DNA from: an uncultured Flavobacteriales bacterium
GTDB lineage: Bacteria > Bacteroidota > Bacteroidia > Flavobacteriales > BACL11
DNA: 39,089 bases
NCBI GenBank assembly: GCA_905612305.1
Contig: CAJQRK010000018.1
Span: forward strand, 1-39,089
Direction of reading: 5' to 3'
In this document: positions 1 to 39,089 of the stretch, in pieces
Numbering within the stretch: the stretch's first letter is position 1
Layout of the letters: every line of letters starts with the position of its first letter
Notes under the pieces: generated by a model
The model's input: only the letters and a program-made list of their open reading frames with translations
The model's database searches: none
What the model was told of the DNA's origin: nothing
Made by a program: the position numbers and the translations under genes

Positions 1-1
1 T

Positions 2-559
2 TTATTTAGTCATTATGTAGTGATTAATGAACAAGAAATTGCCACTCGTTTTAAGATCACTACTAAAGAAGTAAAGCAATTATTAGCTAAATTAATGCAA
101 TTAGAAATAGTAAAATATATTCCTAAAAATAACAATGCTCAAATTACTTACTTAAAGCATAGAAAGGATATAGAATTTCTTAATTTAAATGAAAAAAAAT
201 GGGAAAATAGAAAACAACATGAAGAAGAAAAGCTTTCCAAAATAATAAACTACATAACTGAAAAACAAGAATGTAGAAGTAAATTATTATTGCGCTATTT
301 TGGTGAGAAAGACATCGCTCAATGCGGTAAATGTGACTTCTGTATTCGTCGGAAAAGAGAACAAATTAAAGAGATTGAATACCAAAAAATAAGAGCTCAA
401 TTAGAGAAAATATTGAACAATAACGAACTCACCCTTGAAGAAATATGTACTTTGCTTCCTAAAATTAATGAAGGAGAACTTATAAATGTGATTCAATTTC
501 TATTTGATAACGATAATATTGGAAAGTTTGGAAACAAATACCAATGGAGAAGCAATTAA
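2..559 (+). CDS. recQ: ATP-dependent DNA helicase RecQ, C-terminal part (cut by window edge)
   Basis: This is the C-terminal end of a RecQ-family 3'-5' DNA helicase used in recombination and repair. The frame stays open to the left edge, so the GTG at 20 is not a real start and the gene begins outside the window. The diagnostic part is the zinc-binding region: CRSKLLLRYFGE (coded from about 271) followed by CGKCDFC (about 319-342) supplies the four RecQ zinc cysteines. A winged-helix-like stretch (EIATRF to IVKYIP) lies before it and a short helical tail after it. No HRDC domain is visible, which fits the shorter RecQ form common in Bacteroidota. The ATPase motifs lie outside the window and cannot be checked. 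Confidence 0.85.
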   Translation, partial: LFSHYVVINEQEIATRFKITTKEVKQLLAKLMQLEIVKYIPKNNNAQITYLKHRKDIEFLNLNEKKWENRKQHEEEKLSKIINYITEKQECRSKLLLRYFGEKDIAQCGKCDFCIRRKREQIKEIEYQKIRAQLEKILNNNELTLEEICTLLPKINEGELINVIQFLFDNDNIGKFGNKYQWRSN

Positions 560-573
560 TTTATCGGAAAATG

Positions 574-581
574 TAATTTTG
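574..581 (+). promoter_or_regulatory. Possible -7 element upstream of fmt
   Basis: TAATTTTG matches the Bacteroidota -7 consensus TANNTTTG and lies directly before the fmt start at 586, which would give an almost leaderless message. I see no TTG at the -33 position, so the call is weak. Confidence 0.3.
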
Positions 582-585
582 TAAT

Positions 586-1566
586 ATGAAAATCATTTTT
601 TTTGGAACCCCTAACTTTGCCGCAAATAATTTAAAAGCATTAATAAATGCTGGGCATGATATAGTAGCTATAGTTTGTCCCCCTGATAGCAGAAAAGGAA
701 GAGGAAAACAACTAAAATCTTGTGCGGTGAAAGAAGTTGGACAAGAGAATGACATTGCTGTACTGCAACCCTTAAAACTAAAAAGTGAAGATTTTATTGA
801 AGCATTAACATCATTCAATGCTGATTTATTTATTGTAGTAGCTTTTAGGATGTTGCCTGAATTAGTTTGGAGCCTACCCAAAAAAGGAACTATTAATTTA
901 CACACTTCCCTCCTGCCAAAATACAGGGGTGCCGCCCCAATTAATTGGGCATTAATTAATGGAGAAAAAGAAACAGGAATCACAACTTTTTTTATTGACA
1001 AACAGATTGATTCCGGTATAATTATTCAGCAAGAAAAAATAGAACTTACACAAAATACTACAGCGGCCGAATTACATAATACTTTAATGAATAAAGGAAG
1101 TAAATTACTAATCAATACCTTACATTCAATTAAAAATAATTCCGCAACCCAAACTCCTCAACAACATAGTGCAACTATGTTAGAAGCGCCAAAATTAACA
1201 AAAGAGTTATTAAAAATAGATTGGGGGAAATCAGCTGAAGAAATTCATAACTTAATAAGAGGTCTCTCTCCATTTTTGGATAATAATACGCAATTAAAAG
1301 ATGTTGCAATTTGTCCTTCTGCATGGTTTTTCCTACAAGATAATAATGGGGTTAAAAAAAGAATAAAATTACATCTCTCTGAAGTAGTTAGTACACAGTC
1401 TGATGACTTATTAAGCATTAAAACAGATAATAAAACTTACTTTCATATTGCTACCTATAAAAATTCAATTTCTATTCTTAACTTGCAAGCTGAAGGCAAA
1501 AATACTATGACTATTCAGCAATTTCTGCAAGGCAATAAGGTTGATAAAAATGATAAAGTTCTATGA
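586..1566 (+). CDS. fmt: Methionyl-tRNA formyltransferase
   Basis: Transfers a formyl group from 10-formyl-tetrahydrofolate to methionyl-initiator-tRNA in the cytoplasm. At 326 residues it has the normal family length. The N-terminal formyltransferase fold starts MKIIFFGTPNFA. The active-site segment INLHTSLLPKYRGAAPI holds the family's Asn104 and His106, and QIDSG supplies Asp142, so the catalytic triad is complete. The C-terminal Fmt domain follows (LTKELLKIDWGKSAEEIHNLIRGLSP). Its stop codon overlaps the trmH start by four bases (ATGA), so the two are probably translationally coupled. Confidence 0.96.
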   Translation: MKIIFFGTPNFAANNLKALINAGHDIVAIVCPPDSRKGRGKQLKSCAVKEVGQENDIAVLQPLKLKSEDFIEALTSFNADLFIVVAFRMLPELVWSLPKKGTINLHTSLLPKYRGAAPINWALINGEKETGITTFFIDKQIDSGIIIQQEKIELTQNTTAAELHNTLMNKGSKLLINTLHSIKNNSATQTPQQHSATMLEAPKLTKELLKIDWGKSAEEIHNLIRGLSPFLDNNTQLKDVAICPSAWFFLQDNNGVKKRIKLHLSEVVSTQSDDLLSIKTDNKTYFHIATYKNSISILNLQAEGKNTMTIQQFLQGNKVDKNDKVL

Positions 1567-2249
1567 GCACCATTACTAATGATTTAGTTCAATATTTAAA
1601 GGCATTTGTTGTTGATGAAAGACGTGAACTCTTTGAAGAAAAGATACAGCAAAGAACAAAACACATCACTATAGTATTAGAAAATATTTTTCAAGGACGT
1701 AATATCTCAGCATCTATCCGTTCGGCAGATTGCTTTGGAATACAAGACGTACATATTATTGAAAATGATAATATTTTTAATGATGATTCAGAGGTGTCAA
1801 TGGGTGCCGAAAAATGGATTACAATTAGTAGACATAATCAGAAAAAACACAATTCAACAGAAGCAATAAAAAAGCTAAAATCAGAAGGATATCAAATAAT
1901 TGCTGCCACTCCACACAATACGAATTGTAATTTATTTGATGTTGATGTCAGAAAACAGAAAGTCGCCTTAATATTTGGAGCTGAAGTAAAGGGCTGTAGT
2001 GAACAAGCATTAGCATTAGCAGATAAAAAGATAAAAATACCAATGTATGGCTTTACCGAAAGTTTTAATATTTCAGTATCCGTATCTCTTTGCTTACAGC
2101 ACCTAACTTACAAATTAAGAAAGGCATCTTTTGACTGGAGAATGACTGAAAATGAACAAGATAAAGCAATGTTGCAATGGTTAAGAAATAGCATAAAATC
2201 ATCTGCAAAAATTGAAGAAGAATACCTGAGTAATCACTGTAAAAAATAA
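1563..2249 (+). CDS. trmH: TrmH-type tRNA (guanosine-2'-O)-methyltransferase (SpoU family)
   Basis: A SPOUT-fold RNA 2'-O-methyltransferase of 228 residues. All three SpoU motifs are present: motif 1 (NISASIRSADCFGIQDVHII, with the conserved Asn and Arg), motif 2 (VALIFGAEVKGCS) and motif 3 (IPMYGFTESFNISVSVSLCL), which form the trefoil knot and S-adenosylmethionine site. The wording of motifs 1 and 3 is closest to TrmH, which makes Gm18 in tRNA, rather than RlmB. I infer the exact target from this similarity. The ATG overlaps the end of fmt by four bases, giving an fmt-trmH operon for tRNA processing. Confidence 0.9.
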   Translation: MSTITNDLVQYLKAFVVDERRELFEEKIQQRTKHITIVLENIFQGRNISASIRSADCFGIQDVHIIENDNIFNDDSEVSMGAEKWITISRHNQKKHNSTEAIKKLKSEGYQIIAATPHNTNCNLFDVDVRKQKVALIFGAEVKGCSEQALALADKKIKIPMYGFTESFNISVSVSLCLQHLTYKLRKASFDWRMTENEQDKAMLQWLRNSIKSSAKIEEEYLSNHCKK

Positions 2250-2271
2250 TGTGTAAATTTATAAAGAAATA

Positions 2272-2452
2272 ATGGGAAGAAGAGATAGAGAGTCAAGAAA
2301 AGGGAAAAAATTTAAAGGAAGTTATAGTATTGTAAGGCCTTAAAGAAAACAGTTAAAATTATTATTCCAGTTAAAAAGAAGGTTGTAGAAAAAGAAGAAG
2401 CTGAAGAAAAACTGCAATCTTTAAAAAGAAAGCCGCAGTAAAAAGGCAGTAA
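2272..2452 (+). pseudogene. bTHX-like small ribosomal protein gene, frameshifted
   Basis: The ATG at 2272 opens a 23-codon frame ending at TAA 2341-2343. The peptide has the bTHX pattern: MGRRDRESRKGKKFKG, then SYSIVRP. bTHX is a tiny basic protein of the 30S subunit, about 26 residues in Thermus and longer with Lys/Ala-rich tails in Bacteroidota. The expected tail continues in other frames. From 2343 a -1 frame reads KKTVKIIIPVKKKVVEKEE up to a stop at 2439-2441. From 2420 a further shift reads FKKKAAVKRQ up to a stop at 2450-2452. The tail has therefore been broken twice, by real decay or by sequencing errors. The 23-residue core could still be made. It follows trmH closely on the same strand. 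Confidence 0.6.
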
Positions 2453-2484
2453 GTTTATCTTTCAAAAAAATATACGGCTAGAAC

Positions 2485-3120
2485 TTATGGTGCTAACCTC
2501 TTTTTATTCCAAATTTTTTCATTTAAGTCATACACTAATCTATCATGCAAGCGAGATGGACGGCCTTGCCAAAACTCAATGCTAGCTGGAACTACACAAT
2601 ATCCACCCCAATGCAATGGGCGCTCTATTTCTTTCCCTTTAAATTTACTTTCTAATTTATTCAAACTATCCAAAAAATTATAACAGAGTTTAATGGCTTT
2701 ACTCTGATCAGATACCCATGCTCCCATTTGGCTTTCTCTTGGCCGACTTTTAAAATAAGCATCTGATTCTTTAGCTGAAATCTTTTTTGCAACACCATTT
2801 ATTCTTACTTGCCGTTCTAATTCTGGCCAATAAAAATTAAGCGCTACATTATTGTTGTGATCAATATCCTCAGCTTTACTGCTCGTGTAATTTGTAAAAA
2901 ATGTAAAACCATTTTCATTTACCCCCTTAAGCAACACTACTCTTGATGATGGTGTGTTTAGTACTGATATAGTAGAAAGCACACAAGCATTAGCTTCATC
3001 TTTATTTACCGCTAAAGCATCAGCAAACCAATTCATAAAATATTGAATTGGATTATCTTCTAAAGCATTAAAATCTATGGCTGATTTTTTATAATTTAAA
3101 CGTAAGTTTTTAATCTCCAT
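2485..3120 (-). CDS. pdxH: Pyridoxamine 5'-phosphate oxidase
   Basis: FMN-dependent oxidation of pyridoxine or pyridoxamine 5'-phosphate to pyridoxal 5'-phosphate, the last step of B6 synthesis and salvage. It is full length (211 residues). Family features include SSRVVLLKGV and GFTFFTNYTSSKA (FMN phosphate binding), the SRPRESQMGAWVSDQS segment, WGGYCVVPASIEFWQGRPSRLHDR (substrate-binding RxH), and the terminal KRLAP, normally RLxP. The frame can be extended two codons to a TTG at 3126, but the ATG at 3120 is the better start. It is divergent from yqgE across a 57-base gap. Its product is the cofactor of the two aminotransferases in the window, which are not linked to it by operon. Confidence 0.95.
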   Translation of the reverse strand: MEIKNLRLNYKKSAIDFNALEDNPIQYFMNWFADALAVNKDEANACVLSTISVLNTPSSRVVLLKGVNENGFTFFTNYTSSKAEDIDHNNNVALNFYWPELERQVRINGVAKKISAKESDAYFKSRPRESQMGAWVSDQSKAIKLCYNFLDSLNKLESKFKGKEIERPLHWGGYCVVPASIEFWQGRPSRLHDRLVYDLNEKIWNKKRLAP

Positions 3121-3177
3121 AATCAATATTAATTATCATTTTATATATTTACAAAAGTTAAACAAAGATATTTATTT

Positions 3178-3729
3178 ATGTTGAAAGCCAAAAAAGGAAG
3201 ATTATTAATTTCCGAACCCTCTTTAAATGATAATGTTTTCTTTAAAAGTGTGGTTTTACTTACTCATCATAATGATGAGGAAAGTATTGGACTAATACTC
3301 AATCATCCTACAAAGGTCAACCTTAATGAAATATTAAATGATATTCCGTTAAGCGATTTGCCTATTTATATTGGTGGTCCTGTTGAAAAGCAATCCTTAC
3401 ATTTTATCCATACTTTGGGCAGCATCATTCCTAATTCAAAACAAATAATTGATGGTATTTATTTTGGTGGTGATTTTGAAACAGTTATACAACTTATGCA
3501 TGATAAAAAAATTACTAAAAACGAAATTCGGTTTTTTGTAGGGTACTCAGGATGGGAAGCTGAACAACTAAATAATGAAATAAGAGATGATGCTTGGATT
3601 GTGCAAACTGCCAAAAATGAATTATGTATGAATTATTCTACTCCAAAACTTTGGAGTGACATTATCAAAACCAAAAAAATGGAACATGCTATCTGGGCAA
3701 ATATGCCTAAAGACCCAAGCTTAAACTAA
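3178..3729 (+). CDS. yqgE: YqgE/AlgH family protein
   Basis: A 183-residue member of the YqgE/AlgH (UPF0301) family, a compact cytoplasmic fold whose biochemical role is not settled. Family signatures are KGRLLISEPSLNDNVFFKSV near the N-terminus, IGLILNHPT, the IYIGGPVEKQSLHFIHT core and VGYSGWEAEQLNNEI. Its last 23 bases overlap the 3' end of the convergent aminotransferase gene, so the two transcripts are antisense there. The pairing of pdxH, yqgE and a class IV aminotransferase is one I recall from other flavobacterial genomes. Confidence 0.92.
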   Translation: MLKAKKGRLLISEPSLNDNVFFKSVVLLTHHNDEESIGLILNHPTKVNLNEILNDIPLSDLPIYIGGPVEKQSLHFIHTLGSIIPNSKQIIDGIYFGGDFETVIQLMHDKKITKNEIRFFVGYSGWEAEQLNNEIRDDAWIVQTAKNELCMNYSTPKLWSDIIKTKKMEHAIWANMPKDPSLN

Positions 3730-4525
3730 TCAGTTTTTTTTGTAATTGCTGAGCGAAATCATTTTTGTAGATTTTAGTAGCTGTAGAGATAACTTCTATA
3801 GGAGTAATTCCACTAATTGCATTAGTAGTAAAAACTTCATTAGCTTCTTGAATATCTAGTGGATTTAACGATTTTTCAATCACATTTACTTGCTCCAAAA
3901 CCCATTTTCGCATAGTCCCATCCAAACAACCTTCAGAAAGTGGTGGAGTGTAAATTATACCCTGTTTAATTATAAAAAGATTAGAATTTGTAGTTTCTAT
4001 AAAATTCCCATCTGTATTTTTTAGGATTGCATTATCAAACCCATTTTCTTTAGCATGAATCGCCCCTAAAACAGAAACTAAAGCATTTACTGATTTAATA
4101 TTGGACACTCTTCCTTTTGTCTTTTGTTCATCAGAAAAAACACAAAGAGAAATTGGAGTGTTTTTTACAAAACCACTGCCTTTATTAACGCTAATTAAAA
4201 CATCAAGACTATCTGAAACAGGAAGATATTTTCCCTCTCCACTCCTAGTTATATGGATTTTAGCACTTCCATTAACAATTTTATTTTTTTCAATTAACTT
4301 ATTAATTAAAGTGCATAGACTTCTTTCCGTTGCATTATTTTTTAATTTAAAAATTTTACAGGCAAATGAAAACCTAATATAATGAGCTGAAAAATTAAAG
4401 GGCTTAGCGTTAATTATTTTAATAGTTTCAAAAAAACCATCCCCATAATTAAATGACCTATTAGAGATTTTAATAACTATTTCTTCTTCATTTATAAATT
4501 CTGAGTTGTAAAACACCTCTCCCAT
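3707..4525 (-). CDS. Class IV (branched-chain/PabC-like) aminotransferase
   Basis: A fold-type IV pyridoxal-phosphate enzyme of 272 residues. SFNYGDGFFETIKI (about 25-38) is the usual N-terminal signature. The Schiff-base lysine should be Lys144 in VSNIKSVNAL, and DGNFIETTNSNLFII (172-186) with the C-terminal NAISGITPIE match the cofactor-binding loops. The length and wording fit aminodeoxychorismate lyase (PabC, making 4-aminobenzoate for folate) or a branched-chain/D-amino-acid aminotransferase. Sequence alone does not separate these, so no symbol is given. It is convergent with yqgE and divergent from the TonB-dependent receptor gene. Confidence 0.85.
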   Translation of the reverse strand: MGEVFYNSEFINEEEIVIKISNRSFNYGDGFFETIKIINAKPFNFSAHYIRFSFACKIFKLKNNATERSLCTLINKLIEKNKIVNGSAKIHITRSGEGKYLPVSDSLDVLISVNKGSGFVKNTPISLCVFSDEQKTKGRVSNIKSVNALVSVLGAIHAKENGFDNAILKNTDGNFIETTNSNLFIIKQGIIYTPPLSEGCLDGTMRKWVLEQVNVIEKSLNPLDIQEANEVFTTNAISGITPIEVISTATKIYKNDFAQQLQKKLISLSLGL

Positions 4526-4569
4526 TTTAGTTATTATTTGTAATTTGCGAACCTAATCAAAATTACTTT

Positions 4570-7401
4570 ATGAATAAAATTTTACTTCTTGCTTTTACTT
4601 TACTTTACCAAATTGGTTATGCTCAAATCCAAATTAGCGGGACTGTAATTGATGGACAAACAAAAGAAACTCTAATTGGTGCTAATGTAATTATAAAGGG
4701 CACAAATAACGGAACCTCAACTGATTTTAACGGCAACTATATACTTTCAATTTCTGATCCATTTCCCATTATTTTATCAGTTTCCTACTTGGGGTATAAG
4801 CTTACAGAAATTGAAATAAAAAATAAGCAGTCTAGCCAAATTAAATTATTTCCTAACAGCAAAAACTTACAAGAAGTAAAAGTAATAGATAGTAGAATTA
4901 CTCAAAAGCAAAAAGAATCAGCACTGACTGTTGAGGCCTTGGACATGATAGCTATTAAGGAAACCCCTTCTGCTAATTTCTATGATGGTTTAGGCGCCTT
5001 GAAAGGTGTAGATATTACAGCAGCAAGTTTAGGTTTTAAAGTAATTAATACCAGAGGATTTAATAGCACCTCCCCTGTTCGCTCGCTTCAAATTATTGAT
5101 GGAGTAGATAATCAATCTCCTGGGCTTAACTTTTCTTTAGGAAATTTTTTAGGTTCATCTGAATTGGATATTATGAAAGTTGAAATTATTCAAGGTGCTA
5201 GCTCGGCCTATTATGGCCCAAATGCTTTTAATGGAGTAATCAGCATGACAACTCTCAGCCCTTTTATAAAGCAAGGGCTATCCATACAATATAAATTTGG
5301 TGAGCGCCAGTTATTTGAAAATTCTATTCGTTTTGCTGAAAAATTTCAGAATAAAAAAGGAGAAGATATTTTTGCCTTCAAAATTAATCTTTCCTATATG
5401 AAGGCACTAGATTGGGAGGCTGATAATATGGAGGCAGTTGATGGTACAATTAGCAGTGATAACCCCGGAGGATATGATGCTATAAATAGATATGGAGATG
5501 AGGATACTGATGGTAGTTTAAATGATGTTAGAAATAATTTTAATCTAAATTATTTTACACATCCTAGTCTTGGTAAATTTCACCGAACAGGATATATGGA
5601 AAAAGATATAGTGGATTATAATACCAAGAACTTGAAAGCTCAAACATCATTACATTATATGATTACTCCTAAAACTGAGCTTATTTACGGAACTAATTAT
5701 AGCACAGGTACTACAGTTTATCAAGGAGATAATCGCTTGAGTTTAAAAAATATTCAGTTTTGGCAGAATAAATTAGAACTCAGACAAAAAGATAAATTCT
5801 TCATTAGAGCTTACAGAACATCAGAAGATGCTGGAGATTCTTATGATGCTGTATTTACAGCCCTCAAGTTACAAGAGCATAACGCAATATCTAATCAAGA
5901 CTGGTATACTGCCTATAAAAATAATTGGAAAGATAATTTTTCATGGGAGACCTTAAATTGGTCTAAACCTGAGGTAGTATTTAATCCTATTACTTTTCAA
6001 ACTGACTATTACTTTAATGGAAACCCAATTAATATATTAGACTGGATAAGCATGAGTGATTCTGTGCTAAATGCAAATGCGGAAGAAATTATTGCAACGC
6101 ATGATGCCACAAGAGCTCAGACAGATTTAGAAACAAACCGATTAATACCAGGAACAGTTGCTTTTAATGACATGTTAGTAGATATTACGACCAAAATTGC
6201 TAGTGAAGGGGGTGCCGGTTTTTATGACAAATCAGCTCTTAATCATGTGCATGGAGAATATTTTCTAGTAAACAATGATGTAGATAAAGTTAAAATAGGT
6301 GGAAATATTAGAGAATATACTCCAGACACCAGAGGAAGTTTATTTATAGATACAACTGAAATGATAACTAATAAAGAGGTAGGAATCTATATGGGATTTG
6401 AAAGAAAAAGTGATGCAGGTACTTTTAGCACAACCTTTAGAGCGGACAAAAATGAAAATTTTGATTTAAACTTTTCTCCTGCAATATCACTTGTTTTAAC
6501 ACCAACCGAAAAAGATATTATTCGTTTTTCAGTTTCTTCAGCTATCAGAAATCCCACCTTGGCTGATCAATACTTATACTATAATGTGGGTAGAGCAATA
6601 TTAATCGGTAACTTAAGCGGACATGGTACAGATTATGGAGAAAACCTAGTTACAGTTGAATCTTTAATTAATTATTATTTACCAGCTGCACAATCAAAGG
6701 ATAGTCTAAAATTCTTTAGTGTAAAACCTATACAGCCTGAAAAGGCAAGATCTGCTGAAATAGGATACAGAACAACTTTATTTGATAAAGTTTATATTGA
6801 TGCTAATTATTATTATTCTCGTTATACTGATTTTATAGGCTATAAAATTGGTGTAAAATATGATACAATAGGAAACAATAATCCTGATGCATATGAAATC
6901 TCATTACAATCTCTACAAGCTTATCGTATGGCAGCTAATGCTGAAAACACAGTAACAACTCAAGGGGCTTCAATAGGCATAAATTACTACTTACACCCTA
7001 ACTATTCTTTAAATGGAAATTATTCTTGGAATAAACTAAATGAAGAAGGGACGGAGGATCCGATAATTCCTGCTTACAATACCCCTGAACACAAATATAA
7101 CTTAGGTTTAATTGGGAGGGATTTACATTTATCATCTACAAACTCTATACTAAGAAACTTTAGTTTTAGCATAAATTATAAATGGATTGAAGGGTTTACT
7201 TATGAAGGATCCCCTCAATTTACAGGAAATGTTCCAACTTATGATTTGGTTGATGTGCAGGTAAGCAAAAAACTTCCTGAACTAAATGCAACTTTAAAAA
7301 TTGGCTCCTCAAATGTTTTAAATAATATGCATTATGAAGTGTACGGAGGGCCTTATATAGGAAGGATGACTTATTGTTCCTTGCTTTTTGAACTCAACTA
7401 A
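4570..7401 (+). CDS. TonB-dependent outer-membrane receptor with CarboxypepD_reg-like domain
   Basis: A 943-residue outer-membrane importer. A signal peptide (about 1-18, ending GYAQ) is followed by a carboxypeptidase-regulatory-like beta-sandwich (QISGTVIDGQTKETLIGANV onward, about 20-105). Next comes a plug domain (LQIIDGVDNQSPG, VEIIQGASSAYYGPNAFNG) and a 22-strand-type barrel ending MTYCSLLFELN, with the usual C-terminal aromatic strand. It does not show the long N-terminal form or lipoprotein partner of a SusC/SusD pair, so it is probably not a SusC glycan importer. The substrate cannot be read from the sequence. The next gene, 46 bases downstream, encodes a secreted hydrolase-fold protein, and the two may act together. 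Confidence 0.9.
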   Translation: MNKILLLAFTLLYQIGYAQIQISGTVIDGQTKETLIGANVIIKGTNNGTSTDFNGNYILSISDPFPIILSVSYLGYKLTEIEIKNKQSSQIKLFPNSKNLQEVKVIDSRITQKQKESALTVEALDMIAIKETPSANFYDGLGALKGVDITAASLGFKVINTRGFNSTSPVRSLQIIDGVDNQSPGLNFSLGNFLGSSELDIMKVEIIQGASSAYYGPNAFNGVISMTTLSPFIKQGLSIQYKFGERQLFENSIRFAEKFQNKKGEDIFAFKINLSYMKALDWEADNMEAVDGTISSDNPGGYDAINRYGDEDTDGSLNDVRNNFNLNYFTHPSLGKFHRTGYMEKDIVDYNTKNLKAQTSLHYMITPKTELIYGTNYSTGTTVYQGDNRLSLKNIQFWQNKLELRQKDKFFIRAYRTSEDAGDSYDAVFTALKLQEHNAISNQDWYTAYKNNWKDNFSWETLNWSKPEVVFNPITFQTDYYFNGNPINILDWISMSDSVLNANAEEIIATHDATRAQTDLETNRLIPGTVAFNDMLVDITTKIASEGGAGFYDKSALNHVHGEYFLVNNDVDKVKIGGNIREYTPDTRGSLFIDTTEMITNKEVGIYMGFERKSDAGTFSTTFRADKNENFDLNFSPAISLVLTPTEKDIIRFSVSSAIRNPTLADQYLYYNVGRAILIGNLSGHGTDYGENLVTVESLINYYLPAAQSKDSLKFFSVKPIQPEKARSAEIGYRTTLFDKVYIDANYYYSRYTDFIGYKIGVKYDTIGNNNPDAYEISLQSLQAYRMAANAENTVTTQGASIGINYYLHPNYSLNGNYSWNKLNEEGTEDPIIPAYNTPEHKYNLGLIGRDLHLSSTNSILRNFSFSINYKWIEGFTYEGSPQFTGNVPTYDLVDVQVSKKLPELNATLKIGSSNVLNNMHYEVYGGPYIGRMTYCSLLFELN

Positions 7402-7447
7402 ATTATTTTGTATTATTGCATAATACTAATTAAACAACTCAAATATT

Positions 7448-9067
7448 ATGAAAACAACTTTACAATCCGTATTTACAATTGCTCTCTTAAGTTTAGGGCT
7501 TTCAGTAAGTGCTCAAAAAGGAAATAGATATCTTGATGATGTCTTTTCAGCAGTAACAGTTACTAGTGATGTAACTTATGCTACAAATATTAGCATATTA
7601 CCTATGCTTTCAGGATTACCTCCTGGTCCTGCAACTTTGAAATGTGATATTTATGAGCCAGATGGAGATGTTTTAACGAATCGTCCTGTAATTATTTTAG
7701 TGCATACAGGCAGTTTTCTGCCCCCTATAGCAAATGGACAAGCAACAGGATCTAAAACAGATTTATCAATAGTTGAACAATGTACCAGATGGGCAAAAAA
7801 AGGATATGTTGCAGTTGCTATGGAAAATCGTTTAGGCTGGAACCCAACATCTACTGACCAAAATGTAAGAACCTCTACCTTATTACAAGCAGCATATAGA
7901 GGAATTCAAGATGCTAAAGCTATGGTTAGATATATGAGAATGACTGAAGCTACAGGAAATCCTTACGGAATTGATGAATCAAAAATTGTATTAGGAGGGC
8001 AAGGAACTGGTGCTTATATCTCATTGGGCTATGCTACTCTTAGTGAGGAATCGGAGTTGTTTTTACCTAAATTTTTAGATTTTTCTGACCCCGCAAATCC
8101 TATTCCTTATGTTTACCCTCCAGTATTTGGTAATATTGATGGAACAGATAGTACTTATGCTCCTGTTTATGATACAGATACAACTTCGGCAACTTATGGA
8201 CAGATAATCGGTCAAATGCCATTTAATATTCCAAACAATCTTGGTTATAGTAATGATGTAAATATGGTATTTAATTTAGGTGGTGCTCTTGCTGATATTT
8301 CATGGCTAGAAGCTGGTGATGTCCCTATGGTTTCTTTCCATTGTGAAAAAGATCCTTACGCACCAATTGATACTGGTGATGTCATTGTACCAACAACTGG
8401 AGACTTTGTTGTTGAAGTTATGGGAAGTAGAACCGTACAAGCAATGCAAAATACTTATAATAATAATCCATACGGAGCATGGGATTGGATTTCTGATCCT
8501 ATTACAACAGCTGCTAATATAAATAATGGTGGATATGATGGGCTATATGTTTTTAAAACACCTCCTCCATCTACAACACCAAATGCATTTGGTGAGCTAG
8601 AAGAAGAGCAAGGTTCTCCTTGGGATTGGTGGGACAATGCAACTTATGATGCGTATTTTACAGGTTATCATGGAACTCCAGCTGGATATGGTGCGGCCAA
8701 CTCTTTACTTGGAAACCCTAATATGTCAGCTGCTAATGGAAATTTATATTTAGACACAATACAAGGCTATTTAAACCCTAGAATGTATTTAACTCTAGGA
8801 TTAGGAACAGCTTTATCAGTAAATGAGTTGATAGTTCAAACAACTGAAATCTATCCAAATCCAGCTAATAATGTTTTAAACATTGTGAGTTATACCGTAG
8901 GAATTGAAAACATTTATATTTACAATACAAATGGCCAGTTAGTATTAGCTAATGAAGTTAGTGCTAACCAAATTAGATTAAATACCTCTACTCTTTCAAA
9001 AGGAGTTTATATTGTTGATATTAAATCTAAAGACACATCAATAAAAAGAAAACTTATTATTGAGTAA
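7448..9067 (+). CDS. T9SS-exported alpha/beta-hydrolase-fold protein lacking the nucleophilic serine
   Basis: A 539-residue secreted protein. The signal peptide is about 1-22 (ending SVSAQ). An esterase/lipase-like core covers about 60-320: VIILVHTGSF sits where HGGG-type oxyanion loops occur, VAVAMENRLGW follows, and SFHCEKDPYAP supplies an acid-type Asp302. The nucleophile elbow reads LGGQGTGAY (183-190), so the Gly-x-Ser-x-Gly serine position is Gly186. Either another residue acts or the protein is not a classical esterase. The last 80 or so residues are a T9SS type A sorting domain (EIYPNPANNVLNI, YIYNTNGQLV, LSKGVYIVDI, KRKLIIE), so it should be exported through PorT-dependent secretion. 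The terminator at 9093 follows closely. Confidence 0.8.
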   Translation: MKTTLQSVFTIALLSLGLSVSAQKGNRYLDDVFSAVTVTSDVTYATNISILPMLSGLPPGPATLKCDIYEPDGDVLTNRPVIILVHTGSFLPPIANGQATGSKTDLSIVEQCTRWAKKGYVAVAMENRLGWNPTSTDQNVRTSTLLQAAYRGIQDAKAMVRYMRMTEATGNPYGIDESKIVLGGQGTGAYISLGYATLSEESELFLPKFLDFSDPANPIPYVYPPVFGNIDGTDSTYAPVYDTDTTSATYGQIIGQMPFNIPNNLGYSNDVNMVFNLGGALADISWLEAGDVPMVSFHCEKDPYAPIDTGDVIVPTTGDFVVEVMGSRTVQAMQNTYNNNPYGAWDWISDPITTAANINNGGYDGLYVFKTPPPSTTPNAFGELEEEQGSPWDWWDNATYDAYFTGYHGTPAGYGAANSLLGNPNMSAANGNLYLDTIQGYLNPRMYLTLGLGTALSVNELIVQTTEIYPNPANNVLNIVSYTVGIENIYIYNTNGQLVLANEVSANQIRLNTSTLSKGVYIVDIKSKDTSIKRKLIIE

Positions 9068-9092
9068 ATAGGAAATATAATAAGAACAAAAG

Positions 9093-9116
9093 CCGAGCAT
9101 ATGCTCGGTTTTTTTT
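9093..9116 (+). terminator. Rho-independent terminator after the T9SS hydrolase gene
   Basis: A perfect 16-base palindrome, CCGAGCAT/ATGCTCGG (9093-9108), is followed by eight T. It ends the + strand transcript 25 bases after the stop codon. It also lies just beyond the 3' end of the minus-strand tRNA and could work for that transcript, with a weaker T run on that side. Confidence 0.88.
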
Positions 9117-9119
9117 ATG

Positions 9120-9193
9120 TAGCGTGAGGGAGATTTGAACTCCCGACCTCAGGGTTATGAATCCTGCGCTCTAACCAACTGAGCTACCACGCC
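9120..9193 (-). tRNA. tRNA-Met (anticodon CAT)
   Basis: A 74-base cloverleaf on the minus strand. The 7-bp acceptor stem is GGCGTGG with TCACGCT (two G-U pairs). The D arm is GCTC-AGTTGGTTA-GAGC. The anticodon arm CAGGA-TTCATAA-CCCTG has an A-C mismatch at the loop-closing pair. The T arm is GGGAG-TTCAAAT-CTCCC, and the discriminator is A. The CCA end is not encoded. The stem lacks the three G-C pairs of an initiator tRNA, so it is most likely elongator Met. A tRNA-Ile2, whose C34 is modified to lysidine, has the same CAT anticodon and is less likely. Confidence 0.95.
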
Positions 9194-9206
9194 AAATCTA
9201 AGGGTG

Positions 9207-9214
9207 CAAATATA
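9207..9214 (-). promoter_or_regulatory. Possible -7 element for tRNA-Met
   Basis: Read on the minus strand this is TATATTTG, an exact TANNTTTG match 13 bases before the tRNA 5' end. No TTG stands at the usual -33 spacing. Confidence 0.4.
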
Positions 9215-9252
9215 TTATTTTCCCTTATTCTTAAATCTATTTTGCAAAAAAT

Positions 9253-9999
9253 TTAACTTCTTCCTTTTTCGTTTAATAAATGAGTATAATGCTTTAATGA
9301 TCTTAATACAAAAACAATAATAATAGTAGCTACTAAAAACTGAAAACTAAAGTCTGAAATTAAATGTTTTTCAGTATAAAAAAAGTAGTTTCTAACCCCC
9401 TCAATAAAAACAAAACCGATTACAGCCGCCAGCACACTTGCGTACTCTCTCCTAAGCACAGTTATAATTGAGAAAGGAGTATCTGATTTTTTAAAATTCA
9501 ATAATGCTGGCATAAAAGCAGGCAAAGTGTTGGACCAATTTAAATAAGCCTCACCAAATTTACCTTCCAAAAATCGCTCCTCAGCAAACATGATCCTTTC
9601 ATAATATAACCAAAACAATAAACTCATTATCACTACAAAATAAACATTAAAAGTAACTACTACTATACCTAACCATATAAGATAATTGCCTAAATATAAA
9701 GGATGTCTAAGTAAGGAATACATGCCTGTTGAATTCAAGACAGTTGCAATTTGCTCTTTAGTATTACGGCCACTTGTACCTTGAGGAGTAGTCCCAATAG
9801 TATAAAAACGAACCAAGAAGCCAATGGCAGACAATATAATAGCAGCATACATAAAACAAGTTTGACTTTGCTCACTTAGACTATTGTAATCTGTTAGATA
9901 AATAAAAGGAACTGCTAAAATGAATAATATAACCGGAAATTGCCCCCTGTATTTAAACAAAAAAATTCCTTGCTTTTCCATTGATTGTAATAACGCCAT
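9253..9999 (-). CDS. Membrane methyltransferase of the isoprenylcysteine carboxyl methyltransferase (ICMT) family
   Basis: A 248-residue integral membrane protein with about six hydrophobic segments: FPVILFILAVPFIYL, CFMYAAIILSAIGFLV, YLIWLGIVVV, YFVVIMSLLFWLYY and two near the C-terminus. The family signature is GMYSLLRHPLYLGNYL (the RHPxYxG motif that binds S-adenosylmethionine), followed by the paired acidic segment ERIMFAEERFLEGKFGEAYLNW. Bacterial relatives methylate small or lipid substrates, not prenylated proteins. The substrate here is unknown. It sits alone on the minus strand, divergent from the START-like/LptF operon, and its first codons overlap that operon's promoter. Confidence 0.78.
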   Translation of the reverse strand: MALLQSMEKQGIFLFKYRGQFPVILFILAVPFIYLTDYNSLSEQSQTCFMYAAIILSAIGFLVRFYTIGTTPQGTSGRNTKEQIATVLNSTGMYSLLRHPLYLGNYLIWLGIVVVTFNVYFVVIMSLLFWLYYERIMFAEERFLEGKFGEAYLNWSNTLPAFMPALLNFKKSDTPFSIITVLRREYASVLAAVIGFVFIEGVRNYFFYTEKHLISDFSFQFLVATIIIVFVLRSLKHYTHLLNEKGRS

Positions 10000-10014
10000 A
10001 AAATAGTATCTTTG
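9985..10014 (+). promoter_or_regulatory. Promoter of the START-like/lptF operon
   Basis: TTG (9985-9987), 19 bases, then TATCTTTG (10007-10014) is a full match to the Bacteroidota housekeeping promoter. Transcription should start near 10021, about 24 bases before the ATG at 10045. The -33 part lies inside the first codons of the divergent methyltransferase gene. Confidence 0.65.
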
Positions 10015-10044
10015 TAAAATTAGTTTGCAAACTTATTAAAACAA

Positions 10045-10431
10045 ATGTCACATTTAACAAAATACACATTAGAATTCCCGATAAATTCATCCGTGAACAT
10101 ATTGTACAATCGCCTTAGTAGTTCAAGCGGATTGTCAGAATGGTTTGCTGATGATGTTATGATAAAAGATAAAGTATTTACTTTCTTTTGGGATGGCAGT
10201 GATCAAAAAGCCAAACTCTTAAAGTTAAAAATGAATCAATTTATTAGGTTTAAATGGGAAGAGAATGATACTCAAGAGGATTATTTTGAGTTTTTAATTC
10301 AAGTAGATGAGATGACTTTAGATGTTTCGTTAATTATTACCGACTTTGCAGAAGATAAACAAGACCAAAAAGAACAAACTGCACTTTGGAGCAAACAAAT
10401 TAGTATCCTTAAAAGAGCAATTGGTTCATAA
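10045..10431 (+). CDS. START-like (SRPBCC-fold) protein
   Basis: A 128-residue cytoplasmic protein with no signal peptide. SSSSGLSEWFADDV and FTFFWDGSDQKAKLL followed by FIRFKWEEND resemble the AHSA1/START-like hydrophobic-pocket fold, in a short form common in Bacteroidota. The ligand is unknown. It is the first gene of a two-gene unit: only 18 bases separate it from the lptF-like gene, and a good promoter lies upstream. The neighbour hints at a lipid or envelope link, but this is inference. Confidence 0.75.
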   Translation: MSHLTKYTLEFPINSSVNILYNRLSSSSGLSEWFADDVMIKDKVFTFFWDGSDQKAKLLKLKMNQFIRFKWEENDTQEDYFEFLIQVDEMTLDVSLIITDFAEDKQDQKEQTALWSKQISILKRAIGS

Positions 10432-10449
10432 TTTTAACTAATTTTCTGT

Positions 10450-11838
10450 ATGAAACGGTTACATCTTTTCCTAATTAAGTCATTTTTAGGCCCTTTTATT
10501 GCAACATTTTTTATTACTATATTCTTACTATTAATGCAATTTTTATGGAAGTATATAGATGACCTAGTTGGTAAAGGACTTGAATCAACTCAAATAGCAG
10601 AACTTTTATTTTATGCTTCAGCTCGTTTTGTGCCAGCTGCCCTACCTATTGCCTTATTACTTTCATCCGTAATGGTATTTGGAAAATTAGGGGAAAACTA
10701 TGAGATAGTTGCCTTAAAATCATCAGGGATTTCACTACTAAAAATCCTTTTTCCTCTTACACTCTTTGCTATCATTATTGCTTACGGTTCTTTTCTATTT
10801 TCAAATTATGTAATGCCAATTGCTAACCTGAAAAATGGCAGCATGATTTATGACATACAGAAAAAGAAACCAGCACTCAATATTAAAGAAGGTGTCTTTT
10901 ATAATGATATTGAAGGGTTTAGTATAAAAGTAGCTGAAAAAGCGCCTGATGGGAAAACCCTGAGAGACATTATTATTTACGATCATACTGCGAAAAATGG
11001 AAACGATAAAGTTATTATTTCCGAAAGTGGTATTATGCAATTGACAAAAGATGAAAGGTATTTAGAACTCATATTGCACAATGGTCATTCTTACATTGAT
11101 ATTGCTGAAAATAAAAAAAAGAGAGGAAATCCCTATCGTACAACTCATTTCAAAGAGGACTTAATTCGTTTTGACTTATCTAGCTTCAGTAAAATAAATA
11201 ATAGCGAATCTTTGTATAAGGGACATTATGCTATGCTAAGCAATCAGCAACTAGCGACTGCTATCGATTCATTAACTATTAAATATGAAAAAATAAAAAT
11301 ACTGTTTATAAAAAGTATTACGGATAAATATACTTCTAATTCGGAAATAGATAGTGTAATTACAATTACGCCATTCAGCAAGATTAAAATTCAACAGCAA
11401 TATGATGTTGCAATTAATAAATTACAAAGCCTTAAATCAATTACAAAATCAAATAAGGATAATTTAGAATATCGTGAAATAATCATTACCAAGCATAATA
11501 TAGAATGGCACAGAAAAATTAGCTTGTCAGTAGCGTGCTTACTTTTATTTCTGATAGGAGCTCCTTTAGGAGCAATTATCCGAAAAGGGGGATTCGGACT
11601 TCCAGTTTTGGTTTCGGTCTTCTTTTTTCTTATCTACCATGTATTAAGTATGATAGGTGAAAAGTCTGCAAAAGATTTAAGTATTCAAGCTTATGAAGGA
11701 ATGTGGCTTTCAAATATGGTATTTGTACCCATTGCATTATTTTTAATTTATAAGGCTAAAAATGATGCGCAACTCTTTGATTTGAGTCCTTTACTAAACA
11801 GAATGAATCAATTCCTTAAAAAGAAGGAAATACAGTAA
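10450..11838 (+). CDS. lptF: LptF/LptG (YjgP/YjgQ) family permease
   Basis: A transmembrane subunit of the LptBFG-type ABC exporter that extracts lipopolysaccharide from the inner membrane. It has 462 residues. Transmembrane helices near the N-terminus include PFIATFFITIFLLLMQFLW, FVPAALPIALLLSSVMVFGKLGE and LFAIIIAYGSFLFSNYV. A long periplasmic beta-jellyroll region follows (about 125-350), then three C-terminal helices (LSVACLLLFLIGAPLGAII, LPVLVSVFFFLIYHVLSMI, MVFVPIALFLIYKA). GAPLGAIIRKGG is a strong family signature. It is longer than Escherichia coli LptF/G (about 360), with an enlarged charged periplasmic insert typical of the Bacteroidota form. Assignment to LptF rather than LptG is tentative. 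Confidence 0.88.
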   Translation: MKRLHLFLIKSFLGPFIATFFITIFLLLMQFLWKYIDDLVGKGLESTQIAELLFYASARFVPAALPIALLLSSVMVFGKLGENYEIVALKSSGISLLKILFPLTLFAIIIAYGSFLFSNYVMPIANLKNGSMIYDIQKKKPALNIKEGVFYNDIEGFSIKVAEKAPDGKTLRDIIIYDHTAKNGNDKVIISESGIMQLTKDERYLELILHNGHSYIDIAENKKKRGNPYRTTHFKEDLIRFDLSSFSKINNSESLYKGHYAMLSNQQLATAIDSLTIKYEKIKILFIKSITDKYTSNSEIDSVITITPFSKIKIQQQYDVAINKLQSLKSITKSNKDNLEYREIIITKHNIEWHRKISLSVACLLLFLIGAPLGAIIRKGGFGLPVLVSVFFFLIYHVLSMIGEKSAKDLSIQAYEGMWLSNMVFVPIALFLIYKAKNDAQLFDLSPLLNRMNQFLKKKEIQ

Positions 11839-11845
11839 ATCTTAG

Positions 11846-11853
11846 TATTTTTG
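11846..11853 (+). promoter_or_regulatory. Possible -7 element upstream of ribBA
   Basis: TATTTTTG matches TANNTTTG, 17 bases before the ribBA ATG and just after the lptF stop. No TTG is seen at -33. Confidence 0.35.
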
Positions 11854-11870
11854 ATGCATAAAATCACAAT

Positions 11871-13082
11871 ATGAGTTTCAACACTATAGAAGAGGCAATT
11901 CAGGATATTAAACAAGGAAAAGTAGTTATTGTTATTGATGATGAAAACAGAGAAAACGAAGGAGACTTTGTAGCAGCTGCCGAGATGGCAACACCTGAAA
12001 TGATTAACTTTATGGCTACTCATGGCAAGGGCTTAATCTGCACTCCACTTGTAGAAAGCAGATGTCAGGAATTAGGATTGGAACTCATGATTGGTAAAAA
12101 CACAGCTGCCCACGAAACACCTTTTACTGTTTCAGTTGATTTAATAGGAAATGGCTGTACAACCGGAATTTCTGCTTCTGACAGAGCAAAAACAGTAAAA
12201 GCACTTGTTGATCCCAATATTAATCCTGATAAATTAGGAAAACCAGGGCATATCTTTCCGTTAAAAGCACGAGAAGGAGGAGTATTAAGACGTGCGGGAC
12301 ATACTGAAGCTGCTGTCGATTTAGCTCGCCTTTCAGGCTTTCAGCCAGCAGGAGTTATTGTTGAGATATTGAATGAAGATGGTTCAATGGCCAGAACGCC
12401 TGAACTTCATAAAATTGCAGAAAATTTTGATTTAAAGTTCATCACTATTAAGGATTTAATTGAATACAGAATAAAAAATGAATCCTTAATTTCAGAAGAA
12501 GCAAATATAGAGCTCCCGACTGATTATGGCAATTTTAAGATGAAGGCTTTTAAACAAACTACTAACGGGCAATTACACCTAGCAATCTATAAAGGAGAAT
12601 GGGTAAAAGAGGAGGAACTGCTAGTTAGAGTGCACTCTTCTTGCATGACAGGTGATATATTTGGAAGTTGTAGATGCGATTGTGGACATCAACTACAATC
12701 AGCTTTACAACAAATTGAAAAAGAAGGAAAGGGAATCATAGTATATATGAATCAAGAAGGTAGAGGGATTGGATTACTCAATAAACTAAAAGCCTATGAA
12801 TTACAGGAGAAAGGACGTGATACAGTAGAAGCTAATACTGAACTGGGCTTTAATGTGGACGATAGAGACTATGGTATTGGGGCACAAATACTAAGAAAAA
12901 TGAATGTAACTAAAATTAGATTACTAAGCAATAATCCTAAAAAAAGAGTAGGGTTAATAGGTTATGGCATTGAGATAGTTGAAAGTGTAGCGCTTGAGGT
13001 TGAATCCAATATTCATAATGAATTTTATCTAAAAACTAAAAGAGATAAAATGGGGCATTCATTCAAAAAATTAGATGAGTAA
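11871..13082 (+). CDS. ribBA: Bifunctional 3,4-dihydroxy-2-butanone-4-phosphate synthase / GTP cyclohydrolase II
   Basis: Makes both precursors of riboflavin: DHBP from ribulose 5-phosphate (N-terminal RibB half, about 1-205) and the pyrimidine from GTP (C-terminal RibA half, about 206-403). RibB motifs are [12 protein letters not shown] (acidic Mg2+ site), HGKGLIC and [19 protein letters not shown]. RibA motifs are [20 protein letters not shown], with zinc cysteines Cys258, Cys269 and Cys271, and [11 protein letters not shown]. Both halves look intact and the length is normal. The 3' end overlaps tsaD by eight bases, so the two are co-transcribed although their pathways differ. Confidence 0.97.
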
Positions 13083-14091
13083 AACTCCTATAATTTTAGG
13101 AATAGAATCATCCTGTGATGATACTTGTGCTGCTATTTTACATGGACAAAAGATACTATCAAATATAGTAGCTAATCAAGATGTACACAAAATATATGGA
13201 GGAGTTGTTCCTGAATTGGCATCTAGAGCACATCAACAAAATATTATTCCTGTAGTTGATGCGGCTATCAAAAAAGCAAACATAAAAAAGAAGGATATAA
13301 CTGCTATCGCTTTTACAAAAGGCCCTGGGCTTTTAGGTTCGCTTTTAGTGGGAAGTTCATTTGCAAAATCCTTTGCTATGGGAATGAATATCCCGCTTAT
13401 TGCTGTAAATCATATGCAAGGCCATATCCTCTCCCACTTTATTGATGAAGGAGAACCTATGCCTGAATTCCCTTTTTTATGCTTAACCGTTTCTGGTGGG
13501 CATACTCAAATTGTAAAAATTGAAAGCCCAAATAGAATGGAAGTAATTGGGACAACTATTGATGATGCGGCAGGAGAAACTTTTGATAAATCTGCTAAAA
13601 TATTAGGCTTATCTTATCCTGGAGGACCACTTATTGATAAATATGCAAAAAACGGAAACCCTCATGCCTTTGAGTTTGGGAAACCAAAAATAAAAGAATT
13701 AAATTTTAGCTTCAGTGGGATAAAAACTTCTATAATGCGATTAATACAAAAAGGAGTTGCTAAAAACCCCAATTTTATTGCAGAAAATTTGAAGGATTTG
13801 TGTGCCTCAATTCAGCACAGCATAGTAAGTATTTTGCTAAAAAAACTAGAAAAAGCAATTCAGCAAACAAGTATAACACAAATAGCTATAGCAGGAGGAG
13901 TATCGGCTAATTCCTATTTAAGAAGTGAGTTAGAAAAACTTGCAACAACTAAAGGCTATCAACTATACATCCCCAAGCTTGAATACTGTACCGATAATGC
14001 CGCTATGATTGCCATTGCAGGTTATTTTAAGTATCTAGATGCTAATTTTGCAGATCAAAGTGAGACCCCTTCAGCTCGCCTAGCCTTTTAA
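13075..14091 (+). CDS. tsaD: tRNA N6-threonylcarbamoyladenosine transferase TsaD
   Basis: Transfers the threonylcarbamoyl group to A37 of ANN-decoding tRNAs, acting with TsaB and TsaE. It is full length at 338 residues. The ASKHA-fold signatures are present: [14 protein letters not shown] at the start, VNHMQGH with metal-binding His113 and His117, [26 protein letters not shown], and [12 protein letters not shown] near the end. It overlaps ribBA upstream by eight bases and the convergent hydrolase gene downstream by 12 bases. TsaB and TsaE are not in the window. Confidence 0.97.
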
Positions 14092-14925
14092 AAAACCAAA
14101 AGTAATATCAATTGCTTCTTTTAGATCTTTAGGGAATTCTTCTAAATCATAAGGATGAAAACCACCCAAAACATGATTAGCGCCTTTAATAATATGTAAA
14201 TTTACATTCGTATTCCAGTTTTTTAATGCATTTGCTTCCTCAATCAATACCGTTGGATCATCACTACCATGTACTACCAGATGAGGGATGCTCATTTTAC
14301 TAACGGCATCCTGAATACTCAAACGATTAGTATTTGCTTTACAATTTTCATAAAACTGGAAATACATAGGCATATTTTGTTTAGTACGTCCATTATAAAC
14401 ATATGCTACATTCATTGCCTTCCATTTTTCTAGTTTTTCATCACTAGGAAACTTGTTTAGAAAATTTGATGGTGATGCCCAAGAAACTACTTTATCTACT
14501 CTCCTATCTTCAGCTGTTTTAAGTATTGCTATTCCTCCTCCTCTACTGTGTCCAAATAATGAGATCTTTGACGTATCAACATCTTCCTTCAATTCATCGC
14601 TCCCTTCTATCCAATCTAACACTAAAGCCAAGTCATCTAATTCCTTGCAAAAATTATTATTCCCAAAAGCTTTTAAATCTCCAAAATTTAAAGGATCATC
14701 AGCTGTAGTTCCATTATATGAAAAATTAAACTTTACAAATACAATATCCTTTTCTGCAAAATGAGTAGCAATTTTATTAAATGGGCCCCAATCCTTAAAT
14801 CCTTTAAAGCCATGACAAAACACAAGTACTTTTTTTGGTTCAGCATTCGCTTTGTATGTTGCATCAATTAAAAGGGGTTTCCCTGCTGAACCAGAAACGC
14901 ATATATTGCTTAGCTTTTTTATCAT
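14080..14925 (-). CDS. Cytoplasmic alpha/beta hydrolase (dienelactone-hydrolase-like)
   Basis: A 281-residue alpha/beta-hydrolase. VLVFCHGFKGFKDWG (about 34-47) is the oxyanion-hole strand and loop. SLFGHSRGGG gives nucleophile Ser127 in a Gly-x-Ser-x-Gly elbow. VVHGSDDPTVL gives the acid (Asp222 or Asp223), and KGANHVLGG gives His251, so the triad is complete. There is no signal peptide. The form resembles peptidase S9/dienelactone-hydrolase-type esterases. The natural substrate is unknown. It sits alone on the minus strand downstream of sucC, separated from it by a terminator, and is convergent with tsaD. Confidence 0.82.
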   Translation of the reverse strand: MIKKLSNICVSGSAGKPLLIDATYKANAEPKKVLVFCHGFKGFKDWGPFNKIATHFAEKDIVFVKFNFSYNGTTADDPLNFGDLKAFGNNNFCKELDDLALVLDWIEGSDELKEDVDTSKISLFGHSRGGGIAILKTAEDRRVDKVVSWASPSNFLNKFPSDEKLEKWKAMNVAYVYNGRTKQNMPMYFQFYENCKANTNRLSIQDAVSKMSIPHLVVHGSDDPTVLIEEANALKNWNTNVNLHIIKGANHVLGGFHPYDLEEFPKDLKEAIDITFGFLKG

Positions 14926-14935
14926 GTGTCAAACA

Positions 14936-14965
14936 TAAAATAAAAAGCCAAGCATGCTCGGCTTT
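14936..14965 (-). terminator. Rho-independent terminator of sucC
   Basis: Read on the minus strand, AGCCGAGCA/TGCTTGGCT forms a 9-bp stem with one G-U pair, followed by a T-rich run (TTTTATTTTA). It lies about 22 bases after the sucC stop and just before the hydrolase gene. Its core closely matches the terminator at 9093. Confidence 0.75.
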
Positions 14966-14986
14966 TCTAATATTCAATAGTAGAAT

Positions 14987-16177
14987 TTAACTAAGTACTT
15001 CAGCAACCTTATCAGCTGCTTCTTGCAATAGTATTACTGATTCTACCTTTAATCCACTTTCATTAATTAATTTTTTGGCTTCAGTAGCGTTAGTTCCTTG
15101 CAACCTTACAATTAAAGGCACCTTAATCTCTCCTATATTTTTATAAGCATCAATAATACCTTGCGCTACTCTATCGCACCTTACTATACCACCAAATATA
15201 TTTACTAATAATGCTTTTACATTATCGTCTTTTAAAATGATTCTGAATGCTTGCTCTACTCTTTTCGCATCAGCAGTACCTCCTACATCTAAAAAATTTG
15301 CTGGGTTACCCCCTGCCATTTTAATAATATCCATAGTGGCCATAGCCAATCCTGCACCATTTACCATACACCCAACATTACCATCTAATTTCACAAAGCT
15401 AAGCCCGTATTCGTCTGCTTCTACCTCTGTAGCATCCTCTTCTCTCCTGTCTCTTAATACTGCTAAATCATTATGACGAAAAAGAGAGTTGTCATCAATA
15501 GAAACTTTGGAGTCCACTGCCAATATCTTATTATCAGAAGTCTTAAGTACTGGGTTAATCTCAAATAAAGAAGAATCTGTTTTATCATAAGCAGTATATA
15601 GTGCAAATACAAACTTGGTCATGTCCTTGAATGCAGCACCTGAAAGCCCTAGGTTAAAAGCAATCTTACGACATTGGAAGCCTGTCAATCCTACTTTAGG
15701 ATCTATCTCTTCATGAAAAATTAAATGTGGGGTATCTTCAGCAACAGCTTCAATATCCATCCCTCCTTCAGTAGAGTACATAATCATGTTACGGCCCGTT
15801 CCTCTATTTAAAAGCACAGACATATAAAACTCTGAAGTTTCACTCTCACCAGGATAGTATACATCCTCAGTAATTAATACTTGATGTACTAATTTTCCGG
15901 TTGCGGAAGTTTGAGGAGTAACCAAATGCATGCCTAAAATATCATTAGCAATTGACTTTACTTCATCTAATGATTTAGCCAATTTTACACCACCTCCTTT
16001 ACCTCTACCTCCTGCATGTATTTGTGCTTTTACCACCCACCAACTAGTACCTGTATCTGCATTTAGTTTTTCAGCAGCCGCAACAGCTTCTTCAGCTGTA
16101 GATGCAACAATTCCTCTTTGGATGTTTACCCCAAAACTATTTAATAATTCTTTTCCTTGATATTCGTGTAAATTCAT
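14987..16177 (-). CDS. sucC: Succinyl-CoA synthetase (ADP-forming) beta subunit
   Basis: ATP-grasp subunit of the TCA-cycle enzyme that makes ATP from succinyl-CoA with the alpha subunit SucD. The protein starts MNLHEYQGKELL, the universal SucC start, at the ATG at 16177. An upstream in-frame extension to 16240 runs through the promoter and is rejected. It has 396 residues, the normal length. Signatures are HAGGRGKGGGVKLA (ATP binding), FEINPV, NGAGLAMATMDIIK, GGNPANFLDVGG and NIFGGIVRCDRVA. sucD is not next to it: transcription ends at the terminator near 14950. Confidence 0.97.
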   Translation of the reverse strand: MNLHEYQGKELLNSFGVNIQRGIVASTAEEAVAAAEKLNADTGTSWWVVKAQIHAGGRGKGGGVKLAKSLDEVKSIANDILGMHLVTPQTSATGKLVHQVLITEDVYYPGESETSEFYMSVLLNRGTGRNMIMYSTEGGMDIEAVAEDTPHLIFHEEIDPKVGLTGFQCRKIAFNLGLSGAAFKDMTKFVFALYTAYDKTDSSLFEINPVLKTSDNKILAVDSKVSIDDNSLFRHNDLAVLRDRREEDATEVEADEYGLSFVKLDGNVGCMVNGAGLAMATMDIIKMAGGNPANFLDVGGTADAKRVEQAFRIILKDDNVKALLVNIFGGIVRCDRVAQGIIDAYKNIGEIKVPLIVRLQGTNATEAKKLINESGLKVESVILLQEAADKVAEVLS

Positions 16178-16197
16178 TATATATTTTCTTAGTGCCG

Positions 16198-16226
16198 CAA
16201 AAATATAGGATTGATTTGAATTACAA
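16198..16226 (-). promoter_or_regulatory. sucC: Promoter of sucC
   Basis: On the minus strand, TTG (16226-16224), 18 bases, then TATTTTTG (16205-16198) is a full match to the Bacteroidota consensus. The predicted start is near 16190, about 13 bases before the ATG at 16177. This placement supports the short start chosen for sucC. Confidence 0.7.
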
Positions 16227-16247
16227 ACTTCTATTGACATTAAATTG

Positions 16248-16255
16248 TATTTTTG
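16248..16255 (+). promoter_or_regulatory. Possible -7 element of the DUF5916 operon
   Basis: TATTTTTG matches TANNTTTG, 20 bases before the ATG at 16276. The -33 TTG is not at the expected spacing, so the call is weak. Confidence 0.35.
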
Positions 16256-16275
16256 CCAACCAATAAATTAAAGTC

Positions 16276-18609
16276 ATGCGCAAGCACCTTTTTCTTCTTA
16301 TATTTTTTCTGATTTCTTTTTTGGGATATAGTCAGTTTGCTGATAAAAAAATATACAACATAGAAAGAGTTCAGATTTCTCCTAAAATAGATGGCGAACT
16401 AAATGATGATATTTGGACTAATCTGACTATTGCTAAAAACTTCTCTCAAATTTCTCCAAATAATGGAAACCCAGAAAGAGAACATCAAAGAACAGAGGTT
16501 AAAATATGCTATGACAGTAAGAATATCTATTTTGGAATAATGATGTATGATAACGCTCCAGATAGTATCTTAACAGAACTTGGAAGAAGGGATAAAAAAG
16601 ATGTAAATTCTGACCTCTTTGGTATATTTATTGATCCATTTAATGATGGGCAGATTGAATATGAATTTGGTATAACTGCTGCTGGAGTGCAAACAGATGC
16701 TAAAATCAGCTCAACTAGCTATGATAATTCTTGGGATGCTGTTTGGAAATCATCTGTAAAGATTAACAATAAAGGTTGGGTGGTAGAATTAGCCATACCC
16801 TTTTCTCAATTAAGATTTCCAGATGACAATAAGCAATGGTCGATAAATATGGCAAGAAGTATAAGAAGATATCGTGAAGATTATAGCTGGAATCCTATTG
16901 ATGTTAAATATAGTGATTTCGCATTACAAGCTGGACTTCTTGATGGCGTAAAAGATATTGATTCTCCAATACGCCTTTCGTTTATGCCTTATGCATCCAT
17001 TTATGCCGACATGTATGATGGACAAACTACATATCCATATAATTACGGAATAGATCTGAAATATGGAATAAATGAAAGTTTTACTCTTGACATGACACTT
17101 ATTCCTGATTTTGGGCAAGTGGCCTCAGACGCTATGGTATTAAACCTCTCTCCTTTTGAAGTGAAATATGAAGAAAAAAGACAATTTTTTAATGAAGGAA
17201 CTGAGCTATTTGATAAAGGAGGTGATATGTTTTATAGCAGGAGATTACAAGATGACTTATTAAATGCTTCAAAAGTTACTGGAAGAACTAAAAACGGACT
17301 AGGAGTTGCTGTACTTAATGCTGTAACTAATAAAACAATTGAAGATCCCTTAACAAATTACAATATTATGATATTTGATCAGGCATTTGGAAATAGCTCA
17401 TCAGTAAGCTTAATGAATACACATATGGTTCAAAATGGGAAAGAAAAAGATGCAAATGTCACAGGTGTTTTTACAAGAATCAACAATAAAGAGAATACTC
17501 ACACTTATGTTGGAAAACTAAAAATGAGTCAGGAATTTGAAGGAGACGACTTAACAAAAGGATTTGCTGGTATGTTGGCAGTAGGAAAAACAAGTGGGAA
17601 TTATCAATATGACTTGTATACAGTGCTAGAAGATGACAAATACAATCCTAATGATCTAGGTTTTTTGTACTCTAACAATGAAATAACTAATGGAGTAGTT
17701 CTAAGTTATCATCAATTTAATGAAAATAAAAGATTTGTTAATTTTGTTAGCGCAATAGAAATAGAACATCAAACCTTATTTACAGATCAGAAGTTTGTAG
17801 ACTTTCATTACCAGTTAGAAACTTACGCAACCTTAAAAAATTACACTACTATTTTTATGAGGGCTGATTTTTTTCCTTATGAGAAGAATGATTTTTATGA
17901 AGCTAGAACAGGAAATTTAACACATCCAGTTAAAAGATCAAAATCAATAAATGGTGGCGGATTTATTTCAACAGATTATAGAAAAAAACTGGCTATTGAT
18001 ATTGGTGGTGGGGCAGATTTAAATCCATTATATCAAGGGTATGGCTATCATTGGAGAATCTCACCAAGATACAGAATTAATGATAAAATATCTCTAAGAT
18101 ATGTGCTTTCAATAAATAATCAATATAATGATATTGGATTTGTTACAAATGACACTGCTAACTTTGATCCTTTAGGGCTATTTATTGACCCTCCTGCCAT
18201 TAATTACATATTTGCCAAAAGAAATACTAATATGATTACTAATGTGTTAAGTGCAAATTATATTTTAAATAATAAAATGGATCTATCAGTTAAGCTAAGA
18301 TATCATATGGATCAAGTTAAAAATTTAGAGTTTAAATTTTTAGGTGATGACGGTTACTTAAATGAAAGTCAATATGTTGGGGAGCATAATATAAACTATA
18401 CTACTTGGACATCTGATATCGCTTTTAACTGGTGGTTTGCTCCTGGAAGTCAAATGAGCCTAGTTTGGAAAAATGCTATTGATAATGAAGATAATATCTT
18501 AGTAAATCATTGGGTTGATAATATAGAAGAATCATTTAACTTAGCGCAACAAAATAGTTTATCCTTAAAAGTTATTTATTATTTAGATTATCTTTATCTC
18601 AGAAAATGA
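16276..18609 (+). CDS. DUF5916 outer-membrane protein with CBM9-like N-terminal domain
   Basis: A 777-residue exported protein with a signal peptide (about 1-19, ending LGYSQ). Residues 30-230 resemble the carbohydrate-binding family 9 fold: PKIDGELNDDIWTN, KNIYFGIMMYD, SDLFGIFIDPFNDG and WVVELAIPFSQLRFP. From about 235 it is a DUF5916-type barrel region (FGINESFTLDMTLIPDFGQV, EEKRQFFNEGTELF). This architecture is widespread in Bacteroidota and its function is not established. Despite the CBM9 resemblance, nothing shows that it handles glycans. Its stop overlaps the lolD-like start by four bases (ATGA). Confidence 0.85.
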   Translation: MRKHLFLLIFFLISFLGYSQFADKKIYNIERVQISPKIDGELNDDIWTNLTIAKNFSQISPNNGNPEREHQRTEVKICYDSKNIYFGIMMYDNAPDSILTELGRRDKKDVNSDLFGIFIDPFNDGQIEYEFGITAAGVQTDAKISSTSYDNSWDAVWKSSVKINNKGWVVELAIPFSQLRFPDDNKQWSINMARSIRRYREDYSWNPIDVKYSDFALQAGLLDGVKDIDSPIRLSFMPYASIYADMYDGQTTYPYNYGIDLKYGINESFTLDMTLIPDFGQVASDAMVLNLSPFEVKYEEKRQFFNEGTELFDKGGDMFYSRRLQDDLLNASKVTGRTKNGLGVAVLNAVTNKTIEDPLTNYNIMIFDQAFGNSSSVSLMNTHMVQNGKEKDANVTGVFTRINNKENTHTYVGKLKMSQEFEGDDLTKGFAGMLAVGKTSGNYQYDLYTVLEDDKYNPNDLGFLYSNNEITNGVVLSYHQFNENKRFVNFVSAIEIEHQTLFTDQKFVDFHYQLETYATLKNYTTIFMRADFFPYEKNDFYEARTGNLTHPVKRSKSINGGGFISTDYRKKLAIDIGGGADLNPLYQGYGYHWRISPRYRINDKISLRYVLSINNQYNDIGFVTNDTANFDPLGLFIDPPAINYIFAKRNTNMITNVLSANYILNNKMDLSVKLRYHMDQVKNLEFKFLGDDGYLNESQYVGEHNINYTTWTSDIAFNWWFAPGSQMSLVWKNAIDNEDNILVNHWVDNIEESFNLAQQNSLSLKVIYYLDYLYLRK

Positions 18610-19256
18610 TAAAAGCAAATAACATACAATATGCTTACGGAAACCTTGAGGTTTTAAAGGGAGTTGATCTTCACATTGAAAAAGGGGAATTTGTAAGTAT
18701 CGTAGGCGCTTCAGGAGCAGGAAAAACTACTTTACTTCAATTGTTAGGCACACTTGATGACATGCAAACTGGCTCGCTAATAATTAATAACAAGGAAGTA
18801 AATAAACTAAGCCAAAAGGAATTAGCAAAATTCAGAAACAAAGAGATAGGATTTGTATTTCAATTTCATAATCTACTAGTTGAATTCACAGCTTTGGAGA
18901 ATGTTTGTCTTCCCGCTTTTATTGCAGGAACCAATAGAAAAAAAGCTGAAGAAAAAGGTTTAGCGCTTTTAGAATTACTTGGATTAAGTAATCGAGCTAA
19001 TCACAAACCTGATGAATTATCAGGAGGAGAACAACAAAGAGTTGCGGTTGCTAGAGCATTAATCAACTCCCCCTCTATTGTGTTAGCGGATGAGCCTTCA
19101 GGAAATCTAGATTCCAAAAATGCGGATGAATTACATAATTTATTTCTTAAGTTAAATAAAGATTTACAGCAAACCTTTGTAATAATAACTCACAACAAAG
19201 CATTAGCAAATTTGGGAAGCAGAAAGCTTGAAATGAAGGATGGAAAAATAATTTAA
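18606..19256 (+). CDS. lolD: LolD-like ABC transporter ATP-binding protein
   Basis: A 216-residue ATPase of the LolD/MacB type. Walker A is GASGAGKTT (34-42), the Q-loop lies in GFVFQFHNLL, the signature is LSGGEQQRVAVARAL, and Walker B is IVLADEPSGNLD, with the switch His in FVIITHN. LolD powers release of lipoproteins from the inner membrane with LolC/E. No permease gene is adjacent, so assignment to the Lol system rather than another MacB-type transporter rests on sequence wording alone. It is translationally coupled to the outer-membrane protein gene upstream. Confidence 0.88.
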   Translation: MIKANNIQYAYGNLEVLKGVDLHIEKGEFVSIVGASGAGKTTLLQLLGTLDDMQTGSLIINNKEVNKLSQKELAKFRNKEIGFVFQFHNLLVEFTALENVCLPAFIAGTNRKKAEEKGLALLELLGLSNRANHKPDELSGGEQQRVAVARALINSPSIVLADEPSGNLDSKNADELHNLFLKLNKDLQQTFVIITHNKALANLGSRKLEMKDGKII

Positions 19257-19288
19257 GCCAAAATAAACGCTAGGTTTACAGAATAGTT

Positions 19289-19296
19289 TATTTTTG
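19289..19296 (+). promoter_or_regulatory. Possible -7 element upstream of the BatA-domain gene
   Basis: TATTTTTG matches TANNTTTG, eight bases before the ATG at 19304 in the 47-base gap after lolD. No -33 TTG is visible. Confidence 0.3.
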
Positions 19297-19303
19297 TGCT
19301 TTG

Positions 19304-21322
19304 ATGAGATATCAAAACCCACAACTGCTTTACTTCCTATTTGCAATAGCAATTCCGATTCTCATTCACCTTTTTAATTTTCGTAAACACAAAACCATCT
19401 ACTTTAGTAGTATTCGTTTTTTAAAGGAGATAAAAGAAGATAAGCGAAAGCGATCCAATCTAAAAAACTTACTTATTTTGCTAAGCAGAATTCTAGCAAT
19501 TTTCTTTTTAGTAATGGCATTTGCCAAACCATTTATCCCACTTAATAAAGAACATAAACCCACAAAGAATATCTTTATTTATATTGACAACTCTTTTAGT
19601 ATGGATGCTGAGTCTGGAAATGGTAGATTACTAGATATTGCTAAAAAAAGGACAAGGAGTATAAGTGAGTCGTACCCAAGTGAGAGTAATTTCTATATAA
19701 TCACAAATGATTTCTTATCCATACATAATAACAACTATAATGCTAATGATATTGGCAAACAAATAGACAATATTCAGAGTTCTTCCATATTAAAAAGCAT
19801 AAGTGAGATATTAAATCGCCAACAGACGGTAGTTGATGACAATAGTCATTTGTATATTATTTCTGATATGCAAAAATCTACAATCAAATTAGATGAACTC
19901 AATCAAATTGATAGTAGTATAACTCTTTTTTTAATTCCTGTTATTGCACAACAGCAATCCAATTTAAGCATTGACAGTGCTTGGATAAATAGCCCTCTAC
20001 TTACAACTGAAAAAGAAATTGAACTTTTTGTAAATTTAAGTAATAATTCAGAAATAGATATTAAAAAGAAGGTAGTCTTTTTAAATATTAATGGCAAACC
20101 TAAATCACAACAATCTGTCAATTTAAAAGCAAATGAGAGAAAAAAGATTGAGTTTAATTTTACTACTGCTTTAAATACAGATATAATAGGAAAAATAATT
20201 ATAAACGACTCTCCTATTGCCTTTGACAATAAACTATATTTTACAATCAAAAGAAATGAAAAGATAAATATCTTCTGTCTTAATCAAGAAGGAGAAAACA
20301 AAGCACTTAACACCCTTTTCCTAGAGGACACAACTCTTTTCTACTATCAAAATTTTAATTTGACTAATATAAATTATAATTCCATCATTAAACAGGACTT
20401 GGTAATTCTAAATCAAATACAAGAGCTAAGTTCAGGGCTACTGAATACACTAAATAAAATAATAACTATAGGTGGAAGCATATTAGTAATTCCTCCTAGT
20501 ATTATTGATGTTAAAAGATACAATCATCTACTTAAACAGTTAGGATTAAATACCATTACAACTATTAATAATGAGGAGGTAGAAATTAGTAATATCAATA
20601 TCGAGCATCCAATATTTAAATCGGTTTTTGAAGGCAGAGTTGATGAAATTAATTACCCAACAGCAACTCAGTATTTTGCAATAAATAATAGTAAAAATAA
20701 TACTCCTCTACTCTCATTTGAAAATAAAAAAGTATTTCTTTCGATTTACAAAAAAGAGAAGGGATTAGTGTATCAATTAAATAGCCCACTTGATAATGAT
20801 CTTAATAATTTTTCTAAGCATGCTTTATTTGTTCCTACTTTATTAAACATTGCTACACAATCAGTTAGATCAAATAATCTATACAATAATATTGGCTCAA
20901 AAAATTATTTTACAAGTAATTATAAAAATAATAAAAAAGAACTATTACATTTAAAAAATGCTACAGTTGATATTATCCCAACTACTAAAACATCTGAAGG
21001 AAGGACGTATTATTTTATACATAATCAAATAACTAAAAATGGTATATATAACTTAACGAATAATTCTGAAACCATAGACGCTATAGCCTTTAACTATAAT
21101 ACAAATGAAAGTAATATTGATCCATTAAGTACAGAGGAGATAAGAGATTGGATAGCTAAAAATAATTTGAGCAATGTACATGTCATATTTTCAAGTTTAG
21201 AGAAATTTAAACAAGTGTTAAATCATCAACAAAACGGAAAAGGGTTTTGGAAAATAGCACTAATACTATCACTGCTATTTTTTGCAACTGAAATACTACT
21301 TATAAAACTGATAAAATCATGA
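19304..21322 (+). CDS. BatA-domain membrane protein with vWA-like region
   Basis: A 672-residue inner-membrane protein. The first 80 residues are the BatA N-terminal double-anchor domain: QLLYFLFAIAIPILIHLFNF, an intervening basic stretch, then a second helix LILLSRILAIFFLVMAFAKP. A von Willebrand A-like region follows (IFIYIDNSFSMDAESG, a MIDAS-type DxSxS variant reading DNSFS). A long periplasmic part comes next, and a final helix (IALILSLLFFATEILLI) precedes the C-terminus. An in-frame TTG sits one codon upstream; ATG is preferred. Unlike bat operon members it stands apart from an AAA ATPase. The dihydroorotase-like gene overlaps its stop by four bases, a pairing I recall from other flavobacteria. 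Confidence 0.85.
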   Translation: MRYQNPQLLYFLFAIAIPILIHLFNFRKHKTIYFSSIRFLKEIKEDKRKRSNLKNLLILLSRILAIFFLVMAFAKPFIPLNKEHKPTKNIFIYIDNSFSMDAESGNGRLLDIAKKRTRSISESYPSESNFYIITNDFLSIHNNNYNANDIGKQIDNIQSSSILKSISEILNRQQTVVDDNSHLYIISDMQKSTIKLDELNQIDSSITLFLIPVIAQQQSNLSIDSAWINSPLLTTEKEIELFVNLSNNSEIDIKKKVVFLNINGKPKSQQSVNLKANERKKIEFNFTTALNTDIIGKIIINDSPIAFDNKLYFTIKRNEKINIFCLNQEGENKALNTLFLEDTTLFYYQNFNLTNINYNSIIKQDLVILNQIQELSSGLLNTLNKIITIGGSILVIPPSIIDVKRYNHLLKQLGLNTITTINNEEVEISNINIEHPIFKSVFEGRVDEINYPTATQYFAINNSKNNTPLLSFENKKVFLSIYKKEKGLVYQLNSPLDNDLNNFSKHALFVPTLLNIATQSVRSNNLYNNIGSKNYFTSNYKNNKKELLHLKNATVDIIPTTKTSEGRTYYFIHNQITKNGIYNLTNNSETIDAIAFNYNTNESNIDPLSTEEIRDWIAKNNLSNVHVIFSSLEKFKQVLNHQQNGKGFWKIALILSLLFFATEILLIKLIKS

Positions 21323-22605
21323 ATTTACTTATTAAAGCGGCACGAATAATTGATGCTAATTCCAAATACCACAAAAAGATAATGGATGTATTTATCAAAA
21401 ATGGGCAAATTGAGAAAATTGCAAAATCCATTAAATCCTCTAAAGAATCAGTAGTTACCGGAAAAGAAATGGAATTTTCTGCTCCAAATTTACATCTCTC
21501 TCCAGGCTGGTTCGATTTGCATGCAAACTTTTCTGAGCCAGGAAATGAGCAAAAAGAAACACTAGAAAGCGGTAGTAATGCAGCAGAGAAAGGAGGTTTT
21601 ACTGGAGTAATGATAATGCCAAATACTACTCCAAGTCTTGACAACAAAGGAATGATCCAATATATTCTGAATGCAACAAAAGGAAATATAGTTGATTTAT
21701 TTCCTGCTGGAAATTTAACAAAAAATCAACAAGGAAATGAAATAGTTGAAATGCATGATATGCACAAAGCTGGATGCCTTGCTTTTACAGATGACAAGCA
21801 TTCAATCAAAAGAAATGAAGTGCTAAAAGTTGCTATGTTATATTCCAAAGATTGTAATGCCTTAATCATGAATTATCCAAACGAAAACAGTATATCTAAT
21901 AACGGTTATATGCATGAAGGAAATATCAGCACAAGATTAGGATTGAAAGGAATACCTTCTCTATCAGAAGAAATGATGGTAGACAGAGATATTAGTATTT
22001 GCGAATACACTAATAGCCGTTTTCACCTTAGTTACTTAAGTACAAAAAATAGTGCCAATAAAGTAAAGAATGCAAAAACTAAGGGATTAAATATTACAGC
22101 AGATGTTGCTCTTCATAATCTCTTTCTAACGGATGAAGCAATAAACAACTTTGATACTAGGTACAAAGTAATGCCGCCACTAAGAACTTCAAAAGATAAT
22201 AAAGCATTAATAAAGGCACTAAAGAACGGAACAATAGATGTAATAACTACTGATCACAGCCCTCAAGATGAAGAGCATAAAAAAATAGAATTTGACAATG
22301 CAGCAGATGGTATTATAGGATTAGAATCTGCATTTGGACTTTTAGGAAAGTATATATTGCCTCACCTTGAATTAAGTCAGCTAATTGAAAAGATTGCTAT
22401 AAACCCAAGAAAAATTCTAGGGATAAATCAAGCTACATTAACAGAAGGAAATATAGCAAATATTACTTTATTTAACCCTGATTTGGAATGGGAGTTTACA
22501 ACTGAAGATATTAAGTCAAAATCGGTAAATACTCCATTTATTGGAGAACAACTAATAGGAAAAGCTTTAGCAATTTACAATAATGGGAAATTTAAAGAGT
22601 GTTAA
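21319..22605 (+). CDS. Dihydroorotase-like protein with degenerate metal site (probably non-catalytic)
   Basis: A 428-residue amidohydrolase-fold protein clearly related to class I dihydroorotase (FTGVMIMPNTTPSLDNK, GLNITADVALHNLFLTD, KVMPPLRTSKDNKALIKAL, DVITTDHSPQDEEHK, GIIGLESAFG). The metal ligands are mostly lost. The HxHxR motif reads HANFS: His68 is kept, the second His is Asn70 and the Arg is Ser72. The HAED-type His is Tyr186, and the HVxHVST His is Tyr239. Asp158/159 and Asp312 remain. It is therefore unlikely to make dihydroorotate and may be a structural partner like the inactive PyrC' subunits of some aspartate transcarbamoylases, or have a new role. It is coupled to the BatA-domain gene by an ATGA overlap. 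Confidence 0.85.
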   Translation: MNLLIKAARIIDANSKYHKKIMDVFIKNGQIEKIAKSIKSSKESVVTGKEMEFSAPNLHLSPGWFDLHANFSEPGNEQKETLESGSNAAEKGGFTGVMIMPNTTPSLDNKGMIQYILNATKGNIVDLFPAGNLTKNQQGNEIVEMHDMHKAGCLAFTDDKHSIKRNEVLKVAMLYSKDCNALIMNYPNENSISNNGYMHEGNISTRLGLKGIPSLSEEMMVDRDISICEYTNSRFHLSYLSTKNSANKVKNAKTKGLNITADVALHNLFLTDEAINNFDTRYKVMPPLRTSKDNKALIKALKNGTIDVITTDHSPQDEEHKKIEFDNAADGIIGLESAFGLLGKYILPHLELSQLIEKIAINPRKILGINQATLTEGNIANITLFNPDLEWEFTTEDIKSKSVNTPFIGEQLIGKALAIYNNGKFKEC

Positions 22606-22606
22606 A

Positions 22607-25387
22607 CTACTCTATCTTTATTTTCCTTTCCACCCTGCCATCATCATAAATGTAAAATAAAGTAGTTTTTTCACCAACTTGAACAGGATCAACTTCCCTA
22701 CCTAATACATCAATAATTTTAATAAGTTGTGATGAATTATCAGTTTTGATATCAGAAATACTAGTACTACTATTAGCATCCCAAAGGTATAAATCATCAA
22801 CAGCCGCCTCTATCAAACTACCGCTACTTAAGGCTCCATTAGTACTGTCAGAAGCAACAAATCTTAATTGCACCTGGGTGCCTGTTAAGCTAACATAATC
22901 TTTTGCCCTAAAAGCAAATCTCCTCCAACTAATATCGGAAGTAAGGTTGTTTTCAACTGCCAGCCAATTTACTCCATCATCAGTAATAGATACTTGCCAC
23001 CAATCAGCATTTGGCTCTGCGCCTGTATTATTAGTAAACCACCTCCAATAACTAAAAGCAGGATTAATGTAATCTGTCATATCATAATAAGGAGAATAAA
23101 GTGTAGTGTGTCCATCATCAACATCATTTTCTCCTATACTCGCAGAGGATGAAGATGCATTTCCTGTAAAAGCACAATTGCTACCTCCTGTCGTATGTTG
23201 ATCGTCTGTTTGTACAATAGTATTTGGATCTCCTAGGTCGCTATATGAACCAAGTGGATCTCCAATTTCCCACATTCCTGTACCTGCATTATCATTTACA
23301 TCTCCTGTTTGCCAAAATCCTATATTGAAATCAAAATCCTCTTCTGCTAATAATTCATATCCAACCATAATAAAATAGGGAACATTAGCATTATCTAAAG
23401 GGAGTAAATTAGCAGCCATAGGCGTGATTCCAGATTCATTCCCATAATTATCAGTTAATGAAATATAATAAGCTATAACGGTTCCATTTGACTGTGCAGG
23501 GATGGTTGTTGTAAAAGATGAAACACCACTCATTGCAAGATTATTCCAAGTAGTTCCATCATTTAACCTATAAAAACAATTCGCAGAACCTAAAGCCCAA
23601 GGATAAGTAATTCCAACACTTGCATTAATGGTAATAGTTGAGTTTCCAACAGTAGAACTTACTGGATTATGAGAGATGACAGCATTTGACAAGAGAGTAA
23701 TACCATGAAGTGCGAAAGCACTTACAATAGCAATATCATTAGGTGTACCATTACTTAAATTAGCATCATTATCATCTGCAAAAAGCACTTCAATTAGGAT
23801 GTCAGTAAAAATAGCCCCTTCTGTACCACTAGGACCATCTACTCCACTATCATATGTATATTTGAATAAATCAAGCATCTGATTCATATTATTAAAATTA
23901 AGATAAGTATCCCAAAAACATCCAGCAATAATCTCGCCATCAGCATGAACCTCACCAACTAAATCTTGTGGATACACTTTCCGATCTTGATAATCTCTAA
24001 TTGAATATGTTGGGTCAACTAAATCCCACCCAAGACCAATAAATGGAGAGGCAGTTAATGAAAATGCCCAAATATCAGCAAATCCTTCACCCAAAGCTCC
24101 ATTCCACATTCCTGATCCAGAGTTGTATCTATAATCATTTATTGCATGTCCATATTCATGATATGCAACATCAGGAATTTTTGCTGTTGCTTGACAACCA
24201 TTACCTTCTGCATAAAAATTTATCGTTCCCCCACTATAAAAAGCATTACAGCTTCCTTGTTCATCAACATTAGTCTCCAAAGGACCATCAAGACCTGTAA
24301 AAGTTGGAAAAACTGACTTTAAGTGATCATGAATCATATTTACCGCATAATAAGCTGTTCGCTCCTGTATTGTTGAGTTAGTAGAGTTATCAAAGATAAT
24401 TGTATTAGTCGCTCCTAAATTTGAAAGAATATCAGGAGTAACATTATTAGTTTGCACATCAGCATATAGCCCTTCTAATGTATATCGAATAGAAGTTCCA
24501 CTAGCAACAGAACCAAAATCTACATCACCATTTACATCTGAATAGTAATTTGTATTGGTAGATTGATCAATAGCTTTGAGATATTTAAATTTTTCACTTG
24601 ATGCTGGATTATATGGATGAGTAGTATACACATCACCTGAAACATTTGTAGTTATTGGTGGCGATTCATACATCACTTCATTTTTACGCATTAAGAGCTC
24701 TCCGGTGTGTGCATCAACATAACAGATGTAGTGAGCAGGACCCTCATCAATTCTAGTCTTAAATTTCACGACATACACCAAATTATATTCATGTTTTCTG
24801 TACTTAGGATTTGCAAGCACTTTCAGATCTTTATGCACAATAATATCAGAAATTAAAGCTGAAATATTAGAAGTAGCACTTGCAATAGCACTCTGCTCAT
24901 TAATTGTTGGAACAATACTAATATTGATATCATTAAATATATCAAGCCCAAAAGAAATAAGCTCATTTGCTAAAGAAAACTTAGCATACAACTTACTGTT
25001 AACTACTTCCAGGTTATTATAATATTGCACATAAGTTTGATTGAAATATTTATCATTTTTTGTTGATGAGTGTTCTCTTAAGTCAACTGGTAAAACAAAA
25101 TTATTTGTTGCTAAAAATGAAAACAAATCATTTATTTGGATTGGTGCTCCAAAAGCTCTATGTGGCATTTGGTTGTTTTCGTTAAAAATCACAAACCAAT
25201 CAGGATTTATCATCATGAAATTTTGCCACATTTCAGAATTCCTTAATTGCTGTTGGTATTGAGGATTCAACTCAACATTCTTCTTTACATATCTAACTTC
25301 ATTTTCGTCAGTATGAGTATGCTTTGCAGCAAAGGCTGAAGAAAATACTAATACTATTAAGATGAGTGATAGAATATTCTCTTTCAT
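22607..25387 (-). CDS. Secreted M36 (fungalysin)-like zinc metalloprotease with C-terminal sorting signature
   Basis: A 926-residue exported protease. A signal peptide (about 1-20) is followed by an FTP/PepSY-like propeptide (about 30-240, including HYICYVDAHTGELLMRKNEV). The catalytic domain has VAYHEYGHAIND (His410, Glu411, His414) and the third ligand Glu434 in GEGFADIW. After about 590 come beta-sandwich domains, including a jellyroll-like region (FDFNIGFWQTGDVNDNAGTG). The C-terminus IKIIDVLGREVDPVQ and TLFYIYDDGRVERKIKIE is a short T9SS-type sorting signature, the same type as in the two LRR proteins of the window. It is convergent with the dihydroorotase-like gene with one base between the stops. 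Confidence 0.88.
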   Translation of the reverse strand: MKENILSLILIVLVFSSAFAAKHTHTDENEVRYVKKNVELNPQYQQQLRNSEMWQNFMMINPDWFVIFNENNQMPHRAFGAPIQINDLFSFLATNNFVLPVDLREHSSTKNDKYFNQTYVQYYNNLEVVNSKLYAKFSLANELISFGLDIFNDINISIVPTINEQSAIASATSNISALISDIIVHKDLKVLANPKYRKHEYNLVYVVKFKTRIDEGPAHYICYVDAHTGELLMRKNEVMYESPPITTNVSGDVYTTHPYNPASSEKFKYLKAIDQSTNTNYYSDVNGDVDFGSVASGTSIRYTLEGLYADVQTNNVTPDILSNLGATNTIIFDNSTNSTIQERTAYYAVNMIHDHLKSVFPTFTGLDGPLETNVDEQGSCNAFYSGGTINFYAEGNGCQATAKIPDVAYHEYGHAINDYRYNSGSGMWNGALGEGFADIWAFSLTASPFIGLGWDLVDPTYSIRDYQDRKVYPQDLVGEVHADGEIIAGCFWDTYLNFNNMNQMLDLFKYTYDSGVDGPSGTEGAIFTDILIEVLFADDNDANLSNGTPNDIAIVSAFALHGITLLSNAVISHNPVSSTVGNSTITINASVGITYPWALGSANCFYRLNDGTTWNNLAMSGVSSFTTTIPAQSNGTVIAYYISLTDNYGNESGITPMAANLLPLDNANVPYFIMVGYELLAEEDFDFNIGFWQTGDVNDNAGTGMWEIGDPLGSYSDLGDPNTIVQTDDQHTTGGSNCAFTGNASSSSASIGENDVDDGHTTLYSPYYDMTDYINPAFSYWRWFTNNTGAEPNADWWQVSITDDGVNWLAVENNLTSDISWRRFAFRAKDYVSLTGTQVQLRFVASDSTNGALSSGSLIEAAVDDLYLWDANSSTSISDIKTDNSSQLIKIIDVLGREVDPVQVGEKTTLFYIYDDGRVERKIKIE

Positions 25388-25403
25388 AACTTATTTTTTT
25401 TGG

Positions 25404-25434
25404 TAAAAATACATTTTAATCTTTGTCTAAACAA
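25404..25434 (-). promoter_or_regulatory. Possible promoter of the metalloprotease gene
   Basis: On the minus strand, TTG (25434-25432), 20 bases, then TATTTTTA (25411-25404) matches the Bacteroidota pattern except for the last base (A for G). It lies 17 bases before the ATG at 25387. Confidence 0.4.
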
Positions 25435-25443
25435 AAAACAACC

Positions 25444-26211
25444 TTATTCATTCAGACTTACTACTTGTCCGTCATAAGCTAAACTAATATGTGAAGGAAG
25501 CTCTTTATTAACCTCATCATTCAATCCCATATAATGCGAAATATGAATCAGCAAAGCTTGTTCTGGTTTTAACTCTTCTAATAAAGCCAATGCTTGTTGC
25601 AAATTAAAATGTGAAATATGAGGCTTTATTCTAAGTGCATCCAAAATTATCAATTTTGCACCTTTCATTTTTTCTTTTTCTGCTTCTGATATTGAACTAA
25701 CATCAGTAAGGTATACAAAATTCTTAACCCTAAAACCCAAAACTGGCATCATATAGTGCTGTGCTTCAATAGGAATAATAGTAGTTTCCTGAATTTTAAA
25801 AGGCTTGTTTTTTATAATATTAATTTTCACTTCAGGAATTCCAGGATACTTAACTTCAGCAAAAACATACGAAAACTCTTTTCGTAGGGCTTCTTGCGTA
25901 GGATGAGAACAATAAAGCTGCATATCCTTTTTCCATCTATAATTAAAAGCTCTTATGTCATCCATGCCAGCCACATGATCCTTATGATGATGGGTAAATA
26001 ATACAGCATCTACTTTTTCCACTTTTTCTCTTAACATTTGCTGTCTAAAATCAGGACCCGTATCAATTACCAAATTGATATTATCAACCTCAATCATTAC
26101 TGATGAACGCAACCTATTATCTTTTGGATTGGGTGACAAACAAACTTTACATTTGCAAGCAATAACCGGAACTCCCTGTGATGTTCCTGTTCCTAAAAGG
26201 GTAATCTTCAT
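25444..26211 (-). CDS. Metallo-beta-lactamase-fold hydrolase (PhnP-like)
   Basis: A 255-residue cytoplasmic metallohydrolase. The start is MKITLLGTGTSQGVPV at the ATG at 26211. An upstream in-frame extension to 26274 is low-complexity and is rejected. The metal motif HxHxDH is His74-His75-His76-Lys77-Asp78-His79, followed by VAGMDDIRAFNY. An N-terminal cysteine cluster (Cys19, Cys21, Cys24) resembles the structural zinc site of PhnP-type enzymes, and FVYLTDVSS plus HISHYMGLND complete the site. Relatives act as phosphodiesterases. The substrate is unknown and no phosphonate genes are nearby. It lies upstream of the metalloprotease on the same strand, 56 bases away. Confidence 0.85.
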   Translation of the reverse strand: MKITLLGTGTSQGVPVIACKCKVCLSPNPKDNRLRSSVMIEVDNINLVIDTGPDFRQQMLREKVEKVDAVLFTHHHKDHVAGMDDIRAFNYRWKKDMQLYCSHPTQEALRKEFSYVFAEVKYPGIPEVKINIIKNKPFKIQETTIIPIEAQHYMMPVLGFRVKNFVYLTDVSSISEAEKEKMKGAKLIILDALRIKPHISHFNLQQALALLEELKPEQALLIHISHYMGLNDEVNKELPSHISLAYDGQVVSLNE

Positions 26212-26254
26212 ATCTTTTTTAAAGTTTGCTGTAAAATTATAGATAATAAGCATT

Positions 26255-26281
26255 TTGTACAGATTTATCTGCATAAATTTG
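26255..26281 (+). promoter_or_regulatory. Promoter of the 26305 gene
   Basis: TTG (26255-26257), 16 bases, then TAAATTTG (26274-26281) matches the Bacteroidota promoter with a slightly short spacer. The predicted start is about 15-20 bases before the ATG at 26305. Confidence 0.5.
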
Positions 26282-26304
26282 CAAAAATAATTAAGAAATA
26301 AGTA

Positions 26305-27726
26305 ATGGATAATAATATCATTCTTTCACCGGCACAAAAGGCACTTAAAATTAATCTGAATAACACCATTTATGGTTCGTTTGTTGAAATTGGAGCAGGA
26401 CAAGAAGTTGCTCATAATTTCTTTAAAGTCGGATCTGCTTCAGGTACCATTGCGAAAACAATGTCGGCTTATGATAAAGATTTCTCAGATGCAATATACG
26501 GAAAAGTAAAAAATGATAGATATGTCTGTAAAGAGCGATTAGAAAATATGCTCAACAAAGAGTATGATTTACTTGAGGAAAGACTAGATAGAAAAAACCA
26601 TAAAAACGTTAGATTCTTTGCGTTTGCAGACACCGTTGCTACCATTAAGTTTGATAAAACCGTAAAAGGACATGGATGGATAGGTTTACGTTTTCAATTA
26701 AACCCCGATCAAAAACCATCTGATTTTATTATCCATATGCATTTAAATGATCAGGATGCTAAACTCCAACAAGAAACAATTGGCATTATTGGAACCAATA
26801 TGATACATGCTTGTTTTAATGAATCTGACCCAAAAGAAATATTAAAACAATTATATGATAATCTATCAAAAGATCAAGTAACGATTGATATGGTAGAAGT
26901 AGATGGGCCGGCTTTTAAAGATATAGATAACCGATTATTAAGCTTAATATTGGTGAAAGAACGCATGACAGATGCCGTTATTTTTACACCTGATGGAATG
27001 AATCAGCAGCCATCTGATATCCTGCATAAAAAAAATATCATAACCATAAGAGGTAGCTTCAGGCCTGTAACTAAGGTGAATATTGACATGCTCGAAAGAG
27101 GTTTGGAAAAATTCAAACAGAATCCAAAAGTAAAAGAAAACAATATCCAGCTACTCTTTGAAATTACCTTAAGCAACCTTAGCGCTGAAGGAGAAGTCAA
27201 TGAAAGAGATTTTTTAGACAGAGTAGATATTTTATGTTCCTTAGGCTATACCGTATTGATATCCAATTATAGAAAATATTATAAACTAATAGAATATTTA
27301 TCCCAATTTACAAAATTAAGAATGGGACTTATAATAGGAGTAGATAGTTTGATAGAGATGTTTGATGAGAAGTATTACAGAAATCTAAATGGCGGAATCT
27401 TAGAAGCTTTTGGCATAATCTTCACTAGGGATATTAAATTCTATCTGTACCCTTACAAACCAAATGATGAAGTAGATTTATTAAACAGCAACAATATCCC
27501 TATTCACCCTAGAGCAAAAGATTTGTATAATTATTTATATTCAAACGGAAGAATTGAAGATTTAGCTTTTAAAGCTGAACTCCTAAATATATTTTCCCGA
27601 AAAGTATTAAAAAAGATAAAAAACTGTGAAGATGGTACGTGGGAAGACCAGGTGCCTGAAGGAGTGGCAAAAATCATAAAAGAAAAGCGCTTATTTGGCT
27701 CCTCCTGTGAAATCAATGATAAGTAA
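26305..27726 (+). CDS. Conserved protein of unknown function (GAGQEVA family)
   Basis: A 473-residue soluble protein with no signal peptide or membrane helices. Its N-terminus (ALKINLNNTIYGSFVEIGAG, QEVAHNFFKVG, SGTIAKTMSAYDKDFSDAIYG) is highly characteristic, and I recall close relatives in many Bacteroidota. Other ordered stretches are FFAFADTVATIKF, GHGWIGLRFQL, IIGTNMIHACF and DAVIFTPDGMNQQPSDIL. I recall database names for relatives such as nicotinate-nucleotide adenylyltransferase or TonB-dependent receptor. I see no motif for either, so these look like misannotations. A good promoter precedes it. The function cannot be given. Confidence 0.75.
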   Translation: MDNNIILSPAQKALKINLNNTIYGSFVEIGAGQEVAHNFFKVGSASGTIAKTMSAYDKDFSDAIYGKVKNDRYVCKERLENMLNKEYDLLEERLDRKNHKNVRFFAFADTVATIKFDKTVKGHGWIGLRFQLNPDQKPSDFIIHMHLNDQDAKLQQETIGIIGTNMIHACFNESDPKEILKQLYDNLSKDQVTIDMVEVDGPAFKDIDNRLLSLILVKERMTDAVIFTPDGMNQQPSDILHKKNIITIRGSFRPVTKVNIDMLERGLEKFKQNPKVKENNIQLLFEITLSNLSAEGEVNERDFLDRVDILCSLGYTVLISNYRKYYKLIEYLSQFTKLRMGLIIGVDSLIEMFDEKYYRNLNGGILEAFGIIFTRDIKFYLYPYKPNDEVDLLNSNNIPIHPRAKDLYNYLYSNGRIEDLAFKAELLNIFSRKVLKKIKNCEDGTWEDQVPEGVAKIIKEKRLFGSSCEINDK

Positions 27727-27770
27727 ATTAGAACCATTAATATTTATTCAATTATAAATTAAAAAAATAC

Positions 27771-30332
27771 ATGAAACCCTTATTACTAATTGCTCTAATT
27801 TTACCATTCTTTCTTCATGCACAAGAAAAAGGTGGAAACTTCAAGGGTTTTGGAAAAGATAATTCTAAAGATTATATTAAAGGGAGTATTAGCGGTAAAA
27901 TTATTGACAGTAAAACTGGCAAACCACTTGAATACGCAAGTATTAGTCTGACAAATACCAGTTTGGGAAAAATAATTGAAGGAACAATTACTGATGCAAA
28001 AGGGCGATTTTACATGAATAAAATTCGCTCTGGAAAATACCAATTAAGTGTAAGCTACCTAGGATATGATATTCAGAATATTGACTTTGAACTCACCAAA
28101 AAGAAACCAGATATAAAGCTAGCCAATATACTACTGATTACTAATACTGAAATGCTTTCTGAAGTTAACATTGAGTCAGAAAAGGTAATCTATGAGACAA
28201 GAATTGACAAAATCGTTTATAATGCTGAGCATGATTTAAATGATTCGGAAAATGACGCTACTGATGTATTAAGGAAAGCTCCTCTCCTATCTGTTGACTT
28301 AGATGGTAATGTAAGTTTAAGAGGTTCAAAAAACATTAAATTCTTGGTAAATGGCAAAGCGTCTAGTTTTTTCTCTTCTGATGTTGCTACTGCATTGCAA
28401 ATGATTCCTGCTGATCAAATAAAAACTGTTGAGGTAATTACTAGTCCAGGCGCTAAATATGATGGCGAAGGGGATGCTGGTATTGTAAACATCATTACTA
28501 AAAAATCAATAATTGATGGCTATAATGCAAGTATTAGCTCAATGATAGGCACTAAGGTAACCCATTCTGGATTAAACTTAAATTTTGGAAAGGGAAGGTT
28601 TGGTTTATCAGCAAGAGCTGGATCACATGGTAGTTGGCCAGGAAGAATTGGAACTGACACCTACACAAGACTAGATTGGGATGAAATTAATGTAAATGGT
28701 GACACTATAAATTTAAATAAACTTACACAATATGGGAAATCTGAAAATTATTATCAAGGGTATAGAGGCTCTATAAATGCATTTTATGATGTAAACGCAT
28801 ATAGCTCCTTTAACTCATCATTTAAGTTTGGAGGTAAAACAAGGCCTGTTGAAAATAATAATTCTATTCAATACACCGGAATAGACGCGTCTTATTCAAA
28901 CAAATATATCTCAGAAAAGACAAACAGAACACTAAATATGGAGTGGACCACTGATTACACTAAACAGTTTGCGGATAATGAAGAAAGAGAATTAACATTA
29001 GCATTTCAACTAGGAGGTGATATAAATGATGGTGATACAGATATTGATGAAAGCGGAAGAATTTCTTTCAATCAAAATGATGAAAAAGTAATTGAAGAGA
29101 CCTTCCAAATAGATTATACCCACCCTTTTAGCTCATCTGCTAAAGGTAATAAAAGCAGTTCAAAAAAGAGAGATAGGGTGGAGAAACAAGGACATGGCAG
29201 AGGAGGAAAGGGGTGGGGGTCATCAGCTTCATCATCTGCAACAAACAAAATAGAAATTGGAGGAAAAATAATTAATCGTGATAGAGAAATAGTTTACTCT
29301 GATCAAATTGATAACTTGTTTAGAAGAGCTGAAGAATTTAATTACAATCAATTAGTTACATCCTCATACCTCTCAACAGAATTTAGCTTACCACATGGAT
29401 TAGGACTTAAAACTGGAGTTAGGTATGAAAATACACAAACTTCTGGAGATTGGAAGAGTAACTCTAATACTCCATTTAAAAAAGGTTATGGAGATATATT
29501 GCCTAATTTTATTTTTTCAAAATCATTTAGCCCAATGCGCTCTATTAAAGTTAGTTATAACCAAAGAATTAGGCGCCCAAGCGTAAAGCAAATTAATACG
29601 AATGAAGATAAACTAGATAATAGAAATATTACTATTGGTAATCCTAATTTGGAACCAACCATTACAGAACAGTACGAACTAGCAATTAATAGCTTTGGCA
29701 AAATATTACAAGGAAGCACTCAATTATACTACAAACATTCTTTTAATGTTATAGAATCATTTCTTGATGAAATTAATGGAGAAACCTCTATATCTACCTA
29801 TAAGAATATTGGAGAAACCAAACAAATAGGAGGTAATTTATTTGGTTCAATTAACTTAAACAAACTAAGCTTCAGGGGTTCATTTGATATTTATAATTAT
29901 AGCGGACGTGATGAAAATCTAGGATATGAGGATTGGACTACACCTGTTTTATTATATAGTTATTTTATAGGAGGAAGCTATGACTTAGGAAAAAACTGGA
30001 AAGCAGAAACTTTTGGGCATTACCGCTCCCGCACTCAAACAATTCAAGGTTATACCGACTCATGGTCAATGATGAGTTTTGGTGTCAAAAAAACATTTAA
30101 CAATAAAAGAGGTTCAGTTGGATTACGAATTATTGAGCCATTCCAAAAAAATAAAGAATTTGAATCTAAGTTAGAGGGAAATTTTTTCAGTCAATCATCA
30201 GTTAGGACTATTCCATATCGTTCATTCGCTATAAGTTTCAAATATACTATTGGTAAACTAAATTTTAAAGACTCCAATAAGAAAACAAATATAAAGAATG
30301 ATGACATTCAAGAAGAAGGTGGTGACTTTTAA
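27771..30332 (+). CDS. Outer-membrane beta-barrel protein, TonB-receptor-like
   Basis: An 853-residue outer-membrane protein with a signal peptide (about 1-17, ending LHAQ). A CarboxypepD_reg-like domain (SGKIIDSKTGKPLEYASISL, about 40-120) is followed by a plug-like segment (DATDVLRKAPLLSVDLDGNV, IKTVEVITSPGAKYDGEGDA) and a large barrel of the OMP_b-brl type. The order matches the widespread Bacteroidota family of TonB-dependent receptor-like proteins. At about residues 452-493 a basic, Gly/Ser-rich insertion (KKRDRVEKQGHGRGGKGWG, then SSASSSA) interrupts the barrel, probably as a surface loop. The last residues are hydrophilic (NIKNDDIQEEGGDF), so the final strand is not at the very end. 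The ligand is unknown. Confidence 0.85.
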   Translation: MKPLLLIALILPFFLHAQEKGGNFKGFGKDNSKDYIKGSISGKIIDSKTGKPLEYASISLTNTSLGKIIEGTITDAKGRFYMNKIRSGKYQLSVSYLGYDIQNIDFELTKKKPDIKLANILLITNTEMLSEVNIESEKVIYETRIDKIVYNAEHDLNDSENDATDVLRKAPLLSVDLDGNVSLRGSKNIKFLVNGKASSFFSSDVATALQMIPADQIKTVEVITSPGAKYDGEGDAGIVNIITKKSIIDGYNASISSMIGTKVTHSGLNLNFGKGRFGLSARAGSHGSWPGRIGTDTYTRLDWDEINVNGDTINLNKLTQYGKSENYYQGYRGSINAFYDVNAYSSFNSSFKFGGKTRPVENNNSIQYTGIDASYSNKYISEKTNRTLNMEWTTDYTKQFADNEERELTLAFQLGGDINDGDTDIDESGRISFNQNDEKVIEETFQIDYTHPFSSSAKGNKSSSKKRDRVEKQGHGRGGKGWGSSASSSATNKIEIGGKIINRDREIVYSDQIDNLFRRAEEFNYNQLVTSSYLSTEFSLPHGLGLKTGVRYENTQTSGDWKSNSNTPFKKGYGDILPNFIFSKSFSPMRSIKVSYNQRIRRPSVKQINTNEDKLDNRNITIGNPNLEPTITEQYELAINSFGKILQGSTQLYYKHSFNVIESFLDEINGETSISTYKNIGETKQIGGNLFGSINLNKLSFRGSFDIYNYSGRDENLGYEDWTTPVLLYSYFIGGSYDLGKNWKAETFGHYRSRTQTIQGYTDSWSMMSFGVKKTFNNKRGSVGLRIIEPFQKNKEFESKLEGNFFSQSSVRTIPYRSFAISFKYTIGKLNFKDSNKKTNIKNDDIQEEGGDF

Positions 30333-30396
30333 TAATAATTAAAGAAAGGATAGTCTATATAAAAACTACTAATAATATTAACTGAAAATAAAAATA

Positions 30397-30450
30397 ATGA
30401 AAAATTTATTGTTGATTTTACTTTGCTTGCCTATGATTGGGTTTGGGCAG
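30397..30450 (+). repeat. Signal-peptide-coding repeat, copy 4 (diverged)
   Basis: Codes MKNLLLILLCLPMIGFGQ. The first half has silent differences from the three minus-strand copies, but from 30418 a run of about 27 bases is identical to them (TTACTTTGCTTGCC and onward). Confidence 0.7.
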
Positions 30451-30903
30451 GATTGTGATTTTTGCCCAAATATAAAACGGCCAGCAGGGCTTTATTCTGA
30501 TAAATCTAATAGATGTAATAAAACATCTTTACCAATTTCATTTGAGAATCATTATCTAGAAAGCAATCCATCTAAACTTAATACTATTAATGTATATACA
30601 ATTTCTCAAAATAAAACTGTTAATCATATTCATATTGGTACTATACGTATAAAAAAAGAAAAAGACTATTATTCAATAGATCTAGAGTATCATATAGGAA
30701 TTAATAAATTTGATAGAAAAATAGTCTCCTTTGACAGTTTTTCGAGTAAAAATAGCTTATATACATATTCAAGGTGTATTTCAGAAAATAAAACCTGTTT
30801 ATCTTTAGAGTCATCATTTAGTACTACTGAAGCCAATACGCGTCTAATATCTATTCCATTTAAATATGATAATTGTTGGTATACCCTATATATGCCTAAT
30901 TAA
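30397..30903 (+). CDS. Small secreted protein of unknown function, possibly 3'-truncated
   Basis: A 168-residue protein with signal peptide MKNLLLILLCLPMIGFGQ, nearly the same as three neighbours on the other strand. The mature part starts DCDFCPNIKRPAG and holds several cysteines (DCDFC, SNRC, SRC, TC, NC). I do not recognise the domain. After the TAA at 30901 the same frame stays open for another 33 codons (to 30997-31005), reading ENDLSVIKQHLGSF and so on before running antisense into the LRR gene. The present stop may therefore be a nonsense mutation that shortened an older, longer protein. It faces the LRR gene tail to tail. Confidence 0.6.
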   Translation: MKNLLLILLCLPMIGFGQDCDFCPNIKRPAGLYSDKSNRCNKTSLPISFENHYLESNPSKLNTINVYTISQNKTVNHIHIGTIRIKKEKDYYSIDLEYHIGINKFDRKIVSFDSFSSKNSLYTYSRCISENKTCLSLESSFSTTEANTRLISIPFKYDNCWYTLYMPN

Positions 30904-30971
30904 GAAAACGATTTATCAGTTATTAAGCAGCATTTAGGTTCTTTTCCTATAGATATAGAAAATATGCTTAT

Positions 30972-32201
30972 TTACTCTACAGCTATTCTTTTCTCTACCG
31001 TTCCATCATCATAGATGTAAAAGAGAACTTCATTCTTAGTTCCCTTTGTTTCTCTTCCTAATAGGTCTGTTACTTTCAGAAGTTCCTTGTTTGTAGTTTG
31101 TTCTTCTACGCTAGTTCCACTACAGTTATTACTGAAATAATGCTGTGGGTCTATATTACCATTAGCTACAAATAAATTATCTGTTGACCAAGTTGCATCA
31201 TCCACATTGATACAATATAATGAAGAGTTCCATTGACAAATTACAAAATAGCTACCTATAGAGCTAATCCATTCCCAATTTAGATTATTACCATTTCTTA
31301 AATCAAGACTTATGAGGTGATTATTTCTACAATATAATTTTGTTAAAACAATATTAGTACTTAGGTCAAGGCTTGTTAGGTTATTATCACCACAAGACAA
31401 TTCGTTCAAAAAAGTATTTTGACTTACATCAAGACTAGTGAGATTATTATCATCACACCCTAAAGTAGTTAAAGCAGTATTTTGACTTACATCAAGACTA
31501 GTGAGTTGATTATCATCACAACTCAATTCATCTAAAGCAGTGCAGCCACTTACATCAAGGCTTGTAAGTAGATTGTCAAAACACACTAATTGAGTCAAAT
31601 CTATATTATTGATTAAATTAAGGCTTGTTAATTGATTAGAATAACATAATAATAATGTTAGTACATTGTTATTACTTACATCAAGGGTTGTGAGTTGATT
31701 ATTTGAACAAAATAAACTAGTTAAAGCAGTATTTTGACTTACGTCAAGGCTTGTGAGTTGATTGTTGTCACAACCCAAATGAGTTAGAGCAATATTTTGA
31801 CTTACGTCAAGGCTTGTGAGTAGATTAGAAGAACAATACAAATAAATTAAAGCTGTATTTTGACTTACATCCAAGCTGGTGAGTTGATTGCCTAGACAAT
31901 ACAAATCAGTTAAATCAGTATTTTGACTTACATCAAGACTAGTGAGTTGATTATAAGCACAACTCAATTCATCTAAAGCAGTAAAATCTTCTATTCCTGT
32001 TAAAACAGCAATATTATTACTTCCCACATATAAAGAAGTTACTGTATTGATATTTGCAGTTGTTACATAATCATCATTAAGTATTCCATTACCCATTCCA
32101 TTATTCTCTAAATAATTCTCAAAATTATCATCAGGAACAAAGGTTTGTTGCCCAAAACCAATCATAGGCAAGCAAAGTAATATAAGTAGTAGTTTTTTCA
32201 T
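30972..32201 (-). CDS. Secreted leucine-rich-repeat protein with cysteine-containing 21-residue repeats and C-terminal sorting signature
   Basis: A 409-residue exported protein. The signal peptide is MKKLLLILLCLPMIGFGQ, followed by a cap (FVPDDNFENYLENNG, VTTANINTVTSLYV). Ten full 21-residue LRRs occupy residues 86-295, each of the form LTSLDVSQNTAL followed by xxLxCxxNQ, with one Cys per repeat as in the cysteine ladder of internalin J. A post-LRR cap follows (CINVDDATWSTDNLFVANG, HYFSNNC). The C-terminus KELLKVTDLLGRETKGT and VLFYIYDDGTVEKRIAVE is a short T9SS-type sorting signature. LRRs usually bind proteins or glycans. The ligand is unknown. A paralogue lies at 32511-33554. Confidence 0.85.
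   Translation of the reverse strand: MKKLLLILLCLPMIGFGQQTFVPDDNFENYLENNGMGNGILNDDYVTTANINTVTSLYVGSNNIAVLTGIEDFTALDELSCAYNQLTSLDVSQNTDLTDLYCLGNQLTSLDVSQNTALIYLYCSSNLLTSLDVSQNIALTHLGCDNNQLTSLDVSQNTALTSLFCSNNQLTTLDVSNNNVLTLLLCYSNQLTSLNLINNIDLTQLVCFDNLLTSLDVSGCTALDELSCDDNQLTSLDVSQNTALTTLGCDDNNLTSLDVSQNTFLNELSCGDNNLTSLDLSTNIVLTKLYCRNNHLISLDLRNGNNLNWEWISSIGSYFVICQWNSSLYCINVDDATWSTDNLFVANGNIDPQHYFSNNCSGTSVEEQTTNKELLKVTDLLGRETKGTKNEVLFYIYDDGTVEKRIAVE
30977..31095 (-). repeat. Sorting-signature-coding repeat, copy A
   Basis: A 119-base segment coding the C-terminal signature of the first LRR protein. It is nearly identical to 32516-32634: I count about ten differences, with an exact shared run of about 41 bases. 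Confidence 0.8.
31317..31946 (-). repeat. Tandem 63-bp LRR-coding array (10 units)
   Basis: Ten in-frame 63-base units encode the 21-residue LRRs at residues 86-295. Several units share runs such as TTGATGTAAGTCAAAATAC, so parts of the array look recently amplified or converted, whereas units 6 and 7 are more diverged. Confidence 0.85.
32158..32201 (-). repeat. Signal-peptide-coding repeat, copy 1
   Basis: The first 44 bases of the LRR gene. They are identical to 33940-33983 and differ by one base from 33511-33554, including silent positions such as CTACTACTTATATTAC. Confidence 0.85.
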
Positions 32202-32221
32202 CTTAGTTTATTGTTAATCTA

Positions 32222-32473
32222 TTAGCTAAATAGATAGAAGAGGATAGTAGTAAAAAATAAACCTATAGTAAGATAGATTAACCAATTTTTAGGTTTTTTA
32301 TTCTTTAGTTCCATTCCAATAATAAAAGTAGCTCCCCAGAACATTACCGCTAAATCTCCTAGCATCTTTAATTCATTGTTACTGTAGTACTCATAATATG
32401 CTGAAATACTAAGAGAGAGAGCAGCTATAACGAATCCTATTAAGCTTATATATTTTTTAATTACATTTTTCAT
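32222..32473 (-). CDS. Small membrane protein of unknown function
   Basis: An 83-residue protein with three predicted membrane helices (SLIGFVIAALSLSISAYY, LGDLAVMFWGATFIIGMEL, WLIYLTIGLFFTTILFYLF) and a basic linker (KNKKPKN). It resembles no family I know. It lies between the two LRR genes on the same strand, 20 bases upstream of one and 37 bases downstream of the other, so all could be on one transcript. Its short leader (TAGATTAATA before the ATG) resembles those of the neighbouring genes (GATTAACA). Alone among its neighbours it has no cleavable signal peptide of the shared kind. Confidence 0.6.
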   Translation of the reverse strand: MKNVIKKYISLIGFVIAALSLSISAYYEYYSNNELKMLGDLAVMFWGATFIIGMELKNKKPKNWLIYLTIGLFFTTILFYLFS

Positions 32474-32510
32474 TATTAATCTATTGTTTTAAAGTCCTCA
32501 AACTTAAGAA

Positions 32511-33554
32511 TTATTCTACAACTATTCTTTTCTCTACTGTTCCATCATCATAGATGTAAAAGAGAACTTCATTCTTAGTGCCTTTTGTTTCTCTTCCTAA
32601 TAGGTCTTGTACTTTAAGAAGTTCTTTGTTTGTGGAGTGTTCTTGTATTGCGCTTACTCCACAAGCAGTATTACACGCAGATACTGTTGAATATTGTCCG
32701 TTGCCTGTTCCAGGGTCATTACATACTCCATTGTTACAATCCCAAGAAGGTGTATTTGCACAATTATTACTAAAGTAATGTTGAGGGTCTATATATCCAA
32801 CTGGCCAATTAACATTAGACCAGCTAACATTATCTACATTTATACAGAACAGGTTAGGATTATTATAGCTAAGAAGTGTATCGGTGAAGTTTGTATTATT
32901 TCCGTTTCTTAAATCAAGACTGGTAAGTTGATTATTATTACATCTCAATTGAGTTAAAGAAATATTTTGACTTACATCTAAAGAAGCAAGTTGATTAGAA
33001 GTACCATACAAAGTAGTTAAAGCAGTATTTTGACTTACATCAAGGCTTGTTAGTTGATTATATTCACAATACAAAGTAGTTAAAGCAGCATTAGTACTTA
33101 CATCTAGATTGCCAAGTAGATTGCCTCCACAATCCAACCCAATTAAAACAGTATTAGCACTTACATCAAGTGTTGTGAGTTGATTGCCACCACATTGTAA
33201 CCAAGCTAAAGCAGTATTATTGTTTACATTCAAGTTGCCGAGTGGATTATTATCACATTCTAAATAAGTTAAAGCAGTATTTTGACTTACATCAAGACTA
33301 GTGAGTTGATTAGACCAACAATGCAGATAAGTTAAAGCAGTAAAAGCTTCTATGCCTGTTAAATCAGAGATATTCTGACCACCAACATCTAAAATAGTTA
33401 CTGTATTAATATTTGCAGTAGGTACTGACCCATCTGGAGTTCCAGTATCATAACCTAAATTAATAAGAGCCTGTTCAAAATTAGCATCAGGTATCAGTGT
33501 TTGTCCAAGCCCAATCAAAGGCAAGCAAAGTAATATAAGTAGTAGTTTTTTCAT
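32511..33554 (-). CDS. Secreted leucine-rich-repeat protein (paralogue) with Cys-rich mini-module and sorting signature
   Basis: A 347-residue paralogue of the 30972 protein. The signal peptide is MKKLLLILLCLPLIGLGQ and the cap is TLIPDANFEQALINLGYD. Six full 21-residue LRRs lie at 84-209. One of them (LYGTSNQ) has lost the repeat cysteine. The post-LRR cap (FCINVDNVSWSNVNW, HYFSNNC) is followed by an extra module not in the other copy: WDCNNGVCNDPGTGNGQY, then CNTACG, a compact four-Cys motif. The C-terminus KELLKVQDLLGRETKGT and VLFYIYDDGTVEKRIVVE matches the paralogue closely at both protein and DNA level. Function unknown; surface display or adhesion is a guess from the domains. Confidence 0.85.
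   Translation of the reverse strand: MKKLLLILLCLPLIGLGQTLIPDANFEQALINLGYDTGTPDGSVPTANINTVTILDVGGQNISDLTGIEAFTALTYLHCWSNQLTSLDVSQNTALTYLECDNNPLGNLNVNNNTALAWLQCGGNQLTTLDVSANTVLIGLDCGGNLLGNLDVSTNAALTTLYCEYNQLTSLDVSQNTALTTLYGTSNQLASLDVSQNISLTQLRCNNNQLTSLDLRNGNNTNFTDTLLSYNNPNLFCINVDNVSWSNVNWPVGYIDPQHYFSNNCANTPSWDCNNGVCNDPGTGNGQYSTVSACNTACGVSAIQEHSTNKELLKVQDLLGRETKGTKNEVLFYIYDDGTVEKRIVVE
32516..32634 (-). repeat. Sorting-signature-coding repeat, copy B
   Basis: Partner of 30977-31095, in the second LRR gene. About 92% identical by eye over 119 bases. Confidence 0.8.
32928..33305 (-). repeat. Tandem 63-bp LRR-coding array (6 units)
   Basis: Six in-frame 63-base units coding residues 84-209 of the second LRR protein. 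Units alternate between a LTSLDVSQNTAL type and a LGNLDVSTNAAL type, which suggests that an early two-unit duplication took place. Confidence 0.75.
33511..33554 (-). repeat. Signal-peptide-coding repeat, copy 2
   Basis: The first 44 bases of the second LRR gene. One base differs from copies 1 and 3, changing Met13 to Leu. Confidence 0.85.
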
Positions 33555-33569
33555 TGTTAATCGTTTATT

Positions 33570-33983
33570 CTAATTACAATCTTTACGATTTAATGTAATT
33601 TCACCTATTACTATCCCAGAATCATCATAATATTTCCAAATAACATTAATACCCCAAGCCTTCATCATTTCAATAGATGGGTCTGAACAGAATTTATTTT
33701 TAAGTATTTCATTTTGTAATTCCATAAAGTCTTTTTTTGTAATTCCCATAGTATTGAAATAACTGTTATCTATTTGATAATTATGTCTAAATATTCCGTT
33801 TCCTCCATAGATATTAATAAGAGTTGTATATTTATCTATAACCTGAGGACAAGTTTTATTCATTTCATTCATCATATTTACTAGAGTTTCGTTTTTTTCC
33901 TTTTGAGTATATGTATAGTCTTTCCAACTTTGACTAAACCCAATCATAGGCAAGCAAAGTAATATAAGTAGTAGTTTTTTCAT
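33570..33983 (-). CDS. Small secreted protein of unknown function
   Basis: A 137-residue exported protein with signal peptide MKKLLLILLCLPMIGFSQ. The mature part has NEMNKTCPQVIDKYTTLINI, FRHNYQIDN and WKYYDDSGIVIGEITLN. The pattern of an early TCPxxID, a later FxHNYxI-like strand, and a final KYYDxxG strand reminds me of a small secreted domain seen in many bacteria, but I cannot name it with confidence. Three cysteines are present (TCP, FCS and the penultimate residue). It is 15 bases upstream of the second LRR gene on the same strand. Confidence 0.6.
   Translation of the reverse strand: MKKLLLILLCLPMIGFSQSWKDYTYTQKEKNETLVNMMNEMNKTCPQVIDKYTTLINIYGGNGIFRHNYQIDNSYFNTMGITKKDFMELQNEILKNKFCSDPSIEMMKAWGINVIWKYYDDSGIVIGEITLNRKDCN
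33940..33983 (-). repeat. Signal-peptide-coding repeat, copy 3
   Basis: The first 44 bases of the 33570-33983 gene, identical to copy 1. The leader just upstream (AAAAACTAAGATT) also resembles that of copy 1 (AATAAACTAAG). Confidence 0.85.
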
Positions 33984-33998
33984 AATCTTAGTTTTTTG

Positions 33999-34334
33999 TT
34001 AATAAAACAAATGCATTTTTTCTTTCTTTTTCCAACCTGCTCTACTACTATAATCAGTAAAAAAAATGATAACATCAGCTTGTGAAGCGTAGTCCACAAA
34101 AAATATTTTCTTATCTGCCCTACTTGCATAATCTACAAAAAACCAATTCCCATCATTCTCGCCTGCACGGCTTTCATAATCCACTTTAAATACAGACAAA
34201 TCAGCTCTGCTTTCATAGTCAGCAACAAATACTTTTACATCAGCTTGGCTTGCGTATTCAACCGAGAATACCTTTTGTGCATTTGTAATGCCTGAAATCA
34301 ACAGACATACAGTTAAAAATAATGATTTTTTCAT
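33999..34334 (-). CDS. DUF6150-like secreted repeat protein
   Basis: A 111-residue exported protein with a different signal peptide from its neighbours (MKKSLFLTVCLLISGITNAQ). The mature part is almost wholly six short repeats of 12-16 residues: VFSVEYASQADVK, VFVADYESRADLS, VFKVDYESRAGEN, WFFVDYASRADKK, IFFVDYASQADVI, IFFTDYSSRAGWK. The alternating hydrophobic-Asp-Tyr-x-Ser-x-Ala pattern matches what I know of the DUF6150 family and suggests a small beta-repeat fold. Function unknown. It is the first gene of the minus-strand group, divergent from aspC. Confidence 0.7.
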   Translation of the reverse strand: MKKSLFLTVCLLISGITNAQKVFSVEYASQADVKVFVADYESRADLSVFKVDYESRAGENDGNWFFVDYASRADKKIFFVDYASQADVIIFFTDYSSRAGWKKKEKMHLFY

Positions 34335-34407
34335 TTTGTAAATATATACAAATACCTTTACTCATTATTTTCTAGCAACTAAAAACAAGCAACTAACTAG
34401 TATTTCC

Positions 34408-34415
34408 TATATTTG
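34408..34415 (+). promoter_or_regulatory. Possible -7 element upstream of aspC
   Basis: TATATTTG matches TANNTTTG, 41 bases before the aspC ATG. No TTG stands at the -33 spacing. It lies in the 121-base gap between aspC and the divergent DUF6150-like gene. Confidence 0.4.
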
Positions 34416-34455
34416 CCCCCTTTTAAAAACCACAATAAAAACTACAATATAAAGC

Positions 34456-35652
34456 ATGACAAAAGTATCAGACAGGTTAAACCGATTAGCAGAATCAGCA
34501 ACCCTAGCCATGGCAAGAATGAGTAGAGAATTACAAGCCAAAGGAATTGATGTAATTGCCTTAAGCTTAGGAGAGCCAGATTTTGACACCCCAGAGTTTA
34601 TAAAAGAGGCAGCAAAAAAAGCAATTGATGATAATTTCTCGCACTACACTCCAGTTCCTGGTTTACCAGAGCTCAGAAGTGCAATTGTACAAAAATTTAA
34701 AAGAGATAATAACTTAGAGTTTACTCCTGATCAAATTGTTACATCAACTGGTGCCAAACAATCATTAGCTAATCTTTGTTTAAGTTTACTTAACCCTGGA
34801 GATGAAGTGCTTTTACCATGTCCTTACTGGGTTAGCTATACTGAACTTGTAAAGTTAGCAGAAGGTGTGCCAGTAGAAGTACCCTCAACAATTGATTCGG
34901 ATTTTAAGGTAACACCTGAACAGTTAGAAGCAGTAATTACACCAAAAACTAAACTATTAATGTTCAGCTCCCCATGTAATCCTAGTGGGACTGTATATAC
35001 TCAATCAGAACTAGAAGCTATTGCAAAAATGTTAGAAAAATACCCTGATATTTATGTAGTCGCAGATGAAATCTATGAGCATATAAACTTTACTGAAAAA
35101 CACTTTAGTATAGGTACTATCCCTTCAATGAAGGATCGCACCATTACCGTAAATGGAGTTTCAAAAGGATTTGCTATGACGGGTTGGCGTGTAGGTTTTA
35201 TTGGCGCGCCACTTTGGATTGCAAAGGCGTGTAATAAAATACAAGGGCAAGTTACTTCTGCAACCTGTGCAATAGCCCAAAAAGCTGCAGAAAGAGCAAT
35301 GCTTGCCGACCCAAGATCAACGACACAAGAGATGAGAGATACTTTCCTAAAAAGGAGAGATATGATATTAGCAAAACTAAATAATATAGAAGGTGTCAAA
35401 TGTAATGTTCCTGAAGGTGCATTTTATGTTTTCCCTGATGTAAGTTGTTATTTTGGGAAATCAGACGGAACAACTACTATAAATAATTCGGATGATTTTT
35501 GCATGTATTTACTTAATTCTGCACATGTTGCTTTGGTTGCAGGTGATTCCTTTGGGAATCCTGAATGTGTGCGAATCTCTTATGCAGCTTCTGATGATAA
35601 ACTCATGCAAGCAATGGACAGAATAAAAAAGCAATTAGCTCAATTAAACTAA
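34456..35652 (+). CDS. aspC: Aspartate aminotransferase (class I)
   Basis: Pyridoxal-phosphate enzyme interconverting aspartate/2-oxoglutarate and oxaloacetate/glutamate. It has 398 residues and is of the subgroup Ib (bacterial AspAT) type. Key features are SLGEPDFDTP (substrate-binding loop), FSHYTPVPGLPELR, FSSPCNPSGTVY (Asn175), ADEIYEHI (Asp204, Tyr207), VSKGFAMTGWRVGF with Schiff-base Lys237 and phosphate-binding Arg245, and a C-terminal ECVRISYAAS carrying the carboxylate-binding Arg. It starts a three-gene unit in which each gene overlaps the next by one base. Subgroup Ib enzymes sometimes also accept prephenate. Confidence 0.92.
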   Translation: MTKVSDRLNRLAESATLAMARMSRELQAKGIDVIALSLGEPDFDTPEFIKEAAKKAIDDNFSHYTPVPGLPELRSAIVQKFKRDNNLEFTPDQIVTSTGAKQSLANLCLSLLNPGDEVLLPCPYWVSYTELVKLAEGVPVEVPSTIDSDFKVTPEQLEAVITPKTKLLMFSSPCNPSGTVYTQSELEAIAKMLEKYPDIYVVADEIYEHINFTEKHFSIGTIPSMKDRTITVNGVSKGFAMTGWRVGFIGAPLWIAKACNKIQGQVTSATCAIAQKAAERAMLADPRSTTQEMRDTFLKRRDMILAKLNNIEGVKCNVPEGAFYVFPDVSCYFGKSDGTTTINNSDDFCMYLLNSAHVALVAGDSFGNPECVRISYAASDDKLMQAMDRIKKQLAQLN

Positions 35653-36626
35653 TGGATTTCAAGGCATTATTTGAAGGTTTTAATCAAAAGAATGTCCTCA
35701 TTGTAGGGGATGCAATGATTGATACCTATATGTGGGGGGAAGTAAATAGAATGTCACCAGAAGCTCCTGTACCAGTAGTTGAAGTAAAGAAACACGAAAA
35801 TCGATTAGGAGGAGCTGCTAATGTAGCTTTAAATTTAAAAGCTTTAGGGTCAAATCCAATTTTATGCTCAGTAGTAGGTACGGGTAATAAAGGTAAATTA
35901 TTCTTAAAATTAATGCAAGAATCTGGATTATCCACCGCAGGAATACTTGCTAAAAAAGAGAGAAAAACAACTGTAAAAACAAGGGTTATTGCCAACAATA
36001 AACATCAATTACGAATTGATGAAGAAGAAACTTCTTCTATTATTAACTCAAGTGAATTCCTGAAGCTTACTGAAAGTTTAATGGGGAATATTGATGTTAT
36101 TATATTACAAGATTACAACAAAGGAGTATTGACTTGTGAAGTAATTGAAGAAGTAATAAAATCCGCTAATGAAAAAGGAATTTCAACTATTGTTGACCCT
36201 AAAAAACAGAATTTCAATTCCTATAAAAATTGCACGATATTCAAGCCCAACTTAGCTGAAATTAAAACTGGAATGAATATTGATTTTAATGCTGATAATG
36301 TTTCTGAAATAGAAAAAGCATCCAGTGAATTACGCACACTACTTAATGCAAAAGCGATTTTATTAACCTTATCCGAAAGAGGGATTTGCATAAACTTAGC
36401 ATATGGATTCAAACACACTCCTGCTTTTAAGCGTGATATTATTGATGTGTCTGGCGCTGGAGATACTGTAATTGCAGTAGCCTCTCTTTGCCTAGCTTCA
36501 GGTATAAAGTATACCGATTTATCTGTACTATCAACTTTAGCTGGAGGAATAGTTTGTGAAGAGGTTGGAGTAATGCCTATTAACAAAGAAAAATTACTTT
36601 CTGAAGCAATAAAACGCATCCAATAG
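35652..36626 (+). CDS. hldA: D-glycero-beta-D-manno-heptose-7-phosphate kinase (HldE kinase domain, stand-alone)
   Basis: PfkB-family sugar kinase of 324 residues. GDAMIDTYMWGEVNRMSPEAPVP near the N-terminus is the distinctive RfaE/HldE domain I wording, followed by RLGGAANVALNLKALG. The C-terminal PfkB signature DVSGAGDTVIAVASL holds the catalytic Asp271. In Escherichia coli this kinase is fused to an adenylyltransferase (HldE). Here only the kinase half is present, so the second activity must be elsewhere. It should act in ADP-heptose synthesis for lipopolysaccharide. Its ATG shares one base with the aspC stop. Confidence 0.85.
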   Translation: MDFKALFEGFNQKNVLIVGDAMIDTYMWGEVNRMSPEAPVPVVEVKKHENRLGGAANVALNLKALGSNPILCSVVGTGNKGKLFLKLMQESGLSTAGILAKKERKTTVKTRVIANNKHQLRIDEEETSSIINSSEFLKLTESLMGNIDVIILQDYNKGVLTCEVIEEVIKSANEKGISTIVDPKKQNFNSYKNCTIFKPNLAEIKTGMNIDFNADNVSEIEKASSELRTLLNAKAILLTLSERGICINLAYGFKHTPAFKRDIIDVSGAGDTVIAVASLCLASGIKYTDLSVLSTLAGGIVCEEVGVMPINKEKLLSEAIKRIQ

Positions 36627-37345
36627 TGAGCAAAGTAACTCCTTATAACAATACGGATAATAAGAAAAAGCAAGTCACTCAAATGTTTGATAATATTGCT
36701 AAAAGTTATGATTTTTTAAATCACTCTCTCTCCTTTGGAATGGATAATATATGGCGTAAAATTGCCATCAAGAAATTAACAAATAATCCTGCTTCTATTC
36801 TGGATATTGCTACTGGTACTGGTGATTTTGCTATCAGCGCTAGCAAATACACAAAAGCAAAAATTACAGGAATAGATATTTCCCAAGGAATGCTGGATGT
36901 TGGAAATGAGAAAATAATTAAAAAAGGCTTATCAGATAGGATAAATTTACAACTTGCTGATTCAGAAAATTTACCTTTTGATGATAATAGTTTTGATGCA
37001 TTAACAGCTGGCTTTGGGGTGCGTAATTTTGAGGACTTAAATAAAGGGCTCTGCGAAATGAACAGAACGTTAAAATCAGGAGGAATTGTAGCCATACTGG
37101 AACCTTCTGAACCAGCTAATTTTCCTTTAAAACAATTTTATAATTTATATTTTCATTATATTTTGCCTTTTGTTGGAGGAATTATTTCAAAAGATAAAAA
37201 TGCTTACGCATACTTACCAGATTCTGTTGCAGCTTTCCCTTCAAAAAGATATTTTCTGGCTGAATTAGAAAAAGCTGGTTTTAAAAATTGTGAGCATGTT
37301 CCATTAACTTTTGGCATTGTCTCATTATATATTGCAATAAAATAA
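36626..37345 (+). CDS. menG: Demethylmenaquinone/ubiquinone methyltransferase
   Basis: S-adenosylmethionine-dependent C-methyltransferase (UbiE/MenG family) of 239 residues that completes menaquinone. As a Bacteroidota gene the substrate is most likely demethylmenaquinone. Signatures are VTQMFDNIAKSYDFLNH at the N-terminus, ILDIATGTGDFAI (SAM motif I, about 58-70), LTAGFGVRNFEDLNKGLCEM and the C-terminal FGIVSLYIAIK. The start is a GTG that shares one base with the preceding stop. porT follows after 23 bases. Confidence 0.94.
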   Translation: MSKVTPYNNTDNKKKQVTQMFDNIAKSYDFLNHSLSFGMDNIWRKIAIKKLTNNPASILDIATGTGDFAISASKYTKAKITGIDISQGMLDVGNEKIIKKGLSDRINLQLADSENLPFDDNSFDALTAGFGVRNFEDLNKGLCEMNRTLKSGGIVAILEPSEPANFPLKQFYNLYFHYILPFVGGIISKDKNAYAYLPDSVAAFPSKRYFLAELEKAGFKNCEHVPLTFGIVSLYIAIK

Positions 37346-37368
37346 TATCCTGATCGTTTAGGGAGCCC

Positions 37369-38082
37369 ATGGGAAAATCAATTAAACACCTTATTATATT
37401 GCTTTTATTCTTAGGAATTAGCGATTCCTATGCACAAAGACATAAGAAACCTCACAACCTTATTCAATATGATTTTAAAAAATTGCACTTTGGGTTTACC
37501 CTAGGTATGAATGAGTTAAATTTTAACATAAAAAAAAATAGTAGCACCATAACAAATGACACATTATTAACTCTACTTTCCAATAGCCAAAAAGGATTTA
37601 ACCTTGGGATTGTTTCTAACCTTAGAATTGGAAAATATACCGATTTACGCTTCATTCCTACTCTAGTTTTTGGTGAGCGACATTTATATTATGGATTTAT
37701 TGACAGCAGTCATGTAAGTGATGAAAAGATAAAGCGTATTGAATCTACACTTATTGACTTTCCTATTTACATTAAATACAAATCAGCTCGCTATAATAAT
37801 TTGAGAACCTATGTGCTTGCAGGAGTGAAATATAGTTTAGATATTGCAGAACAAGATGAAATAAATGATGAGGGAAAAGAGATTGTAAAATTAAAGAAAA
37901 ATGACCTAATGGGAGAAATTGGCTTTGGAATTGATTGCTACCTTGAATATTTCAAATTCTCACCTCAAATCAAGTTGTCTTATGGTATCCTTAATTTACT
38001 TTCACAAGACGAAACAGTATATACAAAATCTATAAATCGCCTAAGCACAAATGGCTGGATGATTTCCTTTACATTTGAATAA
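37369..38082 (+). CDS. porT: Type IX secretion system protein PorT
   Basis: An outer-membrane beta-barrel protein of the type IX secretion system, 237 residues, with a signal peptide (about 1-22, ending SYAQ). Recognisable parts are LHFGFTLGMNELNF, NLGIVSNLRIGKYTDLRFIP, LIDFPIYIKYKSAR, GFGIDCYLEYFKFSPQIKLS and a final amphipathic strand ending WMISFTFE. The order menG-porT-TrmH-family methyltransferase is one I recall from Flavobacterium. Exported proteins with T9SS-type C-termini elsewhere in the window (7448, 22607, 30972, 32511) are its likely clients. Confidence 0.9.
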   Translation: MGKSIKHLIILLLFLGISDSYAQRHKKPHNLIQYDFKKLHFGFTLGMNELNFNIKKNSSTITNDTLLTLLSNSQKGFNLGIVSNLRIGKYTDLRFIPTLVFGERHLYYGFIDSSHVSDEKIKRIESTLIDFPIYIKYKSARYNNLRTYVLAGVKYSLDIAEQDEINDEGKEIVKLKKNDLMGEIGFGIDCYLEYFKFSPQIKLSYGILNLLSQDETVYTKSINRLSTNGWMISFTFE

Positions 38083-38128
38083 AAAAAAGTTTTCATCAAA
38101 CTAATCTTTAATTTTCTTGGTTAACTCG

Positions 38129-38157
38129 TTGTAAATCAAATTAATTTACTAATTTCG
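38129..38157 (+). promoter_or_regulatory. Possible promoter of the small zinc-ribbon gene
   Basis: TTG (38129-38131), 18 bases, then TAATTTCG (38150-38157) matches the Bacteroidota promoter except for C instead of T at the seventh base of TANNTTTG. It lies 42 bases before the ATG at 38200. Confidence 0.45.
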
Positions 38158-38199
38158 GCAATAGAAAAATATTATAAAAAACCTATTTTAACAAATTTA

Positions 38200-38478
38200 A
38201 TGGATAATTTTTTATTAGTTTTTATATTGGTATTATTATATGTCTTGCTCCTTTTTATCATCCGAAAATTAGGATTAGGAAGTAAAAAAAGCTGTGTGAA
38301 TTGCAATAATTGCTGTCCTGACTGCAATTTACCACTTAATAGAATAAAACGACTTTATAAAGACCAAATATTACACCGCATCACCTTTGGAGTATTTGAT
38401 TTTAAACGCTATACCTGTAATGAATGTGGCTGGGAAGGATTAAGATGGGAAAGAAAGTATACTCAAAAAAATAATTAG
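38200..38478 (+). CDS. Small membrane-anchored zinc-ribbon protein
   Basis: A 92-residue protein with one N-terminal membrane helix (LLVFILVLLYVLLLFIIR, about 5-22) and a cytoplasmic cysteine-rich part. CVNCNNCCPDC (Cys32, 35, 38, 39, 42) and CNEC (Cys73, 76) make up two CxxC pairs or more, with GWEG after the second as in zinc ribbons. I do not know the family. It stands between porT and the TrmH-family gene, with its own probable promoter, and overlaps the latter's 3' end by four bases in convergent orientation. Confidence 0.65.
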   Translation: MDNFLLVFILVLLYVLLLFIIRKLGLGSKKSCVNCNNCCPDCNLPLNRIKRLYKDQILHRITFGVFDFKRYTCNECGWEGLRWERKYTQKNN

Positions 38479-39089
38479 TTGCAAAACTCATGTAATAAAA
38501 TTGATGTAGCTACTGCTACATTTAATGATTCCGTATTACCTCCCATATTTTTTATTGCCACTCTTTTACTAATATGTTTTTCTACTTTTTCAGAAATTCC
38601 ATTTGCCTCATTCCCCATCACCAAATGAGCCTTATGGTTAATTTTAACATCTTTTACATTTTCACCATGCATATAAGCGCCATAAACAGGTGTTGTAACT
38701 TTTGCTAAATACACGCTCAGATCAGCATATATTATATGTATCCTGAAAAGCGAACCCATAGTTGATTGCACAACTTTTGGATTATAAATATCTACTGTAT
38801 CTTTAGAACATATAATTTGTTTTACTCCAAACCAATCGCACATTCTTATTATAGTACCTAAATTTCCAGGATCATTGATGTCATCTAAAACCAAAGTAAC
38901 TGCTAATCTTTGCTGTATAATTTGCTGATTTTTCATCCTTACCACTGCAAGAGCTTTATTAGGTGATTTAAGATTACTTATTCTTTCCAGTTCATTTAAG
39001 CTTACTACTTGTATTTTATTAAAAACCCCTTTATTTTCATCAATCCAATCTTTCAGCGCAAACAATTCTACTATCTCAAAAGAAGAATT
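38475..39089 (-). CDS. TrmH-family (SpoU) RNA methyltransferase, N-terminus cut by window edge
   Basis: A 2'-O-methyltransferase of the RlmB/TrmH family. The frame is open to the right edge, reading NSSFEIVELFALKDW before the TTG at 39065, so that TTG is not the start. A substrate-binding-like N-terminal part leads into the SPOUT domain: LVLDDINDPGNLGTIIRMCDWF (motif 1), AHLVMGNEANGIS (motif 2) and IKNMGGNTESLNVAVATSIL (motif 3, with the Asn-Glu-Ser-Leu-Asn core). The target, probably a ribosomal RNA guanosine, cannot be fixed. It is distinct from the trmH gene at 1563. Confidence 0.88.
   Translation of the reverse strand, partial: NSSFEIVELFALKDWIDENKGVFNKIQVVSLNELERISNLKSPNKALAVVRMKNQQIIQQRLAVTLVLDDINDPGNLGTIIRMCDWFGVKQIICSKDTVDIYNPKVVQSTMGSLFRIHIIYADLSVYLAKVTTPVYGAYMHGENVKDVKINHKAHLVMGNEANGISEKVEKHISKRVAIKNMGGNTESLNVAVATSILLHEFCN

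Follow-up and report, generated by a model that had tools for sequence, protein, structure and literature searches.

A short C-terminal module of Flavobacteriales secreted proteins as a probable reduced relative of the type A T9SS sorting domain

Introduction

Do secreted proteins encoded side by side in one bacterium end in two kinds of T9SS sorting signal, and is the shorter kind a distinct class or a clade-specific variant of the longer one? The question is raised by a window of 39,089 nucleotides (the whole stretch of DNA analysed here) from an uncultured Flavobacteriales bacterium, in which a metalloprotease-like protein appeared to share a short C-terminus with two LRR proteins. The source genome is a 75%-complete MAG of 1.33 Mb in 77 contigs.

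Three short tails and one ordinary domain

The metalloprotease-like secreted protein (22607..25387, minus strand; 926 aa) has a signal peptide and contains HEYGH...GEGFADIWAF. This motif makes the metalloprotease label reasonable, but the family assignment is weak: the thermolysin-like model NF047971 gives 31.5 bits against a cut-off of 1350, PepSY stays below its cut-off, and among PDB sequences none matched the protein. Its C-terminal end is ...SSTSISDIKTDNSSQLIKIIDVLGREVDPVQVGEKTTLFYIYDDGRVERKIKIE, also given as LIKIIDVLGREVDPVQVGEKTTLFYIYDDGRVERKIKIE. The range first marked for this tail, 22607-22750, was slightly short. The stop codon occupies 22607-22609, and the 54-aa module (22610..22771, minus strand) reaches about position 22771 once the preceding TSI is counted. 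This TSI (22757..22765, minus strand) is a candidate PorU cleavage motif (T|S-I), a role proposed from the available text of PMC11969387.

Both LRR proteins carry the same module. The first (30972..32201, minus strand; 409 aa) matches PF12799 in eight stretches and has its module at 30975..31130 (minus strand). The second (32511..33554, minus strand; 347 aa) matches PF12799 in four, and its module (32514..32669, minus strand) supplied the sequence for the AlphaFold2 model described below. Their C-terminal ends read ...KELLKV[T/Q]DLLGRETKGTKNEVLFYIYDDGTVEKRI[A/V]VE, and the consensus of the module common to all three proteins is TxIxE…K-L-hK-hxDxLGRE…N-x-P-LFYIYDDGTVEKKIIIE. The protease copy is the most diverged of the three. 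Its likeness to the LRR tail, proposed from the letters alone, is borne out at 50% identity and is no chance match, because the whole-genome search returned it at E 5.1e-7. Against profile A1, which was built with this copy among its members, it scores E 2.5e-19.

The contrast within the window is an alpha/beta hydrolase (BD-FAE; 7448..9067, plus strand), whose C-terminus (8804..9064, plus strand) had been read as a classical type A domain. This reading was correct: TIGR04183 matches the protein with 53.9 bits (cut-off 23) and PF18962 with 57.8 bits (cut-off 27), and neither model is matched by the three short-tailed proteins.

The window also encodes, at 33999-34334 (minus strand), a 111-aa protein built of repeats like VFFVDYASRADxxxFxVDYxSQAD, which no NCBIfam model matches.

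An unmodelled module at the ends of putatively exported proteins

Searching the source genome with one of the LRR tails located 28 places. Twenty-four are clear and each ends at a stop codon, and four are weak, namely three short remnants (one with an internal stop) and one diverged C-terminus. The same genome holds 35 TIGR04183 (type A) places and 14 TIGR04131 (type B) places; by coordinate comparison, none of the 35 overlaps any of the 28. Alignment of the 24 clear modules leaves F, Y, G and V invariant, with eight more columns at 90% or above.

All 24 stay below the cut-offs of the Pfam and NCBIfam models. TIGR04183 touches three of them, with a best E of 0.044, while PF18962, the type B model TIGR04131 and the type C model NF033708 match none up to E 1. 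PDB sequences searched with the short-module profile gave none up to E 10. The motif strings were not found in print, and a literature search on short or new sorting domain classes turned up the P. intermedia work alone.

Isolated module ends were also seen at L033, L034 and L035 (G000:C5, C77 and C56), in frames of 24-38 aa, one with an internal stop; they look like remnants of lost cargo genes.

A sorting signal would be expected at the C-termini of exported proteins. Across all collected loci, 168/172 non-identical matches end no more than five residues from the stop. The other four comprise one frame that runs off its locus, one type A domain (in genome G106) and two chance stretches (E > 300). 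By a simple rule of our own, a signal-peptide-like start is present in 105/118 complete short-tailed frames, compared with 10/14 type A frames and 58/261 other or control frames (short-tailed versus other, Fisher p 4e-36). Matches away from the C-termini of exported proteins, which would have spoken against the original prediction, are therefore not what the data contain.

Distribution and co-occurrence with SprA

The bearers of the module are marine bacteria, mostly with small genomes. It was found in 52/52 genomes of family f1 in the family survey, and in 95/296 genomes of the order, from families f1, f55, f57, f63 and f56, in the order survey. Family f56 has one or two copies per carrier, although copy numbers are lower bounds here, as in the phylum, SprA and PorU surveys, where part of the candidates was scored for many genomes. 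In GTDB contigs, a single pattern led to 330 confirmed stretches. The titles of the 79 GTDB loci retained from these read Flavobacteriales, Cryomorphaceae or uncultured Bacteroidetes, apart from three loci of a single MAG labelled Chryseobacterium gleum.

The phylum survey matched 3/296 genomes: the source genome, G115 and G106. The G106 match (E 5e-4) is an ordinary type A domain hit at its LGRE loop and is not counted. Outside the order, a confident module occurs in one sampled genome only, G115, where one strong copy (L138, G115:C63:60913-61056; E 1.1e-15) sits on a GH16 beta-glucanase-like protein.

Several minor observations concern the edges of this range. G115 is a 5.2 Mb genome from another order of the class, and its single module is possibly a transfer. 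Several short modules (L057, L067 and L088) come from the MAG labelled Chryseobacterium gleum (TH-08apr19-151), a label that may be wrong. Two distant tails from family f56, genus g173 (L147 and L148), end in ...KLLQIVDLLGRPISEEAKGIQIWLYSDGSSEKHWCP and are possibly an intermediate or decayed form.

Genomes that carry the module also tend to carry SprA. A SprA match is present in 236/296 genomes of the order and in 88/95 module carriers (weakly in G491, E 5.6e-4), and the remaining seven carriers are all less than 90% complete. Every near-complete carrier has SprA (32/32), and no near-complete genome without SprA carries the module (0/51). Matches in genomes without T9SS genes, which would have weakened the prediction, are accordingly absent from the near-complete set. 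The association has a Fisher p of 2e-4, a value that ignores relatedness. SprA is present and the short module absent in 148 genomes; T9SS is therefore insufficient for the module. SprA was not found in the source MAG, and the simplest explanation is that this MAG is 75% complete.

A near-fixed hairpin and the P. intermedia comparison

The sequence of the module was examined in a 162-row alignment, which left out modules with E above 1e-6, with open ends or lying more than five residues from the stop. Measured from the profile start, module length is 38-54 residues. The motif-B Gly is present in 159/162 modules, followed by R or K in 150/162. Within LFYIY, L is found in 152, F in 148, Y in 154, I in 150 and Y in 158 of the 162. 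The Gly of DDG is present in 162/162, V in 151/162 and K in 151/162, with an adjacent K/R in 149/162. The basic residue near the end (motif E), on the last strand, is K or R in 158/162 and 149/162. Mean column identity is 52%, against 37% in type A. As predicted, the short kind lacks the YPNP start, which is absent from the 162-module consensus and present in the 15-member type A set.

In front of the module, the presumed cleavage site has I at +2 in 108/162 and V in 20/162. A [TNDES][SGANDT][IV] site lies within 24 residues before the core in 121/162 modules, against 80.7 expected from shuffles; the same site followed by xE is found in 49/162, against 5.5 on shuffling. Gly never directly precedes LFY (0/154), where P, T or L stands; in the LFY register of motif D, the first residue is Leu in 152/162.

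The closest parallel is P. intermedia. According to the available text of PMC11969387, this species has 48 short domains of 43-55 aa beside 32 long ones, both cleaved and glycan-attached. Each short domain is predicted to fold into one sheet whose three strands correspond to strands 3, 6 and 7, the short domains bind PorV in AlphaFold3 models, and the Gly residues of motifs B and D are absolutely conserved among them. The module described here resembles these short domains (Ye et al. 2025, PMC11969387, in the text available) in its size of about 43-55 aa, terminal position and predicted three-stranded sheet, in the motif-B Gly and the motif-E basic residues with an extra one, and in the presence of long domains in the same genome and of LRR and peptidase cargo. 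It may also share their Ile two residues after the cleavage point. Unlike them, as far as that text describes them, it lacks the motif-D Gly (GxY or GxN), has a nearly fixed YIYDDGTVEK hairpin, is missed by TIGR04183-type models, and occurs in five Flavobacteriales families, mostly with small genomes, rather than in one oral species.

The available text of PMC11969387 also states, as repeated in that of PMC10897501, that P. intermedia is the sole species reported with both short and long domains. The module-bearing genomes contradict this claim.

A match to the second half of type A

The module shares with type A (TIGR04183, PF18962) a C-terminal position, homologous cargo led by signal peptides, the LGR loop and the final basic hairpin, and its profile similarity covers the second half of type A. 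It differs in having about 50 rather than about 75-90 residues, no YPNP strand, three rather than seven predicted strands and scores below the cut-offs; the motif-D GxY is not kept, and the sequence is far more conserved.

HHalign pairs columns 16-54 of the short profile with columns 33-89 of type A, which in each profile is the C-terminal part, with a score of 27.4 and a probability of 74%; a second figure for the same comparison is 26.6. Forty controls derived from the same alignment, one by reversing it and the other 39 by shuffling its columns, average 9.5 and reach 15.9 at most, and the comparison with type B scores 11.8 at a probability of 0.6%. Taken singly against type A, 130/162 modules exceed 14.13, the best score among control C-termini other than sorting domains, and the median is 16.4. 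The top four of the 150 control C-termini are two type A domains, the type A-like L073 and a duplicate short module, and the fifth is a type B domain; over the full control set including these sorting domains, no single module lies above the top control.

Structure prediction points in the same direction. The AlphaFold2 model of the 32511 short tail (115 sequences) has strands at 17-22, 34-40 and 45-50, with a mean pLDDT of 81.9 and a pTM of 0.54. The 7448 type A tail, modelled as a control, has seven strands (pLDDT 86.3) and matches solved T9SS domains (8gl6, Z 10.6; 8qb1, Z 10.2; 8glk, Z 9.9). In the HHalign register, strands 3, 6 and 7 of type A are the counterparts of the three strands predicted for the short tail. 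The prediction is thus one three-stranded sheet and not the seven-stranded sandwich. A PDB fold search with the short model found no significant match (lowest E 0.84; highest Z 3.0, with NUDIX proteins that are unrelated), which counts neither way, because so small a sheet gives such a search too little to work with.

Could the module have arisen independently of type A, its likeness being convergence on PorV? The HHalign probability of just 74% and the modest scores of single modules leave some room for this. The match is, however, colinear from LGRE to the last residue, the strand assignment is the same, a T-S-I...E stretch stands in front of short and type A domains alike, and most single modules exceed the best control other than sorting domains, all of which makes independent origin quite unlikely. 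On the preferred reading, the module keeps the counterparts of type A strands 3, 6 and 7 (a strand plus the LGRE loop, and the last hairpin with its near-terminal basic residue) and, in front of them, a candidate T|(S/A/G)-I type cleavage site, but no longer has the YPNP strand or the other strands of the sandwich.

Exchange of tails between homologous proteins

In eighteen pairs of one short-tailed and one type A protein, the alignment covers 60% or more of each passenger, although several pairs share one partner. In the source genome, the M43 peptidases L027 (short) and L006 (type A) are 36% identical over 312 aa, and the hydrolases L023 (short; G000:C21) and window 7448 (type A) are 32% identical over 280 aa. 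L107 (short) aligns with L115 and L084 (type A) at about 45% across the whole passenger up to the tail. The short module replaces the type A domain on homologous passengers, and does so twice within the source genome.

The cargo is diverse. The 157 short-tailed passengers form 34 clusters, of which the largest is LRR-containing and mixed. Among the source-genome passengers scanned, Pfam names include PHB esterase, BD-FAE, CotH, M43, lamin tail, endonuclease/phosphatase and LRR.

These patterns bear on whether the module is an export signal at all, or a small structural cap or anchoring motif on proteins exported by other means. We only infer export, and the short model has no significant PDB fold match, both of which would suit a cap. 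On the other hand, a cap would hardly be expected on 34 passenger clusters, to stand on homologues exactly where others have type A, to track SprA and to align with type A; this explanation is highly improbable.

Probable handling by PorV and PorU

The source genome encodes the adjoining pair PorU (C7:113548-116826; 1327 bits) and PorV (C7:112334-113380; 429.5 bits), and this PorU itself bears an ordinary long domain. The PorU model is matched in 93/95 carriers, six of them weakly.

According to the available text of PMC12618676, type A uses PorV, and type B a cognate PorP/SprF-like carrier that is often encoded adjacent. The available text of PMC10994853 (cryo-EM) describes type A as bound in a plastic pocket, mainly through hydrophobic contact, with a near-invariant lysine near the end. 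In that work, recognition of type A depends mainly on shape: the pocket has the size of the sandwich, the conserved motifs specify the fold, and the translocon-facing surface of the domain is poorly conserved. A three-stranded sheet with a near-fixed hairpin fits such a shape-read pocket less easily, and another receptor might be needed.

The module could accordingly be a T9SS signal with its own carrier (PorP/SprF-like or another barrel) in place of PorV, and hence a separate class with another destination. Its hairpin is near-fixed (G in all 162 modules, Y in 158 and 154, V and K in 151 each), unlike the translocon-facing surface of type A. Short and type A domains also coexist in genomes on homologous cargo, so a reason to keep both may exist. 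An extra full-scoring PorV was sought in carriers and none was found, the source genome, G048 and G002 each having two PorV-family members, compared with 1-7 in the ten non-carriers searched. In addition, no recurrent gene follows the 115 short-tailed genes inspected, whereas type B cargo usually has an sprF-like carrier next, according to the available text of PMC12618676. The 84 same-strand frames just downstream are 24 short-tailed, two type A and 58 other; the largest cluster has four members, and signal peptides stand at the start of the two largest. Judged by the PorV family and by downstream genes, a separate carrier is unlikely.

The preferred reading, to which we assign a probability of roughly 80%, is that the shared tail is a minimal or reduced signal for T9SS sorting and that, as with type A, PorV and PorU probably handle it. 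A short-tailed protein would enter the periplasm through Sec. Its tail would then be taken into the SprA pore and held there by PorV loops. PorV would hand the tail to PorU, which would cut the TSI-like site and free or anchor the cargo. We infer T9SS export by the short tail, and likewise PorV binding, cleavage and anchoring. The support is computational and consists of the shared module, its terminal position, signal-peptide-like starts, co-occurrence with SprA, the presence in the source genome of one ordinary PorU and one full-scoring PorV, tail exchange, profile similarity and predicted fold.

The precedent is the P. intermedia work, in which short domains undergo cleavage and glycosylation and were modelled on PorV. 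For type A, GFP is exported by the final 22 residues of HBP35 (cited in the available texts of PMC10202324 and PMC11969387), and motif-B changes block RgpB (cited in that of PMC11969387). The HBP35 truncation shows that the final type A hairpin can suffice for GFP export, as the short module would require, but it is a laboratory construct in Porphyromonas gingivalis and no natural class, known here via the two citing papers.

Overall, the module is a real, clade-specific and unmodelled short T9SS-type signal with a P. intermedia-like plan and a distinct sequence, best seen as reduced type A. It likely works like type A and the P. intermedia short domains. We assign it to neither class, because it lacks features of each that were tested. 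Of the two options first raised, a distinct sorting class or a clade-specific variant, the results support clade specificity, and a reduced type A relative describes the module better than an unrelated class.

In a separate comparison, the PorU of four family-f1 genomes (L157-L160), the source genome among them, lacked about 110 N-terminus-proximal residues (columns 73-200) relative to eight other PorU sequences, some of which come from other module-bearing families. Co-adaptation of this shortened PorU to the module was considered and rejected: one or two module-bearing genomes each of f55, f57 and f63 keep the region.

Implications for surface proteomes

In ten family-f1 genomes, type A domains number 35-64 per genome and short modules 12-52. 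Thus, 12-52 exported proteins per genome end in a signal invisible to Pfam and NCBIfam, and surface and secreted proteins are undercounted, because no current model of either database detects the module. One genome can also encode homologous enzymes with a seven-stranded and a three-stranded signal, a natural experiment on the requirements of the T9SS translocon. It is relevant to recognition by shape versus sequence and to motifs B, D and E, whose roles are unsettled.

Cassette-like copies

Some copies resemble one another at the DNA level. Over the last 17 codons of the 24 source-genome copies, residues that agree are also encoded by the same codon in 63.4% of cases, where 52.6% would be expected. 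Across 12 genomes, codon sharing is 60.3% within and 54.5% between genomes, a mild excess. Nine signal-peptide regions of the source genome have a mean DNA identity of 93%, and seven of the nine are on short-tailed genes.

A more speculative proposal is that the short tail marks a separate T9SS class, read by sequence, where type A is read by shape, through a receptor or a PorV/SprA surface specific to these families, giving two parallel surface-sorting routes for homologous enzymes, with the DNA of tag and signal peptide copied between unrelated genes as a plug-in export cassette. We regard this as doubtful.

Two observations on the leaders stand beside this. The signal peptide MKKLLLILLCLPMIGFGQ recurs with near-identical DNA in the window (30397, 30972, 32511 and 33570) and at loci L009-L024. 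Several genes are preceded, and some followed, by a similar leader (caatagattaacaa...); the proteins are unrelated, with conserved ends and a variable middle.
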